From Chryseobacterium camelliae (lineage in GTDB: Bacteria > Bacteroidota > Bacteroidia > Flavobacteriales > Weeksellaceae): a DNA stretch of 64,000 bases. Both the position numbers and the translations under genes were made by a program. A model generated the notes under the pieces. It had not been told where the DNA came from and did no database searches. It saw only the letters and a program-made list of their open reading frames with translations. Shown here in pieces: positions 1 through 64,000 of the stretch (positions within the stretch are counted from its first letter, which is position 1; the number at the start of each line of letters is the position of its first letter). The stretch is taken from positions 2,046,001 to 2,110,000 of the forward strand of contig NZ_CP022986.1 in the NCBI RefSeq assembly GCF_002770595.1. The letters run 5' to 3'.

Positions 1-170
1 TCCGACTGGACTTCTCTATTTTAGTCCTGAGGCTTGATCTTGCCATGCCGTTAAGGGTGCCTTATTATGAAAAAGGTGATCGCTGGACTTTCAACAGGAT
101 CGACTTCGGAAATTCTGACTGGAGAAAAGATAACTTAATTTTAAACATTGCTATCGGATATCCGTTCTAA
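1..170 (+). CDS. Outer-membrane beta-barrel protein, C-terminal fragment (BamA/TamL-like)
   Basis: Only the last 55 or so codons are inside the window. They run in the frame that stops with TAA at 168-170. The fragment has alternating polar and hydrophobic strands (for example the segment around LVLRLDLAMPLRVPYYEKGD) and ends in IAIGYPF. A terminal aromatic residue is the usual BamA recognition signal of outer-membrane barrels. The local sequence resembles the last strands of Omp85/surface-antigen proteins such as the TamL lipoprotein of Bacteroidota; this is family recall, not a search. The next gene starts one base after the stop, so the two are probably co-transcribed. Confidence 0.6.
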   Translation, partial: RLDFSILVLRLDLAMPLRVPYYEKGDRWTFNRIDFGNSDWRKDNLILNIAIGYPF

Positions 171-171
171 T

Positions 172-1101
172 ATGAAAAACAACCTTACATTTTTCTGGGA
201 TGTATTAAAAGAGACCTTTAAGGAATGGAATAAGTCCTCGGCATCCAAAGATTCGGCAAGCCTTGCTTACTACGCCATTTTTTCTATTCCGGGCCTTCTG
301 ATCATCATCATCTGGATTGCCGGAAACTTTTTTGGTGAAGAAGCGATACGCGGCGAAATCAGCAGCCAGATCAGCGGGATTATGGGCGCCGATGTAGCCA
401 CGAGCATTCAGGATATGATTGCCGGGGCGCTGATTGACAAAGAAAATATTTTTATGAAAATTGTAGGAATCGGCTCGTTGGTATTCGGTTCCACTACCCT
501 ATTCTTCCAGCTGCAGCATTCCCTGAATACCCTTTGGGATGTAGAATCTGCGCCTAAAAAAGCGTTCGTGAAATTCCTTATCGACCGTGCAAACTCATTA
601 GGAATGATCCTGGTTTTAGGGTTCCTCCTGATGACTACCATGATCTTATCTTCACTGATCAGCCTTTTGAATAACTGGATTACCAGCTATTTCGGATACG
701 AAACATATATGTTGGTAGAGGTGATTAATTTCGCGGTTGGCCTTGCGGTGGTCATGTTGCTGTTTGCGCTCATGTTCAAAGTGCTTCCTGATGTCAGGAT
801 CCGCTGGAGATCGGTATGGAAAGGGGCATTTCTGACTGCAGTCCTGTTTACCTTGGGAAAATTCCTGCTGAGCCTGTATTTCGGGCAGTTTAAACCGACT
901 TCAGCATTTGGTGCCGCCGGTACGATCATCCTGATTATGATGTGGATCAATTATTCCTGTATGCTGATCTTTTTTGGGGCAGAGTTTACCAAGATCTATA
1001 CCCTGAAAAAAGGCTATCCGATCATTCCGTCCAAACATGCGAAGTGGAGTGAAGCGAAGCTGTATGAAGAAAGCATGAAAGATAAGACCGCTCAAGAATA
1101 A
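172..1101 (+). CDS. YihY/virulence factor BrkB family inner-membrane protein
   Basis: A 309-residue polytopic membrane protein with about six hydrophobic helices. The first is near residues 35-55 (the YYAIFSIPGLLIIII segment). The family hallmark G-TTLFFQLQHSLNTLWDV follows around residue 110, and a C-terminal helix pair near 250-285 ends in a short charged tail. YihY/BrkB proteins were once called RNase BN; their function is unsettled. The ATG at 172 is chosen because it directly follows the upstream stop. A TTG at 148 in the same frame would overlap the upstream gene and is less likely. Confidence 0.9.
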   Translation: MKNNLTFFWDVLKETFKEWNKSSASKDSASLAYYAIFSIPGLLIIIIWIAGNFFGEEAIRGEISSQISGIMGADVATSIQDMIAGALIDKENIFMKIVGIGSLVFGSTTLFFQLQHSLNTLWDVESAPKKAFVKFLIDRANSLGMILVLGFLLMTTMILSSLISLLNNWITSYFGYETYMLVEVINFAVGLAVVMLLFALMFKVLPDVRIRWRSVWKGAFLTAVLFTLGKFLLSLYFGQFKPTSAFGAAGTIILIMMWINYSCMLIFFGAEFTKIYTLKKGYPIIPSKHAKWSEAKLYEESMKDKTAQE

Positions 1102-1104
1102 AAG

Positions 1105-1133
1105 CAAAGCCTCCTGAATTCCAGGAAGCTTTG
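1105..1133. terminator. Hairpin between convergent genes
   Basis: An inverted repeat, CAAAGC at 1105-1110 paired with GCTTTG at 1128-1133, encloses CCTG/CAGG-type complementarity. It lies in the 37 bp between the convergent YihY and argS stops. There is no strong T run on either side, so a bidirectional terminator is inferred from position and fold. Confidence 0.5.
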
Positions 1134-1138
1134 ATAAT

Positions 1139-2908
1139 TTACATTCTGTTTACGGTTTCAATTCCCAGCAGTCGAAGTGCTTTTTTGATCACCTTAGCGG
1201 TAAGGTCAGATAGGCTTAACCTGAAGTTTTTCAGCTGCTCATCTTCAAGCTTCAGGATGATATTGCTCTGGTAGAATGAATTGTATGCTTTCACCAGTTC
1301 ATATACATAATTAGCGATCTGAGCCGGGCTTAATGATTCGGCAGCTTTTTCCACGACAGGCTTGTAGTTAGCCAGAAGCATGATCAGTTCTTTTTCAGAC
1401 TCATTCAATTCAACATGAGTATAATCCTTTACTTCTGCATAACCCGCATCTGCTTTGGCCAGCAGGGACTGAATACGTGCATACGTATACTGGATGAAAG
1501 GACCTGTATTTCCGTTAAATTCAATACTTTCTTCAGGATTGAAAAGCATTTTTTTCTTAGGGTCTACTTTCAGCATAAAATATTTTAATGCTCCTATACC
1601 TACTGTTTCATAAGAAGCTTCACGAGCTTCTTCCGAAAGGCCTTCCAGCTTTCCTAATTCAATAGCTTTTGCCTTGGCAGTTTCATACATTTCCTGCATC
1701 AAATCATCGGCATCCACTACAGTACCTTCACGGGATTTCATTTTACCGTTCGGGAGCTCCACCATTCCATAAGAAAGGTGATACAGATGATCTGCCCATT
1801 CATATCCCAGCTTTTTCAAGATTTTAAATAAAACCTGGAAATGGTAATCCTGCTCGTTTCCTACGGTATAGATCAGTTTCTGGATATTGTTCTGCTTGAA
1901 ACGCTCTACAGCGGTACCAAGATCCTGCGTCATATAAACTGAGGTTCCGTCTGAACGCAGCAGGAGTTTCTGGTCCAGTCCTTCGTCGGTCAGGTCACAC
2001 CATACCGAACCGTCTTCTTTCCGGTACAGCACGCCTTTATCAAGTCCCTGCTGAATAAGGTCTTTTCCAAGAATATAGGTATTGCTTTCGTACTGAACCT
2101 GGTCAAATTCAACACCGAGTCTTTTGTAGGTTTCATTGAATCCTGCATAGACCCATGCATTCATTTCTTTCCATAGGTTCCTTACGTTTTCGTCTCCGTT
2201 TTCCCAATCCAGCAACATGGCCTGAGCTTCTTTAATAAGCGGTGCTTCCTTTTTTGCCTGCTCTTCCGTCATTCCATCCTGCATCAATCCGGAAATCTGC
2301 TGCTTATATTGCTTGTCGAACTCTACATAATAGTTCCCGACAAATTTATCCCCTTTCGTATGGGTAGCTTCAGGAGTAGATCCGTTTCCGAATTTTTCCC
2401 AGGCCAGCATCGATTTACAGATATGGATCCCCCGGTCATTAATGATCTGGGTCCTGATCACATCATATCCGGCTTCCCTAAGGATCTGAGATACGGAGAA
2501 GCCTAAAAGATTATTCCGGATATGCCCTAAGTGAAGCGGTTTATTGGTATTCGGAGATGAATATTCGATCATTACCGTCGCATTTTTCGGCTCTACAGCA
2601 TCGATACCTTCCGATACTGACTTTAGATTACCAAGGAAGAACTGGTTCCTGATCTTGATATTTAAAAATCCTTTAACCACATTAAAGTTTTCCAAAAGAT
2701 CAGTCTGAGTAGTCAGGGCCTCCCCAAGTTCCACCGCAATACTTTCCGGATTTTTTTTCAGCTGCTTTACCAGCGGAAAGGTCACAATTGTAAAATCGCC
2801 TTCAAATTCGGTCTTATTTTCCTGAACTTCCAGGTTGATGTCCTTCAACTGATACATATTGAGGATCACCTCTGAAAGCTTTTCGCCTACGATATTTTTG
2901 ATGTTCAT
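1139..2908 (-). CDS. argS: Arginyl-tRNA synthetase (EC 6.1.1.19)
   Basis: This 589-residue class I aminoacyl-tRNA synthetase charges tRNA-Arg with arginine in the cytoplasm. An N-terminal Add1-type domain (about residues 1-85) recognises the tRNA D-loop. The HIGH signature appears as HLGHIRNN near residue 125. The KMSKS loop is replaced by MKSREGTVVDADDLM near residue 390, as is usual for ArgS. The C-terminal all-helical DALR anticodon-binding domain ends at LLGIETVNRM. Length is typical. A TAnnTTTG element lies about 60 bp upstream. It is essential and shows no damage. Confidence 0.97.
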   Translation of the reverse strand: MNIKNIVGEKLSEVILNMYQLKDINLEVQENKTEFEGDFTIVTFPLVKQLKKNPESIAVELGEALTTQTDLLENFNVVKGFLNIKIRNQFFLGNLKSVSEGIDAVEPKNATVMIEYSSPNTNKPLHLGHIRNNLLGFSVSQILREAGYDVIRTQIINDRGIHICKSMLAWEKFGNGSTPEATHTKGDKFVGNYYVEFDKQYKQQISGLMQDGMTEEQAKKEAPLIKEAQAMLLDWENGDENVRNLWKEMNAWVYAGFNETYKRLGVEFDQVQYESNTYILGKDLIQQGLDKGVLYRKEDGSVWCDLTDEGLDQKLLLRSDGTSVYMTQDLGTAVERFKQNNIQKLIYTVGNEQDYHFQVLFKILKKLGYEWADHLYHLSYGMVELPNGKMKSREGTVVDADDLMQEMYETAKAKAIELGKLEGLSEEAREASYETVGIGALKYFMLKVDPKKKMLFNPEESIEFNGNTGPFIQYTYARIQSLLAKADAGYAEVKDYTHVELNESEKELIMLLANYKPVVEKAAESLSPAQIANYVYELVKAYNSFYQSNIILKLEDEQLKNFRLSLSDLTAKVIKKALRLLGIETVNRM

Positions 2909-2964
2909 TATTGATATGCATTTTTATTCAGGCAGATCCTCCTGAATAGGTATAAAATCAGGTA

Positions 2965-2972
2965 CAAATATA
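2965..2972 (-). promoter_or_regulatory. TAnnTTTG promoter element for argS
   Basis: Read on the minus strand the site is TATATTTG, matching the Bacteroidota -7 consensus. It lies about 57 bp upstream of the argS ATG. No clear -33 TTG was found at the usual spacing. Confidence 0.5.
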
Positions 2973-2978
2973 CGGAAA

Positions 2979-3001
2979 TAAAAAAACCGCCCGGAGGCGG
3001 T
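2979..3001 (-). terminator. Rho-independent terminator of the susCD unit
   Basis: On the minus strand ACCGCC (loop TCCG) GGCGGT forms a GC-rich six-pair stem followed by a run of T. It is 28 bp past the susD-like stop and upstream of argS, so it should end the susC-susD transcript. Confidence 0.85.
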
Positions 3002-3029
3002 ATTTAATATAAATGTTAAAAGAGTGTTA

Positions 3030-4484
3030 CTAAAGTTTGTCCCAAAAGATCTTAGTTGTGAGCAGGTCTCCACCTATTGCTGAAGCAGCTGCATTAACAT
3101 TTGCCCCGTTAGTCTGATATTCACTTGCAGGATAGGTCATACGTACGGGAACACTGGATATTGTTGCAGCACTTGCCGGTTGAAGAGCCGGGTAATCTAG
3201 CCTTCGCCAGAAATTCCATGAGGTAAGAGGTTGATTATACATGGCTACCCATGCCTGCTGACCAACAGACTGCTTCCAGTTTGAAGCATTATAAGGATGA
3301 GTTACAATATATGCCGCCGCATCTGCAGTTGCGCCCCAGTCTGTAAAAGATGAAGTAATGGCATTAGCGTAATTTACAGCTGCACTTCCTCCTATGCCCC
3401 ATCGTGCACTTGCTTCTGTAAGATAAAATGCAACTTCAGTATAATTCATAATGATTCCTGGGGTAGTAGCTGTATATGCGAAATTACCCGGTGCAGAAAA
3501 GTTGGCAAAAGATGCAGGTTGGCCGATTGCCTGACCAATATAGTTCCCTGTATTACCAACAGGTTTAAAATACCGTGATATTCTAGCATCATTATTCGCA
3601 TTCATATAATCCACTAATGTTTTTCCTCCTACAAAATCATTTCTATTACTCGCTTTTACGTTTTCATAAATTGGATTCCAGTTGGGTGAGCCTGATAAAT
3701 ATTGAATTTTACAATCATTTGCGGAGGAAGTCATTACTCCATTACTGATAGCAGTAGCGGAAGTTTGCTGTGCTAATGACGGATTAGAATCCGCAAGTGC
3801 AATTCCTAACTTTAGAAGAAGAGAATTACCGAATGTTTTCCATCCTGATAAACTTCCTGAATAAAATTTGTCCGCAGAAGAGAAATCATCTGAAGCAGAG
3901 TTCAATCCTCCGTTCAGATCAATATTTGCTATATCCTGTTGTAACCTTGTTATCAAATTAGCATAAACCCCTGCTCCGTCATCATAGGCCGGCGCAACAT
4001 TGTTTCCAAGCTGATTAGCCTGCGAATATGGGATATTGCCGAAAGTATCTACTAAAATCTGATAAGTATACACCTGCATAATGTCGATTATCGCTAATTG
4101 ATTCTGTTTAATTTTAGGCCAGGTATTTACTTCAGAAGGCACTGGTTGATAAGCATTTATCAATTCCTTGGCTTTTACTAAACTGTTTAAAACATTAACG
4201 TAATTATCTACATATATCTGATTCGATACGTTTCTGTTAGTAAAATTATAATTACTTTCTTCAACATAGGTTGTTTCCTGCCAATATTGCATGGTCAATC
4301 GAAAATTATTTTCATTAACACTGCATGTATTTACATAATCACTTAATTCTTTTTGAGCATTGGTTACTAATGTGGAAGGAATAGTTGTATAGGCCGAGTG
4401 TGGATCCAGATTGATATCATCCGATGCACAACTGGTAAATAATGTCAACGTCCCTAACAATATCGGTATTATGATTTTTTTCAT
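3030..4484 (-). CDS. SusD/RagB-family nutrient-binding outer-membrane lipoprotein
   Basis: 484 residues with a lipoprotein signal (MKKIIIPILLGTLTLFTSC, lipobox Cys around residue 19) followed by acidic residues, as in surface-exposed lipoproteins. The mature part is helix-rich, with TPR-like repeats and the segment YTYQILVDTFGNIPYSQA. This matches the SusD-like subfamily that lids TonB-dependent SusC transporters. SusD proteins bind oligosaccharides or peptides at the cell surface. The gene starts 10 bp after the susC-like stop, so the two form one operon. No linked enzyme is present, so the substrate cannot be inferred. Confidence 0.92.
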   Translation of the reverse strand: MKKIIIPILLGTLTLFTSCASDDINLDPHSAYTTIPSTLVTNAQKELSDYVNTCSVNENNFRLTMQYWQETTYVEESNYNFTNRNVSNQIYVDNYVNVLNSLVKAKELINAYQPVPSEVNTWPKIKQNQLAIIDIMQVYTYQILVDTFGNIPYSQANQLGNNVAPAYDDGAGVYANLITRLQQDIANIDLNGGLNSASDDFSSADKFYSGSLSGWKTFGNSLLLKLGIALADSNPSLAQQTSATAISNGVMTSSANDCKIQYLSGSPNWNPIYENVKASNRNDFVGGKTLVDYMNANNDARISRYFKPVGNTGNYIGQAIGQPASFANFSAPGNFAYTATTPGIIMNYTEVAFYLTEASARWGIGGSAAVNYANAITSSFTDWGATADAAAYIVTHPYNASNWKQSVGQQAWVAMYNQPLTSWNFWRRLDYPALQPASAATISSVPVRMTYPASEYQTNGANVNAAASAIGGDLLTTKIFWDKL

Positions 4485-4494
4485 TTCTTACTGT

Positions 4495-7400
4495 TTAAAA
4501 ATTAACTTTTACATTAAATGAGAAGTTCCTTGTTGTAGGCATAACCCCTGACTGATATCCTTGTAAATTTCCCGACGATAATCCTGCTTCAGGATCAGCA
4601 TACGGCAAGTTTTTATGGATAATCCAAAGATTACTTCCTATCAGACTAAATGACATTCCCTGAATAAATTTAGAACCCAAAGCTTCTTTTGATAAGTTAT
4701 AGGTAATAGAAGCTTCTCTCAGCTTAATATAACTTGCATCATAGACAAATGCAGCTGCCGGAGGGTCTGTATTTAATACCTGGCTGGACCATGATTTATC
4801 TAACCGAACATTATTGGTTATATATTGTCCGGGATTGTTAGGATCCGGGATAACTCCCTGCTGAATAATCCCGCCACCGTTTGCCAAAGTATTTCTGATT
4901 GGATTACCTAAATCATTCAAGCCCACTGAATCAGCATATATACCCGTTCCGTAGCCATAAGATTGATCTAAAGAAAACACTTTCCCTCCTTTCTTCATAT
5001 CAATTAAGAAACTCAGAGAGAGATTTTTATACGTCACTGTATTTCTTAATCCTCCGAACCACTGAGCCTGATAACTGCCCAGATTGTTATTCGTTGTTGT
5101 TGTTTTCATGTAAGCACCCGTATTCGGATCAATTACTTTTTGTCCATCCGGAGCATAAATAAAATCAGAGCCATAAATTGTTCCGTACAATCCGCCTAAA
5201 GGAGCATTCAATGTAACACCTCCTTGAGAAGTATTGGTTTGTAAGGCTAAATTATCTACTCCATTTTTAAGTGCTGTAATAGTAGTCTTAGGATTTGACC
5301 AGTTGGCTACTAAATTCCAAGAAAAACTTTGAGATTTAATAGGAGTCAATCGTAATGACAGTTCAAATGCCTCAGTTCTCAAGTTACCAATATTCTGTTT
5401 CTGTAATGTAGTACCGGAAGCATAAGACACAAGTACATTTGAAATCAGATTTTCTGAATCATTTTTATACCATGTAGCATCAAAACCAATCCTGTTTTTT
5501 AAAAATGAAGTTTCGATACCAAATTCCATACTTTTCAATTTCTCAGCTACCAGATCTGGATTTTTTAAAACTCCGTTAAATTGATACACAGGTTGCGACC
5601 CAAACGGAGAGCCCGCCAAATAAGTATCTATTAGCTGATTAGCATCCGTATCATTTCCTACAACAGCGTAATTGGCACGAGCTTTGGCAAAACTTAACCA
5701 TGGCGCCTTGATTAAATTTGAGAATACAACACTACCGGAAACGGACGGGTACCAATACACATTATTGCCCTTTGACAAAGCTGTACTTTGATCCCTTCTT
5801 ATTGTTCCTTCCAGGTAATAGGTATTTTTATACCCTAGGCTAGCCTGGGCAAATAGTCCGATAATCTGTTTACTTACATCAGTAGTTTGATTAAGCGGTC
5901 TTTCTTTAGAGTTTGATATGTCAAAATAATTGGGAACACTTAGCCCACCTACTGTAGAATGAATATCCGAGTATGCAGTATTATAACGGATATTGGTACC
6001 AAGTACACCATTCAAGTTTAAATCCTCAGTAAGATCCTTTTTGTACGTTCCAATAAAATCATAATTCCTTTCAGACAATCTGTAATTACCGATCTGATAG
6101 CCTGAAGGCTGAGGTGTATTTGGATTAAGACCAAAGATATTAGGAACAGAACCATTAGCCTTTCTTTCCTCGGTAGTCATACTATAGCTATCATTACTTA
6201 ACCGGAGTAAGAAATTCAATTCTTTTGAAACATCATAGCTTAAAGAAACGTTCCCACTGAATCTATCTCTGCTATCATTTTGATAATTTTGATAGCGCTG
6301 GAAATAAATATTATCCCAGTATTGCGGTGCAAGATCTGTAGGACTGGTGATATTCCATGTATAATTCTGGTGGGAGATATTATAAAACTCTTCTTGTTGC
6401 TTAACATCTACATTTGTAGGCCACCATTGTCTGAAACCGGTGAGTATATTACCATTATATCCGGTATCATTCCGACCCTTGGTTTTCTGAGTAATATAGT
6501 TGGCATACAAGGATGCTGTTAGCTTTTCTGTTATTTTATAAGATGCATTACCCCCAAAATTATTTTTCACCAATGAGCTATTCGGCATTATATCCGTGGC
6601 ATCCTGATTCGTGTAATTAATTCTATAAGTAGCTGTATTATCTCCTCCACTCAGGGATACACTATTCGTAAAGTTGGAACCGTTTTTGAAAAATGAAATA
6701 GGCCCGTTCTTAGCCATGGTCCAAGGAGTTGCTTTACCAAAGTTCGGAGAACCTGGTATAAATGCATCATATTGATACACCAATAAGTTTGGATCATATT
6801 TTGGTCCGTAAGAAGCATCGCTTCCAAAGCCTGCTGCCAGGTCACCATTATAACTTCCCCACTCATCTTCTCCTACATATCCCTGACCATATTCTGTCTG
6901 ATATTTTGGAAATGTTGTCCTGTCAATAGAAGAAATCGTAACTGAACTTGAATATTCAACCCCTATTCCTTTTTGGTTCTTTTTGCCTTTTTTAGTAGTA
7001 ATGATAATCGCACCATTGGCAGCACGGGAACCATACAAAGCAGCTGCCGCAGCCCCTTTGAGCACATTTATGGTCTCTATATCATTTGGATTAATGTCAG
7101 ATGCCGCGTTACCATAATCGATTCCGTAACGACCGGTAGCCTGACTTGATGTATTGATATTATTATTAATGATAGGAACACCATCAACAACAAACAAAGG
7201 CTGATTGCTTCCTGAAAAAGATTTAAACCCTCTCAGCACGACATTAATAGAACCTCCGAAATTCGTACTTTGCTTAACATCCAGACCAGCAACCTGTCCG
7301 GATAAATTGTTTAGAAAATTTGGTGTCGGATTTTTGTTGACATCCTCTCCTTTTACTTCTTGGGTAGCATACCCCAATGATTTCTTTTCTCTTTTAATAC

Positions 7401-7530
7401 CCAATGCGGTAACTACAACCCCTTCGATCTCCTGAGTTCTCACTGTATCAGATCTCTTTTCCTGAGCATTGGATACAGCTAGGGATGAAGATAGTACTAG
7501 AGTAAGTATACCTACAGTTATTTTCTTCAT
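4495..7530 (-). CDS. SusC/RagA-family TonB-linked outer-membrane transporter
   Basis: 1011 residues. A signal peptide ends near SNAQ (about residue 23). The TonB-box/plug region follows directly (EIEGVVVTALGIKREKKSLGY, then FLNNLSGQVAGLDV and the plug motif DIETINVLKGAAAAALYGSRAANGAI around residue 150-175). The 22-strand barrel ends in NFSFNVKVNF with a terminal Phe. It imports a substrate captured by the SusD partner, driven by TonB-ExbBD. Unlike many SusC proteins, it has no carboxypeptidase-regulatory-like domain between signal and plug. It is transcribed first, ahead of the susD-like gene. No strong promoter match was found in the 124 bp gap to rnhB. Confidence 0.93.
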   Translation of the reverse strand: MKKITVGILTLVLSSSLAVSNAQEKRSDTVRTQEIEGVVVTALGIKREKKSLGYATQEVKGEDVNKNPTPNFLNNLSGQVAGLDVKQSTNFGGSINVVLRGFKSFSGSNQPLFVVDGVPIINNNINTSSQATGRYGIDYGNAASDINPNDIETINVLKGAAAAALYGSRAANGAIIITTKKGKKNQKGIGVEYSSSVTISSIDRTTFPKYQTEYGQGYVGEDEWGSYNGDLAAGFGSDASYGPKYDPNLLVYQYDAFIPGSPNFGKATPWTMAKNGPISFFKNGSNFTNSVSLSGGDNTATYRINYTNQDATDIMPNSSLVKNNFGGNASYKITEKLTASLYANYITQKTKGRNDTGYNGNILTGFRQWWPTNVDVKQQEEFYNISHQNYTWNITSPTDLAPQYWDNIYFQRYQNYQNDSRDRFSGNVSLSYDVSKELNFLLRLSNDSYSMTTEERKANGSVPNIFGLNPNTPQPSGYQIGNYRLSERNYDFIGTYKKDLTEDLNLNGVLGTNIRYNTAYSDIHSTVGGLSVPNYFDISNSKERPLNQTTDVSKQIIGLFAQASLGYKNTYYLEGTIRRDQSTALSKGNNVYWYPSVSGSVVFSNLIKAPWLSFAKARANYAVVGNDTDANQLIDTYLAGSPFGSQPVYQFNGVLKNPDLVAEKLKSMEFGIETSFLKNRIGFDATWYKNDSENLISNVLVSYASGTTLQKQNIGNLRTEAFELSLRLTPIKSQSFSWNLVANWSNPKTTITALKNGVDNLALQTNTSQGGVTLNAPLGGLYGTIYGSDFIYAPDGQKVIDPNTGAYMKTTTTNNNLGSYQAQWFGGLRNTVTYKNLSLSFLIDMKKGGKVFSLDQSYGYGTGIYADSVGLNDLGNPIRNTLANGGGIIQQGVIPDPNNPGQYITNNVRLDKSWSSQVLNTDPPAAAFVYDASYIKLREASITYNLSKEALGSKFIQGMSFSLIGSNLWIIHKNLPYADPEAGLSSGNLQGYQSGVMPTTRNFSFNVKVNF

Positions 7531-7622
7531 ATCAGATTAAATTTTGTTAACACAAATTTGTAAAACTTTTCTTAATAAATCACAACAAAAAGCTATTCCT
7601 TTCATAGTATTTCAAATATTCA

Positions 7623-7630
7623 TAAATTTG
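7623..7630 (+). promoter_or_regulatory. TAnnTTTG promoter element for rnhB
   Basis: TAAATTTG lies 24 bp before the proposed rnhB ATG at 7655. This supports that start over an in-frame upstream start at 7544, which would place the promoter inside the gene. Confidence 0.5.
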
Positions 7631-7654
7631 TACTCGGAAATCAGGAACAAAATT

Positions 7655-8239
7655 ATGGAATTGTTAAAAAAATGGACGGATTGTTATATTGAAGCGGGTT
7701 GCGATGAGGTGGGAAGAGGTTGTCTGAGTGGTCCTGTGGTTGCAGCGGCCGTCATTATAGATGATACCTTCGAACAAAATCTCATTAATGATTCTAAAAA
7801 ATTAAATTTTAAAACCCGGCAGGAGCTTGATATGTATATCAAGGAAAATGTGAAATGCTATGCCATTGCAGAATTACCTCCCGAATTCATAGATCAGCAT
7901 AATATATTGAATGCCAGTATACATGCAATGCATAATGCTTTAGATAAGCTGACTATTAAACCTGAATTTATTCTGGTTGACGGAAACCGTTTCCATCCTT
8001 ATAATTATATTCCCCATCTGTGCATTGTACAGGGAGACTCAAAGATGCTGTCTATTGCCGCCGCTTCTATCCTGGCTAAAAATTACAGGGATAAATTAAT
8101 GATCAATCTGCATGAAGAGCATCCCGAGTACGGATGGGATACAAATTTCGGATATGCAACCAAAAAACATCAGGAAGCCCTGATCAAGCATGGTCCCACG
8201 AAGTACCACAGACAATCTTTCCGATTGAAGTACGATTAA
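7655..8239 (+). CDS. rnhB: Ribonuclease HII (EC 3.1.26.4)
   Basis: 194 residues. It cleaves the RNA strand of RNA-DNA hybrids and single ribonucleotides embedded in DNA. The first catalytic pair is in CDEVGRGCLSGP (D17, E18). The later acidic residues are in FILVDGNRF and in the SIAAASILAKNYRD stretch. The ATG at 7655 gives the normal N-terminus, just ahead of the catalytic motif. The longer frame from 7544 adds a hydrophobic stretch unlike the family and would cross the promoter. It is divergent from the susC-like gene and convergent with yidC. Confidence 0.95.
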   Translation: MELLKKWTDCYIEAGCDEVGRGCLSGPVVAAAVIIDDTFEQNLINDSKKLNFKTRQELDMYIKENVKCYAIAELPPEFIDQHNILNASIHAMHNALDKLTIKPEFILVDGNRFHPYNYIPHLCIVQGDSKMLSIAAASILAKNYRDKLMINLHEEHPEYGWDTNFGYATKKHQEALIKHGPTKYHRQSFRLKYD

Positions 8240-8308
8240 TGATCAGGCAGAGGTAAGCTATACGATTTCAAATATTGCCTGTTGAAATTTAGACTGATTC
8301 TAAATAAA

Positions 8309-8340
8309 AAAGAGAAGTAATAATTTACTTCTCTTTTTTT
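8309..8340. terminator. Bidirectional terminator between rnhB and yidC
   Basis: A perfect 10-bp stem, AGAGAAGTAA (8311-8320) with TTACTTCTCT (8325-8334), has a 4-nt loop. It is flanked by an A run on one side and a T run on the other, so it can terminate both convergent genes. Confidence 0.85.
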
Positions 8341-8354
8341 ATTTTATAGTGTTT

Positions 8355-10154
8355 TTATCTCTTCTTTCCTCTTTGCTGTTCAGCAGTTTTCTGTTGCTCC
8401 TGAGCCTTTTCCATCATCTCTCTCATCCTTCGCTGGAACTTACCTTCAGTCTTAGGCTTCTCTTTGTTGGCCTGAATTTGTGCATGAATTTTCTTTTCAT
8501 CAAGAATCCAGTATTTGATCACCAGGATAATCAGGATGTTAATCGCGTTGGATACGAAATAATACCATGAAAGACCTGATGCCGATGTATTCAGGAAAAA
8601 CAGGAATGTTACCGGGAAAATATACATCAGCACTTTCATATTCGGCATACCCTCCTGCTGAGGCTGCTGTATATTACCGGAGGTCATGATTGTGTAAATC
8701 AGAATCACGATGGTACAGGCAATAGCAAAAATGCTCAGGTGATCTCCCAGGAACGGAACTTTAAACGGCAACTTAATCAGGTCATCATAAGCCGTAAGAT
8801 CTTTGGCGAACCAGAATCCTTTCCCTCTCAGGTCGATAAAATTCGGGAAGAATCGGAAGAGTGCGTAGAAGATCGGGATCTGTACCAGCGCCGGAAGACA
8901 TCCCGCCATCTGGTTCACTCCTGCCTTACGGTACACTTCCATAGTAGCCTGTTGCTTCTTCATCGGGTCTGCATCCTTCAGTTTAGCATTTACCTCATCA
9001 ATTTCCGGACGGATCACACGCATCATGGCACTTAGTTTATGCTGCTTGTACATGATGGGTGAAAGGATCAGCTTCACTAAAATAGTCAGAACAAAGATCG
9101 CCCATCCCGCAGTTAAGCCCCATGATGAGATAAAATTATAGATCGGGATAAAGAATCCTCTGTTCATCCATCCGATGAAGGACCATCCTAACGGTAAGAT
9201 CTCATCAAAGTTTTTATCGTATGATTTCAGTAAAGGCAAATCCAGCGGCATGAAATACCAGGTAAAATCCTGGTTCAGCTCACTGCCGGTCATCTGAACA
9301 AAACCTTCATAATTCAGTTTTTTCAGATATTCGCCTTCTTCAATGTTTTCCTGATTCCCTTTGCTTTGAGTAAATCCGTTTTTAGCTTCAATCACAGAAG
9401 CAAAGAACTGTTGCTTCACTCCGATCCAGTTCAGTGTTTCTTTTTCTTCATCCATCGTAGTCCTTCCGTCATAATCATAATCCTTATAATTGTTGAAGGC
9501 ATACGAGAATTCTGAATGCGACTGTTCCTGGGCCCGTCCTTTTTCAAGGTTCCTTACGCTGTAATCCCAGATAAAATCTGCTTTATTGTCTGAAGTGACT
9601 TTAGCCAGCCCCTGGGTCCTTACTTTAAAATCAAGCGTATACTTTTCAAGCAGGGTATAAACAAACTGGATCACTGCACCATTGTAGTTGGCAGTCATCG
9701 TTACGGCATTTCCATTTACAGAAGGAGTAAAAACCAGGTCTTTGGTATTGATTACCTTTCCTGTCTTATCCTTGAACTGAAAGCCGTAATTGGAGTTATT
9801 CTTTGTGATCAGATACAGCGGAAGGTCTGCATTATCTGTTTTATGATCATAGGCTTTGTACTTGGCCAGTTCTACTTTAGACACCTGCCCGCCCAGACTT
9901 GAAAATTCAATTTTCAGTTCATTATTACCAAGGCTGGCAGTCTGGATCGCACCCGGCGTTACATTAGGGTTGATGTTACTGGCCTGAGTAGGTTTTACAG
10001 CATTTTTTACCTGCTCGGTTTTCTGTTGCTGAGCCTTTGCCTGTTCTTCCTTAGACTGTTTATTCTGAAAATAAAACATAAATCCGAAGAGTACGACACA
10101 TAACACCGCAAAACTGATCATTTGACTTTTATCAAGTCCGTTGTTCTGTTGCAT
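8355..10154 (-). CDS. yidC: Membrane protein insertase YidC
   Basis: 599 residues. YidC inserts and folds inner-membrane proteins, alone or with SecYEG. An N-terminal anchor helix lies at about residues 9-28 (ISFAVLCVVLFGFMFYF). It is followed by a Gln/Lys-rich linker and a large periplasmic beta domain to about residue 335. The conserved 60KD_IMP helices follow (GWAIFVLTILVKLILSPIMYKQHK, then the MAGCLPALVQIPIFYALF block), and the tail is basic. This layout is normal for Bacteroidota. It lies downstream of pyrG in the same orientation, with a 272-bp gap carrying a hairpin and its own promoter-like site. Confidence 0.96.
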   Translation of the reverse strand: MQQNNGLDKSQMISFAVLCVVLFGFMFYFQNKQSKEEQAKAQQQKTEQVKNAVKPTQASNINPNVTPGAIQTASLGNNELKIEFSSLGGQVSKVELAKYKAYDHKTDNADLPLYLITKNNSNYGFQFKDKTGKVINTKDLVFTPSVNGNAVTMTANYNGAVIQFVYTLLEKYTLDFKVRTQGLAKVTSDNKADFIWDYSVRNLEKGRAQEQSHSEFSYAFNNYKDYDYDGRTTMDEEKETLNWIGVKQQFFASVIEAKNGFTQSKGNQENIEEGEYLKKLNYEGFVQMTGSELNQDFTWYFMPLDLPLLKSYDKNFDEILPLGWSFIGWMNRGFFIPIYNFISSWGLTAGWAIFVLTILVKLILSPIMYKQHKLSAMMRVIRPEIDEVNAKLKDADPMKKQQATMEVYRKAGVNQMAGCLPALVQIPIFYALFRFFPNFIDLRGKGFWFAKDLTAYDDLIKLPFKVPFLGDHLSIFAIACTIVILIYTIMTSGNIQQPQQEGMPNMKVLMYIFPVTFLFFLNTSASGLSWYYFVSNAINILIILVIKYWILDEKKIHAQIQANKEKPKTEGKFQRRMREMMEKAQEQQKTAEQQRGKKR

Positions 10155-10314
10155 TTTATTTTAATTAAAATTTTTAAATGTATTCCTTTTATTTAACCAC
10201 TCATCCACGACACTTAAAGATGTAAAGCTTTTCAGGTTCAATGCGTTCGTTTCTTTTGCGGTTGTAATCTTTCAATTTAAAATGTACATCAAAAGATATA
10301 CGATTTAGAGTCGA

Positions 10315-10322
10315 CAAAAATA
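10315..10322 (-). promoter_or_regulatory. TAnnTTTG promoter element for yidC
   Basis: TATTTTTG on the minus strand, about 160 bp upstream of the yidC ATG, would give a long 5' leader. A TTG lies only 12 bp further upstream, shorter than the usual -33/-7 spacing. Confidence 0.4.
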
Positions 10323-10368
10323 CAGTTTTTTTATCAAAACTCTATGCTATAATGCATTACTATATAAT

Positions 10369-10400
10369 AAACTCAGGCTGACAATAATCAGTCTGAGTTT
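10369..10400 (-). terminator. Hairpin after pyrG
   Basis: AAACTCAG-G-CTGA pairs with TCAG-T-CTGAGTTT around a short loop, 27 bp past the pyrG stop. The T run is weak, so it may be a partial terminator or processing site between pyrG and yidC. Confidence 0.5.
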
Positions 10401-10426
10401 ATGGTATGACGTATTGCAGTCTGCAA

Positions 10427-12040
10427 TTACTTTACTTCTTTTCCGCAGGCCTTGATGAAGGCTCTGAACAGAGGATGCGGTGTGGCCACCGTACTCTTGT
10501 ATTCCGGATGGTATTGTACTCCGATGTAGAAAGGATGCTCTGACATTTCCAGCGCTTCCACCAGTCCGGTTTCAGGATTGGTTCCCGTTGCATGGAATCC
10601 GTTCATCTCAAACTCACCGATATAATCACTGTTGAATTCGTATCTGTGACGGTGTCTTTCCGTAATATTCTTGCTTCCGTACACATCATGCAATGCAGAA
10701 CCGTTTTTCAAAGCACATTTCCACGCCCCCAGACGCATGGTCCCACCTTTATCGACTACATTTTTCTGTTCTTCCATTAATGAAATCACAGGATGCTCGG
10801 TAGACGTATCGAACTCCATAGAGTTAGCCTTGGAATATCCCAACACATTTCTGGCGAACTCAATCGTCATAATCTGCATCCCCAGACAGATTCCCAACAT
10901 AGGAACTTTATGTTCACGGGCGTACTGTGCGGTAAGCACTTTTCCTTCAATACCGCGGTCTCCGAATCCGGGTGCAATCAGGATCCCGTTAACCCCGGCT
11001 AATGTATTTTTAATATTTTCTTCGGTAATATCCCCACTGTATACCCATCGGATCTTTACTTCGGTTTCCAGATCAGCTCCGGCATGCTTGAATGCTTCAG
11101 CAATGGAAATATAAGAATCCTGAAGGGAAACATATTTTCCTACAAGGGCAATTTCAATTGATTTTTTAGGATTCTGGAATTTTTTAAGGAAGCTTTTCCA
11201 GTCTTTAAGATCGGCCTCTTTATCGCTTTTCAGGTCCAGCTCTTTTAAAACCACATCATCAAAGTTCTGCTTCTGCAGGTACATCGGCACTTCATAAATG
11301 GTTTCAAGATCCTTGCATTCTATTACATTATCGAGTGAAACATTACAGAACTGTGCCAGTTTGGCTCTCTGGTCTTTCGGGATCTTATGTTCTGTTCTGC
11401 ATACCAGGACATCGGCCATAATTCCGCTTTCCATCAGCTGGCGTACAGAGTGCTGTGAAGGTTTTGTCTTCAGCTCACCGCTTGATGCCAGGTAAGGCAA
11501 CAGGGTAAGGTGGATCACCATGGAGTTCTTTTCTCCCAGTTCCCACTTCAGCTGGCGTACCGTTTCAATATATGGCAGAGATTCAATATCGCCTACCGTA
11601 CCACCGATTTCGGTAATGATGATATCGTAGTTTTGTTTGGAAAGGATTTTAATCCTGCGCTTAATTTCGTTGGTGATATGAGGAATTACCTGTACCGTTT
11701 TTCCCAGGAAGTCTCCTTTTCTTTCCTTTTCAATAACAGTCTGGTAAATTTTCCCTGTGGTAACGTTGTTGTTTTGAGAAGTAGGAGCGTCCAGGTAACG
11801 CTCATAATGACCTAAATCCAGATCCGTTTCCGCACCATCTTCGGTTACATAGCATTCTCCGTGTTCATAAGGATTGAGGGTTCCCGGGTCGATATTGATA
11901 TAAGGATCAAGCTTTTGAATCGTTACGTTGAAACCGCGTGATTTTAGCAGAAGCCCCAGAGAAGCAGAGACGATTCCTTTCCCCAAAGATGAAGTTACAC
12001 CTCCTGTCACAAAGATGTACTTTGTATTCTTTTTACTCAT
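10427..12040 (-). CDS. pyrG: CTP synthase (EC 6.3.4.2)
   Basis: 537 residues. It converts UTP to CTP using ATP and glutamine-derived ammonia, the last step of de novo cytidine nucleotide synthesis. The N-terminal synthetase domain starts with YIFVTGGVTSSLGKGIVSASLG. The C-terminal class I glutaminase domain has the nucleophile Cys in GICLGMQ and the His/Glu pair in QYHPEYKST. The ATG at 12040 (MSKKNTKYIFVTGG) gives the normal start; an upstream in-frame extension to 12103 would cross the promoter element. Confidence 0.97.
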   Translation of the reverse strand: MSKKNTKYIFVTGGVTSSLGKGIVSASLGLLLKSRGFNVTIQKLDPYINIDPGTLNPYEHGECYVTEDGAETDLDLGHYERYLDAPTSQNNNVTTGKIYQTVIEKERKGDFLGKTVQVIPHITNEIKRRIKILSKQNYDIIITEIGGTVGDIESLPYIETVRQLKWELGEKNSMVIHLTLLPYLASSGELKTKPSQHSVRQLMESGIMADVLVCRTEHKIPKDQRAKLAQFCNVSLDNVIECKDLETIYEVPMYLQKQNFDDVVLKELDLKSDKEADLKDWKSFLKKFQNPKKSIEIALVGKYVSLQDSYISIAEAFKHAGADLETEVKIRWVYSGDITEENIKNTLAGVNGILIAPGFGDRGIEGKVLTAQYAREHKVPMLGICLGMQIMTIEFARNVLGYSKANSMEFDTSTEHPVISLMEEQKNVVDKGGTMRLGAWKCALKNGSALHDVYGSKNITERHRHRYEFNSDYIGEFEMNGFHATGTNPETGLVEALEMSEHPFYIGVQYHPEYKSTVATPHPLFRAFIKACGKEVK

Positions 12041-12055
12041 TAGATTAGGTTTGTG

Positions 12056-12086
12056 CAAAGTTATGGGAAAAAGAAATACAAAGCAA
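12056..12086 (-). promoter_or_regulatory. Promoter of pyrG
   Basis: On the minus strand a -33 TTG (12084-12086) and TAACTTTG (12056-12063) are separated by 20 bp. This is a good Bacteroidota promoter, 15 bp upstream of the chosen pyrG ATG. Confidence 0.6.
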
Positions 12087-12513
12087 TTTTTTAGATTTAT
12101 CAATTTAAGAAATAGCAGACTATTTCTGGGATTTAACGATTTTTTTTATCTATATTTGATCTTACCGAAACGCAAAAAACCCAGCAGGAATAATGATTTC
12201 TGTATGTACCACAAGCCAAAATCACAACAAGTGTCCAGCCTTGTACCGGTACTTGAGTACAGAAAATAAATTCATGGCCCGTCTATTTACAGTCTGCCCT
12301 ATTCCATCTGCTGAGTCCTGAAGCCTTTTGAAATTTTACACATATGCTCCTTTAGTATAGTAAACAAAAAATCATTTTAACTGACATAAAATCATTTCCA
12401 AGGTGATTGAAGAACAAAAAACAACTATTTCCCCTTCAAAGATAAAACGCATGGTGAAATCAGGATCAGGTATTTCCTGTTCGTTGTTAGATATCCTGAC
12501 GTTAAAAAAGAGA
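12087..12513. other. Divergent intergenic region, pyrG to PAP2 gene
   Basis: About 430 bp with no convincing gene. A TATATTTG promoter-like site on the plus strand at 12151-12158 is followed by a 42-codon open frame at 12193-12321 (start ATGATTTCTG). Its composition is not persuasive, so it is left unannotated as a gene. The site could also be the promoter of the PAP2 gene, with a leader of about 350 nt. Confidence 0.4.
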
Positions 12514-13308
12514 ATGACTGAAAAACAGTTGAAGATACGGCAGCAGGCATATGCATTAACGCTCTGTACGGTTGTATTCATGGTGGTTTACAATTTTTGC
12601 ACCTGGTATGCTTCTTCTTTGGATCACATACCATCATTCACCTTTGATTTCGAAAAGTCAATTCCATTTGTGCCCTGGTCTATTATTCCTTATATGGCAG
12701 GCGGTCTTTTTTTCTGCCTGGTATTCTTTTCATGTAAGGATAAATATCAATTAAAGATATTAACATGGAGAATGCTTTTTGTCATTATTACGGCAGGAAT
12801 ATTTTTCATCACGATTCCTTTACGGTTCTCATTTCCTAAGCCTGAAGTTTCCCATGCGCTTTTAAGGATGCCTTTTTCATTTTTAAAAACATTTGATTCG
12901 CCTTTTAACCAATCGCCGTCGCTCCACATTGCCTTTGCCTTTATATTCTGGTCGGTATTTAAAGACCTGTCCAAATGGCGGATTTTCCTGATGATCTGGC
13001 TGATCCTTCTGGGAATTTCAACACTTACCACTTATCAGCATCATATGATGGATATTTTAACCGGAGCCATTCTTGCACACCTCAGCTTTATTATCATTCC
13101 TTACCGCAGGCATGATCCCACGTACCGGAACCTCCGGACCGCCAATGCTTATTTTCTGGCTGGGCTGATCTTTACCTTGGCGGCGTTGCTGTGTCATAAA
13201 TATGTTGGAACTGAAGGACTAATCCTTCTCTTACCTGCATTGGTGATGATAATTGCGGGTTACTGTTACCAGAAAAAAATGAATCAGGAAACCCCGGTAG
13301 CATCATAA
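12514..13308 (+). CDS. PAP2-superfamily membrane phosphatase
   Basis: 264 residues with about six membrane helices. The PAP2 signature is split over SPSLHIAFAF and TTYQHHMMDILTG, giving the catalytic His residues and following Asp of the lipid/diphosphate phosphatase family. Such enzymes remove phosphate from phosphatidic acid, undecaprenyl diphosphate or similar lipids on the outer face of the inner membrane. The ATG at 12514 (MTEKQLKIRQQ) is preferred because it is followed directly by the first helix. In-frame starts at 12451 (ATG) and 12403 (GTG) add a tail without family character. Confidence 0.8.
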   Translation: MTEKQLKIRQQAYALTLCTVVFMVVYNFCTWYASSLDHIPSFTFDFEKSIPFVPWSIIPYMAGGLFFCLVFFSCKDKYQLKILTWRMLFVIITAGIFFITIPLRFSFPKPEVSHALLRMPFSFLKTFDSPFNQSPSLHIAFAFIFWSVFKDLSKWRIFLMIWLILLGISTLTTYQHHMMDILTGAILAHLSFIIIPYRRHDPTYRNLRTANAYFLAGLIFTLAALLCHKYVGTEGLILLLPALVMIIAGYCYQKKMNQETPVAS

Positions 13309-13336
13309 AAAAGGCTTTCAAAAATGAAAACCTTTC
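13307..13336 (-). terminator. Terminator of the YceI gene
   Basis: An imperfect stem (AAAGG-CTTTC with GAAAA-CCTTT) is followed on the minus strand by six T. It is 26 bp past the YceI stop and just past the convergent PAP2 stop. Confidence 0.55.
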
Positions 13337-13361
13337 CCTAAACTAAATTGTTTTATGAAAA

Positions 13362-13931
13362 CTATTGTCTGATTAATTCAAAATAAAGATTGACATCAAC
13401 ATCTTTGGCTACGCCCGCTCCGGTAGGATCATATTTGATATTATAATCCAGACGGTTTACTTTAAATGCAGCCTGGAAGCCCATCACCTCTTTTCCCTGC
13501 TGGTTTTTGGTGATCCCTCCGAATGTTACCGGAACACTGACTTCCTTCACAACATCTTTAATCTTCAGTTTCCCTTTTAACACATAAGAATTATTTTTTC
13601 CTTTGGTAAGAGAAGTAGATTCAAAAGTCATCTGCGGATATTTTTCAGCATCAAAGAAATCGGCGCTTTTCAGATGCTTATCCCTCATTTCAACATTGGT
13701 GTTGATTGAATTCACATCTACCATGAAAGACATGGAAGCACCGTCAAGACCGTTTGCTTTAGCCGTAACCTTCCCGTCGAACTTATCAAATCTCCCCTGC
13801 ACAAAGCTGATGCCCATATGCTTGATATTGAAATTTACTGAAGAATGCATCGGATCTACCTGCCATACAGTCTGGGCAAAGCTTACCACGCTTAAAAAGG
13901 CAAATACAAAAGTTAAAAATACTTTTTTCAT
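13362..13931 (-). CDS. YceI-family periplasmic lipid-binding-like protein
   Basis: 189 residues with a signal peptide ending at SFAQ (about residue 20). The mature start WQVDPMHSSVNFNIKHMGISFVQGRF is the classic opening of the YceI lipocalin-like fold. Later markers are MRDKHLKSADFFDAEKYPQMTF and a C-terminal NLYFELIRQ strand. Family members bind polyisoprenoid-type lipids in a hydrophobic barrel. It probably acts in the periplasm and is transcribed alone. Confidence 0.92.
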   Translation of the reverse strand: MKKVFLTFVFAFLSVVSFAQTVWQVDPMHSSVNFNIKHMGISFVQGRFDKFDGKVTAKANGLDGASMSFMVDVNSINTNVEMRDKHLKSADFFDAEKYPQMTFESTSLTKGKNNSYVLKGKLKIKDVVKEVSVPVTFGGITKNQQGKEVMGFQAAFKVNRLDYNIKYDPTGAGVAKDVDVNLYFELIRQ

Positions 13932-13960
13932 TGTACTATTTTTTAAAATTAATTTTAAAG

Positions 13961-13968
13961 CAAAAGTA
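13961..13968 (-). promoter_or_regulatory. TAnnTTTG promoter element for the YceI gene
   Basis: TACTTTTG on the minus strand lies 29 bp upstream of the YceI ATG. No TTG sits at the usual -33 spacing. Confidence 0.45.
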
Positions 13969-14125
13969 ATCCCGTTAATACAAAAGGATATTGATCTATG
14001 ATATGATTTTATTTTTATTGCATTTAAAGAACTGTTGCATCACACCAACCATCATAAAACAATAATGTCTGAAAATTAACTAAAATCCGAAACAAAAATT
14101 CAAAAAAAATTTTGAACTTCGCAGT

Positions 14126-15475
14126 ATGGCAAAATTAAGAACAGCATATTTCTGTCAGAACTGTGGTGCACAGTACTCTCAGTGGATGGGACAGTGTAAA
14201 AGCTGCGGAGAATGGAATACTTTGGTGGAAGAAGTTGTTGAGAAACCGTCTAACAGGAACCTTCCTTCTGCCAGATCCAAACAACACGTCATCAATATCA
14301 TTGAGGTAGAAACCAGCGAAGAACCCCGTATTAAAACGCCTTCCGAGGAACTCAACAGGGTTTTGGGCGGAGGAATTGTCCTTGGATCGGTGACCCTCAT
14401 AGGCGGTGAGCCGGGAATCGGAAAGTCTACCCTGCTGCTGCAGCTGGCCCTGAAGATGAAGAAAAAAATCTTCTATGTTTCCGGTGAGGAAAGCGCTTCA
14501 CAGATTAAGATGAGAGCCGACAGGTTAACGGAAATCCAGAATCCGAACTGTTTCCTGTTTACAGAAACCTCACTGGAAAAAATACTTCAGGAAGCAAAAA
14601 AGCTGGATCCTGACTTTATCATCATTGATTCCATACAGACTTTGCAGTCACAGCTGATCGAAAGTTCACCCGGTACCGTATCGCAGATCAGGGAGTGCTC
14701 CAATGAGATTATTAAATATGCCAAAGAAAACAATACGCCGGTATTCCTGGTGGGGCATATCACCAAAGACGGACAGATTGCAGGACCGAAAGTACTGGAA
14801 CATATGGTAGACGTCGTATTGAATTTCGATGGCGACCGTAACCACCTTTTCAGGTTGTTAAGGGCTAATAAAAACCGTTTCGGTTCTACAGCCGAGATCG
14901 GGATCTACGAAATGGTTTCCCAGGGACTGAAAGAAATCAAAAATCCGTCTGAGATCCTGATCACCAAAAAATCCGAGGAACTTTCCGGAAATTCGGTGGC
15001 GGTAACTTTGGAGGGAAACCGGCCGATGCTGCTGGAAATCCAGGCCTTGGTCAGTACTGCTGTCTATGGAACACCTCAACGGAGCTCTACCGGCTTCGAT
15101 TCAAAAAGGCTGAACATGCTTCTCGCTGTCCTGGAAAAAAGAGCAGGTTTCCAGCTGGGAGCCAAGGATGTCTTCCTGAATATTACCGGAGGCATAAAGA
15201 CGGATGATCCGGCACTGGATCTGGCAGTTGTTGCCTCTATCCTGTCTTCCAATGAGGACATTGCAGTATCTGAGCATTACTGTTTTGCCGGAGAAATTGG
15301 GCTGAGTGGGGAAATCCGGCCTATTGCACAGGCCGAACAGAGGATTACCGAAGCCGAAAAATTAGGCTATGAGAAAATTTTTATTTCCAATTTAAATAAA
15401 CTGCCAAAGAAGAAATTCGGGATTAAAATTGAAGAAGTGAGCAAGATTGAAGATTTTCATGAAAGATTATTTTAA
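14126..15475 (+). CDS. radA: DNA repair protein RadA (Sms)
   Basis: 449 residues. RadA is a RecA-like ATPase that promotes branch migration and processing of recombination intermediates. A C4 zinc finger lies at C10, C13, C24 and C27. The Walker A GEPGIGKST is at 94-102. The RadA-specific KNRFG motif is near residue 250, and the C-terminal Lon-protease-like domain runs from about 290 to the end. Length and motifs are normal. It starts 195 bp from the divergent YceI gene and ends 20 bp before a methyltransferase gene that may read from its transcript. Confidence 0.96.
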   Translation: MAKLRTAYFCQNCGAQYSQWMGQCKSCGEWNTLVEEVVEKPSNRNLPSARSKQHVINIIEVETSEEPRIKTPSEELNRVLGGGIVLGSVTLIGGEPGIGKSTLLLQLALKMKKKIFYVSGEESASQIKMRADRLTEIQNPNCFLFTETSLEKILQEAKKLDPDFIIIDSIQTLQSQLIESSPGTVSQIRECSNEIIKYAKENNTPVFLVGHITKDGQIAGPKVLEHMVDVVLNFDGDRNHLFRLLRANKNRFGSTAEIGIYEMVSQGLKEIKNPSEILITKKSEELSGNSVAVTLEGNRPMLLEIQALVSTAVYGTPQRSSTGFDSKRLNMLLAVLEKRAGFQLGAKDVFLNITGGIKTDDPALDLAVVASILSSNEDIAVSEHYCFAGEIGLSGEIRPIAQAEQRITEAEKLGYEKIFISNLNKLPKKKFGIKIEEVSKIEDFHERLF

Positions 15476-15495
15476 CGAAAACACAAGATTCAACG

Positions 15496-16164
15496 ATGAG
15501 AACAGATATTCTCAAATATTACAACAATCTCGCTGTAACCTATGACAAAAACCGTTTCGGAAATTCCTATGGAAAATATATTGATCAGCAGGAAAAGTCT
15601 TTTCTGAACTATTTTTTTTATGATAAAAACTATTCAACAGTTTTAGATTTAGGCTGCGGGACCGGAAGATTATTGAATTTTGCGACTCACGGTACAGATT
15701 TCAGTGAAGAAATGTTGCATATTGCACGGCAGAAGTATCCTCATAAAAAATTGGAAAAAGGAGAAATTTCAAAAATTCCTTTTATTGATGAATTTGACTG
15801 TATTTTCTGCTTTCACGTCATTATGCACCAAAACAAAAAGGAAACAGAAGCTTTTTTAGATGAATGCTATTCGAAATTAAATAAAAAAGGAACTCTAATT
15901 TTCGACTATCCGACGAAAAGACGGCGAAAAGTTGTTTCTCCACAGGAAGATTGGCATGCTGGAAACCGTTTTACACCAAAAGAAATTTCTAAATTATCTG
16001 AAAAAGGATGGAAAATAAAAAACACGATTGGAATTTTACTGTTTCCAATTCACAGAATTCCTAAAGGTTTAAGAAAACATTTTCTGCCTCTGGATATTTT
16101 ATTGTGTAAAACGTTCCTGAAAAACTGGGCTTCTTACCAAATTGTTATTCTGGAAAAGATATGA
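15496..16164 (+). CDS. Class I SAM-dependent methyltransferase
   Basis: 222 residues with a Rossmann-like methyltransferase domain. The SAM-binding motif I DLGCGTG is at residues 51-57, and the post-motif GTDFSEEMLHIAR follows. Motif II-like FDCIFCFHVIMH lies near residue 105. The target is unknown. Its composition is visibly more AT-rich than radA just upstream. It overlaps the VanW gene by four bases (ATGA), which implies translational coupling, so both proteins probably serve one pathway, perhaps envelope modification. Confidence 0.85.
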   Translation: MRTDILKYYNNLAVTYDKNRFGNSYGKYIDQQEKSFLNYFFYDKNYSTVLDLGCGTGRLLNFATHGTDFSEEMLHIARQKYPHKKLEKGEISKIPFIDEFDCIFCFHVIMHQNKKETEAFLDECYSKLNKKGTLIFDYPTKRRRKVVSPQEDWHAGNRFTPKEISKLSEKGWKIKNTIGILLFPIHRIPKGLRKHFLPLDILLCKTFLKNWASYQIVILEKI

Positions 16165-16868
16165 GACAGCAATTAAGAAAATGGCTCCCCCATCATTGGA
16201 AAATGCAGTTGAAATTATTGCAAAGACATTTTGATGAAAGCAAAACCCAATATTCTTATTCTAAAAATTACAGCCCGGATAAAATTGGAAAATATGAAAT
16301 TCAACTTCACCAAATCATTCAAAAAAGTGAATTTCATGAAAATAAAGTTCATAACTTAAAAATTGTTGGAGAAAAAATTAACAATCTGATTATTAATTCT
16401 AATGAAGTTTTTTCTTTCTGGAAGTTGGTTGGAAAACCCAATAAAAAGAATGGATTTAAAGAAGGAAGAAATTTAATTAAAACTCAAATTTCGAGTGATT
16501 TCGGTGGTGGGATCTGCCAGTTTTCCTCGATTTTATATTTTATGGCCCTGCAATCCGGTCTGAGAATTCTTGAAAGATTTCCGCATTCAATGGACATTTA
16601 TAAAGAACATGAACGTTTTACACCATTAGGTTCAGATTGCACTGTTGTTTATGGCTATAAAGATCTGCAGATTCAAAATCCGTATTCGTTTCCCGTTCAG
16701 CTGAAGTGTTCCGTAGGTGATGAAAGACTTTCCCTTAATCTTATTTCTCCAAATGAACTTGAGTTAAACACCATCGATTTCAGAAAGTCCGAAACCGAAA
16801 AAGGAGTTTGGGTAGAGACATTCAGCAATAATAAATTTTTGTTTAAAAATTTTTATATTCGTTTATGA
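16161..16868 (+). CDS. VanW-family protein
   Basis: 235 residues. The VanW domain is recognised from NNLIINSNEVFSFWKLVGKP (about 74-93), the core SSDFGGGICQFSS (111-123) and HERFTPLGSDCTVVYG. VanW occurs in some vancomycin-resistance clusters and in many cell-wall genes, but its biochemical role is unknown. No signal peptide or extra domains are seen. It is AT-rich like the upstream methyltransferase gene, and both of its ends overlap neighbours by ATGA. The tight three-gene set suggests acquisition as a unit. Confidence 0.85.
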   Translation: MRQQLRKWLPHHWKMQLKLLQRHFDESKTQYSYSKNYSPDKIGKYEIQLHQIIQKSEFHENKVHNLKIVGEKINNLIINSNEVFSFWKLVGKPNKKNGFKEGRNLIKTQISSDFGGGICQFSSILYFMALQSGLRILERFPHSMDIYKEHERFTPLGSDCTVVYGYKDLQIQNPYSFPVQLKCSVGDERLSLNLISPNELELNTIDFRKSETEKGVWVETFSNNKFLFKNFYIRL

Positions 16869-17458
16869 ATTACCTGGCTCATTCCTTTCTCACATTTACC
16901 GACGGACAGATCGTCGGGCAATTCCTGGCTGACTTCATCCGGAACCGGGACCGGTTTTCTTTTCCGAAAGGAATCCAGGACGGGATCACTTTACACCGCG
17001 CCATCGATACGTTTACAGACTCCCATCCCGCTGTTCACGAAGCGAAAAAAGTCTTTGCGCCTTTGGTAAGATTGTATGCCGGAGCTTTTGTGGATGTTTC
17101 GATGGATTATTTTGTGGCGAATGATTTAAATTTAAATTCTTTAGAAGGCTGGAAAAAGCATTCGGTAAAAGTGTATTGTGTTCTGAATGAACATCATGAA
17201 TACCTTCCGGAAAATTTCACGAGAATGCTGGAAAAAATGGAAGAAGGCGACTGGCTGTACAACTACCGCTATGAAAAAAATATCGGCTACAGCATGCGGA
17301 ATGTTCTTAATAAAGCTAAATATTTACATACGGATATTCCTGTTCATGAAGCTTTTCTGAAAAATAAGAATTTACTTCAGGAATGTTATGACGATTTTTT
17401 TCCTGATCTTATGGAGCACGCCAAAGGAATCAATGCCCTGCTGCAGCTGGAAAACTGA
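16865..17458 (+). CDS. Acyl carrier protein phosphodiesterase-like (AcpH/DUF479) protein
   Basis: 197 residues matching the AcpH family. The start MNYLAHSFLTFTDGQIVGQFLADF is followed by the metal-binding HD-like region LHRAIDTFTDSHPAV and a mid-region VDVSMDYFVAND. E. coli AcpH removes 4'-phosphopantetheine from acyl carrier protein. Many flavobacterial members are annotated this way only by similarity. It overlaps the VanW gene by four bases. It is convergent with the DUF6702 gene, with one base between stops. Confidence 0.8.
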   Translation: MNYLAHSFLTFTDGQIVGQFLADFIRNRDRFSFPKGIQDGITLHRAIDTFTDSHPAVHEAKKVFAPLVRLYAGAFVDVSMDYFVANDLNLNSLEGWKKHSVKVYCVLNEHHEYLPENFTRMLEKMEEGDWLYNYRYEKNIGYSMRNVLNKAKYLHTDIPVHEAFLKNKNLLQECYDDFFPDLMEHAKGINALLQLEN

Positions 17459-17459
17459 T

Positions 17460-17960
17460 TCAGAATTGCTGAAAAAGATACCGGTTCGGATAGGTCAGCT
17501 TTTCGCTTTTCCGCTCTCCGTTCACGATGATATGGACAATATTGATCTGGTCATCAAATAAATTATACAGGAAACTTACCGCCGCTTCTACTTTTTTGGG
17601 AGCCTCGATTTTTTGGGATTCAAGATAGATGTTGACCGACTCATGATCTTCCTCGTAACCAACATAGTTCACGTTCAGTAATTTATTATTGGCTTTCAGT
17701 TTAAAATATTCGGAAGCGTAATTTTTCAGGGCTTCATTCAGCCTGGCTTTATAAGCCGGATCATTAAAATGAAGCGCATTACCGTATTTTTTATTCAGAC
17801 CGTTTTCCAGGTCATCCAGGAAAAAACGGCCGGTTACTTCAAAAGTCTTTGATTTCTGATTGTAATTGATTTCTACCGAACCGACATGATAAGGGTGCTT
17901 GCTTCCGGTAAAAGAGAAAAATACCAATAAAACAGAAAAAAATAAAAGGGCTTTTTTCAT
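17460..17960 (-). CDS. DUF6702-family secreted protein
   Basis: 166 residues. A signal peptide covers about residues 1-19 (MKKALLFFSVLLVFFSFTG). The mature start KHPYHVGSVEINYNQKSKTFEVTGRFFLDDLE is characteristic of a small periplasmic family I recall as DUF6702. Its function is unknown. Its ATG overlaps the TGA of the toxin-like gene upstream (ATGA), so it is translated as the third gene of the toxin-antitoxin-like operon. Confidence 0.75.
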   Translation of the reverse strand: MKKALLFFSVLLVFFSFTGSKHPYHVGSVEINYNQKSKTFEVTGRFFLDDLENGLNKKYGNALHFNDPAYKARLNEALKNYASEYFKLKANNKLLNVNYVGYEEDHESVNIYLESQKIEAPKKVEAAVSFLYNLFDDQINIVHIIVNGERKSEKLTYPNRYLFQQF

Positions 17961-18259
17961 GCTAATAAATCAATAATTTTTTGCGGGTCCTGCCTCATGT
18001 CGAAAAAGAGAAGGACTCTAATAGTATGAGGATTTTCCATTCTGAAAAACATCCGCACATGCTTTTTACCGATGAGTGCGGAACGGATATCTCTGGAATA
18101 TATTGGATAACGTTTGAAGTGCCCTTCTTTTAAAACAGCTGAAACACGCTTTATATCATGGAGAAATGCTACAATTTCTTTATTACTCCAAGTCGTTTCA
18201 AGAAATTCGATTTCTTCACGTAAAGTTTGTTTAGCTATTTTTGAGAGTTCAACCTGCAT
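17957..18259 (-). CDS. RelE/ParE-superfamily toxin-like protein
   Basis: 100 residues with the RelE/ParE layout. Two N-terminal helices (LSKIAKQTLREEIEFLETTWS) are followed by a beta sheet with the family core FKRYPIYSRDIRSALIGKKHVRMFFRME and a final strand IRVLLFFDMRQDP. Such toxins cleave ribosome-bound mRNA or inhibit gyrase; the type cannot be told from sequence alone. It overlaps the upstream antitoxin-like gene by 25 bp, as in many type II modules, and the downstream DUF6702 gene by 4 bp. Confidence 0.75.
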   Translation of the reverse strand: MQVELSKIAKQTLREEIEFLETTWSNKEIVAFLHDIKRVSAVLKEGHFKRYPIYSRDIRSALIGKKHVRMFFRMENPHTIRVLLFFDMRQDPQKIIDLLA

Positions 18260-18486
18260 ATCTGATCATCTACATATTTGAAAAACTCTTCTTCAGAAAT
18301 CATGTCCTTTTCTTCCAGGCGGTCTGCATAATCAGCCAGCCGTTCAATAAACCATTTCGGCGTACCGTCTTCATAAAACTCTTCATCCTCTTGTACGGAA
18401 ACAGATTTCACGCCCTTCAGTTTTTCCAGAAGCTCTTTGATGAATGGGAAATCTTCTGCATTTTCAAGTTCTATATTCACTGTCAT
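18235..18486 (-). CDS. Putative antitoxin of the RelE/ParE-like pair
   Basis: 83 residues, acidic, starting MTVNIELENAEDFPFIKELLEKLKGVKSVSV. An N-terminal strand-helix unit is followed by a charged helical tail rich in Glu and Asp that could wrap the toxin. It is first in the operon, as expected for an antitoxin, and overlaps the toxin by 25 bp. Assignment rests mainly on gene order and size; no DNA-binding motif is obvious. Confidence 0.65.
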   Translation of the reverse strand: MTVNIELENAEDFPFIKELLEKLKGVKSVSVQEDEEFYEDGTPKWFIERLADYADRLEEKDMISEEEFFKYVDDQICRLNSQK

Positions 18487-18502
18487 GACGATGTATTTTC
18501 AA

Positions 18503-18510
18503 CAAAGTTA
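18503..18510 (-). promoter_or_regulatory. TAnnTTTG promoter of the antitoxin-toxin-DUF6702 operon
   Basis: TAACTTTG on the minus strand, 16 bp upstream of the antitoxin ATG. The divergent HupE gene begins at 18554, so both promoters share this 67-bp gap. Confidence 0.5.
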
Positions 18511-18553
18511 AAATAAATTTTGTATCATCGCATTTCCAAAAAATCATTTAACA

Positions 18554-19132
18554 ATGCAGGACTTTTTATTTTACCTGAACCTGGGCTGGGAACATATCAT
18601 TTCACTGGACGCCCTTGATCATCAGCTTTTTGTACTGGCCTTAATTGCCGTGTATTCCTTCAATGACCTGAAAAAAATCCTGATCCTAGTAACGGCGTTT
18701 ACCATTGGGCATTCCATTACCCTGGCATTGAGCACATTTGATATCGTACGGATCAACTCAGCCTGGGTAGAATTTTTAATTCCTTTGACGATTGTCATCA
18801 CTTCCCTGGACAACATCCTGATGAAGAATAAAAAACAGACGCTGATGAAGGCTAATTACTATCTGGCGCTGATCTTCGGCCTAATTCACGGGATGGGCTT
18901 TGCCAATACAGCGCGAGTGATGATCGCTAAAAGCCAGAGCATTGCCGTTCCGTTGTTAGGATTCAATATAGGGCTTGAACTGGGGCAGATCGCTATTGTT
19001 TTCGGCATTCTGATTCTGCTGTTCATCCTGATTAAAATATTTAAGGTCAACCAGAAAGACTGGGTACTTTTTGTTTCTTCAGGAGTATTTGCCTTATCGC
19101 TGAAGATGGCATTGGAAAGAATTCCATTCTAA
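18554..19132 (+). CDS. HupE/UreJ-family membrane protein
   Basis: 192 residues with five to six helices. The signature GWEHIISLDALDHQLFVLAL, later GHSITLALS and GLIHGMGFAN, supplies the conserved His and Asp residues of HupE/UreJ proteins, which are thought to move Ni2+ or Co2+. No nickel enzyme is nearby, so the substrate is open. It is transcribed toward the metallopeptidase gene and separated from it by a promoter-like site. Confidence 0.85.
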   Translation: MQDFLFYLNLGWEHIISLDALDHQLFVLALIAVYSFNDLKKILILVTAFTIGHSITLALSTFDIVRINSAWVEFLIPLTIVITSLDNILMKNKKQTLMKANYYLALIFGLIHGMGFANTARVMIAKSQSIAVPLLGFNIGLELGQIAIVFGILILLFILIKIFKVNQKDWVLFVSSGVFALSLKMALERIPF

Positions 19133-19168
19133 CGCTGAAACATTTCCGATTTTTCAATTACTTATTAT

Positions 19169-19176
19169 TATATTTG
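19169..19176 (+). promoter_or_regulatory. TAnnTTTG promoter element for the metallopeptidase
   Basis: TATATTTG lies 23 bp before the ATG at 19200. This supports that ATG over the in-frame TTG at 19194. Confidence 0.5.
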
Positions 19177-19199
19177 ACAATCCTTAAACAATTTTGGTC

Positions 19200-21584
19200 A
19201 TGAAGTTAACGATTACCGTACTTTCCGTACTGGTCGGTGCCGGTGTAACCGCTCAGAATATTCAGAATAATCCCGGCAGCAACCATGGAAATAAATTCGA
19301 GCAGCTGGGAACCATCCTCCCTACGCCGAATATGTACCGTACGGCATCCGGGGCACCGGGACACGGCTACTGGCAGAACAGGGCCGACTATGATATCTCA
19401 GCCTATCTGGACGAAGACAAGAGGAATTTAAAGGGATCTGAAACGATTACCTACTACAATAATTCTCCGGACGACCTGGATTATATCTGGCTTCAGCTGG
19501 ATGAAAACCAGCAGTCAACCGTAAAAAAAGCAGATTTCCCCTACCCTTCTACCCTGCCGAAGGCGGCCAATGACCAGCAGCTCAGAGCAACGGAACTTCC
19601 GGTAAAAGATAACGGCTACGGCGTGAACCTTGAAAAAGTGACCGATGCATCCGGTAACCCGCTGAAATACACGGTCAACCAGACCATGATGCGCATAGAC
19701 CTGCCGAAAGTCCTTAAAAAAGGAGAAAAGCTGGTTTTTAAAATCGACTGGAACTATAACATCCCCAACAGAATAAAAATGGGCGGCCGCGGAGGCTATG
19801 AAAATTTTGCCGAAGACGGGAACGACCTGTATACCATGACACAATGGTATCCGAGGATGTGTGTCTACAGTGATTTCCACGGATGGCAGAACCACCAGTT
19901 TACCGGAAGAGGCGAATTTGCCCTGGTTTTCGGGAACTTTAAAGTTTCCATGAATGTTCCGGCAGACCACGTGGTAGGCGGTACCGGGGAATGTAAAAAC
20001 TACAGCCAGGTCTTAACGGCCGATCAGCTGGCCAGGTATAATAAATCGAAGACTTCTAACGAGCCTGTGGAGATTGTAACGCTGGATGAAGCGAAAAAGG
20101 CGGAGAAAAACCATTCCAGGCAGAGAAAAACCTGGAGCTTTGAAGCCAATGACGTAAGGGATTTCGCCTGGACATCTTCAAGGAAATTCGTTTGGGACGG
20201 AATGGGTGTTACCATTCCTGAAAATAACAATAAAGTAATGGCAATGAGCTTCTATCCTAAGGAAGCGTATGCATTGTACAGGAAATTTTCCACCAAGGCA
20301 GTAGCCCATACCATCAAAACCTATTCAGAATTTACGATTCCGTATCCTTATCCGGTAGCCCAGTCGGTGGAAGCCGCCAACGGAATGGAGTACCCGATGA
20401 TCTGCTTCAACTACGGAAGGACAGAAAAAGACGGTACCTATTCGGAAGGGATCAAAAACGGAATGCTGGGTGTAGTGATCCATGAAGTAGGACACAATTT
20501 CTTCCCGATGATCATCAACTCAGACGAAAGGCAGTGGTCGTGGATGGATGAAGGACTGAATACTTTTGTGGAGTACCTTACCGAAGAACGCTGGGACAAC
20601 AAATTCCCGTCCAAAAGAGGACCGGCATGGACCATTGTGGATTATATGAAGCTTCCTAAAGATCAACTGGAGCCGATCATGAGCAATTCTGAAAACATCA
20701 TCCAGTTCGGGCCGAATGCCTATTCAAAACCTGCCACGGGACTGAATATTCTCCGTGAAACCATTATGGGAAGGGAGCTGTTTGATAAAGCATTTAAAAC
20801 CTATTCCAAAAGATGGGCGTTCAGGCATCCTGAACCCGCAGACTTTTTCAGGACCATGGAAGATGCGAGCGGCGAAGACCTCGACTGGTTCTGGAGGGGC
20901 TGGTTCTACGGCACGGATCCTGTAGACATCGCCATTGACAAAGTGACGGTTGCCACTCCGGACTTCGATACACCTCCAAAGGAAAGCAAAGAAGTAAAAT
21001 ATAAAACCGATAAGCCGTTGCAGAATGATTTTGAGGACATCTCAAAGATCAGGAACAAACAGGATAAGAACATCACGTTCTATGCAGATACGGATAAGCA
21101 GGTACAGGATTTCTACTACCGCTATGACAGAGGACAGGAGAAAGTAGACGCCAATAAAGAATATGCCCTTAAAATGGATGGCAGCAAAGCCCTGGACAGC
21201 AAGGACAAAGAAAAATTCAAAAATATGACGGCGTATCAGATTGATTTCGTCAACAAAGGCGGGCTTGTGATGCCGATTATCCTTGAATTTACTTTTGAAG
21301 ACGGGACGAAGCTGTATGACAAATCTTCCGCACAGATCTGGAGGCTGAATGAGCAGAAAACTTCCAAGACCTACTATTTCGAGAAAAAACTGAAATCCAT
21401 CCAGCTGGACCCGATGAGGGAGACAGCAGATATCGATACTTCCAACAACTTCTGGAGCAATGACGGCACCTCCGGTGAAACCACCAAATTCCAACTGTTC
21501 AAGCAGAAGCAGGAAGGCGGATCTGCCAGGGGCGCTTCCAGCGGGAAAGTAAACCCGATGCAGGCGGCAGGAAAGAAAAACTAA
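19200..21584 (+). CDS. Secreted M1-family metallopeptidase
   Basis: 794 residues with a signal peptide (MKLTITVLSVLVGAGVTAQ). The gluzincin site HEVGHNFFP is near residue 430, and the third zinc ligand is in WMDEGLNTFVEYLTEE 18-20 residues later. The aminopeptidase GAMEN motif is altered to NGMEYP. The N-terminal beta domain begins at AYLDEDKRNLKGSETITYYNNS. It likely degrades peptides in the periplasm or outside the cell. The tail after residue 600 is rich in charged residues and ends in a low-complexity GKK segment. Confidence 0.92.
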   Translation: MKLTITVLSVLVGAGVTAQNIQNNPGSNHGNKFEQLGTILPTPNMYRTASGAPGHGYWQNRADYDISAYLDEDKRNLKGSETITYYNNSPDDLDYIWLQLDENQQSTVKKADFPYPSTLPKAANDQQLRATELPVKDNGYGVNLEKVTDASGNPLKYTVNQTMMRIDLPKVLKKGEKLVFKIDWNYNIPNRIKMGGRGGYENFAEDGNDLYTMTQWYPRMCVYSDFHGWQNHQFTGRGEFALVFGNFKVSMNVPADHVVGGTGECKNYSQVLTADQLARYNKSKTSNEPVEIVTLDEAKKAEKNHSRQRKTWSFEANDVRDFAWTSSRKFVWDGMGVTIPENNNKVMAMSFYPKEAYALYRKFSTKAVAHTIKTYSEFTIPYPYPVAQSVEAANGMEYPMICFNYGRTEKDGTYSEGIKNGMLGVVIHEVGHNFFPMIINSDERQWSWMDEGLNTFVEYLTEERWDNKFPSKRGPAWTIVDYMKLPKDQLEPIMSNSENIIQFGPNAYSKPATGLNILRETIMGRELFDKAFKTYSKRWAFRHPEPADFFRTMEDASGEDLDWFWRGWFYGTDPVDIAIDKVTVATPDFDTPPKESKEVKYKTDKPLQNDFEDISKIRNKQDKNITFYADTDKQVQDFYYRYDRGQEKVDANKEYALKMDGSKALDSKDKEKFKNMTAYQIDFVNKGGLVMPIILEFTFEDGTKLYDKSSAQIWRLNEQKTSKTYYFEKKLKSIQLDPMRETADIDTSNNFWSNDGTSGETTKFQLFKQKQEGGSARGASSGKVNPMQAAGKKN

Positions 21585-21618
21585 AAAAAAACGGCTAATA
21601 TCAATTAGCCGTTTTTTG
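21583..21618. terminator. Bidirectional terminator after the metallopeptidase
   Basis: A 9-bp stem ACGGCTAAT (21591-21599) and ATTAGCCGT (21604-21612) is flanked by an A run and a T run. It lies between convergent genes. Confidence 0.88.
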
Positions 21619-21620
21619 TT

Positions 21621-22175
21621 TTATAAGATCGAGAATGTAGCAATGATGGTACTTTTCTCATCCAGTGAATTAGGGTTGGTTACCGTAATCCCGTATTCAC
21701 CCGGAGGCTTATCCTTTAACGTGATCAGATAGGAATTCTGCCCATATTTCTTCCCGCTGAAGTTAAGGTAATGCAGCTTGTTCGTTTTCATGGTTCCGAA
21801 GGTATTGACAGAAGCCATTTCCGCCCTTCTGAATTTTTTGTTGGAATCGAATTCAAAGATTTTGATGATAGCCATCGGATCGGTGTTGTTGTCTACTGCA
21901 CGTACGATGAACTGGATGTCATCACCCGGCCTTACTTTGGTAGAAGAACAGCATCCGTCAATCTGAAGCTTGGATTTGACACTCCCGAAACCGGTGATCA
22001 CCATTCCTGCATTCATGGCAGAACGCGTCTGCGTAGTATGCTTTTCAAGCAATATGGTAGACTGATCAGGTTTCAGCAATAAACATTCACCAATAAATTC
22101 CGGTTCCTGTGCCGTCTGCGAATACATGCTGATGCTGCACAGACTCATTGCAGCCAATAATAGAGTTTTTCTCAT
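21621..22175 (-). CDS. Uncharacterised secreted protein
   Basis: 184 residues with a signal peptide ending at SMYSQ (about residue 20). The mature part is mostly beta-strand with a CC pair in DGCCSSTKVRPGDDIQFIVRAVDNN. It ends in a fold with GEYGITVTNPNSLDEKSTIIATFSIL, which resembles an immunoglobulin-like or DUF4369-type sandwich. I do not recognise the family. It is a single gene with a good promoter of its own; a periplasmic or surface role is inferred from the signal only. Confidence 0.75.
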   Translation of the reverse strand: MRKTLLLAAMSLCSISMYSQTAQEPEFIGECLLLKPDQSTILLEKHTTQTRSAMNAGMVITGFGSVKSKLQIDGCCSSTKVRPGDDIQFIVRAVDNNTDPMAIIKIFEFDSNKKFRRAEMASVNTFGTMKTNKLHYLNFSGKKYGQNSYLITLKDKPPGEYGITVTNPNSLDEKSTIIATFSIL

Positions 22176-22202
22176 TTAATTCAGTTTTTTATAATGATTC
22201 TG

Positions 22203-22230
22203 CAAAAATATAATTTAATCCGAAATACAA
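22203..22230 (-). promoter_or_regulatory. Promoter of the gene ending at 21621
   Basis: On the minus strand, TTG at 22228-22230 and TATTTTTG at 22203-22210 are separated by 17 bp, 27 bp before the ATG. This is one of the better matches to the two-part Bacteroidota consensus in the window. Confidence 0.6.
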
Positions 22231-22276
22231 ACCATATTTTAATATAATTATTTTAATCTGAACCATAAAAATTAGT

Positions 22277-22339
22277 CTGCCAAATTTTCACACCGGCAAT
22301 GAAAATCCTGCCAAATTTTTCTTTTGGGGAGCTTGGCAT
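22277..22339. promoter_or_regulatory. Repeated TGCCAA elements upstream of groES
   Basis: CTGCCAAATTTT occurs at 22277-22288 and again at 22308-22319, exactly 31 bp apart (about three helical turns). An inverted TTGGCA lies at 22334-22339, beside an imperfect -7 box (TATATTTA). The arrangement suggests a regulator binding site for the heat-shock operon. The regulator is unknown. Confidence 0.45.
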
Positions 22340-22386
22340 ATATTTAGAGAAGTACAGGATAGAATAATTAAAAAATTAAATATATT

Positions 22387-22665
22387 ATGTCAGTAAACTT
22401 CAAACCATTAGCAGACAGAGTTCTTGTAGAGCCTATCGCTGCAGAAACAAAGACCGCTTCAGGGATTATTATTCCGGACACCGCAAAAGAAAAACCACAA
22501 GAGGGTACTGTAGTGGCAGTAGGCCCGGGTAAGAAAGATGAGCCAACAACGGTTCAGGTAGGTGACAAAGTACTTTACGGAAAATATTCCGGTTCTGAAT
22601 TGAAACTGGACGGGAAGGATTATTTAATTGTAAAGGAATCGGATCTGTTAGGAGTAATCGGATAA
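22387..22665 (+). CDS. groES: Co-chaperonin GroES
   Basis: 92 residues, the 10-kDa lid of the GroEL chaperonin. Family markers are [38 protein letters not shown], with the mobile loop near residues 18-33, and [31 protein letters not shown] at the end. It is first in the groES-groEL operon. A set of repeated TGCCAA elements lies upstream. Confidence 0.97.
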
Positions 22666-22681
22666 TTTGTAAAAAGTAAAA

Positions 22682-22734
22682 TGTATTCATGTAAAATGAT
22701 TTCATGAGTACAGGGTACAAAGTACATGAATACA
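22682..22734 (+). other. Long hairpin and direct repeat between groES and groEL
   Basis: TGTATTCATGTA (22682-22693) pairs perfectly with TACATGAATACA (22723-22734), giving a 12-bp stem. The right arm is part of a 17-bp direct repeat, AAAGTACATGAATACAA at 22719-22735, repeated with one change at 22744-22760. It has no T tail. A role in mRNA processing or stability of the groES/groEL message is possible. Confidence 0.55.
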
Positions 22735-22755
22735 AATAAAATTAAAGTACATTAA

Positions 22756-24393
<1,638 letters not shown>

Positions 24394-24418
24394 CCTTAAC
24401 CGATACAGATAAATCAAA

Positions 24419-24446
24419 ACCGCTCTATTTATAGGGCGGTTTTTTG
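24419..24446 (+). terminator. Terminator of groES-groEL
   Basis: ACCGC-T-CTA (24419-24427), loop TTTA and TAG-G-GCGGT (to 24440) form a stem followed by six T. Confidence 0.88.
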
Positions 24447-24472
24447 TTTCTTAATAATATCCTATAAATAGA

Positions 24473-24480
24473 TATATTTG
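24473..24480 (+). promoter_or_regulatory. TAnnTTTG promoter element
   Basis: TATATTTG, 20 bp before the ATG of the small monooxygenase gene. Confidence 0.5.
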
Positions 24481-24500
24481 TAAAAACGATTACAGCAACT

Positions 24501-24812
24501 ATGGAAAACAAATATTTACTTCATGGGAAACTCACTGCAAAAGCAGGGCACCAAAAGGAACTTGCTGACATTTTAAGACAGGCATCCCAACTGGTATCAA
24601 CAGCTAAAGGCTGTACACTGTATGCCGTTAGCCATGATCAAGAGGATGAAAATGCTGTTTATGTGACAGAAATCTGGGACAGTAAAGATGACCATGACAA
24701 CTCCCTGAAAGTTGAAGGCGTCAGAGAACTTATTATGAAAGCCATGCCGATATTGGATGGACCACCAACGAAAGGACAGGAACTGGAGATTTTAGGAGGT
24801 GTGGGGATGTAA
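24501..24812 (+). CDS. Antibiotic biosynthesis monooxygenase (ABM) domain protein
   Basis: 103 residues forming a single dimeric ferredoxin-like ABM domain. The start YLLHGKLTAKAGHQKELADILRQASQLV, the core GCTLYAVSHDQEDENAVYVTEIWDSKDDHDNSL and a C-terminal helix are typical of putative quinol monooxygenases (YgiN-like). The substrate is unknown. It is a single gene with its own promoter and marks the right end of the core-genome segment. Confidence 0.85.
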   Translation: MENKYLLHGKLTAKAGHQKELADILRQASQLVSTAKGCTLYAVSHDQEDENAVYVTEIWDSKDDHDNSLKVEGVRELIMKAMPILDGPPTKGQELEILGGVGM

Positions 24813-25123
24813 GACATTCAGTGACCGAGACAGTTTAATATACTGACCACTATGCTTTGTATGTCGGTTTTTATTTTGTATTATTTTTTTTATATTTGAT
24901 AAAACTAAATAAACCATGAAAAATATCAATTAACTTCTTTTTATCGCTAATTCTTAAGCTTAAATCCAAAGATCTAACAAATAGATGAATTGTATTTTCT
25001 TTTTTTAAAGTAATTATTTTATTTCTATGGCTATTTGCATCTAGTTAAAATTGTATTTTAAATTATAATAACTGTATAAAGCCGTAAAGAGTTAATTGCA
25101 TTTTTATTCACTATAATTAATAT
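24813..25123. other. AT-rich island boundary with promoter and aborted reading frame
   Basis: TATATTTG at 24891-24898 is followed by ATGAAAAATATCAATTAA at 24916, which stops after five codons. Shifting one base after that point would open a hydrophobic signal-like stretch (NFFLSLILKL). This looks like the start of a destroyed secreted-protein gene. The remaining sequence up to 25123 is AT-rich with no gene that I can support. Confidence 0.4.
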
Positions 25124-25756
25124 ATGGTAGATAAAATTACTACACACAGTAAAACAGTATTGGATATTGCGCTTATTCACGATTGGCTCATTGGTGCTAA
25201 GTATACAAATTTACGAAATGTTGCAACTTTTGAAAAAGTTCATTTTATAGATATTGACTGGAAAAATTACAATTTCGAGAAACATTTAAATGCTGTAAAA
25301 AAATTAAGACCTAAATATACCGTTGCGAAAGATTGGGAGATAGCCGGAGATTTAGAAAACCTGTTAAAACAAGCTAATATACTTTCAAAGTATTCTGATA
25401 ATGTGATTATTGTTCCGAAAGTAGATTCACTAAAAGAAAAAATGTTTAATTTAATACCCGAAGAATTTATGCTCGGTTACAGTGTCCCAACAAAATATGG
25501 AGGTACAACGATTGAACCAGAATATTTTAATGGACGGCGAGTTCATTTATTAGGAGGGCGACCAGAAAAACAGCGTGAATTGGCAAAAGTTTTAAACGTC
25601 AAAAGTATAGATGGTAATAGATTTACCCTAGATGCTGGTTTTGGAGATTATTTTGATGGAATTAAATTTAAGCCACATCCAATTGGAGGATATAAATTAT
25701 GCTTAGAAGACTCAATTAAAAATATTAATGAAATTTGGGAATGTTATGGACGATAG
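25124..25756 (+). CDS. DUF6610-like protein (phage/archaeal-type, possible TGT-like fold)
   Basis: 210 residues, cytosolic. Features are an N-terminal VLDIALIHDWLIGAKYTNLRNVATFEKVHFIDIDW, a central RPKYTVAKDW, then DNVIIVPKVDSL, MLGYSVPTKYGGTT and RRVHLLGGRPEKQ. The last block resembles an uncharacterised family in phages and archaea that I recall as DUF6610. The strand-helix alternation and order (path residue, barrel strand, GG motif) resemble tRNA-guanine transglycosylase-like barrels; this is inference. The DNA is strongly AT-rich. It overlaps the next gene by 11 bp, so the two proteins probably act together. Function is unknown; a nucleic-acid modification or defence role is possible. 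Confidence 0.6.
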   Translation: MVDKITTHSKTVLDIALIHDWLIGAKYTNLRNVATFEKVHFIDIDWKNYNFEKHLNAVKKLRPKYTVAKDWEIAGDLENLLKQANILSKYSDNVIIVPKVDSLKEKMFNLIPEEFMLGYSVPTKYGGTTIEPEYFNGRRVHLLGGRPEKQRELAKVLNVKSIDGNRFTLDAGFGDYFDGIKFKPHPIGGYKLCLEDSIKNINEIWECYGR

Positions 25757-26363
25757 AAAAGAATTTTTGACTAAGATATATGATCAAATGTTTAATGACA
25801 TTGATAGACATCATAAAATAGTTTGGCAAACAATTGGGGTATTAGTAGGTGCTTTTGCAGTATTAGCATTAATTGAAAAACATGTAATTTCAATTGATAT
25901 TGCTACTGGATTAATAATTTTATTAGCTTGTTGGGTGATCGGACATGTATATGATTCTAATTATTGGTACAATCGAAATCTTGTGATAATTGCGAATATT
26001 GAAAGGCAGTTTTTGCTTGCCAGCGACTTAAAAGAAATTCATTATTATTTTGGAAAACATAGAAACAAAAACTCTATACAAACGTCACTCAAAATACAAA
26101 TGTATTTTTGCTTGTCGGTAATTTCGATATTTATTGTATATCACTTCTCTGAAAGCATTTATCCTGGATTTGAACTAGAACTTAATAAAGATAATTTTTG
26201 TCCTCAAAAAATAATTCCTTACTTCGCATTAATAATTGGTATAATATTTATCATTTGGATTAGATATAAAAGAATTAAAAATTATGATGAATTTTTAAAA
26301 AATTCACCTGGAATTACTGTTGATACTACTGGAATAACATTCGGTAATGGACATCCTATTTAA
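25746..26363 (+). CDS. Four-helix membrane protein paired with the DUF6610-like gene
   Basis: 205 residues. A charged N-terminus (MDDRKEFLTKIYDQMFNDIDRHHK) precedes two helices (about 19-38 and 45-63). A polar middle of about 50 residues with YDSNYWYNRNLVIIANIERQF follows, then two more helices (about 108-125 and 155-172) and a short tail. No family is recognised. The ATG at 25746 is preferred over 25728 because it reduces the overlap with the upstream gene and starts a typical cytosolic N-terminus. Enzyme-plus-membrane-effector gene pairs are common in antiphage systems, which is the main reason for interest. Confidence 0.65.
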   Translation: MDDRKEFLTKIYDQMFNDIDRHHKIVWQTIGVLVGAFAVLALIEKHVISIDIATGLIILLACWVIGHVYDSNYWYNRNLVIIANIERQFLLASDLKEIHYYFGKHRNKNSIQTSLKIQMYFCLSVISIFIVYHFSESIYPGFELELNKDNFCPQKIIPYFALIIGIIFIIWIRYKRIKNYDEFLKNSPGITVDTTGITFGNGHPI

Positions 26364-26529
26364 TATATAGCTACAATAAATATTAGTCAGTAAAAAAATT
26401 ATCTCATCTATTTCTGAGATAGAAATTGCTAAGTTCAACTCTCTATCTTTATAAATGTTCTAGCTATTTTAAAATTAAATAATTATTGTGGATGAATTTT
26501 TAAACTATTAGTTAATTCTCCATGCTCGC
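26364..26529. other. AT-rich gap after the membrane-protein gene
   Basis: 166 bp of AT-rich sequence leading into repeat copy A. No gene, terminator or promoter is convincing. Confidence 0.4.
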
Positions 26530-26642
26530 CCCCCGCTGGCGCGAGCGTCACGCTCGTGCCTCCATACTTGCATGAGTCTTTCACCATAACAGAAAAACTA
26601 TTCGTGGAAAGCACGAGCGAGACGCTCGCACTAGCAAAGGGG
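26530..26642. repeat. Palindromic-TIR element, copy A (type I)
   Basis: The left end reads CGCTGGCGCGAGCGTCACGC and contains a CGAGCG-TCA-CGCTCG hairpin. The right end contains CGAGCG-AGA-CGCTCG followed by CACTAGCAAAGGGG. The two ends are inverted copies over about 25 bp with few mismatches. The interior carries GAGTCTTTCACCATAACAG. It lies between two plus-strand genes. No coding capacity. Confidence 0.85.
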
Positions 26643-26684
26643 TCAGTTTTCTATAATGGTAACTTCAAATTAAATATATATAAT

Positions 26685-27365
26685 ATGAACTACAAAATTA
26701 TTTGGATTATAGTTGGGATTGTATCAATCCTTTTACTAATAATACTGGGTTTTTACATTGGAAATTTCCACAAAAGAAATTTATCTGATAGCCCTGAAGA
26801 ATGGGGACAATTTGGCGATTATTTAGGAGGTACGCTTAATACTACAATTTCCATTTTGAATTTATTTTTATTGGCTTATCTAACAATAAAAATTGCAAAA
26901 ATAGAAGAAGACAGAACGAGCAATACCTCAAAAGATTCTGTAAAGCCTCTAGGTCTTTTTTCTTTTAATATATCAAATGATTTTTTTAAAATTGAATTAC
27001 ATAATGTTGGTTTAGGACCATTAATACTAAAAGAGTTCAAAATCTTTGACAAAGAAAAACATTATAAAGATTTTAAAGAATTACTTGATAGTATACCTTT
27101 ACAACATTATAGACCAAAATATTCTTTTACTAAAAGTACAAGCAATGGAACAATTATAAGAAAAGACGATTTTTTAAATATCATAGATATGCAGCTAGAT
27201 AATGATGAAGCAGGAGTAGAGTATTCAAAAAAAGTTGAAAGTTTAAAAATAATTAAGAGTAAACTTGCTTCATGTGAAATAAAAATAATTTATGCAGATT
27301 TATTTGGAAATATTATAAATGAGGAAATAGAAAAGCTAGATTTTATTAATATAGATTGTAACTAA
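26685..27365 (+). CDS. Two-helix membrane protein with PutAbiC-like N-terminus
   Basis: 226 residues. Helix 1 is at about 4-27 (IIWIIVGIVSILLLIILGFYIG). The motif PEEWGQFGDYLGGTLNTTISILNLFLLAYLTIKIA follows and leads into helix 2 (about 53-68). A cytosolic part of about 150 residues is rich in Lys, Asp and Ile. The GQFGDYLGGTLN block is the hallmark I recall from putative phage abortive-infection proteins (PutAbiC/AbiC-type). Activity is unknown. The ATG at 26685 is used because the longer frame would begin inside the repeat. Confidence 0.6.
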   Translation: MNYKIIWIIVGIVSILLLIILGFYIGNFHKRNLSDSPEEWGQFGDYLGGTLNTTISILNLFLLAYLTIKIAKIEEDRTSNTSKDSVKPLGLFSFNISNDFFKIELHNVGLGPLILKEFKIFDKEKHYKDFKELLDSIPLQHYRPKYSFTKSTSNGTIIRKDDFLNIIDMQLDNDEAGVEYSKKVESLKIIKSKLASCEIKIIYADLFGNIINEEIEKLDFINIDCN

Positions 27366-27401
27366 ATTATAAATAATCTGACACCGCTGACGAAAGCATT
27401 C

Positions 27402-27545
27402 CCTCGCTGGCGCGAGCGTCACGCTCGTGCCTCCATACGCATGAGTCTTCCCCCCCCGCTGGCGCGAGCTTCCAAGCTCGTGTCCTCATATTGGCACTAA
27501 AATTTTACGCGTAAAGCACGAGCGAGACGCTCGCGCTAGCAAAAG
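27402..27545. repeat. Palindromic-TIR element, copy B (nested or tandem)
   Basis: A truncated type I left half (27404-27450, ending in GCATGAGTCTT) is followed directly by a second full element. The second starts CCCGCTGGCGCGAGCTTCC and ends GCACGAGCGAGACGCTCGCG plus CTAGCAAAAGG. The junction is a run of C. It shows that one element inserted into or beside another. Confidence 0.85.
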
Positions 27546-27627
27546 GATGAAGATGTTAATAAAAATAACCAAACCTTCCAGAATAATTTACCCACCCGCT
27601 CCGCTTCCAATCCGCAAAACTTTTACC

Positions 27628-27635
27628 TATATTTG
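27628..27635 (+). promoter_or_regulatory. TAnnTTTG promoter element for the XRE regulator
   Basis: TATATTTG, 21 bp before the ATG at 27657. The XRE gene at 39594 has the same spacing and box. Confidence 0.55.
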
Positions 27636-27656
27636 TTTTTGTTAAAACACACAAAT

Positions 27657-28055
27657 ATGCAGGACAAGAAAATACATCAGGGCAGGAACATCAAGCGGTT
27701 CCGGGAAATGCTGGGCATCAAGCAGGAAGCACTGGCTTTAGATCTCAATTGCAGCCAGCAAAAGATATCCATTCTTGAGCAAAAAGAGACTGTCGAAAAG
27801 GATATGCTGGAAAAAATCGCCGGCCTTCTGAATGTTCCGGTAGAAGCCATTGAAAATATGGAGGAAGAGCAAGCCATCAGTATTATTTCCAGTACATTTA
27901 ACAACAGTTCCCTTACAGGTGTTGTAAATAACACAACCCATCCGGTTGATGCACTTCTTCAGTTACATGAAGAGAAAATTGCCCTGTACGAAAGAATGCT
28001 GAAAGAGAAAGACGAAATGATGGCGAAGCTGGAGCAATACTTGCAGAAACCGTGA
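27657..28055 (+). CDS. XRE-family DNA-binding protein with C-terminal coiled coil
   Basis: 132 residues. A helix-turn-helix of the lambda-Cro/XRE type covers about residues 11-62 (NIKRFREMLGIKQEALALDLNCSQQKISILEQ). The polar linker contains STFNNSSLTGVVNNTTHPVD. A C-terminal coiled coil (105-130) ends EKDEMMAKLEQYLQKP. It is likely a transcriptional regulator that oligomerises through the coiled coil. It overlaps the start of a truncated lipoprotein frame (GTGA). A similar but frameshifted gene is present at 39228-39594. Confidence 0.85.
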   Translation: MQDKKIHQGRNIKRFREMLGIKQEALALDLNCSQQKISILEQKETVEKDMLEKIAGLLNVPVEAIENMEEEQAISIISSTFNNSSLTGVVNNTTHPVDALLQLHEEKIALYERMLKEKDEMMAKLEQYLQKP

Positions 28056-28183
28056 TCCGGATTTTCCTGGCGGTGCTTTCGGGTATTCTTCTGTTCAGCT
28101 GTTCTAAAACTAATACGTTGACGCGAGCGTTACACCCCCTTATTTTCGACAGAATATTTTTTACAGTATTATTGAAAAGTTAG
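28052..28183 (+). pseudogene. Truncated lipoprotein gene cut by repeat sequence
   Basis: A GTG overlapping the XRE stop opens a perfect lipoprotein signal (VIRIFLAVLSGILLFSCSKT; lipobox LLFSC). After about 23 codons it runs into TTGACGCGAGCGTTACAC, a piece of the repeat-element left end, and stops 20 codons later. The original gene body is missing. It was probably translationally coupled to the XRE gene and lost its body when a repeat element inserted or recombined here. Confidence 0.55.
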
Positions 28184-28198
28184 CTAAAATCAATACCT

Positions 28199-28810
28199 AT
28201 GATCGATCTGGATCGTGTTCAGCAAATCATCGAAAAAGAAATAAGTCCGGATTTTAAAATCTCCAGATATTTTGACACCGAAGATATGGTAATTTATTTT
28301 TGGAAGCACAAAGAATATACTCCTGATGATGAAAGAGGACGAATTATTGGGTCCGGACCTGTAGTTTATGATAAGAAGACAAAAGAGTATCGGGTAATGG
28401 GTTCCAGGGAATGGTTCAGTGAAGAAATCCGTAGGCTTTTCGAAACTGAGGAAGGAAAAGAACGTATGCATGAACTTGACTATCTGATGAGCCTGTTCGA
28501 AAACGGTGAAGAAAATCCGGATTATACCCATTCACTGATCGAAAAAATCAAAGCTAGAATCCTTCGCAGACAATATGTAAATTCTGAAGACGTAGATTTT
28601 CTGTCTATCCTTACCGGAGCCAGAAGAATAGATAAGGAATTTAATTTAATTGGCAAACCGCAATGGAAATTTGAAGAACATATTGTCGTGGTCTCAGATA
28701 ATCCTGTTGCGCAGAAAAAATTAATGAAGATCTGGAAAGAAATTGATTTTGAATATAAATTATTGTCTGAAAATGAATTGCTGTTATTTCGGAAAAAATC
28801 AATCTCATAA
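28199..28810 (+). CDS. Uncharacterised cytosolic protein
   Basis: 203 residues, no signal or membrane segment. The segment GSGPVVYDKKTKEYRVMGSREWFSEEI recalls YrhB/Imm35-type immunity domains, but the match is by eye and weak. The C-terminal part (QWKFEEHIVVVSDNPVAQKKLMKIWKEIDFEYKLLSENELLLFRKK) alternates strands and helices. It starts 16 bp after the truncated lipoprotein frame and is followed by repeat copy C. Role unknown; an immunity-type protein is one possibility. Confidence 0.6.
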   Translation: MIDLDRVQQIIEKEISPDFKISRYFDTEDMVIYFWKHKEYTPDDERGRIIGSGPVVYDKKTKEYRVMGSREWFSEEIRRLFETEEGKERMHELDYLMSLFENGEENPDYTHSLIEKIKARILRRQYVNSEDVDFLSILTGARRIDKEFNLIGKPQWKFEEHIVVVSDNPVAQKKLMKIWKEIDFEYKLLSENELLLFRKKSIS

Positions 28811-28827
28811 TCAGTTTTGAGAAAGAA

Positions 28828-28980
28828 TTCCCCCGCTAGCGCGAGCTTCCAGCTCGTGCTCACACAAAACTTCCAATTACTCATAAAGAGAAAACCTTTT
28901 CAACACTTTAAGTTATAAAAGAAAGTATTATGATTTTTTGATAATCAAGAGCTGGAAGCTCGCTGCATTGTAGGGGAATT
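28828..28980. repeat. Palindromic-TIR element, copy C (type II)
   Basis: It is bounded by AATTCCCC on the left and GGGGAATT on the right. The left hairpin is CGAGCT-TCC-AGCTCG; the right end is its reverse complement (GAGCT-GGA-AGCTC). The interior contains CACACAAAACTTCC, AGAGAAAAC and TTTCAACACTTTAAGT, shared with copies E and F but not with type I copies. Confidence 0.85.
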
Positions 28981-29048
28981 ATAAAAGCATAAATTCATTC
29001 CGAAAAACATACTATACAAAAGGCAACTCTGCTAAACAAAAAAGACAA

Positions 29049-29592
29049 ATGAAAACCCCAACTATATTTTTTTTCATTTTTATCACGTGTGTTTTAAACG
29101 CTCAAAGTCTGAAAATTAAAAATCTAAAAATTGTTGATTATGAAATTCAGCAAAATGGAACTGTTGAAATTTCAACTCATACAATAATTGATGAAAAAGG
29201 GGACTTAATTGTTTATTCAGATAGTTGGGATGGAAAAATTTCTTTCATTATAAATTAACGCAAGAAGAAGTTGAAAAATTAAACGTACTTGCGGAAAAAG
29301 ATTTAGAGTCTTTTGTAAAACAAAAAAAATTAAACAAGAATCAGGGTTTTGCAGGCAACAGAAAGTTTATCACTTTTAATTACAAAGGAAAAAAGAAAAG
29401 TCTGTGCTTTATAGAACCTTTTATGAGTTTATGAGTGTTTTAAAAGTATTGAATAAAAAAATTTATCAACATGATTCCAGTGCAAAAATCACATCGCTTT
29501 CAACTGATTTCGGGAAAACTGAAAAGGAAATAATTGAAAGGGACAAAATCGACAATTATTTACCAGAAAAAGCAGTAATAAGAGCCTATTAA
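29049..29592 (+). pseudogene. Secreted-protein gene with two single-base frameshifts
   Basis: Frame 1 gives a signal peptide (MKTPTIFFFIFITCVLNAQ) and a beta-rich start, and stops at 29258. The protein continues in a second frame (KLTQEEVEKLNVLAEKDLE, then AGNRKFITFNYKGKKKSLC). It then moves to a third frame (EFMSVLKVLNKKIYQHD) and stops at 29592. Each shift fits one lost base in a homopolymer: the A run at 29234-29238 and the T run at 29419-29422. The restored product would be about 180 residues. It is either a real pseudogene or a sequencing error. The family is not recognised. Confidence 0.65.
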
Positions 29593-29600
29593 ACAAATTT

Positions 29601-29712
29601 CTCCCCGCTGGCGTGATCGTCACGATCGTGTCACTTATTAGTATAAGTCTTTTGTCACAATAGAAAAACTATGGGTAAAGCACGAGCGAGACGCTCGTGC
29701 TAACAAAGGGGA
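29601..29712. repeat. Palindromic-TIR element, copy D (type I)
   Basis: The left hairpin has drifted to TGATCG-TCA-CGATCG. The right end keeps GCACGAGCGAGACGCTCGTG and TAACAAAGGGG. The interior shares AGTCTTTTGTCACAATAGAAAAACTA with copy A. Its right edge abuts the truncated DUF4411-type gene. Confidence 0.85.
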
Positions 29713-30063
29713 ACTTTGTGAAACAAATAATCCCGACCAGCTATCTGTTTGGTGTGAAAATGAATTAGATGATCATTTCTTCGCAGGCTCTACCTCTTGT
29801 GTAGATATTTATGCAAAAATCGCAATTTGGATACATTTAAGTACTTACTTTCTACAATCAGCCAAAGATGAATTTTTAACTACCGATTTAGCTGACCCCT
29901 GGTTAATCGCGTATGCTAAAAAACATGATTTAACAATAGTTACTCATGAAATTAGTCAACCACAAAGGAAAAATAGAATAAAAATACCTGAGCCTCGTAT
30001 TCATTTTGGAGTAAGATACTTATCCCTATTGAAATGTTTAGAGAAATAGGGGAAAGCTTCTAA
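29711..30063 (+). pseudogene. DUF4411 (PIN-like toxin) remnant, N-terminus missing
   Basis: A continuous frame from 29711 encodes ELCETNNPDQLSVWCENEL, then the diagnostic DLADPWLIAYAKKHDLTIVTHE and RKNRIKIPEP, which match the C-terminal two thirds of DUF4411 PIN-type proteins. About 45 N-terminal residues, including the first acidic site, are replaced by repeat copy D. The last residues need one more frame change near 30035 (EMFREIGESF, stop at 30061). Intact members usually pair with an ImmA/IrrE-XRE gene; none is adjacent. Confidence 0.7.
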
Positions 30064-30103
30064 AATAATACTACTGCTATTTCGGCAATACTTTCAACCT
30101 ATT

Positions 30104-30575
30104 CTATTATCTGATAGAAATGATATTATTGAAATGTAAGTTAGTACTTCTGCACTATCTCCGTCGTAATATTTTTTCCATGAACGGTAAAATCAGGTTT
30201 TTAGGTCTCATTTTGAGTTCAGTACTCTATATGTCCATATTTCTAACCAAGTATTTTCAATGGGCTTCCGGCATTTTTCCTTTGGAAAGGATTTTACGAT
30301 AGGTCGTGGTTTCAATGGAAATACCAACCATATCTTCCGGAATTTCTTCCAATGAATTTCAATAATAGTGGTATATGTTCCAGTGAAATTAGTTTCTAAA
30401 TCGGTGTAAAACGCATAAATTTCATCACTGGTTTTATTTGGGATTTACTCTGAATTTCGTCTTCCCAGAATTTTTGCCATCATGTTTCAATATCCTTGGC
30501 AGATTGCCCGTTCGTATTGATTGTTCTTATTGAAATTCCAATGATGTGTGTTGTATTGATGATTATATTCTTCAT
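30104..30575 (-). pseudogene. Degenerate GyrI-like effector-binding domain gene
   Basis: On the minus strand, from an ATG at 30575, the pieces KNIIINTTHIIGISIRTINTNGQSAKDIE, then FWEDEIQSK, DEIYA, TGTYTTII, EEIPEDMVGIS, KGKMPEA and finally KKYYDGDSAEVLTYISI occur in order but in changing frames. Together they outline a GyrI/AraC-type small-molecule-binding domain of about 155 residues. Several stops and shifts make it a clear pseudogene. It lies downstream of a WYL regulator on the same strand. Confidence 0.6.
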
Positions 30576-30627
30576 ATATTATTATTTATCTTTTTGACTA
30601 ATTTTTTTATTGTTTTTACAATTCTAC

Positions 30628-31055
30628 CTATTTTGATTTTATCGGTTGTAGCCGTATAAATCCATCTATAATGTTCTTTTTCTCTCCGTCAGAATAAGAT
30701 AAAAAAGTTTCATAGGCATTAGGCACATCCAATAGACAGAGCTTTAATTCTTCGGGTATATCCGTTGGAAAATTGTCCTCATACAATGTGATATGAACAG
30801 AATTTCCAACTTCTTTTTTTATTTTCTTTCGTATTTCTGCCTTTATTGGAAGAAAAAGAAGACCACTTCCCATTGATTGCAAATTATAGGCTTTGATTTC
30901 AAATCCATCAATGATTCCACTAATGCGAACCCAGCCAAAAGGCGTATGCTTACTTTGTTTAATCTCGGGGGGATTCGGATAAAAGTCCAACCACCCTTAC
31001 CTTTAAATTTTTCCAGAATACAACATTTATCAATTAGGGCTGTTTGATCTTCCCT
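30628..31055 (-). pseudogene. DUF1905/YdeI-type domain gene with frameshift and no start
   Basis: The long frame (to 30990, opening at a TTG) encodes HTPFGWVRISGIIDGFEIKAYNL and EELKLCLLDVPNAYETFLSYSDGEKK, typical of DUF1905-containing proteins. The family's N-terminal block ILEKFKGKGGWTFIRIP lies upstream in another frame. One extra base in the six-G run at 30967-30972 would join the two. Even then no ATG is found before the stop of the upstream gene at 31059, whose frame is the same. It is best read as a damaged gene or an assembly error. Confidence 0.55.
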
Positions 31056-31058
31056 TTT

Positions 31059-31688
31059 TTAAGCGATTATATACCAAAAGTCAAGATTCATCGTATCCTT
31101 TTTTGCTAAATTCATTAGTTTCATGCAAAAAGCATTATTAAAATATCCCATACAAATTTGCTTGGTCTGTGCCAGTGTTCTGCCAAATGTTATTTCCGAA
31201 AAAACATTAGACTCCACTTGCCCGATGAAATGAGCTCTTGTATTGTCAGATTGTTTTAGATAATTGTGTTCAATATCTTCCGAAATATTTAGTAATTTTT
31301 TCTCGTCATTGATGTCAATGAGTGAGAATGTTCCTTTCTCAATACACGAAAAATCACTTGGGATTACAAATTTCTCTTTCTGAATAGTATGATATTCAAT
31401 GCTTACAGAAGGCATCTCTATCAGTTCAAAGAAGTTTTGTACATCTGGATGTTGACCAAAATGATTTGCTAGTTCTTTTAGATCCAGCATCGTTTCGCTA
31501 AACAATACATTAGCGTATTCATTATCATAATTACGAACCAGACAATGAAAAATCAATCCATTTTTGGATGCTATAGCTTTCTCAAATTTAAGTGCAGCAT
31601 ACAACAGTTCGTCATCTGTAACACTTTCCTTTTTTCTAAATCGTGTAAACTCCATTGCCTTTGCCTCTTTACTGCTTATTCTAATCAT
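31059..31688 (-). CDS. Uncharacterised protein next to the WYL regulator
   Basis: 209 residues, no signal. The N-terminal part (ESVTDDELLYAALKFEKAIASKNGLIFHCLVRNYDNEYANVLFSETMLDL) and a repeat-like second half resemble dimeric ferredoxin-like (ABM/EthD) folds, but I do not recognise a family. It lies 69 bp downstream of the WYL-regulator gene on the same strand and is probably its operon partner. The DUF1905-like frame follows without a gap. Confidence 0.6.
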   Translation of the reverse strand: MIRISSKEAKAMEFTRFRKKESVTDDELLYAALKFEKAIASKNGLIFHCLVRNYDNEYANVLFSETMLDLKELANHFGQHPDVQNFFELIEMPSVSIEYHTIQKEKFVIPSDFSCIEKGTFSLIDINDEKKLLNISEDIEHNYLKQSDNTRAHFIGQVESNVFSEITFGRTLAQTKQICMGYFNNAFCMKLMNLAKKDTMNLDFWYIIA

Positions 31689-31757
31689 TTTTTACTTATT
31701 AAATTAATACTGGAGCAAATGTACAATGGAGTTGTGACAGCTGTATGGCAAGGGTAG

Positions 31758-32462
31758 TTAACATTTTTTTTGAGCCATTTCGATATACTCTTCAAAGGTA
31801 ATTTTATGGGGCACAAAAGTTTCATTTTGAACAAAAAGGCTCTCAATACGCTCCAGTCTAAAAGCCCTGTAATCATTTCTCAATCTGCACAATGCAATCA
31901 GCAGCCAGTTTTCTTGTGTTGTATAAATAGCAAAAGGCTCAATTATTCTTTCTGTTGTCTGATTATTATCTGGCGCGTAATATCTTATTTTAACAAGTTT
32001 AAAATTTGTTAATGCCAATTGTAGAACTGATAAGTTGTTACTTGTTCGATTACTTTCCCAATTTTGTCCCGACAGAATTCTTTCAGAAAGCAAATTCGCC
32101 TTTTCTTTAGTGTTGTTCCGTAAAACAGATTTTATTTTATTTACTGCATCGGTATAATCCTTTACAAAAGAGGCATCTTTATTTTTTAAAATCAATTGTT
32201 CGGCAGTAATAAGTGCATTGGCTTCATTTTCAGAAAACATTACTGGGGGAATTCGATAACCATCCATTAGTGTATATCCTTTTCCTTCTTCGGTTAAGAT
32301 GGGTACACCGGCTTGCTCTAACGCTTTAATATCCCTATAGATTGTTCGTTTACTGATTGAAAATTTTTGAGCCAATTCATTAGCAGTCAAAAGTCGTTTT
32401 GTCTGTAATTGAGTCAATATTGCAGTTAATCGGGAAAGTCGCTTTATATCATTTTCATTCAT
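31758..32462 (-). CDS. WYL-domain transcriptional regulator (YafY/DeoR-like)
   Basis: 234 residues. A winged HTH covers about residues 5-58 (RLTAILTQLQTKRLLTANELAQKFSISKRTIYRDIKALEQAGVPI). A linker follows, then a WYL ligand-binding domain from about 135 (LVKIRYYAPDNNQTTERIIEPFAIYTTQENWLLIALCRLRNDYRAFRLERIESL). WYL proteins sense small molecules or nucleic acids and often control defence or metabolism genes. It is first in a minus-strand set with 31059-31688 and two decayed genes downstream. Confidence 0.92.
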   Translation of the reverse strand: MNENDIKRLSRLTAILTQLQTKRLLTANELAQKFSISKRTIYRDIKALEQAGVPILTEEGKGYTLMDGYRIPPVMFSENEANALITAEQLILKNKDASFVKDYTDAVNKIKSVLRNNTKEKANLLSERILSGQNWESNRTSNNLSVLQLALTNFKLVKIRYYAPDNNQTTERIIEPFAIYTTQENWLLIALCRLRNDYRAFRLERIESLFVQNETFVPHKITFEEYIEMAQKKC

Positions 32463-32933
32463 TAGAAACTATTTATTAACCTTTGTTAACTTCTTTATAC
32501 GAGATGTTGTGCTTCGTGAAAAAGTAATTTTGGTTATTACTAAATTTTATATAAGAAGATTAATATAGCCAAAAGTGGCTAGTAAAAAATTGTTTAGAAG
32601 AAACGAGAGTGGTGCAGTAAGGATTTTGTAATGTCGTTTACTGCACTTGCTTTCACCTCATTATCTTATAACGCATTACTTCAAATTTAGTAAAAAATGA
32701 GTTAAGTAGTAAGACACTTATAATTTTACAAATATGTTATAGCAAATAAAAATTGAAAAGATACCATTCTTACTTAAGGTAATTCTTATCCTATAAAGAA
32801 GAAATTTAGTCTATCCTATTAAATATCTCAATTCTGGGTCATTCTCAATTCGGCAAATTTCGCTTGAAATAATCATGGAACATCAAGTTTGATTTACCGA
32901 TAATTTTCATCAATCTCTTTACTCATTGTGTCA
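32463..32933. other. Intergenic region with a CTGCA palindrome
   Basis: AT-rich, no supported gene. GTGCAGTAA at 32612-32620 and TTTACTGCAC at 32637-32646 form a 9-10 bp inverted repeat that could be a regulator site or hairpin. A short minus-strand frame with ISSEICRIENDPELRYLIG (ending near 32814) may be the last piece of a lost gene. Confidence 0.4.
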
Positions 32934-33079
32934 TCCCCGCTAGCGCAAGCTTCCAGCTCGTGCTCACACAAAACTTCCACTTAATCATCAAGAGAAAACA
33001 GTTTCAACACTTTAAGTAAGGAAAGTACTGTAATCTTTTACTCGCTACGAGCCGGAAACTCGAGGTTAGCGTAGGGAGC
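32934..33079. repeat. Palindromic-TIR element, copy E (type II)
   Basis: The left end is CCCCGCTAGCGCAAGCTTCC; the right end has CTACGAGCCGGAAACTCGAG, its diverged inverse. The interior has CACACAAAACTTCC, AAGAGAAAACAG and TTTCAACACTTTAAGT, as in copies C and F. Confidence 0.85.
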
Positions 33080-33162
33080 ATTTCTCCCTAACCGATTGCA
33101 GATTTATCATTTGCAAAATCCTCATTATATTATTAATATTGTAAAAATGAAATGAACTATTG

Positions 33163-33621
33163 ATGATTAAACTATATCCTTTAGTAGTTACAATCTTATT
33201 ATTTTTCCTTGGTTGCACAAAAAAAGATGATATGAAATACAATGTAGGCCAGGAATGGAAATATAAAACCAGACAGGGAGAAGAAAACTCGACCCTGAAA
33301 ATTTTGAAGATTGAAGAATATCCAACCATCGGAAAAGTGGTTCATATTTCGTTGAGCGGATTAAAGATGAAAAATCCTCAGCACCCAACAGGTATTGCCG
33401 ATAAAATAAGCCATCTTCCGATTACTGAAGAAGCGTTGGATAAAAGTATCATCAGCATTAAAAATGACACCCGCCAAATGCCCGACTCCACTGAAATGGA
33501 TGGTTATTCTTACTGGAAAAAAGAGTTTGATAAAGGAAATGCCGGCGTGTTTTCCATTTCCGTTTCCGAAATTGTAAACTCAATAGAAAAATCAATTGTT
33601 TCAGGAGACTATACCAAGTAG
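33163..33621 (+). CDS. Uncharacterised lipoprotein
   Basis: 152 residues with lipobox LFFLGC near residue 18 and a charged start KKDDMKYNVGQEWKYKTRQGEENSTLKILKIE. The rest is beta-rich with a helical C-terminus (SISVSEIVNSIEKSIVSGDYTK). I do not recognise the family. The ATG at 33163 is preferred over a TTG one codon earlier. It probably faces the periplasm or cell surface and shares its direction with the DUF2461 gene 30 bp downstream. Confidence 0.7.
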   Translation: MIKLYPLVVTILLFFLGCTKKDDMKYNVGQEWKYKTRQGEENSTLKILKIEEYPTIGKVVHISLSGLKMKNPQHPTGIADKISHLPITEEALDKSIISIKNDTRQMPDSTEMDGYSYWKKEFDKGNAGVFSISVSEIVNSIEKSIVSGDYTK

Positions 33622-33651
33622 ATTAATCCTAAATTTGCTAAAAACCCTAAG

Positions 33652-34311
33652 ATGAAAAAAGCCTTTGAATTCCTGAAGCAGCTTGAGAAAAACAACACCC
33701 GCGAATGGTTTGCCGCCCACAAAGCGGAATATGAGGCGATAGTAAAAGAAAACAAAGCCCTTTTCAATCAGATCCATGCCGGACTTCAGCAATATGACCA
33801 GGTACCGGGAATCCATATGTACAGGATTTACCGGGATGTCCGTTTTTCAAAGGATCAGACGCCGTACAAAACGCATTTCGGAGTTGGGTATTCCCGCTTA
33901 AAACCGATGCTGAGAGGTGGTTATTACATTCATCTTGAGTCTGGAAACAGTTTCGTGGGTGGCGGATTCTGGGGACCGGATGCCAAAGACCTGCTCCGCA
34001 TCCGCAAAGAATTTGAAATCAGCACCGCTGAAATTGAAAAGATCACTTCGGATCAAACCTTCATCAATTATTTTAAAGAAATTAAAGGCGATGCAGTGAA
34101 AACCGCCCCGAGAGGTTTCGATAAAAACCATCCGGCCATCGACCTGATCAGGAAAAAGCAGTATGTCATTATGCGGCTATTGACCGATCAGGAAGTTTTT
34201 TCTGCCGGTTTCCCGAAAGAAGCAGTGCTCACCTTACTGGCCATGCGCCCTTTTTTCGATTATATGAGCGAAGTGCTTACGACGGATCTGAATGGGGCGT
34301 CTTTGATTTAA
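33652..34311 (+). CDS. DUF2461 (TIGR02453-type) protein
   Basis: 219 residues. The start FEFLKQLEKNNTREWFAAHKAEYEAIVK, the core YRIYRDVRFSKDQTPYKTHFGVGYSR and GGYYIHLESGNSFVGGGFWGP are diagnostic for DUF2461, a widespread cytosolic family of unknown function. It is complete. Base composition is closer to the core genome than the genes to its left, so it may be a resident gene at the island edge. Confidence 0.9.
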   Translation: MKKAFEFLKQLEKNNTREWFAAHKAEYEAIVKENKALFNQIHAGLQQYDQVPGIHMYRIYRDVRFSKDQTPYKTHFGVGYSRLKPMLRGGYYIHLESGNSFVGGGFWGPDAKDLLRIRKEFEISTAEIEKITSDQTFINYFKEIKGDAVKTAPRGFDKNHPAIDLIRKKQYVIMRLLTDQEVFSAGFPKEAVLTLLAMRPFFDYMSEVLTTDLNGASLI

Positions 34312-34322
34312 ATACAAATGGT

Positions 34323-34340
34323 GAATTTGGCAAGCGTACC
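34323..34340 (+). repeat. 18-bp direct repeat, left copy
   Basis: GAATTTGGCAAGCGTACC occurs here and identically at 36469-36486, flanking the dehydrogenase and Crp-type regulator genes. Sequence after each copy is also similar (TGCTCTTCCCCC here, CACTCTTGCCGCC there). Confidence 0.6.
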
Positions 34341-34346
34341 TGCTCT

Positions 34347-34494
34347 TCCCCCGCCAGCGCGAGTTTCCAGCTCGTGTCCACACAAAACTTTCCCTTAGCG
34401 TGCGAGAGAGAGAGAAAACAGTTTCAACACTTTAAGTCGTAAAGGAGGCATTATATTTTAATAGCTACGAGCGTGACGCTCGCGGCAGCGTGGG
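34347..34494. repeat. Palindromic-TIR element, copy F (type II interior, mixed ends)
   Basis: The left end is CCGCCAGCGCGAGTTTCC, of the TTCC type. The right end has CTACGAGCGTGACGCTCGCG, of the GTGACGC type, so its two ends come from different subtypes. The interior has CACACAAAACTTTCC and TTTCAACACTTTAAGT. It follows the DUF2461 stop by 35 bp. Confidence 0.8.
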
Positions 34495-34625
34495 CTAATT
34501 TTCTTGGAACTTTTTTCCTTAAATAAGTTTAAAATAACTTCTATCATAACAAAGGGCAGCATCAAATCAATACAGCCCTTATTTTGAATAACTTAACATA
34601 CAATATGGATAATCATAAATTTATT

Positions 34626-35654
34626 TCAAAGCTCTTTTACCAATAATGCTTTATTTTTCATCAAATAATCTAAAGCTTCTTTTACTGCCTTTTCAGGACT
34701 TTTAGGATTAAAGCCCAGTTCATTCCTAGATTTAGAAATATCAAAATCCTGCTGCAATCCGGAAAACATAGCAATATCCTTTCTTGTTAATACAGGAGCT
34801 TTTCCACGTGCTTTCGCTGAAAACTCCATAATTCCTGCAATAAGATTCAGTATAAATTTCGGAACAGAATTGGGAATTTTCAGATTCAGTTCAGGATATA
34901 ATTTTTTTGCCAAAATCGTTGTATCAGTTATGGTCATACATTTTTCATTCGCCAAAATATACCTTTCTCCAGAACAGCCTTTCTGAGCTGCGAGATAACA
35001 ACCTTCCGCGACATCTTTTACATCAATCCAGTTGAGTGTAATTTTTGTATCAACAGGAATCTCTTTATTCAAAATTAATTTTAAAACTCCGTAAGATACG
35101 TTCAGCGGAAGAGAAGCTCTACTCCCTATCATCGCAGATGGCATAACGGAAACAAGCTCTATTCCGAGTTTTTGGGCTAATTCAAAAGCTAATTTCTCAC
35201 CATCGTTTTTAGAATTATAGTACATATTGCGGCGATCCGGATTGTATCCGTAACTTTCTTTTGTCGGAAGCTTTGTATAATCCAAAGCAGCAATCGAACT
35301 CACATACACGATTCGCTTCACTCCTGCTTCAGCAGCTGCTTCAATCGTATTTCGGGTTCCTTCTAAATTGACCTCATAAATTTCTTTTTCAGGATCTTTT
35401 GCCCACAGTTTGAAAGATGCTCCGACGGCATAAAAAGTTTCAACACCTTGTAAAGCTTTTACAAAAGAAGCTTTGTCCGTAATATCTGCCTGGACAACTT
35501 CACAATCCAATCCTTCGAAAGGCTTTTTGTTATTGACATTTCTTACTGTTGCTCTTACAGGAATCCCTTTTTGCAGTAAAAACCTCACCAAATTATTTCC
35601 TAAATGTCCGTTCGCGCCCGAAACTAGACTTAATTTTTCTTGTATCATTTTCAT
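34626..35654 (-). CDS. NAD(P)-dependent epimerase/dehydratase (extended SDR)
   Basis: 342 residues. The cofactor motif GANGHLGNNLVRFLLQKG is near residue 14. DITDKASFVKAL binds the adenine ring, and the catalytic Tyr-Lys pair lies in MYYNSKNDGEKLAF with Ser in VYVSSIAALD. It resembles dihydroflavonol reductase-like SDRs; the substrate is unknown. It is transcribed in the same direction as the Crp-type regulator 53 bp upstream and is probably controlled by it. Confidence 0.88.
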   Translation of the reverse strand: MKMIQEKLSLVSGANGHLGNNLVRFLLQKGIPVRATVRNVNNKKPFEGLDCEVVQADITDKASFVKALQGVETFYAVGASFKLWAKDPEKEIYEVNLEGTRNTIEAAAEAGVKRIVYVSSIAALDYTKLPTKESYGYNPDRRNMYYNSKNDGEKLAFELAQKLGIELVSVMPSAMIGSRASLPLNVSYGVLKLILNKEIPVDTKITLNWIDVKDVAEGCYLAAQKGCSGERYILANEKCMTITDTTILAKKLYPELNLKIPNSVPKFILNLIAGIMEFSAKARGKAPVLTRKDIAMFSGLQQDFDISKSRNELGFNPKSPEKAVKEALDYLMKNKALLVKEL

Positions 35655-35707
35655 TACATTTATGATACAAAGTTCAATTTCCTGATTCCTGAATCACTTG
35701 ACTTTTG

Positions 35708-36289
35708 TTAGTTAATCAATTTCCTACGGATTCGGCTGAGACTTTCAGGCTTCATTCCAAGGAAAGAAGCAATATATTGAATGGGTACATTCTGAATAAT
35801 TCCGGGGTAATTCTTTATTAGTTTCAAATAACGCTGTTCCGCATTTAACGTTGATAATTCTTTTGAACGATTTTCGTTATAATTGATCGATTGATGAAAA
35901 ACAGAGATACTGAAATCTTTCATTGAAGGACTTTCCTCAGTCAGTTTATTCAAATTTTCTTTGGTAATTCTCAACAGTTCACAATCCGTAATACATTCAA
36001 CATTTTCATCAGATTTAGTCTGATTGATAAAATTAAAATAAGAAGTAAAAAATCCAGGGGGGCAATTAATATGAGTTGTCACTTCATTTCCGTTTTCATC
36101 AAAATGAAACAATCTTAAATATCCCGAAATAATATAATACAAATACCTTGGAACATTTCCTTCCTCTTCAATCACTGTATTTTTTGAATATTCAACAGGT
36201 TCAAAATATTCTTTGATCAATTCAATTTCGGCAGAATTAAAATGGTAAGAAGCCTGAATATATTGTAAAAGTTTGTCGTGCATCTGCAT
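35708..36289 (-). CDS. Crp/Fnr-family transcriptional regulator
   Basis: 193 residues. The cyclic-nucleotide-like sensor domain (about 20-120) has VIEEEGNVPRYLYYIISGYLRLFHFDENGNEVT. The central dimer helix follows, and the C-terminal HTH is VPIQYIASFLGMKPESLSRIRRKL. The 4Fe-4S cysteines of Fnr are absent. It likely regulates the adjacent dehydrogenase. A strong promoter lies 19 bp upstream. Confidence 0.9.
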   Translation of the reverse strand: MQMHDKLLQYIQASYHFNSAEIELIKEYFEPVEYSKNTVIEEEGNVPRYLYYIISGYLRLFHFDENGNEVTTHINCPPGFFTSYFNFINQTKSDENVECITDCELLRITKENLNKLTEESPSMKDFSISVFHQSINYNENRSKELSTLNAEQRYLKLIKNYPGIIQNVPIQYIASFLGMKPESLSRIRRKLIN

Positions 36290-36308
36290 AGACCTTCATA
36301 TATTTATA

Positions 36309-36337
36309 CAAATTTACCTCAAAATAATAAAATTCAA
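36309..36337 (-). promoter_or_regulatory. Promoter of the Crp-type regulator gene
   Basis: On the minus strand TTG (36335-36337) and TAAATTTG (36309-36316) are separated by 18 bp, and the -7 box ends 19 bp before the ATG. This is the closest full match to the Bacteroidota consensus in the window. Confidence 0.65.
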
Positions 36338-36468
36338 GAAGAAAACAATATTGTAAATTTTTACAATCAGTCAATGTCAAAAGCTTCTATAAACTAAGAA
36401 AATGCAAAAATTCCAGATATAGGAATATTGTAATCTTTCCTGAAAACCGGAACATTTAAGCGTGGAGA

Positions 36469-36486
36469 GAATTTGGCAAGCGTACC
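36469..36486 (+). repeat. 18-bp direct repeat, right copy
   Basis: An exact copy of the sequence at 34323-34340. The segment between the two (2.1 kb) holds repeat copy F, the dehydrogenase and the Crp-type regulator. The rest of the 301-bp gap (36290-36590) shows only the promoter noted above. Confidence 0.6.
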
Positions 36487-36590
36487 CACTCTTGCCGCCA
36501 CTGAAAAGGAAGATAAAAGCATTCAAAATACCATCATTTCCTTATCTTTACTTTCATTCAAACGCAAATCATCGTATAAAAACCGTATCT

Positions 36591-37319
36591 ATGGAAAACA
36601 ATCAGAACAACTTTTACGAAGAAGACATCAGGGAATTAAAGGAGGGATTAACGCCTTTTCCTGAAAATATATTTGTAGCAGACCAAGCCTGGCTAAACAA
36701 TTATGTATTGCCTTTAATATCGGTTGATTTGGGCATACTATGGCCGGATTTAAAAGGAACCGTCCTACACCTGCTCAACCCTACTGAACCTTACGAGGGA
36801 GTGATGGGTGAGAACACCGCAGATTTCCATACGGAATTCTGTACGGAAAACTGGATGGCCTTCCGTCTTACGGAGGATAACAGGTATGATTTCTTAGGGA
36901 AGGAAGAATATTTCCTGTCTGCTCCGAAACATCAGGATGACATTGATCCTGACTTTACAGAACACATCAATACGATCCGGGACAATTACCAGAGGACAAA
37001 GGCCAGATTTAAAATGAAGGGCCAGCTGTTACCGTGGCAGGAGGACAATCCGCAAAGCTTTCTAGACAGGTTAGGCGGAGAATTATGGGAAGGCAACTGG
37101 ACATTCATGGCGCCTGTTCCGCCCGCCTTTGAAATGAATGTGGATGACTCTGGTGAAGACCTGCCCAATGATGGGATTTCAATGACCTATCAGGGTAAAG
37201 AATTCCGGTATGTGGGTGAAGTATCCGGATACAACTACTGCGGAAAAGGAGCCGATGCTATCCTGCTGTTCTATGAACCGGAAAGCCGTATGGTGTTATT
37301 TACCTACGACTGGACGTAA
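36591..37319 (+). CDS. Uncharacterised cytosolic protein
   Basis: 242 residues starting MENNQNNFYEEDIRELKEGLTPF. It is acidic and rich in aromatic residues. Segments include FTEHINTIRDNYQRTKARFKMKG, GGELWEGNWTFMAPVPPAFEM and a C-terminal GADAILLFYEPESRMVLFTYDW, which recalls SUKH/DUF1963-like single-domain proteins without a firm match. The upstream in-frame extension from 36462 runs through the 18-bp repeat and is rejected. No partner gene is adjacent. Confidence 0.65.
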   Translation: MENNQNNFYEEDIRELKEGLTPFPENIFVADQAWLNNYVLPLISVDLGILWPDLKGTVLHLLNPTEPYEGVMGENTADFHTEFCTENWMAFRLTEDNRYDFLGKEEYFLSAPKHQDDIDPDFTEHINTIRDNYQRTKARFKMKGQLLPWQEDNPQSFLDRLGGELWEGNWTFMAPVPPAFEMNVDDSGEDLPNDGISMTYQGKEFRYVGEVSGYNYCGKGADAILLFYEPESRMVLFTYDWT

Positions 37320-37427
37320 AAATTAATACCATCCGAATGTTATTGGAAGAGTCAGTATCAGGTAGATTCGCTATAAAACCCATAACCAAATCAAGCAGGA
37401 ATTAAATTAATAATAAACGACAATAAA

Positions 37428-37985
37428 ATGGACACCGCTTTAATCATCATTGATATCCAAAACGATTATTTTCAGAACGGGAAAGCAGAACTGGTACATC
37501 CTGAAAAAGCCAGCGCTAATGCTAAATTGCTGCTGGAACAGTTCAGAAAGAAAAATTTGCCTGTCGTCCATATTCAGCATATTGCCAGCCGGCCCGATGC
37601 AACATTCTTTATTTCCGGTACAAAAGGGGCAGAAATCCACCATGATGTACAGCCCACAGATCAGGAAAAAATTATCATCAAAAATTATCCGAACAGTTTC
37701 AGGGATACCCATCTTCTGGAATACCTGAACTCAAAAAACATCACCGATTTGGTTATCTGCGGCATGCAGACCCATATGTGTGTAGATGCAACAACAAGAG
37801 CGGCAAAAGATTTTGGATTTAACTGTACTGTTATCGGCGATGCCTGTGCAACAAAAGACCTTGCTGTAAACGGAGCTACCGTACAGGCAGATGATGTGCA
37901 GACCGCATTTTTATCGGCCCTGAGTTATTTTTATTCAACCGTAATGAATGCAGAGGAATATTTCAAACAAGAAATGGCTGTTTAA
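37428..37985 (+). CDS. Isochorismatase-like cysteine hydrolase
   Basis: 185 residues. The catalytic triad is visible as D9 (LIIIDIQNDYF), K85 (IIIKNYPNSF) and C118 (VICGMQTHMCVD). The fold is shared by nicotinamidases, isochorismatases and related amidohydrolases. The substrate is not evident from the residues seen. It is a single gene, 108 bp after the upstream stop. Confidence 0.92.
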   Translation: MDTALIIIDIQNDYFQNGKAELVHPEKASANAKLLLEQFRKKNLPVVHIQHIASRPDATFFISGTKGAEIHHDVQPTDQEKIIIKNYPNSFRDTHLLEYLNSKNITDLVICGMQTHMCVDATTRAAKDFGFNCTVIGDACATKDLAVNGATVQADDVQTAFLSALSYFYSTVMNAEEYFKQEMAV

Positions 37986-38105
37986 TCAAATACAGGTTAC
38001 AGGAAACTCAGATATTTGTCCTGCTTATGCCACAATACTATGGTGCTGTATTTTATTATTTAATAATATAACAAACGAGCAAGATATAAGAATAAAATAA
38101 TCAAA

Positions 38106-38468
38106 ATGAAAATCGAAACCTACCCTATCAATAACCTTAAGATTGCTGAAATTGTAACGAACAAGGTTGTTTTGAGTACTCCCGAAGAAGGATTGGACCT
38201 GTTAGGAAACCTTTATTATCAGGGCTTTGATGGCATAATGATCTGTGAACAGAATATCACCCCCGCTTTTTTTGATCTGAAGACTACCATAGCAGGAGAA
38301 ATCCTTCAGAAATTCGCACAATACCGGATGCCGCTGATCATTATCGGTGATTTTTCTGCATTCAGCAGCAAGAGCTTACAGGACTTCATATACGAAAGCA
38401 ATACAGGCAGGCAGGTTAACTTCCTTTCCTCCCGATCGGAAGCCATACAAGCCTTTTCGCGGCTATGA
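38106..38468 (+). CDS. DUF4180 domain protein
   Basis: 120 residues covering one STAS-like alpha/beta domain: VVLSTPEEGLDLLGNLYYQGFDGIMICEQNITPAFFDLKTTIAGEILQKF, PLIIIGDFSAFSSKSLQDFIYESNTGRQVNFLSS. It matches the cytosolic family DUF4180, whose role is unknown. It ends about 50 bp before a good terminator. Confidence 0.88.
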   Translation: MKIETYPINNLKIAEIVTNKVVLSTPEEGLDLLGNLYYQGFDGIMICEQNITPAFFDLKTTIAGEILQKFAQYRMPLIIIGDFSAFSSKSLQDFIYESNTGRQVNFLSSRSEAIQAFSRL

Positions 38469-38516
38469 AGGCGAAGAATTCGAGTTGATCACGTGTCACT
38501 AAAACGATCCAATACC

Positions 38517-38545
38517 AACCGTCCTGTTTACAGGCCGGTTTTTTG
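38517..38545 (+). terminator. Terminator after the DUF4180 gene
   Basis: ACCG-T-CCTG, loop TTTA, then CAGG-C-CGGT and a run of T. Confidence 0.85.
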
Positions 38546-38552
38546 TTATCTT

Positions 38553-38560
38553 TATATTTG
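38553..38560 (+). promoter_or_regulatory. TAnnTTTG promoter element for the GNAT gene
   Basis: TATATTTG, directly after the terminator and 31 bp before the acetyltransferase ATG. Confidence 0.5.
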
Positions 38561-38591
38561 AATGATATCAACCACACTAAAAATATAATCA

Positions 38592-39068
38592 ATGAAAATA
38601 ACAGATAACAGCTTTATATTTAAACAGCTGGGCAAGAAAGATGAATTGCCTTATGAACTGCTGCTTCTTGCAGACCCGTCAAAGAAGATGATTGATCAGT
38701 ACATCCGGAAATCGGATGTGTTTACCGCCCTGTACCAGGAAGAAACCATAGGGGTTGTCGCATTGTTCCCGCTCACGAAAAATACGGGAGAAATTAAAAA
38801 TGTTGCGGTAAAAACTGAATTTCAAAGACACGGAATCGGGACTTTCCTCATTGAAAATGCGATCCAGGCCGCCCAAAGCAACGGGATGAAGAGTGTGATC
38901 ATCGGGACAGCCAATTCCAGCATCGGCCAGCTACTCCTCTACCAGAAATTAGGTTTTGAAATGACGGAGGTGAAAAAGAATTTCTTCCTGGAAAATTATG
39001 CCGAAACTATTTTCGAGAACGGCCTTCAGGCGAAGCATATGGTGGTGATGGAGAGGTTGCTGAAGTGA
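38592..39068 (+). CDS. GNAT-family N-acetyltransferase
   Basis: 158 residues. The acetyl-CoA pyrophosphate loop QRHGIG is near residue 79, following the beta-4 strand EIKNVAVKTEF. A later strand gives VIIGTANSSIGQLLLYQKLGFEMTEV, typical of GNAT motif B. The acceptor substrate is unknown. It is a single gene with its own promoter and a bidirectional terminator downstream. Confidence 0.9.
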   Translation: MKITDNSFIFKQLGKKDELPYELLLLADPSKKMIDQYIRKSDVFTALYQEETIGVVALFPLTKNTGEIKNVAVKTEFQRHGIGTFLIENAIQAAQSNGMKSVIIGTANSSIGQLLLYQKLGFEMTEVKKNFFLENYAETIFENGLQAKHMVVMERLLK

Positions 39069-39154
39069 AAGATGGTCTGCTGAGCCAAACGATAGGATTA
39101 AACAGGTATGTGAATAGAAGCAGCAATAATATTAACTGTTATCATCTTAACCAT

Positions 39155-39190
39155 AAAAAACAGAGCTTCCAAACCGGAAACTCTGTTTTT
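39155..39190. terminator. Bidirectional terminator
   Basis: AACAGAG-C-TTCC with GGAA-A-CTCTGTT forms an 11-bp interrupted stem with A and T runs on its two sides. It lies between the GNAT gene and the convergent XRE pseudogene. Confidence 0.85.
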
Positions 39191-39227
39191 ATATAACGAT
39201 TAAAAATTACCTTAAAAGTATCTCCTG

Positions 39228-39594
39228 CTATCCTTTTCCGGATTCTTTCTTCAAAGCCTCATTCTGCTCTTTCAGCAAAGCGATGTAATCATTTAGATTG
39301 GCTAAAACATGTTCCGGGATATTGCAGTAGTAATTGTAATTACCGGATTGGTTATATGAACCATCATTAAAAGTAAGATTATCATTATTTTGAACGGCGT
39401 TGGTACGTCTTTCCTCTTTGATATCTTCTACGGAAACATCCAGCGCCTTGGCCAGTTTTTCCCATTCGTCGTCAAAGATCCGTACATCACCGCTTTCTTT
39501 TACGGCTGTAGTTGGAGACATCGGTAGCGATGATCTTAGACATATAATCCTGAGTGTAGCCTCTTTGTTTTCTTAGATTTCTTAGCTTTTCCAT
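39228..39594 (-). pseudogene. XRE-family regulator with a one-base insertion
   Basis: Frame 1 from ATG 39594 encodes MEKLRNLRKQRGYTQDYMSKIIATDVSNYSRK, a normal XRE helix-turn-helix start, then stops. Frame 2 continues with ESGDVRIFDDEWEKLAKALDVSVEDIKEERR, an Asn-rich linker and a coiled coil (VLANLNDYIALLKEQNEALKKES). Total length is one base more than a multiple of three, and removing one base from the four-T run at 39498-39501 restores a 121-residue protein. Architecture matches the intact gene at 27657. It may be a real pseudogene or a homopolymer error. Confidence 0.75.
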
Positions 39595-39617
39595 AACGTT
39601 GCTGCTGTGTTTTACTA

Positions 39618-39625
39618 CAAATATA
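39618..39625 (-). promoter_or_regulatory. TAnnTTTG promoter element for the XRE gene
   Basis: TATATTTG on the minus strand, 23 bp before the ATG at 39594. The rest of the gap to 39960 (335 bp) has no supported gene. Confidence 0.5.
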
Positions 39626-39960
39626 AGAAAATGAAGGAATATGCAGCACGCTTCCGCAGTCGTCCGAATATCTCCTGCAAACGGCGTGAAATCTCCGGAG
39701 GGCAACGCTGATTTCAAACAGACTGCAGGAATCCTCAGCAGGCCTTATTTGGTTTCAGACCAACCGGTTAAGATCATCGGAGGCTTCCGTTGATGATAAA
39801 CAATGGTGTTTGCAGTCTTCGCAGCCCTTCTTCAACCGATCCATCCGGATTTAATACTGGTTTTTCAAAAATAAAGTATATTTACTCCTGCATTGTATTA
39901 GTCTGACCGATTCCCAATGGAAGCAAAATGTCAACTATACAACCCTAAAAACGATATAAC

Positions 39961-40374
39961 ATGAAAAAAATCCATTCAACAAATTATTTCGACACTTTTA
40001 TTGAAGTGGCAGAAGATACCCAACGGGACAGCGGTACAAAGCCACCGGCAAAAGACAGGAAGACCATCGCCGAAATGCAGTACGATTATATTGCCGCACA
40101 TCCTTACCTATATACCTCAGACGATGTTTTATTCCGCGTCTTTGCAGACAGGCAAAACCTGACCAAAGCAGAGCAGGAAGAAGCCAGGAAAGAGTTCTTT
40201 TCCAAAGGCCAGCCCTGCTTCAGGGTTTCCCCACTCACCAAAATGTATGGTTTCGGGATCCACTGCAACAGCGAAGGTAAAATTGCCCTGTACGGAATGG
40301 AAACGGAAGACTACCAGAAATTTGTGGCCGATCCAAAAGTTAAAAAGGTTAAGGCTATGAAATCTGGGAAATAA
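39961..40374 (+). CDS. DUF6157-family protein
   Basis: 137 residues. The start STNYFDTFIEVAEDTQRDSGTKPPAKD, the helix KTIAEMQYDYIAAHPYLYTSDDVLF and KGQPCFRVSPLTKMYGFGIHCNSEGKIALYGMETEDYQKF match a family I recall as DUF6157. It is a small cytosolic protein of unknown function. The gene is complete and transcribed alone. Confidence 0.8.
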   Translation: MKKIHSTNYFDTFIEVAEDTQRDSGTKPPAKDRKTIAEMQYDYIAAHPYLYTSDDVLFRVFADRQNLTKAEQEEARKEFFSKGQPCFRVSPLTKMYGFGIHCNSEGKIALYGMETEDYQKFVADPKVKKVKAMKSGK

Positions 40375-40615
40375 TTACATACGACTAATAGTAATATTAT
40401 AATTGACAATAATAGAATGACAATTGGGTCATAAAAGCTGAAATAAAGAAAAATAGCTTATAGCCTATTATACTGCTTAATTAACACTAAAAATCAATAA
40501 TCTATAACATATTAACTATAATTCATCACAAAAATAATTAATAAATTATATCACTAAGTGTTGTATTTTTAATTTTATATATATAAATTGCAAGTTCAAT
40601 TCTAATATTATAACA

Positions 40616-41164
40616 ATGAAAAACAAATTTCTACATGCTTCAATGGCATTGTGCTTAGCCTTTTTAACAAGTTGTTCTGGTGCGGCAGATACAGAAGACT
40701 TATCTGCTTCAACTAGTATTGCTTCAGTAAAAAATTCCACAAACAGCAAGATTGCTGAAGATATTGAAGAATACGGTGGTATTGGCAGTGGGTCCGTAAC
40801 TACAGTATGGACTATCGGACGTAAATCTAGAGAATGCGGCGGTATAGGTATCTGCAAACTAACAAAGGTAAAAGTAAAGATTGAATCAATAGAGGCAACA
40901 GTTTACGGCAACAGGATGTTTGCTGCAGGTGTTAAGGTAGTAGATCCCAATCGTTTCATTTTACAGGTAGATGAAGAAAATATGCTGGATATCGTTAAGG
41001 AATTTGGTGGCAAACATCTGACACTAGAAGAAGATCTAACAATTAGTGCAGAAAGCGCAGAAGAACTAGGTTTATCCGAAAACTTTATCATTAAAAAAGG
41101 AATATATGATTTCTTACAGAATGAATCCAATGGATTTTATGAAGTTAAGATTGTAAATAACTAA
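40616..41164 (+). CDS. Uncharacterised lipoprotein with CGGIGIC motif
   Basis: 182 residues with lipobox FLTSC (Cys near residue 20). A Ser/Thr/Asn-rich linker follows, then GGIGSGSVTTVWTIG and RECGGIGICKLTKVKVKIE; a closely spaced Cys pair is framed by Gly. The rest is a beta-rich domain with Glu-rich helices, ending GFYEVKIVNN. I do not recognise the family. The region around the gene is AT-rich. A perfect hairpin separates it from the next secreted-protein gene, with which it is likely co-transcribed. Confidence 0.7.
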   Translation: MKNKFLHASMALCLAFLTSCSGAADTEDLSASTSIASVKNSTNSKIAEDIEEYGGIGSGSVTTVWTIGRKSRECGGIGICKLTKVKVKIESIEATVYGNRMFAAGVKVVDPNRFILQVDEENMLDIVKEFGGKHLTLEEDLTISAESAEELGLSENFIIKKGIYDFLQNESNGFYEVKIVNN

Positions 41165-41173
41165 AAAAAACAT

Positions 41174-41212
41174 TCAATCTTTATAGGTAAATTGCTTACC
41201 TATAAAGATTGA
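41174..41212 (+). terminator. Perfect 17-bp hairpin before the next start codon
   Basis: TCAATCTTTATAGGTAA, loop ATTGC, then the exact inverse. The 3' arm ends 9 nt before the ATG at 41222, so it would cover the ribosome entry region of the next gene. The stem is AT-rich and has no T tail. It may be a terminator, an attenuator or a translation-blocking structure. Confidence 0.6.
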
Positions 41213-41221
41213 TTATATATT

Positions 41222-41809
41222 ATGAAGTTCTATATACACCTGCTATTTTTTTTACTATTCAGCTTTTGGGGGTCTGCCCAGAAAAAAATACAGATTAATT
41301 TTGCTTTGCAGGATGAGGCTTCACTCAAAACATACCTGTCGTCTAAAAAAACAGATTTCAGTGATGCAGACCTGTATATCCTCAAAGATTTTAAAAGCTT
41401 TGCGTATTTCAACAACAACGATAAACTTCAAGTTCCGGAGATCCTGTTCTTTAATAATCAAGGGTATCTGGTAAAAAACAGGTTTAATAATAATGAATGT
41501 ACGGAAGTAATTTCGGACATAGAAAAAGTCAACCGATATAAATCAGACAAAAAAGTAACCCTGCAAGACTGGTTGCAATTTATAAGCCCGTTAAAAAATC
41601 CACAGCCTGGCATAGACCATAATAAAATTACCGTAGTGATCAACTGGGCTATTTTTACTGACCAGTATAACGAACAATCTTTTGAATGGTATAAAAAAAT
41701 CAGGGCATTATCCTTATCCACAAAAATCAATTGCATCCTTCTAAATCTGGATGTGCAGCAAAAATGGAACCTGACAGAAAAACAAAAAGCAGCGCTTCAT
41801 ATTGAATAA
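41222..41809 (+). CDS. Uncharacterised secreted protein
   Basis: 195 residues with a signal peptide ending at WGSAQ (about residue 20). The mature protein alternates strands and helices (PEILFFNNQGYLVKNRFNN, then KITVVINWAIFTDQYNEQSFEWYKKIRAL, CILLNLDVQQKWNLT). This is compatible with a thioredoxin-like fold, but no CxxC is present. Family unknown. It sits 9 nt after a strong hairpin that could control its translation. Confidence 0.7.
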   Translation: MKFYIHLLFFLLFSFWGSAQKKIQINFALQDEASLKTYLSSKKTDFSDADLYILKDFKSFAYFNNNDKLQVPEILFFNNQGYLVKNRFNNNECTEVISDIEKVNRYKSDKKVTLQDWLQFISPLKNPQPGIDHNKITVVINWAIFTDQYNEQSFEWYKKIRALSLSTKINCILLNLDVQQKWNLTEKQKAALHIE

Positions 41810-41985
41810 TTTTACTATCTCGTCTGTAGGCTAAAGAATTTACTTTCGTAAGATGCTCCTGGCATCAGTAAACTTTCACATTTTGTGTATTGTATTTTTT
41901 TATCTCCAGATTACTTCTATGATTTGTCTCCGTGAGAGATCAGCCAACATCTTGTTGAGCCATAATCCTCTCCACACTGATTCCT

Positions 41986-42606
41986 ATGAAAACTCTCATT
42001 CTTGTATTATTCCCATTGCTCTTGTCCGCACAGGAAAAAAACGAATGGTCAACGACCATGAGGGCCGCTATGAGCGATATTAAAGAGCATAATTTCGAAG
42101 GTGCGATAAAAAACTTAGACCTGTCTCTGGAAATGGTTCCCAATAATTGGAGCGCATTGTATTTTAAAGGCTACTCCGAGATCATTTTAGGCAGAACGGA
42201 GGAAGGATGCAGTACCCTGATTAATGCCATTTATTACGGCGGAAACAATGAAACAAAAAAGGTTTACGCTGAAAAATGTATTGAATATGATCCTCAATTG
42301 AATCCGGAACAATTTAAATCCGGGAAATTTACGCTTCAGGTGTTAGGAAGCCCATCTGTATACCATTTTGAAAGGAAAAATGGGATGCAATATGAAAGTG
42401 AGGCTGGCAAGGTATATAGTGGAGCGATCAAATGGTTCGCAAACGGCGATTACACCATCATTCCTACAGAAGAAACCAAAAAGCTGATGACCGAAAATCC
42501 CAAGTTCCTGACCCGCATCCTGAAAATTTCCGGAAACGAATATTTATATGAAAAAATAGAAGAAGAAAAACAGGTTCAGTTCGGAATCATAAAAAAGATT
42601 GACTAG
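41986..42606 (+). CDS. Secreted TPR-containing protein
   Basis: 206 residues with signal peptide MKTLILVLFPLLLSAQ. A short tetratricopeptide region is at about 25-100 (SDIKEHNFEGAIKNLDLSLEMVPNNWSALYFKGYSEIILGRTEEGCSTLINA). The C-terminal half is beta-rich (YSGAIKWFANGDYTIIP). The TPR part suggests protein-protein contacts in the periplasm. No enzyme motif is seen. The gene stands alone, with about 180-bp gaps on each side. Confidence 0.75.
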   Translation: MKTLILVLFPLLLSAQEKNEWSTTMRAAMSDIKEHNFEGAIKNLDLSLEMVPNNWSALYFKGYSEIILGRTEEGCSTLINAIYYGGNNETKKVYAEKCIEYDPQLNPEQFKSGKFTLQVLGSPSVYHFERKNGMQYESEAGKVYSGAIKWFANGDYTIIPTEETKKLMTENPKFLTRILKISGNEYLYEKIEEEKQVQFGIIKKID

Positions 42607-42801
42607 ATAAAGCTTCCGGCACGCATGAGCGTTCTGCTCATACTGCGGGTAAAGACATGATCCGCATGAAATCACATTCAGGATACTATTTCAGACCTGA
42701 GGATGTTGCGTTTATCCAGGAACGGTAATTACACAAAAGTGGTATTGAATTAAAACAGCAGATTACTCAATTTTGAAGTAATCAATTTTAAAACAAACGC
42801 C

Positions 42802-44070
42802 ATGAAAACATTTTTACTGATCCTTATCTTCGGACTGATCTCCCAAACCTCCCGCGCCCAGGTCACCGCAGCTGCAGCACTGATTGCATTAAACGAGATT
42901 GATGCAAAAGTCACCGGTCAGTTACAGACCATTGATAACCTGGCCACCAATGCCATCGGCAATACCGGCAACATGGTTTTATCCGTTTCGGCAAGGCTGA
43001 GAAAAGACATTAATGAAACGATCGGCAATACCGACCAGGTATTGAGGGAAAACCAGCTCCTGCTCTATAACCAGCTCCTCAATATGTCCTCCGATTTCAG
43101 CAAAGTGGTGGAAGGGAGGATGAGAGAAGCAGACATGATAACCACAAAGCTTACTGAAACCATTGATAATTTTATCGTGGTAAAAAAGGAGCCACGGATC
43201 TACCGGTATGACACCCAGACTTTCATTAAGCAGTATACCGGTTCTTACCTGTTTAAGATAAAAGGCAAAAACTTTGACCAGTCAGACCAGGTTTTCATCA
43301 CCATTAACAACAAGCAGATCAAACCTGTACAATCTGCCTATGACGAAGTGGTTTTCAGAATCGATTCCTCAGACATTGCGCTGACCTCACCCCAGGACCA
43401 TTATGCAGACGCACGGATTAATTTCCTGTGGAAGAAAGGGCTGTTTCGAAAGCAGATGCACACAAAGATCCCTTTCCTCATTCCGGTCATTCCGCTGAAC
43501 ATAGGAAAAGTTACCGTATTCTATGACCAGGCGCTTCCGGAAAGAAAATATGCTGAACCCATTTCATACAGCTGCAGTTGCAGGACGGGCGGTCCGGGAT
43601 GGTCAGGAGGAAGGAGGCGCAGTACTACGGCATTCAATATCATTCCTACCGGCGGGCGTTTGTTTGACCCTAACAGCATTGAGGTGGTCTCATGGACCCA
43701 AAGGCATGGAGGCGGGTATAATTTCGACCACAAAACGGAACAGCAGATCAGAGGCTATATCAACTGCAGTTCAGAATCCAGGCCTTTTGGAGCCGGCGGT
43801 TCATCATCGCTTACATTCAGGTATAAGGAATATGAAACTATTTATCCGGTCCATAAAAAACAGACGGATGTTAAAGCAATCACTTCCATCAACCCGATTA
43901 TTTTCGATCTTCCGGAATCCGTTGATAACAAAAGGCCGAGTATAAGCTATGCCGTTGTAAAAACCTATGATCAAAAAGAATTCATCCTTACGCCTTCAAA
44001 TCCCAATAAATTCTTTGAGTTAAGAATGAACCCTGTTACTGACGATGTCATCATCAACTGGAAAAATTAA
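42802..44070 (+). CDS. Large secreted protein with N-terminal coiled coil
   Basis: 422 residues with a signal peptide ending at SRAQ (about residue 20). Residues 20-125 are helical and heptad-rich (VTGQLQTIDNLATNAIGN, VLRENQLLLYNQLLNMSSDF, KLTETIDNFIVV), suggesting an oligomeric coiled coil. An IPT-like beta sandwich follows (YLFKIKGKNFDQSDQVFITINNKQI). Then comes a Cys/Gly/Arg-rich stretch, SCSCRTGGPGWSGGRRRST near residue 258, and a Gly-rich beta region to the end. I do not recognise the family. It has its own terminator. Confidence 0.7.
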   Translation: MKTFLLILIFGLISQTSRAQVTAAAALIALNEIDAKVTGQLQTIDNLATNAIGNTGNMVLSVSARLRKDINETIGNTDQVLRENQLLLYNQLLNMSSDFSKVVEGRMREADMITTKLTETIDNFIVVKKEPRIYRYDTQTFIKQYTGSYLFKIKGKNFDQSDQVFITINNKQIKPVQSAYDEVVFRIDSSDIALTSPQDHYADARINFLWKKGLFRKQMHTKIPFLIPVIPLNIGKVTVFYDQALPERKYAEPISYSCSCRTGGPGWSGGRRRSTTAFNIIPTGGRLFDPNSIEVVSWTQRHGGGYNFDHKTEQQIRGYINCSSESRPFGAGGSSSLTFRYKEYETIYPVHKKQTDVKAITSINPIIFDLPESVDNKRPSISYAVVKTYDQKEFILTPSNPNKFFELRMNPVTDDVIINWKN

Positions 44071-44093
44071 CTTCCGTAACCTCAACTGATAAA

Positions 44094-44117
44094 CGCCCTG
44101 TCTCGCAGGGCATTTTT
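44094..44117 (+). terminator. Terminator
   Basis: GCCCTG (44095-44100), loop TCTCG, CAGGGC (44106-44111), then ATTTTT. Confidence 0.85.
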
Positions 44118-44134
44118 CATGCATGAATTTTACT

Positions 44135-44142
44135 TATATTTG
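44135..44142 (+). promoter_or_regulatory. TAnnTTTG promoter element
   Basis: TATATTTG, 42 bp before the ATG at 44185. Confidence 0.5.
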
Positions 44143-44184
44143 TTTTGTAATCAGCACTACTGTGCAAGGTAAAACATCCGCACA

Positions 44185-44892
44185 ATGATGATGCCCAATG
44201 ATAAAACGTATATCCAGGCCAGGCAGATCATGCTGGAAAAAGAGAATATAAAACCTGAATTTGCTCCGCTTGCGCAGTGGATAGACCAAACTTATGGTGT
44301 AAAAACCGTTGATATTTTCTACGAACTTCCGGATAGCGGAAAACCGAGAATCCAGGTGTGCCTGGAATTGGAGGAAGACATGGAAAAATTCCTTACCCAC
44401 AGCATATCCTATTTTGATACTTCAAAGCAGGAAGCGATTGCACAAAAATTCAAGGCTGTCATAGAGCAGCAGGGACTTTCTGAGAAAACCGGCTTCTTTT
44501 CAGGATTATGGGGCAAGCCTAAGAGCAATACCTATAGTACAGATCATGTCTTTGTCACATATAATGCTTTTGAACCTGCGGCAAAATATGAAGCAGCCTC
44601 TAAAATCTCCCGGCAGCAGATAGAGGAATTCATGGCATCCCTTCATCATAAAGACCTCTGGACGATATCCATAGAATTTTTTGTACCGGTATTTTTTGTA
44701 TTCACTTACAGCCAGGCAGAAGAATATAACCGGTCAGAAACCAAATCCATATGGGAAGAAGAATTCTTTAATTTTATCCACCCGTTTGATGAATTCGGTT
44801 ACTTTACAAAAGAAAACACCCGGATTATCATTGACAGCAAAGAGGATTTTGATAATAATTACAGCAGTAACTGGTATTATTACTATAAATAG
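44185..44892 (+). CDS. Uncharacterised cytosolic protein
   Basis: 235 residues with no signal or membrane helix; aromatic and acidic (SIEFFVPVFFVFTYSQAEEYNRSETKSIWEEEFFNFIHPFDEFGYFT, ending NNYSSNWYYYYK). Three ATG codons in a row open the gene. I do not recognise the family. Its style (single, cytosolic, acidic) is similar to immunity-type proteins found alone nearby, but no motif proves this. Confidence 0.6.
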   Translation: MMMPNDKTYIQARQIMLEKENIKPEFAPLAQWIDQTYGVKTVDIFYELPDSGKPRIQVCLELEEDMEKFLTHSISYFDTSKQEAIAQKFKAVIEQQGLSEKTGFFSGLWGKPKSNTYSTDHVFVTYNAFEPAAKYEAASKISRQQIEEFMASLHHKDLWTISIEFFVPVFFVFTYSQAEEYNRSETKSIWEEEFFNFIHPFDEFGYFTKENTRIIIDSKEDFDNNYSSNWYYYYK

Positions 44893-44966
44893 AAACCGGC
44901 AATTAAATGGTTGTATGTAAACAGTTGCGGGCCCGCTTCAGATTAAACAAAAATAAGAAATACACA

Positions 44967-45428
44967 ATGATTACAGAAGAAATTAAAGATTACATCCGCC
45001 GGAGCGTGTTATGCTGGCTTGCCACCTCTAATGAAAACAATGAGCCCAATGTGTCACCAAAAGAAATGTTCACCTACTATGGCGACACCACTCTATTGGT
45101 TGCCCATATTGCATCTCCCAATACTGTTGAGAATATTAAGGTCAATCCCAATGTCTGTATAAGCTTCATCGATGTATTTGTACAGAAAGGATATAAAATA
45201 AAAGGGATTGCGAGAATAATTGAGAAAACCGACAGCACTTATCAGGAAAAACTCAAAGTACTGACTGATCTGTTTTCCGACCGGTTCCCGATCCGATCCA
45301 TCATCGAAATTGAGATCAAAAAGATTGATACCATTGCTGCGCCCAGCTATTACCTGCATCCGGAAACCACAGAAGAAAGCCAGGTGGAAAGTGCTATGAA
45401 AACATACCAGGTAAAGGCGATCGGTTAA
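44967..45428 (+). CDS. Pyridoxamine 5'-phosphate oxidase-like flavin-binding protein
   Basis: 153 residues of one split-barrel domain. The start ITEEIKDYIRRSVLCWLATSNENNEPNVSPKEMFTYYGDTTLLVAHIASPNTVENIKVNPNVCISFIDVF matches the PNPOx-like family that binds FMN or F420. It may be an oxidoreductase or general stress protein; the substrate is unknown. The ATG at 44967 is used because an in-frame extension back to 44907 lacks family similarity. Confidence 0.88.
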   Translation: MITEEIKDYIRRSVLCWLATSNENNEPNVSPKEMFTYYGDTTLLVAHIASPNTVENIKVNPNVCISFIDVFVQKGYKIKGIARIIEKTDSTYQEKLKVLTDLFSDRFPIRSIIEIEIKKIDTIAAPSYYLHPETTEESQVESAMKTYQVKAIG

Positions 45429-45699
45429 AGTTATCATGTATGCACTTACATCTTTAGTACTGGATCGGAATTAAAACCTTAACAATATTTTCTTTTTTAA
45501 AGCTGTTTAATATTACAAAAGCATTAAAAATCAAAACCTAGATCAAAAATTAATTTTAAAGGAAATCTATAAAAAATATGTATGTGAGATTCCTTTACAA
45601 TATCAGGAAGAAATAAAGAAAATAATTAATGAGTAACGCTAATCATAAGATTAATGTAACATCAGAATCATCTGATTATCCTAATAGAATTACATTACT
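45429..45699. other. Gap with a possible C-terminal gene remnant
   Basis: An open frame without a start codon runs from 45511 to a stop at 45634-45636. It reads like real protein (KNQNLDQKLILKEIYKKYV, then CEIPLQYQEEIKKIINE). It may be the tail of a lost gene. Nothing else was seen. Confidence 0.3.
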
Positions 45700-46221
45700 A
45701 TGCAGGAAATAAAAATCACCAATCAGAACCTCAATCGGGAAGCCCTTTTCTATGCACTCGAATCAGCCGGCATCCAAACCAATGCTTATGCTGATCTTAT
45801 TTTTAATCATCCTAGCTATACTTATACTGATGCTGAAAAGGAGATATCGATCGTTGAATTAACATTACATGATCTGGGCCTGAAAAACGGAGGAAATTTT
45901 AAACAGACTGAAGAAGCCATACAATTAAGCGGTTACAACTGTTGTCCTCTGGAAATCGCTCCGTATATCAGGATGCATTACCGTTCACAAAAACCGGCAA
46001 GACCCAAAACGGAAAACGGGCACCCGCCGGATTCCATCCTCATTTTCTCAAAACCGCTGGCTGACAGCAGTGAATTCCCGAAAGGATTTTACCTGCGTAA
46101 CATAGAGGGCATACTCTGGCTAAGGGCTTATATTGCCTCAGATGACTATTTATGGGAACCTGATACGCAGCTGATTGTCAGAAAAACTGTAATAGAAAAA
46201 AATATTCCAGTATTACGATAG
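45700..46221 (+). CDS. Uncharacterised cytosolic protein
   Basis: 173 residues. The N-terminal helix pair (REALFYALESAGIQTNAYADLIFNHPSYTYTDAEKEISIVELTLHDLG) is followed by a Cys pair (GYNCCPLEIAPYIRMHYRSQ) and a C-terminal beta region ending DYLWEPDTQLIVRKTVIEKNIPVLR. No family is recognised. It is intact and free-standing. Confidence 0.6.
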   Translation: MQEIKITNQNLNREALFYALESAGIQTNAYADLIFNHPSYTYTDAEKEISIVELTLHDLGLKNGGNFKQTEEAIQLSGYNCCPLEIAPYIRMHYRSQKPARPKTENGHPPDSILIFSKPLADSSEFPKGFYLRNIEGILWLRAYIASDDYLWEPDTQLIVRKTVIEKNIPVLR

Positions 46222-46493
46222 TAATATTAAGCCTTTTCAGAAAGTTCCTTTAATTTTCCGCTTTCTTATTTACATTTTCCGGCTGTTGAAAATTATTCCA
46301 GGCATTAGAGCTGGGTCTTTAAAAGAAACCATTCAGGCATCAATCCTGTTTCCTTGAATGATGACAACATATTTGCCCCAAAAATATTAAACATTCACAT
46401 ATTTACTATTTTTTTATTGAATTCGTGAAAAATACACTTGTTTATATGAAAAATATTATTTACTTTTAGGTACTAACTTTTTAAAACAACACC

Positions 46494-47339
46494 ATGAAAA
46501 CAATGTTAAAATCGATTTTAACTGTGGCTTTACTATGGAGCGCAGTAAGCTGCAACACCAATGAAATGAGCGACATCAATTCATCGGCTCAAACCCAAAC
46601 TTCAAACTCCGGGAATTTTGCTGCCAAAGCTTCAGATAATCCGGAAAACCCACTGAATAACTGGGAGGAATGCGGCAAGAAACACAATGTCATTTTAACC
46701 TACGTCATCACCTACCAGAAAACCTTAGACAATTCCGGATTGACCAATTCAGAAATTGCTGATAAGTGCATCATGGCCAGCAATAATTATTTTAATCAGA
46801 AATACGCCCAGGATTACAATAATACCCAATCCCCGTTCACCGTGGCTAAAATCCGAAGCATCCTGAATGACGGAGACAATAAATTCAGCAATGTTATCCA
46901 GGGTATGAATGCTTCCGATAAAGTGAAAGCGAAAACATCTGAACTGGTCAATATGATGTATAACTTGGCATCTACCGATAAAAACACGGAATATGCAGAA
47001 GTAAAAGCCAGGATCGTGGATTTTGAAGCCGGCATCATGAACGATGCCAGCCTGAGCCAGGCGGAAAAAGACCAGCTGCTGCAAACTACTTCTATAGCAC
47101 GCTATTCTTCTTACTTATGGTCCAATACCATAGATCATTCAGACTCTGTATCTTCTGTTACCGGCAAAAAGAAATGGTGGAAATGGGTGGTTGTGGCTGT
47201 TTGTGATTTCGCCGGTGGTGCCGCAGGTACAGCAGCAGGCGGCGGAGTCCTCTCTGTAGCAGGAGCAATTGCCGGTGCGGCAGGAGCAAGTTCAGGAGGA
47301 GCAGCCCTGGTAGACTGGATCAGCCCGGATGCCCCATAA
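46494..47339 (+). CDS. Lipoprotein with cationic Trp-rich glycine-zipper tail
   Basis: 281 residues. The lipobox is AVSC (Cys near residue 20), followed by a Ser/Thr/Gln linker. A helical middle (50-210) has ECGKKHNVILTYVITYQKTLDNSGLTNSEIADKC. A sharp C-terminal module runs from about 225: KKKWWKWVVVAVCDFAGGAAGTAAGGGVL, then AGAIAGAAGASSGGAALVDW. The tail has the GxxxG spacing of membrane-inserting glycine zippers and of several bacteriocins. An antibacterial or membrane-active role is inferred, not shown. The next gene follows after 11 bp. Confidence 0.65.
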   Translation: MKTMLKSILTVALLWSAVSCNTNEMSDINSSAQTQTSNSGNFAAKASDNPENPLNNWEECGKKHNVILTYVITYQKTLDNSGLTNSEIADKCIMASNNYFNQKYAQDYNNTQSPFTVAKIRSILNDGDNKFSNVIQGMNASDKVKAKTSELVNMMYNLASTDKNTEYAEVKARIVDFEAGIMNDASLSQAEKDQLLQTTSIARYSSYLWSNTIDHSDSVSSVTGKKKWWKWVVVAVCDFAGGAAGTAAGGGVLSVAGAIAGAAGASSGGAALVDWISPDAP

Positions 47340-47350
47340 AAATTTGTCTT

Positions 47351-47923
47351 ATGAAAATCCTAACCTTAAGTTTACTTTTTCTAATGAACCTGGCCGCGGC
47401 ACAGAAAGGAGCACAGGCCCTGTTATACAGGAATCTTGCAGGAGCAGGGGCACACGCCACTACGATCAGGAATGCAAGGATGAATATTTCCTTTAACGAA
47501 CCATTTACCGGTTTTGTGAAGTATAACGATTCAGATATCACCTCCGGTCTTATCCGCATCAGTAATTCCTATATTACTGCGGATAACATGAGGATTGACC
47601 TGTATGACAAAAAACTTACGGAAGTCAACCTGAAAAACGGAAATCAAACCGTACGCTGGGAACGGGTGGATTATGACCATACCCTGAAAAAATTGGTGCT
47701 TGACAGCTTAGGATTGAAACTGTATAATGAGGATCTTACTAATGAAGACAAAAGAAAATCCAGCCATTACCTGATGTCCTATAACGGAAAGTACCAAAAG
47801 CTGAAAATCAGGGAGAACAGCAGTCCGGAAAGCATAGGACAGGCCATGTCTCAACTGGGAATAAATGATAAAGGATATATCAATTTTGTTACTTCTTTTA
47901 TCCTCAACAGGAAAGAATTATAG
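47351..47923 (+). CDS. Uncharacterised secreted partner of the glycine-zipper lipoprotein
   Basis: 190 residues with signal peptide MKILTLSLLFLMNLAAAQ. The mature part is beta-rich (RMNISFNEPFTGFVKYNDSDITSGLIRISNSYITADNMRIDLYDKKL), with a helical C-terminus. It is 11 bp after the lipoprotein stop and before a strong terminator, so the two form a two-gene operon. It could be a partner or protective protein for the zipper-bearing lipoprotein. Confidence 0.65.
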   Translation: MKILTLSLLFLMNLAAAQKGAQALLYRNLAGAGAHATTIRNARMNISFNEPFTGFVKYNDSDITSGLIRISNSYITADNMRIDLYDKKLTEVNLKNGNQTVRWERVDYDHTLKKLVLDSLGLKLYNEDLTNEDKRKSSHYLMSYNGKYQKLKIRENSSPESIGQAMSQLGINDKGYINFVTSFILNRKEL

Positions 47924-47967
47924 ATTGCTTTATAATATCAATGGTATTTTAGTCATAGAATACCGCA

Positions 47968-47998
47968 AAAAGGGAGGCTATAACAAGCCTCCTTTTTG
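47968..47998 (+). terminator. Terminator of the two-gene operon
   Basis: GGAGGCT (47973-47979) pairs with AGCCTCC (47986-47992), followed by five T and preceded by A-rich sequence. Confidence 0.88.
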
Positions 47999-48150
47999 TT
48001 TGGTTTATTTTCGGGAACTGAATCCTATCAATCCATTAGGGTGATACTCAAAATCTGTTATTCAAAAACAGATCTGTTCCGATTTCTTAATTCGCTTTTG
48101 TCCCCGGATATTGGAATTTTCGTAACTTGAATTCACCAAATCCAAAAGAG

Positions 48151-48804
48151 ATGAATACAGAAGAATATAAGGAACGCTTTAACGAAGAAGATGCCGTAGG
48201 CTGGGAATGCATTGACCGGGAACTGCTTAAAATTTATCCCGATCAGCAGCCGCTTCATTTTGTTCCGGAACTCCATTATATCGCGGGCGGAAATGACCCG
48301 CTTGACGGCATCAGTGTTTATAAAAGCCGGAAACAGGCCGATCATTTCCATTTTGTGACGTATGGATTTTCCGAGTTGTATTATCATGAAAAAGCCGCAG
48401 GAGGAGCATTCAGCAAATTCGGTTTCGAGCTGACCTTCAGGCTTGCCATGGAACATAAAGACGACAATATAGCCTGGGCCTGCAACCTCCTGCAGAATCT
48501 CGCGCGCTATGTTTTCAAATCAGGGAAATGGTTTGAAGAGTACCATCTCATTCCGGCTAACGGCCCGATCCGGATCGGTTATGATACCGATATCACGGCA
48601 CTTTCGTTTGTCCTTGATCCTGAACTGGGAAAGATTGATACTCCGCATGGGGAAGTTTCTTTTCTCCAGATTTTTGGGCTTACCACCAGCGAATACCACC
48701 AGCTGGAACAGGATCCCAGGCCATCAGAAACAGAAAAATTACTGGATACCCTCAGGCAGACCAATCCACTGATGATTACTGATCTTAAACGACGGTCAGA
48801 TTAA
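48151..48804 (+). CDS. Suppressor of fused (SUFU) domain protein
   Basis: 217 residues. The bacterial SUFU fold is recognised from HFVPELHYIAGGNDPLDGISVYKSRKQADHFHFVTYGFSELYY, then FGFELTFRLAMEHKDDNIAWACNLLQNLARYVFKSGKWFEEYH and LTTSEYHQLEQ. In bacteria such domains mostly act as immunity proteins against secreted toxins. No toxin gene is adjacent, so this is an orphan. The ATG at 48151 is chosen over an upstream TTG at 48127. Confidence 0.88.
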   Translation: MNTEEYKERFNEEDAVGWECIDRELLKIYPDQQPLHFVPELHYIAGGNDPLDGISVYKSRKQADHFHFVTYGFSELYYHEKAAGGAFSKFGFELTFRLAMEHKDDNIAWACNLLQNLARYVFKSGKWFEEYHLIPANGPIRIGYDTDITALSFVLDPELGKIDTPHGEVSFLQIFGLTTSEYHQLEQDPRPSETEKLLDTLRQTNPLMITDLKRRSD

Positions 48805-48998
48805 AAAATATTGTATTTATTAGCAAATGTTATCCACAATCCAACCATGTTAAAGAAATGATAAAGAAAGGTAACGCCTAACTTTTTTTTGTACTTTTGG
48901 ATATCTGTTAGATGTTTTGATAACGGCCAGGCAATAGTCACCTTTCTGCTCTGAACCTGTTAAAAAATCATCGGAAAACATTAAAAACACAAGAGACT

Positions 48999-49685
48999 AT
49001 GAAAAAAGTAGGTCTGATCGGCGGGTTAAGCTGGGTCTCTACCTTAGATTACTACACATTCATCAATAAAGGCGTTAATGCTCAACTCGGAGGACTGAAC
49101 TTTGCTGAAATCCTTATCTATTCCCTGAACTTCGGAGAAATCCAGTCTGCCACCTGGCCCCAATCCTTCCATCTTTTGCTTGGGGCTTGCGAAAGCATGA
49201 AAAAAGCAGGTGCCGAAGCCATTGCATTATGTGCCAATACGGCCCATCTCTTTGCTGACCGCCTGGAAGATGAAGTCGGGCTGCCGGTTATCCACATCGT
49301 GTCGGAAACGGCAAAGGCCATTCAGAAAACAGGACTTAAGAAAGTAGGGCTTCTGGGTACTAAATTCGTGATGGAAATGGATTTTTATAAACACAAGCTT
49401 GAAGAATACGGTCTTGAAGTACTGGTGCCTGAAGATCAGGAAACGAGGGATTATATCCAGTACACGGTAAAAGAAGAATTAGGAGCCGGCCTTGTGAAAC
49501 CCGAAACCAAACAGGAATATCTTAACATTGTTGCAGACCTGGAAAAGAAAGGAGCAGAATGCCTGATTCTGGGATGCACGGAAATCCCGATGCTCTTAGG
49601 CCAGGAAGATTTTGAACTGCCGGTTTTCGACAGCACGAAAATTCATTCGGAAGCAATTGTAGATTATATCCTGTCATCTAAATAA
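48999..49685 (+). CDS. Aspartate/glutamate racemase-family protein
   Basis: 228 residues with the two catalytic cysteines C78 (IALCANTAH) and C193 (LGCTEIP). The opening KKVGLIGGLSWVSTLDYY is typical of the Asp/Glu/hydantoin racemase group. It probably interconverts an L/D amino acid in the cytoplasm; which one is unclear. It is probably monocistronic, with a TACTTTTG box about 100 bp upstream. Confidence 0.92.
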   Translation: MKKVGLIGGLSWVSTLDYYTFINKGVNAQLGGLNFAEILIYSLNFGEIQSATWPQSFHLLLGACESMKKAGAEAIALCANTAHLFADRLEDEVGLPVIHIVSETAKAIQKTGLKKVGLLGTKFVMEMDFYKHKLEEYGLEVLVPEDQETRDYIQYTVKEELGAGLVKPETKQEYLNIVADLEKKGAECLILGCTEIPMLLGQEDFELPVFDSTKIHSEAIVDYILSSK

Positions 49686-49720
49686 CAGAGACCTGAATTA
49701 ATCATATACCATGTAGCACC

Positions 49721-50041
49721 ATGAAATACTTGTATTTACTGCTTTTTATGTTAGGAACTGTGTTGCCGCTGTCCCAGTTTTTCCCGTTTGTAATACAATA
49801 CGGACTCAATATTAATCTTTTTTTCAGCCAGCTGTTCGCCAACAGAATATCATCATTTTTTGCCATGGATGTGTTGGTTTCAGCGGTGGTAATGATTATT
49901 TTCATAGCTTATGAGTCCAAGAGGCTGAATATTAAAAACACCTGGATCTGTTATGCAGGGCTTCTGATTGCCGGTGTATCCTGCGCTTTACCGCTATTTC
50001 TCTATATGAGAGAAAAAAGAATTTACGATTCCAGGACCTGA
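49721..50041 (+). CDS. DUF2834 small membrane protein
   Basis: 106 residues with three helices (3-25, 47-65 and 73-95). The pattern LGTVLPLSQFFPFVIQYGLNINLFFSQLFANRISSFFAMDVLVSAVVMI matches DUF2834. It is an inner-membrane protein of unknown role. It follows the racemase gene by 35 bp and may share its transcript. Confidence 0.85.
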   Translation: MKYLYLLLFMLGTVLPLSQFFPFVIQYGLNINLFFSQLFANRISSFFAMDVLVSAVVMIIFIAYESKRLNIKNTWICYAGLLIAGVSCALPLFLYMREKRIYDSRT

Positions 50042-50110
50042 TCCCTGTAAAATAGCATACGATACCCGGAAGAATGATTGAAACCGAATTTAAAACATAA
50101 ATAAAACACT

Positions 50111-50746
50111 ATGATCCCATTTCACGAACTTTTGTTTTTTGCTTTGGCAGCTCTGGTCCTGGTCATCAGTCCCGGACCTAACATGATTTACCTGATTTCC
50201 CGTACCATCACTCAGGGAAGAAGAGCAGGCTTAACCTCACTGGCAGGTGTAATCTGCGGGTTTATGTTCCATATTGTCATGGTCTCTTTTGGCCTTACAG
50301 CGGTATTGTTTGCAATCCCGTATGCTTATTTGGTACTGAAGACCTTAGGAACATGCTACCTGCTTTATCTGGCCTATCAGGCTGTAAAGCCCAACAGCAA
50401 AAATATTTTCGATGTAGATAAAAACATGAAGATTGACGGGCCTAAAAAACTATTTTCTGTAGGGTTTCTGACTAATGTACTCAATCCTAAAGTAGCTGTA
50501 TTCTACCTTTCATTCTTCCCGCAATTCATCAAACCTGAATACGGCTCCGTCTTTACTCAGAGCCTCGAACTTGGCATTACGCAGGTCTTTGTAAGCTTCA
50601 GTATTAATTTCATCATTGTGCTTACTGCCGCAAAAGCGGCATTGTTCTTTGCTAAAAATCCACTCTGGATCCGTATTCAGAAATGGTTCATGGCCAGTGT
50701 CCTGACTTTTTTAGCCCTCAAAATGGCCATTTCAAAGGCAAAATAA
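50111..50746 (+). CDS. LysE-family amino-acid exporter
   Basis: 211 residues, six helices. The family start LALVLVISPGPNMIYLISRTITQGRRAGLTSLAGVICGF and the later NVLNPKVAVFYLSFFPQFI are diagnostic of LysE/RhtB exporters, which export amino acids or derivatives. It is 69 bp after DUF2834 in the same direction. The exported substrate is unknown. Confidence 0.93.
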   Translation: MIPFHELLFFALAALVLVISPGPNMIYLISRTITQGRRAGLTSLAGVICGFMFHIVMVSFGLTAVLFAIPYAYLVLKTLGTCYLLYLAYQAVKPNSKNIFDVDKNMKIDGPKKLFSVGFLTNVLNPKVAVFYLSFFPQFIKPEYGSVFTQSLELGITQVFVSFSINFIIVLTAAKAALFFAKNPLWIRIQKWFMASVLTFLALKMAISKAK

Positions 50747-50869
50747 AAGAGAAACCTGTACATACAGATGTATCAGCAAAGAAACGAATACATTTATTTT
50801 ATACTATCAAACTTTATTATACGACGAATTATCTTTTAAAAATAATCTGTCAATGTAAAACAACTTTAG

Positions 50870-50877
50870 TATATTTG
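50870..50877 (+). promoter_or_regulatory. TAnnTTTG promoter element for the DUF1761 gene
   Basis: TATATTTG, 56 bp before the ATG at 50934. Confidence 0.5.
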
Positions 50878-50933
50878 CATCTTAATTATATCTCACTGAT
50901 ATAAAATCATTTAACACAATAAACACAAATACA

Positions 50934-51335
50934 ATGGAAATTTATTTTAACTGGCTGGCAGTTCTGGCAGCAACACTCGCAGGCACGGCTGTTGCAGCCC
51001 TATGGTACACCAAACTGGTAGGCAGAGCCTGGAGTATCATAACCGGGATTACTACCCAGAGCAACAACAAAACATTTATCCTGTTATTGATCTCTAATTT
51101 CATTACCGCTGCCGGACTGAATTTTATCGTCGGCATCAGCAAAACCTATTATCACGGAAACACGGTCCAGGCCTGTTTAACAGCCGGATTCATCACATGG
51201 GTCGCCTTTTCTGCAGCCACTCTGGTACAGCATAATGCTTTTGAACAGAAGCCTTCGGAATTAACACTTATCAATACGCTTTATCAACTCGCACTGTATA
51301 TGATCATGGCCATGGTCATTGGTATCATAGCTTAA
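50934..51335 (+). CDS. DUF1761 membrane protein
   Basis: 133 residues with four helices. NWLAVLAATLAGTAVAALWYTKLVGRAW at the start and ACLTAGFITWVAFSAATLVQHNAFEQKP are family hallmarks of DUF1761. Function unknown. Confidence 0.88.
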   Translation: MEIYFNWLAVLAATLAGTAVAALWYTKLVGRAWSIITGITTQSNNKTFILLLISNFITAAGLNFIVGISKTYYHGNTVQACLTAGFITWVAFSAATLVQHNAFEQKPSELTLINTLYQLALYMIMAMVIGIIA

Positions 51336-51669
51336 AAAATCGGGATTCTGTTGATGTAAGGATTCGCATCCGTAAAAACGGTCTTCACAGTGGCAGATAT
51401 GGAGCGGTGACCAGAAGCCTTACCGTCTGTGCGTGGACCTGACCGGGTGTTATTGAAAAACAATCGCGGGAGAAACCTTTAGGATATGCTTCCAGACCAT
51501 CTGACAGCAGTAGATAAAACTGAGAAATAATGATAAAATTTGTTAAAGTTCCGGGATGACGGATGACATTTATTTATCTGTAATTATAGGTTTTGTACCT
51601 TAGTTCTGAACAGAGGATATCAAAACAGTCAAAAAACAACTGTTCATTACAACCATAAAACATAATTGT
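51336..51669. other. Gap before the TfoX-like gene
   Basis: 334 bp. Only short inverted repeats such as GGATTCGCATCC were seen; no gene or clear promoter is supported. Confidence 0.4.
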
Positions 51670-52020
51670 ATGGCCTTTGATGAATCACTTGCCGACAGGA
51701 TCAGGGAAGCCTTGGTCAACCAAAAAAACGTCACCGAAAAAAGCATGTTTCAGGGGTTATGTTTTATGGTTGATGATAAAATGTGTGTGTGCATAAGGGA
51801 TCTTGAACTGATGTGCCGCATCGCTCCCGAACAGGCTGAAGCTGAACTTGAAAAAAGAAACTGCCGGCCGATGATCCATAACGGGAAAACCATCAAAGGA
51901 TATATTTTCGTTGACGAAGAAGGGTATAAAAATCCTAAAGACTTTAAACGGCTGATTGACCTCTGCCTGGATTTTAACAAAGTTGCCAAAGCGTCAAAGA
52001 AGAAGAAAAAGAAAGGTTGA
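51670..52020 (+). CDS. TfoX/Sxy N-terminal domain protein
   Basis: 116 residues. The start AFDESLADRIREALVNQKNVTEKSMFQGLCFMVDDKMCVCI and the later GKTIKGYIFVDEEGYKNPKDFKRLIDLCLDFNK match stand-alone TfoX N-domains. In gammaproteobacteria TfoX activates competence genes, but this short form is common in Bacteroidota with an unknown role. The tail is Lys-rich. Confidence 0.88.
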   Translation: MAFDESLADRIREALVNQKNVTEKSMFQGLCFMVDDKMCVCIRDLELMCRIAPEQAEAELEKRNCRPMIHNGKTIKGYIFVDEEGYKNPKDFKRLIDLCLDFNKVAKASKKKKKKG

Positions 52021-52059
52021 CGTTACTGAAATCATTCATTTAAATTTAAAAACACACCT

Positions 52060-52665
52060 ATGAACCCTGTAGCAGAGCACTACATCGCAGGCCTTAAACG
52101 GGCTTATTTTGATTACCAACAAGGGGAATCCTGGGAACATTTTGAAAAGATCAGACAGAGCCTTTCAGATACTAATACTCAGGAGCTCAAAAGAATATAT
52201 CCCGGTATCCCTGATGCACTGATCAGCCTTCTGGAGTATGTTGATGGCACGTACCGGAGGGAATATGCCGGTGAGAGAATATCATTTTATTTCCTGGGTT
52301 CAGACGTTGAGGAATATCCTTATTACCTGTTGCCTTCAGATAAAATTATTGAAAGCCGTAACCTGGCAGTTAAGTTCTATGCCGGTTATATCAACCGGGA
52401 ATATGATGAAGTTGAAATAGACAACAGGATCACTGACCGCGCAGATGCACTCAACTGGCTGCATTTTTCAGACTGCATGAATGGCGGCGGGAGCTCACAG
52501 CTGTTCATCGATTTCAGCCCATCTGAAAAAGGGACTTATGGCCAGATCGTACGGTTCCTGCATGATCCGGATGAGTTCAGCGTGATAGCAGACAGTTTTG
52601 AAGCATATCTGAAAATGCTGATGGATAAAGGTTACGATTTCATCCATGACTATGACTTTGAATAA
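52060..52665 (+). CDS. SMI1/KNR4 (SUKH) family protein
   Basis: 201 residues. The SUKH fold is seen in LKRIYPGIPDALISLLEYVDGTYRRE (proline-helix entry), FYFLGSDVEEYPYYLLPSD and the end region SQLFIDFSPSEKGTYGQIVRFLHDPDEFSVIADSFEAYLKMLM. SUKH proteins are typical immunity proteins against polymorphic toxins. No toxin is adjacent, so it is an orphan. It is 39 bp after the TfoX-like gene. Confidence 0.85.
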   Translation: MNPVAEHYIAGLKRAYFDYQQGESWEHFEKIRQSLSDTNTQELKRIYPGIPDALISLLEYVDGTYRREYAGERISFYFLGSDVEEYPYYLLPSDKIIESRNLAVKFYAGYINREYDEVEIDNRITDRADALNWLHFSDCMNGGGSSQLFIDFSPSEKGTYGQIVRFLHDPDEFSVIADSFEAYLKMLMDKGYDFIHDYDFE

Positions 52666-52798
52666 CAGCAGCATTAGATATCTTTGTTGTACACCTTCAT
52701 AAACCTCTTATATCTGCGAAAAAACAATAATAGATCATCATTCCGGAAAGGCTTTAACTGATTTGCAATGGATTTGGTGAATAAATAATTTTGTCCTT

Positions 52799-53158
52799 AT
52801 GAAAAACATTCGTCCTATTATTCCTGACAAATACCGGGATCCTGTTTATAAGTCTGTAGGAAATGATATTTTTGAAAATACTGAAGAACATATTTTTGCC
52901 TGTACCTTACATTTCGATCTGGAAGAAGGGGAAGATTCCCAGTACCCGCTGGAAGATGTGCTGGAAGAATTTTGCCTCTATATTTCCGATTTTTTCAATA
53001 AGGACTTTTTAAATCATTCCGGCAGTATGGTTGTTGAGCTGGCCGGTGAGCATCATGACCTGCTGAAAGCAGTACAGACCATCACCGGAAAAAGGGTTTA
53101 CAATACTGAATACCAAGGTAAGGACGGAAGGATCTATGTAAAACTGGTCATAGAATGA
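52799..53158 (+). CDS. Uncharacterised small cytosolic protein
   Basis: 119 residues, strongly acidic in the middle (HFDLEEGEDSQYPLEDVLEEFCLYISDFF) with a C-terminal alpha/beta part (MVVELAGEHHDLLKAVQTITGKRVYNTEYQGKDGRIYVKLVIE). No family recognised. It is convergent with the Nudix-type regulator, 18 bp between stops. Confidence 0.6.
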   Translation: MKNIRPIIPDKYRDPVYKSVGNDIFENTEEHIFACTLHFDLEEGEDSQYPLEDVLEEFCLYISDFFNKDFLNHSGSMVVELAGEHHDLLKAVQTITGKRVYNTEYQGKDGRIYVKLVIE

Positions 53159-53176
53159 TGATGATGCAGAATATGA

Positions 53177-53926
53177 TTACCAGTTGTTCAGTCCGTTTTC
53201 CAGGGCTTTCAGATAGTTTTCTTCATTGAAAGAATACAGATCCGGGGCTTTGTGGGCCCCCCCTCTCCTGCTTTCATCCAGTTTTGTCAGGATCCCCATA
53301 TTTTTTATTTTCCTGTAGAAATTCCCTCTGTTCAGTGTCCTGCCCAGAATGACTTCGTACAGCTTCTGAAGCTCGGAAAGGGTAAATTTCTCTGGCAGCA
53401 GATTATAGCCTATCGGCTTGTAAGAAATTTTTTCACGGAGTGTTAACAGGGCTTTATCTATAATGTCACGATGGTCCATAGCCAGTTCAATATCGGGAAG
53501 CTGGCTCAGGTATACCCACTCACAGGTTTCGCTCAATTCATCGGCGACCAAATTGAAACGGTCCGGATTATATAATGCATAATACCCGATCGTTACAAAT
53601 CTCTGCTTATTAAAAAGGGTTTCATCAAAATCCTCAAAATAAAATTCACTCCTGTTTTTCTTGCCGAAAACACCGAACTGCTCCAGGTATACATCGGTAA
53701 CCCCTACCCTGTTTTTAAGGATTCTCGCAACAGCATCCTCCAGGTCTTCATCTTTCTGCACGTATCCTCCGGGTAAAAACCACTGCTTCCGATAATTCAT
53801 TTTCAGCAACAGTACCTTCAGTTCATTCTGATCAAAACCGAAAATGACCGGGTCGGCAGACAAATGGGGAAGAAATTTCTGTTTTGCTTCTTCGGATCGT
53901 TGTAAAATCAGGTCTCTTGAATCCAT
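53177..53926 (-). CDS. Nudix-type transcriptional regulator (NrtR/AraR-like)
   Basis: 249 residues. An N-terminal Nudix fold covers about 20-150. A winged-helix C-terminal domain (about 165-245) has FTLSELQKLYEVILGRTLNRGNFYRKIKNMGILTKLDESRRGGAHKAPDLYSF. The Nudix box keeps G54 and E60 but the REUxEExGU half is R68 I L K N R V G V, so the metal-binding glutamates are lost. This is expected for ligand-sensing regulators, not hydrolases. In Bacteroides a protein of this type (AraR) controls arabinose genes. Here it is divergent from a TonB receptor and glycosidase locus. Confidence 0.85.
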   Translation of the reverse strand: MDSRDLILQRSEEAKQKFLPHLSADPVIFGFDQNELKVLLLKMNYRKQWFLPGGYVQKDEDLEDAVARILKNRVGVTDVYLEQFGVFGKKNRSEFYFEDFDETLFNKQRFVTIGYYALYNPDRFNLVADELSETCEWVYLSQLPDIELAMDHRDIIDKALLTLREKISYKPIGYNLLPEKFTLSELQKLYEVILGRTLNRGNFYRKIKNMGILTKLDESRRGGAHKAPDLYSFNEENYLKALENGLNNW

Positions 53927-53951
53927 TCTCTATTGATGCTATTATGAATGA

Positions 53952-53984
53952 CAAATTTAACAATAATATAGTTGCGTTGTTCAA
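53952..53984 (-). promoter_or_regulatory. Promoter of the Nudix-type regulator
   Basis: On the minus strand TTG (53982-53984) and TAAATTTG (53952-53959) are 22 bp apart. The -7 box is 25 bp before the ATG. Confidence 0.6.
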
Positions 53985-54034
53985 AGTATGCGCCATGATA
54001 TCTATTTCGGGAATTTTTTTCAGTCTACAATATG

Positions 54035-54055
54035 ATTGTTTCCATAAGAAACAAT
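54035..54055. promoter_or_regulatory. Perfect palindrome, candidate operator
   Basis: ATTGTTTC, five bases (CATAA), then GAAACAAT. It lies in the 546-bp divergent gap between the Nudix-type regulator and the TonB-receptor gene. Its 21-bp size fits a dimeric regulator. The rest of the gap is AT-rich and holds no supported gene. Confidence 0.55.
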
Positions 54056-54472
54056 GGAAAAAGAATGTAAATTAATCATTTTAATACACTGACAAGCAAT
54101 ATTTTACGCCAAATATTAAATTTTATTAACATTTTTTTTGGTAATCCCGGTGAAAGAATGTAGTATTGTAATGTTTCATAGTGAAGCAATGATAAAATGA
54201 TTTTGATCCTTAAAAAAGTTCAAGATTTCTGTTAAAAAAGCAAGAATAAGTTAATGATCCTTTCATTTAACTGATGAATATAAAATTGTACACAGAAGCT
54301 CTTAAAAAAAAGCTCTTGTATGCCACCGGTATCGTGCTGATGAAGAAACTGCTTTGGAAATAACCTGACTGGTGCTGAATAATAATACTTAATGCTCATC
54401 CCGTATGTATTGGATGCAGGTAAAGTCATGTCAAAAAAAGAAATTAAAAATGAAAATACACAAGTCAAACCC

Positions 54473-56737
54473 ATGAAAAAACTGAGCGTACAATTTTCAG
54501 TACTGGCACTGATGCTTTCATTCGGAACCGTATCTGGACAGCAGACCGACAGCCTGGCAATAAAAAAAGCAGTAAAGGCGGCTACAAAAAATGAAGAAGG
54601 GATCAAAACGGTTACCTCATCATCCAAAGAAGACAACAACAGGAATGTGATGCTGAATGCAGCCAATAATACAAGTCCGAGAGATGTGAATATCGGCCTT
54701 CCCTCTACCGTAGGAGGAATTACCATTCTGGAGAATGACCTTCCCGTAGTCTATTTCTTCTGGCCGGAACTGCCTAATAAAACCTGGCGCCAAAGCGTAG
54801 GCCTTGAAAAGACAGGCCTTTTAAAAATGGACCAGCTGGCCAATACCATGGGCGACCTTGGTTTTGCCGTGAACTCCTACTCCCAAACAGGCACTAAAGA
54901 CCTTAAAATAAAAGGTAAACTTACGACCAGTACTTTCGGATGGCTTCAGGGTGATGCCAATGTTTCAGGGCCAATATCAAAAGATAAAAGCTGGACCTAT
55001 ACTGCTGGAGCCCTGGTTAATTATGATCCCAGCACCTTTAAGCTCGGATTTGCAAGAAATGTGGATGAAACTAAAATTTTCAGGGTCGGAGTTACCAAAT
55101 ACTTTAAAGAAGACAAAGGTAAAATTTCATTATTGTATAAATATTCCGATTCCTACAGTGTAGGCAATTATGCAGTTTTCCAATATGGTGAAAACGGAAA
55201 AGTAACGGAGCTTGACAACTTCAGGATCGGCAGGGATTCCTATGTCGTTCGAGACGGCAGGATCAAGATGAAAGACATCCTTTCCGGACAAAACTACTGG
55301 GCATCCATGAGCGGTGATGATAACAGGTCACAGGCCCATACCTTCAATATATTCGGAAATTACAAGCTTAACAATGGCTGGGATTTCAAATTTTCTACCC
55401 TGGCCCACTTTGGAAAGGTGAAAATGTCCACGATCATCCCTATAAGCATATTCAACGCAGATGCATCTGCAGGCTACAGGCTGGCCTCCAACGGGCAGCC
55501 GTATTCAGGAGCTGTAGGAACTCAATTGGCTATGCACACCCCGGAAACCCCTACCACCAATATTGCAGGACGGTTTTCTGTAGACAAGCAAATCGGTAAC
55601 CACCACGTAACCATCGGATTATTAGAACAGTACTACCACGTAAATAAATATACTTCCAACCGGTCTTTCTTTTTCCAGACCGTGGAAGCGCAGCCGCAAA
55701 GGCTGATCGGGACGTCCACGGACGCAGACGGATTCTATAATTACAATATCGGAGGTGAATACCACAGCGGAACGGAGAATAAGCTTTCATTATACGCTAC
55801 CGATGAATGGAAAGTTACCGATAACCTTAACCTTAGCTACGGGCTCCACCTGAGAAACCATCTGATTGACGGCGAATTTTCCATGACGCCAAGGACGCCT
55901 GGCTTTGTATTTGGGGCCAATGATTTCCAGAGCATCAAAACCAACTGGCTGCAGGTGGCAGGAAGCTTAAATGCAACCTACAACATCAGCAAGAATTTCG
56001 GTGTCCTGGCCAACTTCCTGTATACAGAAGAAAACAGGAGGCTGGAAAGCTATTCCCAGGCATTCAACCCCAATACCAATAAAATCAAAAGCCCGCTGGG
56101 TGCTGTCGGGGTATTCTGGAATACAGATTATATCCAGCTGATTTCCCAGGCCACCATCCTGAAAAGGAACAACAACCTCAACCGGTACAACCTGGTCAAT
56201 CCTGCCAATACCACCCAATCGCAGAACGTAACGGTGTATTATGACATCCAGACCATAGGCTGGACTACGGATTTCGTGCTGAAGCCATTCAAAGGATTCA
56301 ACCTGCATTACCTGATCACGTTCCAGAATCCGGTATACAAAAACTTTACTTTCAATGCTTTTGGCAAAGATTATAATTATAATGATAACAATGTATTAGG
56401 GGTAGCTAAAGTCCTTATGGAAATAGATCCAAGCTACACCGTGGATAAGTGGAGGTTCTGGGCCAGCTTCAGGTATTTTTCAAAACAGTATGCCAACCTG
56501 ACCAATGCGCTGTATTTTGCGCCAAGATGGGAAACTTTCGGAGGCGTAAGCTACACTGTTAATAAAAACATCAACATAGGTGCTACCGTTATCAACTTCC
56601 TGAACCAGAGAGGAGCCAGCGGAACCATCAACGGTGCTGAGCTGATCACTGATGCAAGTCCGTACTATGGGAAGCTGCTCACCGGAACCTATATCATGCC
56701 TCTCACAGGCCAACTGTCTGTAAGCTTTAATTTCTAG
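54473..56737 (+). CDS. TonB-dependent receptor
   Basis: 754 residues. The signal peptide is MKKLSVQFSVLALMLSFGTVSGQ. The N-terminal region lacks a carboxypeptidase-like domain. The plug region includes DVNIGLPSTVGGITILENDLPVVYFFWPELPNKTW. A 22-strand barrel follows, ending in LTGQLSVSFNF with terminal Phe. It likely imports an oligosaccharide released or used by the downstream GH3 enzymes. Starts at 54392 and 54428 in the same frame are less likely because they precede the signal peptide. The GH3 gene begins 11 bp after its stop. Confidence 0.88.
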   Translation: MKKLSVQFSVLALMLSFGTVSGQQTDSLAIKKAVKAATKNEEGIKTVTSSSKEDNNRNVMLNAANNTSPRDVNIGLPSTVGGITILENDLPVVYFFWPELPNKTWRQSVGLEKTGLLKMDQLANTMGDLGFAVNSYSQTGTKDLKIKGKLTTSTFGWLQGDANVSGPISKDKSWTYTAGALVNYDPSTFKLGFARNVDETKIFRVGVTKYFKEDKGKISLLYKYSDSYSVGNYAVFQYGENGKVTELDNFRIGRDSYVVRDGRIKMKDILSGQNYWASMSGDDNRSQAHTFNIFGNYKLNNGWDFKFSTLAHFGKVKMSTIIPISIFNADASAGYRLASNGQPYSGAVGTQLAMHTPETPTTNIAGRFSVDKQIGNHHVTIGLLEQYYHVNKYTSNRSFFFQTVEAQPQRLIGTSTDADGFYNYNIGGEYHSGTENKLSLYATDEWKVTDNLNLSYGLHLRNHLIDGEFSMTPRTPGFVFGANDFQSIKTNWLQVAGSLNATYNISKNFGVLANFLYTEENRRLESYSQAFNPNTNKIKSPLGAVGVFWNTDYIQLISQATILKRNNNLNRYNLVNPANTTQSQNVTVYYDIQTIGWTTDFVLKPFKGFNLHYLITFQNPVYKNFTFNAFGKDYNYNDNNVLGVAKVLMEIDPSYTVDKWRFWASFRYFSKQYANLTNALYFAPRWETFGGVSYTVNKNINIGATVINFLNQRGASGTINGAELITDASPYYGKLLTGTYIMPLTGQLSVSFNF

Positions 56738-56748
56738 CCTTTAATCCA

Positions 56749-59049
56749 ATGAAAAAATCAGTTTTAAAAATATCTGCATTATTCCTGGGGGTCACCGTTT
56801 TTGCCCAGAATATCCAGAATGTATCCAATTCTGATGGCCCTGTTTTGGGCTATTCAGCAGAATCCGGACTTAAAATCCTCACGGTAAACGGAAAAAAATT
56901 CAAAGATTTAAATAAAAACGGAAAGCTGGACCGGTACGAAGACTGGCGCCTGACTGCTGAAGAAAGGGCCAAAGACCTTGCTTCTAAAATGTCGGTTGAA
57001 CAGATTGCAGGATTGATGCTGTACAGCGGGCATCAATCGGTTCCGGCTCCGGCGGATGGGTTCCGGGCGGGAAAATATAATGGGAAGCTGTATAAAGAGA
57101 GCGGTGCAAATGCATGGGACCTTACCGACCAGCAGAAAAACTTCCTTAAGGAAGACCATCTTCGCCATGTGCTCGTGACTACCGTAGAATCTCCTGAAGT
57201 AGCCGCGCGCTGGAGCAATACTTTACAGGCTTACGTGGAAGGACTGGGGTTAGGAATCCCTGCCAATAACAGTACTGATCCCAGGCATTCGGCTACCGTT
57301 ACGGCAGAGTTCAACGAAGGTGCCGGCGGACAGATTTCCCTATGGCCGGACGGACTGGCCATGGGAGCCACATTTGATCCTGAGCTGGTCAGGAAATTCG
57401 GGAGTATTGCCGCCCAGGAATACAGGGCATTAGGAATTTCAACCGCCCTTTCTCCACAGGTTGACCTGGGTACGGAACCCCGATGGTACAGGATCGCCTA
57501 TGTGTTCAGCGAAAGCCCTGAACTGACTACAGATATGGCGCGGGCGTATATAGACGGATTCCAGACTACGCCGGGAAAAGGGAATTCCAAAAACGGGTGG
57601 GGAAATAAAAGCGTCAACGCCATGGTAAAACACTGGCCCGGAGGAGGACCGGAAGAAGGCGGCCGCGATGCCCACTGGGCCATGGGCAAATATGCCGTGT
57701 ATCCAGGAAATAATTTCCAGGCCCATCTTAAACCATTCACAGAAGGTGCATTTAAGCTGAACGGAGGAACCGGCGAAGCATCGGCAGTGATGCCTTATTA
57801 TACGATCAGCTATAATCAGGACCAGAAAAACAAGGAAAATGTAGGCAACGGATTCAGCAAATACATCATCATCGACCTGCTCCGCGGGAAATACGGTTAT
57901 GACGGTGTGGTATGTACAGACTGGCTGATTACAGCCGACGAGCCTAAAACTCCGGGCCTGTTTGCCGGGAAACCCTGGGGTGTTGAAAAAATGTCTGTGG
58001 CCGAGCGGCATTACAAAGTCCTGGAAGCCGGTGTAGACCAGTTCGGGGGGAATAATGACAAAGGTCCTGTTCTGGAAGCGTATCGGATGGGTGTAAAAGA
58101 GCACGGCGAGAAATATATGCGCAGCCGTTTTGAACAGTCGGCAGTCCGCCTTTTGAAAAATTTCTTCAGGACCGGTTTGTTTGAAAATCCTTACGTAAAC
58201 GTAGAAGAAACCAAAAAGACCGTTGGGAACCCAGAATTTATGAAAGCAGGTTACGAGGCACAGGTGAAATCCATTGTCATGCTGAAAAACAAAGGCAGCA
58301 TCCTTCCTGTAAGGGAAAGAAAAACCGTTTACGTTCCTAAAAGATATTCTCCTGCCACATTCAACTGGTGGGGAATATATACGGCTCCATCCCTGGATTA
58401 TCCGGTAGACATAGAAAAGATAAAAACACATTTCAATATAACAGATGATCCTGCCAAAGCCGACTTCGCATTGGTCTTTGTGAAAAGCCCGCACAGCGAG
58501 GAAGGCGGTTACAGCGACATCGATGCAGCAGAAGGCGGGAACGGGTATCTCCCGATCTCGCTGCAGTATCAGACTTACCAGGCAGTAGAAGCACGTACCA
58601 AAAGTATGGCCGCCGGGGATCCGGTGGTAGCTCCTGCTGTGAAGGACCGGACATTTAAAAACAAAACATCTACGGCAGCCAATTTCACAGACCTGCAGAC
58701 CATTGAAAATACCTACAGGGCTATGAATGGCAAGCCTGTAGTGGTTTCGGTAACGGCATCAAAGCCTATGGCTTTCAACGAATTTGAAAAACATGCCGAT
58801 GCTATTCTGGTAAACTTCAATGTTTCCAACCAGGCAGTGGTAGACATCGTGTCAGGAAAATATGAACCTTCCGGCCTGCTTCCGCTCCAGATGCCTGCTG
58901 ACATGAAAACAGTTGAACAACAGAAAGAAGACGTACCGTATGATATGGAAACCCATCTGGATTCAGAAGGTCACCATTATGATTTCGGATATGGGATGAA
59001 CTGGTCCGGTGTCATCCGGGATGCCCGAACGGCAAAATACAGAAAATAA
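56749..59049 (+). CDS. Secreted GH3-family glycoside hydrolase
   Basis: 766 residues with signal peptide ending at VFAQ (about residue 20). A short calcium-loop-like module DLNKNGKLDRYEDWRL lies at 53-68. The GH3 N-terminal barrel has KHWPGGGPEEGGRDAHW (294-310) and the nucleophile D391 in VVCTDWL. The C-terminal alpha/beta domain begins near 500 and ends in SEGHHYDFGYGMNW. It probably acts as an exo-beta-glycosidase in the periplasm. It is part of a four-gene operon with the TonB receptor. Confidence 0.9.
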   Translation: MKKSVLKISALFLGVTVFAQNIQNVSNSDGPVLGYSAESGLKILTVNGKKFKDLNKNGKLDRYEDWRLTAEERAKDLASKMSVEQIAGLMLYSGHQSVPAPADGFRAGKYNGKLYKESGANAWDLTDQQKNFLKEDHLRHVLVTTVESPEVAARWSNTLQAYVEGLGLGIPANNSTDPRHSATVTAEFNEGAGGQISLWPDGLAMGATFDPELVRKFGSIAAQEYRALGISTALSPQVDLGTEPRWYRIAYVFSESPELTTDMARAYIDGFQTTPGKGNSKNGWGNKSVNAMVKHWPGGGPEEGGRDAHWAMGKYAVYPGNNFQAHLKPFTEGAFKLNGGTGEASAVMPYYTISYNQDQKNKENVGNGFSKYIIIDLLRGKYGYDGVVCTDWLITADEPKTPGLFAGKPWGVEKMSVAERHYKVLEAGVDQFGGNNDKGPVLEAYRMGVKEHGEKYMRSRFEQSAVRLLKNFFRTGLFENPYVNVEETKKTVGNPEFMKAGYEAQVKSIVMLKNKGSILPVRERKTVYVPKRYSPATFNWWGIYTAPSLDYPVDIEKIKTHFNITDDPAKADFALVFVKSPHSEEGGYSDIDAAEGGNGYLPISLQYQTYQAVEARTKSMAAGDPVVAPAVKDRTFKNKTSTAANFTDLQTIENTYRAMNGKPVVVSVTASKPMAFNEFEKHADAILVNFNVSNQAVVDIVSGKYEPSGLLPLQMPADMKTVEQQKEDVPYDMETHLDSEGHHYDFGYGMNWSGVIRDARTAKYRK

Positions 59050-59131
59050 AAATGAACGATACTATACCACTATTAAGTATTGAATATTGATCAATAACCA
59101 TTAATAATTAACATTGTTAATATGTAATCAC

Positions 59132-60010
59132 ATGAGAAAATTAATCATAACAGGCTTATTCCTGATGGCAGCCGGCAGTATTGATGCCCAGAAAACCATT
59201 CCACTTTACCAGGGCAAAGCTCCCGGCACCGAAAGCTGGACCCAAAAAGAAGCCCAGCAGTTTTCGGACCTCTTCAAAACAGAAGTGGTGTACAATGTCG
59301 CACAACCCTCCATGCTCGTTTTTGAAGCAGATAAGGCGAAGGCGAACGGAACCGTGATTATTATTGCTCCCGGAGGCGGATTTCAGAGCCTTTCCATCAA
59401 CCGTGAAGGGGTCGACCTGGCTAAAAAGCTGGCTGCAAAAGGCATTACTGCAATTGTTTTAAAATACAGGCTCCTGGAAACCAAATCCAATGACCCTGCC
59501 CGCGAAATGATGGACAACCTCAAAAGCAGGACTTCATTCGATGAGCGGACAGCACCCATTAAAATGATGGCCGGAGAAGATATCAGGACTGCTATTGCGT
59601 ATGTCCGGACGCATGCAAAAGAAATGAACATCAAACCGGACCGTCTAGGCGTCATCGGTTTTTCTGCCGGTTCAACCGTCATTCTGGAAAGCGTGCTCCA
59701 CAGCAAAGATGCATCTACGGTACCGAATTTTGCAGCCTCCATTTACGGAGGTCCTTCAGAAGATCTGCTCAAAGCTGAAATTCCTAAATCTCCGCTCCCC
59801 CTATTCATCTGTGCAGCCAGTGACGACCAGCTGAAGCTGGCTCCCAAATCTATCCTGCTGTATAACAAATGGACCGAAGCAGGACAGCCGGCCGAACTTC
59901 ATCTCTATGAAAAAGGCGGCCATGGATTCGGTATGGGAAAACAGAACCTGCCGGTAGACCACTGGTCTGACGTTTACATGGAATGGCTTGCATTCCACCA
60001 GTATTTATAA
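59132..60010 (+). CDS. Secreted alpha/beta hydrolase (acetylesterase-like)
   Basis: 292 residues with signal peptide MRKLIITGLFLMAAGSIDAQ. The oxyanion region is APGGGF (79-84). The nucleophile is S178 in GFSAGS. The acid is in AASDDQL, and the His in EKGGHGFGM. This places it with the BD-FAE/acetyl-xylan-esterase-like group that removes acetyl or feruloyl groups from plant polysaccharides. The ATG at 59132 gives the signal peptide; a start at 59114 adds six residues and is less likely. It lies between the two GH3 genes. Confidence 0.88.
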   Translation: MRKLIITGLFLMAAGSIDAQKTIPLYQGKAPGTESWTQKEAQQFSDLFKTEVVYNVAQPSMLVFEADKAKANGTVIIIAPGGGFQSLSINREGVDLAKKLAAKGITAIVLKYRLLETKSNDPAREMMDNLKSRTSFDERTAPIKMMAGEDIRTAIAYVRTHAKEMNIKPDRLGVIGFSAGSTVILESVLHSKDASTVPNFAASIYGGPSEDLLKAEIPKSPLPLFICAASDDQLKLAPKSILLYNKWTEAGQPAELHLYEKGGHGFGMGKQNLPVDHWSDVYMEWLAFHQYL

Positions 60011-60031
60011 AACCAATACAAAATAATACCT

Positions 60032-62488
60032 ATGGACAAGAATACATTGACGCTGACCGGTATTTCCCGGAAAGCAAAATATTCGGGATTGTTCCTTGCT
60101 CTGCTGGCTGCTTCAACTTATGCAAAAGCACAAAACACCTATCCGATAATAAAAGCAGGCGGTAAAAGCTTTAAGGATTTTAATAAAAACGGGAAGCTTG
60201 ACACCTGGGAGGACACACGGCTCCCCAAAGACCAGAGAATCAATGCCATCATACAACAGATGACCAATGCTGAAAAAGCGGATTTGCTGATCGGCACAGG
60301 CATGCCCGGAATCGAAGTGCTTACCGGGCCTGTAGGCGACTCTAAACAGGGGGCGGTTCCCGGCGCAGCCGGTGGAACCGCTTCCCTGGACCGTTTCGGA
60401 ATTCCTCCGACAGTGGTCGCAGACGGACCTGCCGGACTGAGAATATCCCCTACCCGTAAAGACGATTCAAAAACCTATTATGCAACCGCATTTCCTGTAG
60501 GTACGGCTCTAGCTTCCACCTGGAACACAGCTTTGCTGGAAGAGGTGGGAAAAGCAATGGGTAATGAAGTGAAGGAATACGGAGTAGACGTACTTTTGGC
60601 TCCTGCCCTCAACATCCACAGAAACCCGCTCAACGGACGGAATTTTGAATATTACTCAGAAGACCCCCTTATTTCAGGTAAAACAGCAGCGGCTATCGTG
60701 AATGGCATCCAGTCACAGGGTGTCGGGACTTCTATCAAGCATTTTGCTGCTAACAATGAAGAAACCAACCGTCTGAAGATCAACGTACATGTTTCCGAAC
60801 GCGCCATGCGTGAACTGTACCTGAAGGGCTTTGAAATTGCGGTCAAAGAATCCCAGCCGTGGACGGTAATGTCATCCTATAATAAAGTAAACGGGGTTTA
60901 TACTTCAGACAGCAAAGACCTGCTTACCCAGGTACTGAGGAAAGAATGGGGATTCAAAGGCATTGTGATGACGGACTGGTTCGGAGGGTTTCCCGGATTT
61001 GAGTCTATCCGGAGCGGCGGAATCTCCGATGTCATTGCCCAGATGAATGCCGGCAACGACCTGCTGATGCCAGGGATTCCGGCTCAGAAAAAGGCATTGC
61101 TTTCCGCCCTGGATTCCGGAAAGGTGTCTCAGGAAACGGCCAACATCAATGTAAAAAGAATCCTGGAATATATATTCCACACCCCTACTTTTACCGGTTA
61201 CCGGTACAGCAACCAGCCGGATCTGGATCGGCATGCTGAAGTAACGAGGAATGCCGCATCAGAAGGCATGGTCCTGCTTAAAAATGAAAGCAATACCCTT
61301 CCTTTCAGCGATAAGCAGAAAGAAGTTTCCCTGTTCGGGGTAACTTCATACGCATGGATTACAGGAGGAACCGGAAGCGGAAGCGTTAACAACAAGCATA
61401 CAGTTTCCCTGCTGGAAGGGCTGAAAGCAGCAGGCTACCGGCTAGATAAGGAACTGGCAGACCTTTACACGCCCCATGCTGATCGGGAAGTAGCAGCAGA
61501 AAAGGACCGGAGGAAAGCCAAAGGAATCCTGGCCCTGCCGGAAAGGCTTCCCGAAATGAAGATGGATGATGCCTTTATCGCTAAAAAAGCGGAAACATCA
61601 GCAATAGCTTTCGTTACCCTGGGAAGAAATTCGGGCGAAGGCGGTGACCGTAAAGTGGATAATGATTTCAATCTTGCCTCTGAAGAGCTTGAAATGCTGG
61701 ACAAAATCTCAAAAGTATTTCATGCGAGAGGCAAAAAGGTAGTGGTCATCCTGAACACCGGCGGTGTTATTGAAACCGCTTCCTGGAAAGACAAAGCCGA
61801 TGCCATCCTGCTGGCATGGCAGCCGGGACAGGAAGGCGGGCATTCTGTAGCAGACGTCCTTTCCGGAAAAGTCAACCCATCCGGAAAACTGACCATGACA
61901 TTCCCGGTAAACTATACGGATACGCCTTCGGCCAAGAATTTCCCGGGCATCCCTGCAGACAATCCTAAAGAGGTTACGTACGAAGAAGGCATCTATGTAG
62001 GATACCGTTATTTTAATACGTTTCACGTAAAGCCATCATATGAATTCGGATACGGAAAATCCTATACGGATTTCGACTATCAAAATATTAAAGTCAGTCC
62101 AATATCCGGCTCATCTTTTACAGTAAGCCTCGACGTAAAGAATACGGGAACAACCAGCGGAAAGGAAGTGGTCCAGCTGTATGTATCAGCGCCGCACCAT
62201 CTGGCGGACAAACCGAAATCTGAACTGAAAGCCTATGCCAAAACAAAGCTGCTGAAACCCGGAGAAACCGAGACGGTTACCCTGACGCTTTCCCCGAAAG
62301 ACCTTGCTTCATTCATTACCGCAAAAAGTGCATGGATCGCTGAAGCAGGACCCTATACCGTATCAGCCGGCGCCTCATCACTGGATATCAGACAGTCTGC
62401 AAATTTCCAGCTCCCTGAGGAAATTACCGTTGAAAAAGTGCAGCATGTGCTTCCGGAAGACCAGCCGTTCAAAGAGCTGAAACCATAA
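60032..62488 (+). CDS. Secreted GH3-family beta-glycosidase with fibronectin III-like domain
   Basis: 818 residues. The signal segment GLFLALLAASTYAKAQ ends near residue 34 after a basic N-terminus. A calcium-loop-like DFNKNGKLDTWEDTRL at 49-64 mirrors the one in the other GH3 enzyme. The GH3 barrel has KHFAANNEET (236-245) and nucleophile D315 in IVMTDWFGG. The second domain follows (acid/base region GRNSGEGGDRK), and a C-terminal fibronectin III-like domain runs from about 680 (VSLDVKNTGTTSGKEVVQLYVS). It is likely a beta-glucosidase or xylosidase; specificity is unknown. Confidence 0.92.
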   Translation: MDKNTLTLTGISRKAKYSGLFLALLAASTYAKAQNTYPIIKAGGKSFKDFNKNGKLDTWEDTRLPKDQRINAIIQQMTNAEKADLLIGTGMPGIEVLTGPVGDSKQGAVPGAAGGTASLDRFGIPPTVVADGPAGLRISPTRKDDSKTYYATAFPVGTALASTWNTALLEEVGKAMGNEVKEYGVDVLLAPALNIHRNPLNGRNFEYYSEDPLISGKTAAAIVNGIQSQGVGTSIKHFAANNEETNRLKINVHVSERAMRELYLKGFEIAVKESQPWTVMSSYNKVNGVYTSDSKDLLTQVLRKEWGFKGIVMTDWFGGFPGFESIRSGGISDVIAQMNAGNDLLMPGIPAQKKALLSALDSGKVSQETANINVKRILEYIFHTPTFTGYRYSNQPDLDRHAEVTRNAASEGMVLLKNESNTLPFSDKQKEVSLFGVTSYAWITGGTGSGSVNNKHTVSLLEGLKAAGYRLDKELADLYTPHADREVAAEKDRRKAKGILALPERLPEMKMDDAFIAKKAETSAIAFVTLGRNSGEGGDRKVDNDFNLASEELEMLDKISKVFHARGKKVVVILNTGGVIETASWKDKADAILLAWQPGQEGGHSVADVLSGKVNPSGKLTMTFPVNYTDTPSAKNFPGIPADNPKEVTYEEGIYVGYRYFNTFHVKPSYEFGYGKSYTDFDYQNIKVSPISGSSFTVSLDVKNTGTTSGKEVVQLYVSAPHHLADKPKSELKAYAKTKLLKPGETETVTLTLSPKDLASFITAKSAWIAEAGPYTVSAGASSLDIRQSANFQLPEEITVEKVQHVLPEDQPFKELKP

Positions 62489-62554
62489 ACATCCGGACTT
62501 AACACACACCATATCTTCTCTACATATACGCAGTTATCTTTTTTATGTAGTTTG

Positions 62555-62585
62555 ATCCCGTCCTGTTTTCAGGGGCGGGATTTTT
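62555..62585 (+). terminator. Terminator of the glycosidase operon
   Basis: ATCCCG-T-CCTG, loop TTTT, CAGG-G-GCGGGAT, then five T. Confidence 0.88.
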
Positions 62586-62663
62586 CAGCAAAATCAGATC
62601 TTAATGATTTATAAAAAACTGTAAATTAGCTTAATGCATTTATAATAAATAACAATAATTAAC

Positions 62664-63263
62664 ATGAAATTTTTAAAGTATACAGCACTTTTTGTACTTC
62701 TTACAGGGTCAGCCTATAGCTTATATTTTTATATTACGGTTTACTCGAAGCTTACCCCCGCTGATATTGACCCTGATATAAAAAATGAAAAGATATTTAA
62801 GATCATGGATTTCCAGAAGGAGCTTATAAACGGAACAGAGAAGTACGATTCTGTTGCCCGGAAAAAAAGTTCTTCAGTTTTGTTCTATGCAGGTAAAAAG
62901 CCTACAACCAAGGATGAACTTTTCATAGCTGGCTTTAATAACTGCAGAGCCATATCACTAAAAGGAAAAATTAACATCTCCATAGGTTACAATTCAGGAT
63001 ACAGCGGTGGAGGATATAAAATTGATTATTTATATGGCAGATATGAGATACAGCCTTATTCATTTACAGATGTTGTCCCTGACAACAGAAAAGAATCTGA
63101 TTATAAGATTTTAAGGCAGAACCTTACCTTGGATAAAAGATATTATCGTGTAGGAGACAGCCTGTATGGGAAAATTGACTTTGCTATGCAATTTAATAAT
63201 GCCGGAGAAAAACCAACCGTATACGGAAACGGATATTTCAGGACCAGGGTTGATGCTTATTAG
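62664..63263 (+). CDS. Uncharacterised membrane-anchored protein
   Basis: 199 residues. One N-terminal hydrophobic helix (about 5-30, YTALFVLLTGSAYSLYFYITVY) is not followed by a clear cleavage site. The rest is a beta-rich domain with SIGYNSGYSGGGYKIDYLYGRYEI and YRVGDSLYGKIDFAMQFNNAGEKPTVYGNGYFRTRVDAY. Family unknown. It probably faces the periplasm as an anchored protein. Single gene between a terminator and a promoter-like site. Confidence 0.65.
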   Translation: MKFLKYTALFVLLTGSAYSLYFYITVYSKLTPADIDPDIKNEKIFKIMDFQKELINGTEKYDSVARKKSSSVLFYAGKKPTTKDELFIAGFNNCRAISLKGKINISIGYNSGYSGGGYKIDYLYGRYEIQPYSFTDVVPDNRKESDYKILRQNLTLDKRYYRVGDSLYGKIDFAMQFNNAGEKPTVYGNGYFRTRVDAY

Positions 63264-63341
63264 CAGCCAATGCTTTGCACATGGCAAAAGTTATCTTTCA
63301 CAGATAGAATCAAAAATCAAAGCTGTATAGAGTATATTGTC

Positions 63342-63349
63342 TATATTTG
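63342..63349 (+). promoter_or_regulatory. TAnnTTTG promoter element
   Basis: TATATTTG, 18 bp before the GTG at 63368. Confidence 0.5.
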
Positions 63350-63367
63350 TTAATATATAACAATCCA

Positions 63368-64000
63368 GTGAAAAATACAGCCCTATTTTTGATCATCATG
63401 CTCAGCCATGGCATTTTTGCTCAGAACAGCCAGTTTAAAATTGAACTATATGCCCCGGGATATGAAAAAGATTCTCTTTTTATCAGCCCTCCCATGAGCG
63501 GTGGCAATACGCAAAAAATCTATGGCTTCACCGCAGATAGCGGGCCATCTATTACGGTTATGAAAGATTTTAATACCATCATCGTAAAGAAAAACCGCAA
63601 CTTTACAATATCCGGTGAAATTCCTTATCCGCAGCCGATTGCCATTTCATATTATGATGCTAAAATAAATGGCGGCTATTCCACCCAGCCTCTTTTTCTG
63701 GAAAAAGGAACCATCAATGTTGAAGTAAAAAGAGCTGCAGATAATAATATGGATTATATCCTGCATTCCGGGAGCCCTGCAAATACAGAATATAAAGCCA
63801 TGAAAGCGCAGCTGAAAACCTATGATGACAAGCTGAAACCCTTCCAGGAGAATGATCCAAAAGATATTGAAGCCAAACAGGCATTCCTCCAGAAATACAT
63901 CAGCAAAAATCCGGGTTCGTATGTCGCTTTCTGGGAGATTGTCAGTGATTTCTCACAATACAGCTTCAATACATCTTATTTAAAAAGCCTTGCCCTGTTT
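63368..64000 (+). CDS. Secreted DUF4369/TlpA-like protein, N-terminal part
   Basis: The frame is open from a GTG at 63368 to the window edge, so only 211 codons are seen. The signal peptide is VKNTALFLIIMLSHGIFAQ. The mature start FKIELYAPGYEKDSLFISPP and QPLFLEKGTINVEV resembles the DUF4369 domain that precedes thioredoxin-like (TlpA/ResA) domains in Bacteroidota. The helical region after YKAMKAQLKTYDDKLKPF is also typical. A thioredoxin domain would be expected past position 64000 but cannot be confirmed. Confidence 0.6.
   Translation, partial: MKNTALFLIIMLSHGIFAQNSQFKIELYAPGYEKDSLFISPPMSGGNTQKIYGFTADSGPSITVMKDFNTIIVKKNRNFTISGEIPYPQPIAISYYDAKINGGYSTQPLFLEKGTINVEVKRAADNNMDYILHSGSPANTEYKAMKAQLKTYDDKLKPFQENDPKDIEAKQAFLQKYISKNPGSYVAFWEIVSDFSQYSFNTSYLKSLALF

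Follow-up and report, generated by a model that had tools for sequence, protein, structure and literature searches.

Clustered orphan REPINs in Chryseobacterium camelliae, very probably partners of a lost RAYT transposase that lies between the same hairpin ends in relatives

The REPINs and BIMEs known from Pseudomonas and E. coli are extragenic, non-autonomous doublets of inverted REP sequences with a spacer, and they are tied to RAYTs. The usual description of RAYTs is that of domesticated transposases present in a single copy (PMC8049555). The elements of Chryseobacterium camelliae analysed here share this organization. However, the foot of their ends reads GCT instead of the canonical GTAG or GGAG, about 17 island-clustered elements are present instead of hundreds, and the RAYT units of relatives sometimes occur in more than one copy. 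An arrangement in blocks at few loci has been described for the GTAG-23 REPs of Thermomicrobium roseum (PMC3733652), which belong to another REP class and whose host is unrelated. MITEs are likewise short elements with terminal inverted repeats, and here too relatives hold deletion derivatives of an autonomous unit, whereas the mover would be a single-strand HUH enzyme. Among RAYTs, subclass 2.6 of Quentin et al. 2018 (group 5 of Bertels) comprises Bacteroidetes proteins of ~180 aa with WQ, YIH[QN]NP and SS motifs, whose genes are flanked by non-canonical hairpins with further copies elsewhere in the genome (PMC6006769). These hairpins were published as "atypical secondary structures" and, in the part of that paper available to us, are described without a consensus, clustering, a deletion series or orphan populations.

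The window, a 64-kb stretch of the 4.38-Mb C. camelliae chromosome, holds between positions 26530 and 34494 six elements of 109-148 bp each plus one half-copy, just as the initial annotation had described for these 8 kb. The elements and their neighbouring features are as follows.

26530..26641, + strand: W1, a REPIN with two inverted REP ends and a type alpha spacer; covariance-model scores of the ends 49.4 and 40.7 bits
26688..27365, + strand: gene between W1 and W2, 225 aa from that start, without Pfam match
27401..27548, + strand: W2, type alpha, with an additional nested REP (third end) at 27454-27484
28114..28133, + strand: half REP (GTTGACGCGAGCGTTACA), a breakpoint of synteny in several relatives
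28199..28810, + strand: gene between the half REP and W3, 203 aa, without Pfam match
28830..28977, + strand: W3, spacer type beta, right end degenerate
29602..29710, + strand: W4, type alpha
32934..33077, + strand: W5, type beta, right end degenerate
34322..34347, + strand: left copy of a direct repeat of ~24 bp that brackets the W6 module; the second copy starts near 36473
34348..34494, + strand: W6, type beta, the left edge of a module of W6 and two genes that is absent from the relative G104

The spacers of the window copies are thus of two types, alpha in W1, W2 and W4 and beta in W3, W5 and W6. A stop codon is found at most 170 bp upstream of five of the six elements (W5 is the exception) and at most 40 bp upstream of four, in line with the earlier remark that most elements follow the 3' end of a gene. 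Folding of whole elements is weak for W5 (z -1.5) and W6 (z -0.9), and the other four have z values of -4.2 to -5.8. An Rfam search of the window gave no match. The reading frame at 29050-29592, in the interval from W3 to W4, looks broken, with an in-frame stop after ~200 bp while another frame continues.

The two ends of one element are inverted versions of one hairpin of ~30 nt, so that two inverted palindromic REPs surround a short spacer as in a REPIN. Each end consists of a variable pyrimidine-rich start, a near-invariant GCT foot (92-99% conserved per position among 135 distinct ends), a 10-bp stem and a TCN loop. Strong covariation supports the stem: in a 40-sequence alignment, 32 cells are changed on both sides, whereas shuffles give 9.7 and the signal collapses in slid controls. 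The loop-closing pair shows 29 double changes among the 135 distinct ends, against 4.3 expected under independence. Shuffled sequence gives 0-1 matches at a score where real loci give ~115. The mutually inverted hairpin ends noted initially are real, with degenerate right ends in W3 and W5.

Ends were located across the chromosome by a weight matrix and then confirmed with a covariance model at E<=0.01. This yielded 28 ends, below the high copy number (>100) of REPINs, and 27 of them fall in three clusters spanning <1% of the chromosome, all delimited by the covariance model.

2072.5-2080.5 kb: cluster 1, in the window
2171.2-2181.2 kb: cluster 2
3882.9-3902.7 kb: cluster 3

At this threshold no end occurs in the rest of the 64-kb window outside the six copies, as had been noticed, and the two other clusters (2171-2181 and 3883-3903 kb) lie beyond it. 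The ends make up 17 elements, of which 15 lie no more than 6 kb from another one, compared with 0.7 expected, and clustering was also seen in all five relatives tested. The initial annotation had set random placement without conserved ends against its own reading; the comparison with shuffled sequence and the count of close neighbours exclude chance, and the proposed tie to accessory islands is supported. Copies that share a spacer within one cluster all point in the same direction, in the families where this is readable; counts of inverted pairs are no guide for short elements, each of which is matched with its own opposite end. REPs do not usually occur in such low numbers, gathered in islands and with related copies of a cluster all oriented alike.

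A search for a linked transposase in relatives, recommended with the initial annotation, found a RAYT between the same ends. In G038, copies of ~700 bp with the same hairpin ends enclose a RAYT gene; both RAYT copies of this genome are damaged, and other genomes hold intact ones. Several copies of the ~700-bp unit are present in some relatives. A scan of named genomes returned 80 RAYT loci from Chryseobacterium, Flavobacterium, Elizabethkingia, Epilithonimonas, Myroides, Lutibacter and other genera, 71 of which had full flanks and were used for the flank count. Inverted hairpins lie on both sides of the RAYT gene in 69 of these 71 and on one side in two, compared with none of 2000 controls; their median distance is 50 nt upstream of the ATG and 15 nt downstream of the stop codon. 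In a search of the genus, all 16 of the best RAYT homologues (at least 67% identity, L059-L074) have such an end, as opposed to none of 12 homologues at ~50% identity, where the one weak match (14 bits, at L078) lies 600 bp away. Other palindromes occur beside two of three examined homologues of ~50% identity. The distant homologues at L080 1317-2016 and L087 1270-2010 lie between another inverted palindrome (TACCGCACGAATC...), which suggests that each RAYT clade has its own REP family.

The RAYT proteins carry invariant HxH, WQ and Tyr motifs, and three of them score above the cut-off of NCBIfam REP_Tyr_transpos. HUH, WQ, YIH[QN]NP and SS motifs are all present, and these fit subclass 2.6 (group 5) as characterized in PMC6006769, to which the RAYT would belong on its motifs. 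The HUH motif differs, being mostly SH[VI]H here (one sequence has NHVH) and NH[LIV]H in the subclass as given there. A simple lagging-strand bias finds no support, since RAYT orientations relative to replication are mixed across genomes, with about 8 co-directional and 5 head-on in a hand tally that assumes the origin at dnaA.

Copies of 254-331 bp in G038, G121 and G140 retain only parts of the RAYT gene, including its last codons; these shorter copies in relatives are internal-deletion derivatives of the unit. The spacers of the window elements have no detectable sequence match to any fetched RAYT unit; their only matches are to elements of G110, a close relative. Judged by sequence comparison, internal deletion from a RAYT unit is established for the relatives, not for the window copies. 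The RAYT gene is thus part of a compact unit bounded by hairpin ends of its own, in some cases multicopy, which leaves deletion derivatives and orphan REPINs.

The C. camelliae genome contains no RAYT of this kind, none scoring over the cut-off, and the same palindrome flanks a RAYT gene in relatives only. Because a RAYT flanked by the same ends exists in relatives and is absent here, the window elements are very probably orphan REPINs, non-autonomous partners of a RAYT lost from the genome. With the RAYT gone, the copies in this genome are most likely immobile fossils. The MITE- or BIME-like, non-autonomous class proposed at the outset was right, in view of the RAYT units with the same ends in relatives; the REP-type tyrosine transposase proposed as the mover was right in kind, but it is missing from this chromosome. 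Many elements also occur in G121 and G140, which have no Y1 match, and orphan populations are therefore not unique to C. camelliae. The genome's own two Y1 genes were rejected as movers; they are IS200-like and have other palindromes nearby. The palindromic inverted repeats beside these two genes are distinct (GGGCTTTAGCCC; ATTCCTACGGAAT). At L019 the repeat arms (1387-1975) bracket the IS200-like gene (1489-1911). At L020 (1936-2345) the strongest arms, 1936-1977 and 2304-2345, and a further pair, 1996-2024 and 2255-2283, lie at or after the 3' end of the IS200-like gene (1489-1956), which is not bracketed.

Comparison of one locus with six orthologous loci gave 30 synteny breakpoints, of which 17 lie at most 60 bp from an element of one or the other genome where 5.5 would be expected, although the 30 events are not independent because the relatives share ancestry. 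G110 has a single alpha element where C. camelliae has W1, a gene and W2. G019 retains the 203-aa gene; in G110 it is missing, precisely in the interval from the half REP to W3. The right flank of W2 is common to several relatives, and a block conserved in relatives starts 55 bp right of W5. G104 lacks W6 and two genes, which in C. camelliae sit between the direct repeats of ~24 bp, and it has only one copy of this repeat. Cluster 2 also differs from G110 at elements. The breakpoints at this one locus support gain and loss, at the elements, of gene segments flanked by copies of the same orientation, the copies acting as dispersed homology. Such turnover would be explained by homologous recombination among copies that point the same way. 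The search for empty sites advised initially gave no single-element empty site, and hence no view of excision or insertion, among ten fetched orthologous loci; in the target-site comparison the sole difference found was the module-sized one with the ~24-bp repeat.

Hairpins that can form in single strands, a common orientation and a spacing near gene length would also be expected if the elements were attC-like sites of an integron-like cassette array, with a site-specific integrase swapping the intervening genes, and the differing genes between adjacent elements and the breakpoints at elements could be read in the same way. Such an array is nevertheless very improbable and already largely refuted: the genome encodes no integron integrase over the cut-off, the ends are those of a RAYT unit, and by inspection they read CCCC-GCT...AGC-GGGG without the RYYYAAC/GTTRRRY core sites. 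Equally remote is the idea that the elements merely terminate transcription of the upstream genes as intrinsic terminators, or stabilise their mRNAs as hairpins; ordinary terminators had been raised by the initial annotation itself as the competing explanation. The position of five of the six shortly after a stop codon and the GC-rich hairpin ends agree with it, yet few elements have a T tract. The region totals 9 terminator-like sites, close to the shuffled mean of 6.0, and just two of the nine coincide with an element hairpin that has a T-rich + strand tail. Terminators are not characterized by paired inverted ends around conserved spacers or by linkage to a RAYT. The terminator as sole explanation is already contradicted; the elements may have a secondary effect on transcripts.

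Clustering purely by tandem or segmental duplication, with no transposition, is unlikely, if less so than these two. It would account for the uniform orientation of copies, for two tandem elements in G021 that share ~50 bp of right flank, for the flanking sequence common to copies in G086 and for a 181-aa gene of cluster 3 that is present four times at ~90% identity. Against it, similarity between copies does not extend beyond the element ends, as for discrete insertions, in the self-comparison of the window and likewise in cluster 2, G121 and G140.

The reading of the elements as orphan REPINs leads to a proposed mechanism. Two inverted REP hairpins and the short spacer that separates them would be the non-autonomous partner of a RAYT-type Y1 HUH transposase, of a kind that is found across Flavobacteriales. 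The RAYT would recognise the hairpin as a folded single strand, with the invariant-like GCT foot at its base, and would nick and rejoin at both ends, copying the unit nearby. After loss of the RAYT, the remaining copies would serve as dispersed homology for gene gain and loss. More tentatively, and with the odds against it, same-orientation REPIN arrays may form an integrase-free gene cassette platform, that is, RAYT-seeded exchange hot spots that outlive the RAYT. If so, incoming element-bearing DNA would recombine homologously at a resident element, so that a single gene flanked by two elements is gained or removed. The system is tractable for investigating REPIN origin, clustering in one direction and the influence of elements on island gene turnover after transposase loss.

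Two further observations concern the clusters outside the window. The 181-aa gene of cluster 3, of unknown family, lies in blocks that are ~88-92% identical at the DNA level.

L023 18164-18709; L024 1288-1833, 5050-5595 and 12169-12714: the four copies of the 181-aa gene

Cluster 2 is located downstream of a tmRNA gene (L021 5784-6183), and a copy of the 3' end of this gene is found by homology at 8178-8259. Near 12400 of the same locus, a stretch resembles the tmRNA 3' end by eye, a pattern as at the attachment sites of integrative elements.

Follow-up and report, generated by a model that had tools for sequence, protein, structure and literature searches.

Genes and sites at the locus

The window, a 64,000-nucleotide stretch of the Chryseobacterium camelliae genome, contains a regulator gene and, divergent from it, an operon for a receptor-like outer-membrane protein, a GH3 glycoside hydrolase (GH3a), an esterase-like enzyme and a second GH3 enzyme (GH3b). 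Probable promoter elements and two dyads, designated site 1 and site 2, are located in the gap (Table 1). The receptor gene start at 54473 is better supported than that at 54392.

Table 1. Features of the regulator/receptor locus (window coordinates)
Feature	Position	Strand	Basis
NrtR/AraR-family regulator, 249 aa	53177..53926	-	ORF, domain profiles, structure-relative alignment
Start of recognition helix NRGNFYRK, residues 199-206	53309..53332	-	Alignment; coordinates hand-counted
Degenerate Nudix box, residues 54-76	53699..53767	-	Alignment; coordinates hand-counted from the 249-aa frame
-7 box of regulator gene (probable), TAAATTTG	53952..53959	-	Conserved in 10-locus alignment
Site 1, perfect 8-5-8 dyad ATTGTTTC-CATAA-GAAACAAT, upstream operator (predicted)	54035..54055		Window scan, 10-gap alignment, further loci
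-33 TTTG of receptor/GH3 operon (probable)	54137..54140	+	Alignment, further loci
-7 box of receptor/GH3 operon (probable), TAGTATTG	54161..54168	+	Alignment, further loci, consensus TAnnTTTG as excerpted from PMC9723704
Site 2, dyad AATGTTTC-ATAGT-GAAGCAAT over predicted transcription start, main operator (predicted)	54170..54190		Scan, alignment
TonB-dependent-receptor-like outer-membrane protein	54473..56737	+	Homologue profiles, AlphaFold/Foldseek
GH3 glycoside hydrolase (GH3a), conserved receptor partner	56749..59049	+	Profiles, comparison
alpha/beta-Hydrolase, esterase-like	59114..60010	+	Profiles
GH3 beta-glucosidase-like enzyme (GH3b)	60032..62488	+	Profiles

The receptor-like protein of the window gives no Pfam match above the cut-off, and it is absent from the 44 plug-domain matches of the genome. 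The TonB barrel profile matches seven of its 25 aligned homologues. An AlphaFold model calculated from 25 sequences has a pLDDT of 75; an earlier model from six sequences (pLDDT 26) was discarded in favour of it. According to Foldseek, the 25-sequence model resembles TonB-dependent receptors (best E 8e-22, TM about 0.55). Thus the TonB label of the first-pass annotation, made from the letters of the window, is carried by the homologues and the fold match, and not by a direct Pfam or plug-domain match in the protein itself. The closest named locus, from an uncultured Chryseobacterium, has a receptor 96% identical to that of the window.

The regulator protein

The N-terminal part of the regulator matches the Nudix fold (PF00293, 7.7e-12) and residues 173-233 match the NrtR-type winged helix (NrtR_WHD, PF21906, 2.6e-24), both above the Pfam cut-offs. 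The AraR_C profile also matches the C-terminus (4e-9), and the best solved relative is BtAraR (E 4e-42). The domain order, a Nudix-like N-terminal part followed by an NrtR-type winged helix, is that of the NrtR superfamily, and the impaired Nudix catalytic motif of this superfamily is also found: RILKNR replaces REUxEE, and all three glutamates are replaced in the sequence and the alignment. The lost glutamates and the C-terminal winged helix had both been noticed in the first pass, and both were correct. Judged from these profiles and the alignment, the regulator is a Nudix-derived, probably non-catalytic protein of the NrtR superfamily. It represents a new orthologous group there. In the tree, its group forms a single clade with support 96/97 and is separate from AraR. 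The group and its operator were not found named or described in the limited literature collection that was searched.

BtAraR (BT0354 of Bacteroides thetaiotaomicron; PDB entries 5bs6, 5dd4, 5ddg and 5deq) is alike in combining a Nudix-like sensor, with an impaired Nudix box, and a winged helix. According to the excerpted text of PMC4666351, it uses 21-bp semi-palindromic operators, often paired, and controls carbohydrate operons including outer-membrane importers. However, its intercalating Arg180 is replaced by Gly and its Asp178 by Asn in all 42 relatives of the present regulator, and its half-site is GTGT, whereas GNTT is found here. The DNA-binding residues Lys179/Arg180/Asn181/Lys184/Lys204/Arg205 are R/G/N/R/H/K in the window protein, and the ligand trio Arg34/Arg86/His131 is incomplete (Arg34 is Met), so that neither set is that of an AraR. 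AraR is linked to arabinose catabolic genes, whereas the neighbours here are receptor, GH3, esterase and GH3 genes. The window regulator would work like AraR but belongs to a separate clade and is not AraR.

NrtR sensu stricto, the ADP-ribose-responsive repressors of NAD genes (e.g. SoNrtR, 3gz5), shares the fold and the winged helix. The window protein, however, scores 125.5 bits on the NCBIfam equivalog NF050029 (cut-off 400) and has lost the phosphate-contacting arginine of NrtR, and, unlike for NrtR sensu stricto, no NAD genes are present among the operon neighbours scanned. The xylose regulator BtXylR (BT0791), compared here by its description in the excerpted PMC4666351, is likewise an NrtR-family protein of Bacteroidetes tied to sugar use, but it clusters with xylose genes.

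Two dyads and their conservation

The perfect 8-5-8 palindrome that the first pass had placed between the regulator and the receptor/GH3 operon is present as site 1. Site 2, overlooked at that time, is a degenerate copy, two mismatches off. The sole exact match of ATTGNTTC-N5-GAANCAAT in the 4.38-Mb genome is site 1. When the window was scanned at up to three mismatches, three matches were found against 1.12 expected, and 11 of 100 shuffles also reach three. These window-only statistics were rejected as proof of a site; as they are weak, the case for the sites rests on the comparison across loci. A TTTTTGGGGAA-like block is also seen some 80 bp upstream of where the regulator gene starts, at about 54006-54016 in the window and in 16 of 42 related gaps.

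Of 36 genus genomes, counting that of the window, ten have the receptor gene, and the same ten carry GH3a; in all ten loci the regulator is divergent from and adjacent to the receptor operon. The alignment of the ten gaps shows two conserved dyads with the core GNTTC-N5-GAANC, site 2 being kept in 10/10 and site 1 in 7/10; in the three loci that do not have site 1, the regulator is only 61-65% identical. The receptor alignment was then used against named genomes, resulting in 63 loci, 46 of them at 54% identity or more. Seven of the 46 are near-copies of the discovery loci and were dropped, leaving 39 for a fresh test. The core is located upstream of the receptor gene in 38 of these 39 (twice in 25, once in 13), from Chryseobacterium to Pedobacter, and an intact divergent regulator is present in 35. 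In the shuffled-gap control, the core appeared in 18 of 7800 cases, and outside the gaps of the same further loci it occurs three times in 426,212 bases. The first-pass proposal of a regulator with a matching operator at this locus had been made to depend on conservation of the palindrome at homologous loci. The palindrome is conserved in both sets (10/10 and 38/39), and the conserved core beside a divergent regulator supports the proposal.

Four further loci are exceptional. The Flavobacterium pectinovorum locus (L136) has neither core nor regulator; two loci (L138 and L150) keep the core with no regulator within 5 kb, and one (L140) keeps it beside a broken regulator. The two sites are 132-135 bp apart in 29 of the 30 two-site loci, and the remaining locus is atypical (325 bp).

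Recognition helix and half-site

According to the alignment, N199-N202 of the regulator (NRGN) correspond to residues 178-181 of BtAraR. In the BtAraR-DNA complex, as described in the excerpted PMC4666351, Lys179 is in contact with G7 and Asp178 with C19, Asn181 reads A18, and Arg180 intercalates at T8/G9. Superposition of the dyads places the BtAraR-contacted G7/C21 and A18 on G4/C18 and A15 here. Regulators of the NrtR superfamily bind, as dimers, a dyad operator of roughly 21 bp, and the candidate cognate dyad of the window has the geometry expected for this. All 42 relatives in which an intact regulator adjoins the receptor operon have NRGN, and the gaps of these loci contain GNTTC-N5-GAANC in 42/42 and TGYGT-N7-ACRCA in 0/42. 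Among 17 distant loci, 11 have a regulator, and the other six gave no regulator match in the sequence searched. In 11 Bacteroidales loci, the regulator is divergent from GH3a with the receptor next, and its helix is DRRN in every case. The gaps of these loci contain TGYGT-N7-ACRCA in 11/11 and GNTTC-N5-GAANC in 0/11; outside the Bacteroidales gaps, TGYGT-N7-ACRCA was not found in 116,271 bases.

The co-change of NRGN and DRRN between the two orthologue clades may be largely one evolutionary event. A DRRN paralogue in the same genome (G000:C1:2788152-2788793(+), L033) is the stronger test of a rule between helix and half-site. A G[CT]GT dyad is located close upstream of this paralogue in all 20 sampled genus genomes, and a second one downstream in 19 of them. 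In full, the upstream dyads are of the type TTTGTGT-N7-ACGCAAA (L200-L219, 20/20), and the paralogue is probably autoregulated. An AraR-like DKRN paralogue (G000:C1:287655-288305(-), L032; L220-L229) groups with BtAraR in the tree, and the dyad TAAATGTT-N5-AACATTTC is conserved with it in 10/10 sampled genomes. The G at the third half-site base fits the code given below, but the first base (position 4) is A, not G, and misfits; thus residue 179 follows no simple code. For a fourth paralogue class (RRNN), the scan of upstream gaps showed no kept dyad.

We propose a two-residue code for the NrtR family of Bacteroidota, for which we hold the chances to be evenly balanced. In AraR and in the DRRN and DKRN groups, Asp178 and Arg180 would recognise G as the third base of the half-site; with Asn178 and Gly180, the base read there would be T. 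The intercalating arginine would have been lost and the adjacent base freed to vary, and a new, non-arabinose ligand would be tied to the widely conserved GH3/outer-membrane-receptor glycoside system. The matched helix and half-site can serve as a rule for predicting NrtR-type operators, and this rule has held on one paralogue. The group without the intercalating arginine provides a natural experiment on the role of arginine intercalation in BtAraR.

Probable promoter layout and proposed mode of action

The -33/-7 reading follows the Bacteroidota consensus of PMC9723704 and PMC7366714, as far as excerpted. In the former, the -7 consensus is TAnnTTTG and the box is placed at -12 to -5. This places the predicted transcription start at about 54173, and site 2 then spans about -3 to +18. 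In 45 of 46 loci a core follows the -7 box region immediately; 30 of the 45 have two cores and 15 have one. In 31/45 loci the spacing between a TAnn[AT]TTG box and the site-2 core downstream of it is identical, and in 38/45 such a box is found within 46 nt before the core. The start of the receptor match follows site 2 at 74 to 392 bp. Read from the promoter sequence, the location of site 2 over the predicted start is a repressor's position, and the near-universal site directly 3' of the -7 box points to a repressor rather than an activator. As a single core is present in 15/45 loci and one spacing is 325 bp, site 1 appears not to be essential. As it lies some 75 bp upstream of the probable -7 box of the regulator gene itself, it is not an obvious auto-operator.

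The palindrome pair is very probably the operator of the regulator, and the protein very probably represses the receptor/GH3 operon, as far as sequence comparison can tell. In the mechanism that we consider highly likely, a Nudix-derived dimeric sensor of the NrtR family represses the receptor-GH3-esterase-GH3 operon through two dyad operators until a sugar binds. The Nudix enzyme fold of the dimer would have been turned into a ligand sensor. The ligand-free regulator would bind the two 21-bp operators, and on site 2 it would block RNA polymerase. Site 1 would be an auxiliary operator, perhaps adding to repression by looping or co-binding. The imported glycoside would yield a sugar, probably in the form of a free sugar or small glycoside, which would enter the dead Nudix pocket, and the DNA would be released. 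Binding, repression, looping and the ligand are what we infer. The family, the lost glutamates, both sites, their conservation, the promoter position and the matched change of helix and half-site are computed. If so, a predicted operator, a target operon and a mode of action open to testing can be assigned to this regulator group in Flavobacteriia and Sphingobacteriia, and Bacteroidales have a counterpart.

The first-pass annotation had left the choice between repressor and activator open. As an activator, the regulator would act from site 1, and site 2 would be secondary. In favour of this, activators bind upstream of promoters, where site 1 is found, and of the two copies in the window site 1 is the more nearly perfect. 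On the other hand, the core behind the -7 box region is the one kept (45/46), whereas two cores are kept only in 30/45. Moreover, according to the excerpted PMC4666351, BtAraR leaves the DNA when its ligand binds, and NrtR proteins act as repressors. We regard activation as unlikely, and the repressor half of the suggestion is favoured.

The palindromes might instead serve another DNA-binding protein, an NrtR paralogue or an unrelated regulator, with the Nudix-type gene as a mere neighbour. This agrees with the three loci in which the core is kept but no intact regulator is found within 5 kb, and with the 18 regulator orthologues that do not have the core (see below). However, the dyad geometry matches the BtAraR footprint, helix and half-site co-vary from clade to clade, and the genome has four other NrtR-type helices, of which none is NRGN. 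We regard such a protein as improbable. Inverted repeats can also fold into hairpins, and site 2 is at the predicted 5' end of the transcript, as expected if the dyads were RNA hairpins or attenuators in the leader. Site 1, however, is outside the predicted operon transcript, and no T-run follows site 2. The arms are not strictly complementary, since positions 5 and 17 pair in 43 of 75 sites (27.4 by chance), and the fixed bases coincide with AraR-DNA contact positions. An RNA function is very improbable indeed.

Ligand

In the repressor reading, the ligand would be accommodated by the altered Nudix pocket. The position of BtAraR Arg34 is Met in the window protein; among the 42 relatives it is Met in 33 and Leu, Thr, Ile or Phe in nine, and the equivalents of Arg86 and His131 are kept in all 42. 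According to the excerpted PMC4666351, the corresponding Arg41 of SoNrtR contacts phosphate, and the ligand of BtAraR is a free sugar. As the phosphate-contacting arginine is Met in the window protein, a sugar-phosphate ligand is not supported, and the sugar-phosphate sensing suggested in the first pass was given up. L-Arabinose and sugar phosphate were rejected as ligands on pocket residues alone, the loss of Arg34 and of the phosphate contact, respectively. Judged from the pocket sequence, ADP-ribose, arabinose and sugar phosphates are less likely ligands than a free sugar or small glycoside. The operon encodes enzymes similar to beta-glucosidases and esterases, and its substrate may accordingly be a beta-glycoside, possibly acylated. 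The identity of the ligand would show which food source the conserved GH3/receptor system serves.

Orthologues away from the operon and genome-wide searches

Regulator orthologues (at least 61% identity) are present in 25 of the 36 genus genomes. Eighteen orthologues are located away from the operon: four beside a glucose/galactose-type permease, 12 in an MFS/lactonase context, one apart and one in another family. This last, the single orthologue outside the genus, is from another family of the same order, is 50% identical and has the helix DRRN, and the 17 within the genus retain NRGN. The strict core was found in none of the 18 own gaps (0/18), and three of these gaps contain a single one-mismatch match. 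The genus orthologues away from the operon either bind few distant sites or have changed function. The NRGN orthologues without a nearby core, together with the lack of a clear genome-wide target, are the main evidence against the simple reading. In the MFS/lactonase context (context C, 12 loci; L056-L059, L063, L064, L066-L073), the orthologue has an MFS transporter gene and a lactonase-like gene as neighbours; its helix is the same, and the dyad is absent. At L061 and L065, which are not beside the operon, the site-1 position keeps the right half of the dyad only, as if the operator had decayed.

The genome-wide search for the palindrome, proposed in the first pass, singled out site 1 as the one exact match in the genome of the window and defined no regulon. 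One-mismatch counts show no clear difference between genomes with and without the regulator. The one- and two-mismatch searches were rejected as a definition of the regulon, because symmetric words exceed the reversed control whether or not the regulator is present. Two of the four other one-mismatch matches in the genome of the window are inside genes, as are 17 of the 26 non-operon matches examined. Two perfect matches, one inside a gene (G028) and one upstream of ndk (G009), were not taken as targets.

A composite -7/operator pattern gave 14 matches in the 36 genomes: nine operon promoters, one paralogous receptor gene in the genome of the window and four elsewhere. The paralogous receptor gene (G000:C1:47959-50286(-); L078, 8945-11287) has this -7/operator module some 23 bp upstream of its start. 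It has an in-frame internal stop and is absent from the other genomes searched (59).

A similar 21-bp palindrome is located about 275 bp from an ndk-like gene in several Chryseobacterium genomes (L083, L084, L086, L101 and L106); it lies between genes that, by their protein starts, are tentatively rsgA-like and ndk-like. In two genomes (L104 and L111), a ATTGATTC-N5-GAATCA dyad is located about 100-113 bp from a gene whose 116-aa product begins like a signal peptide.
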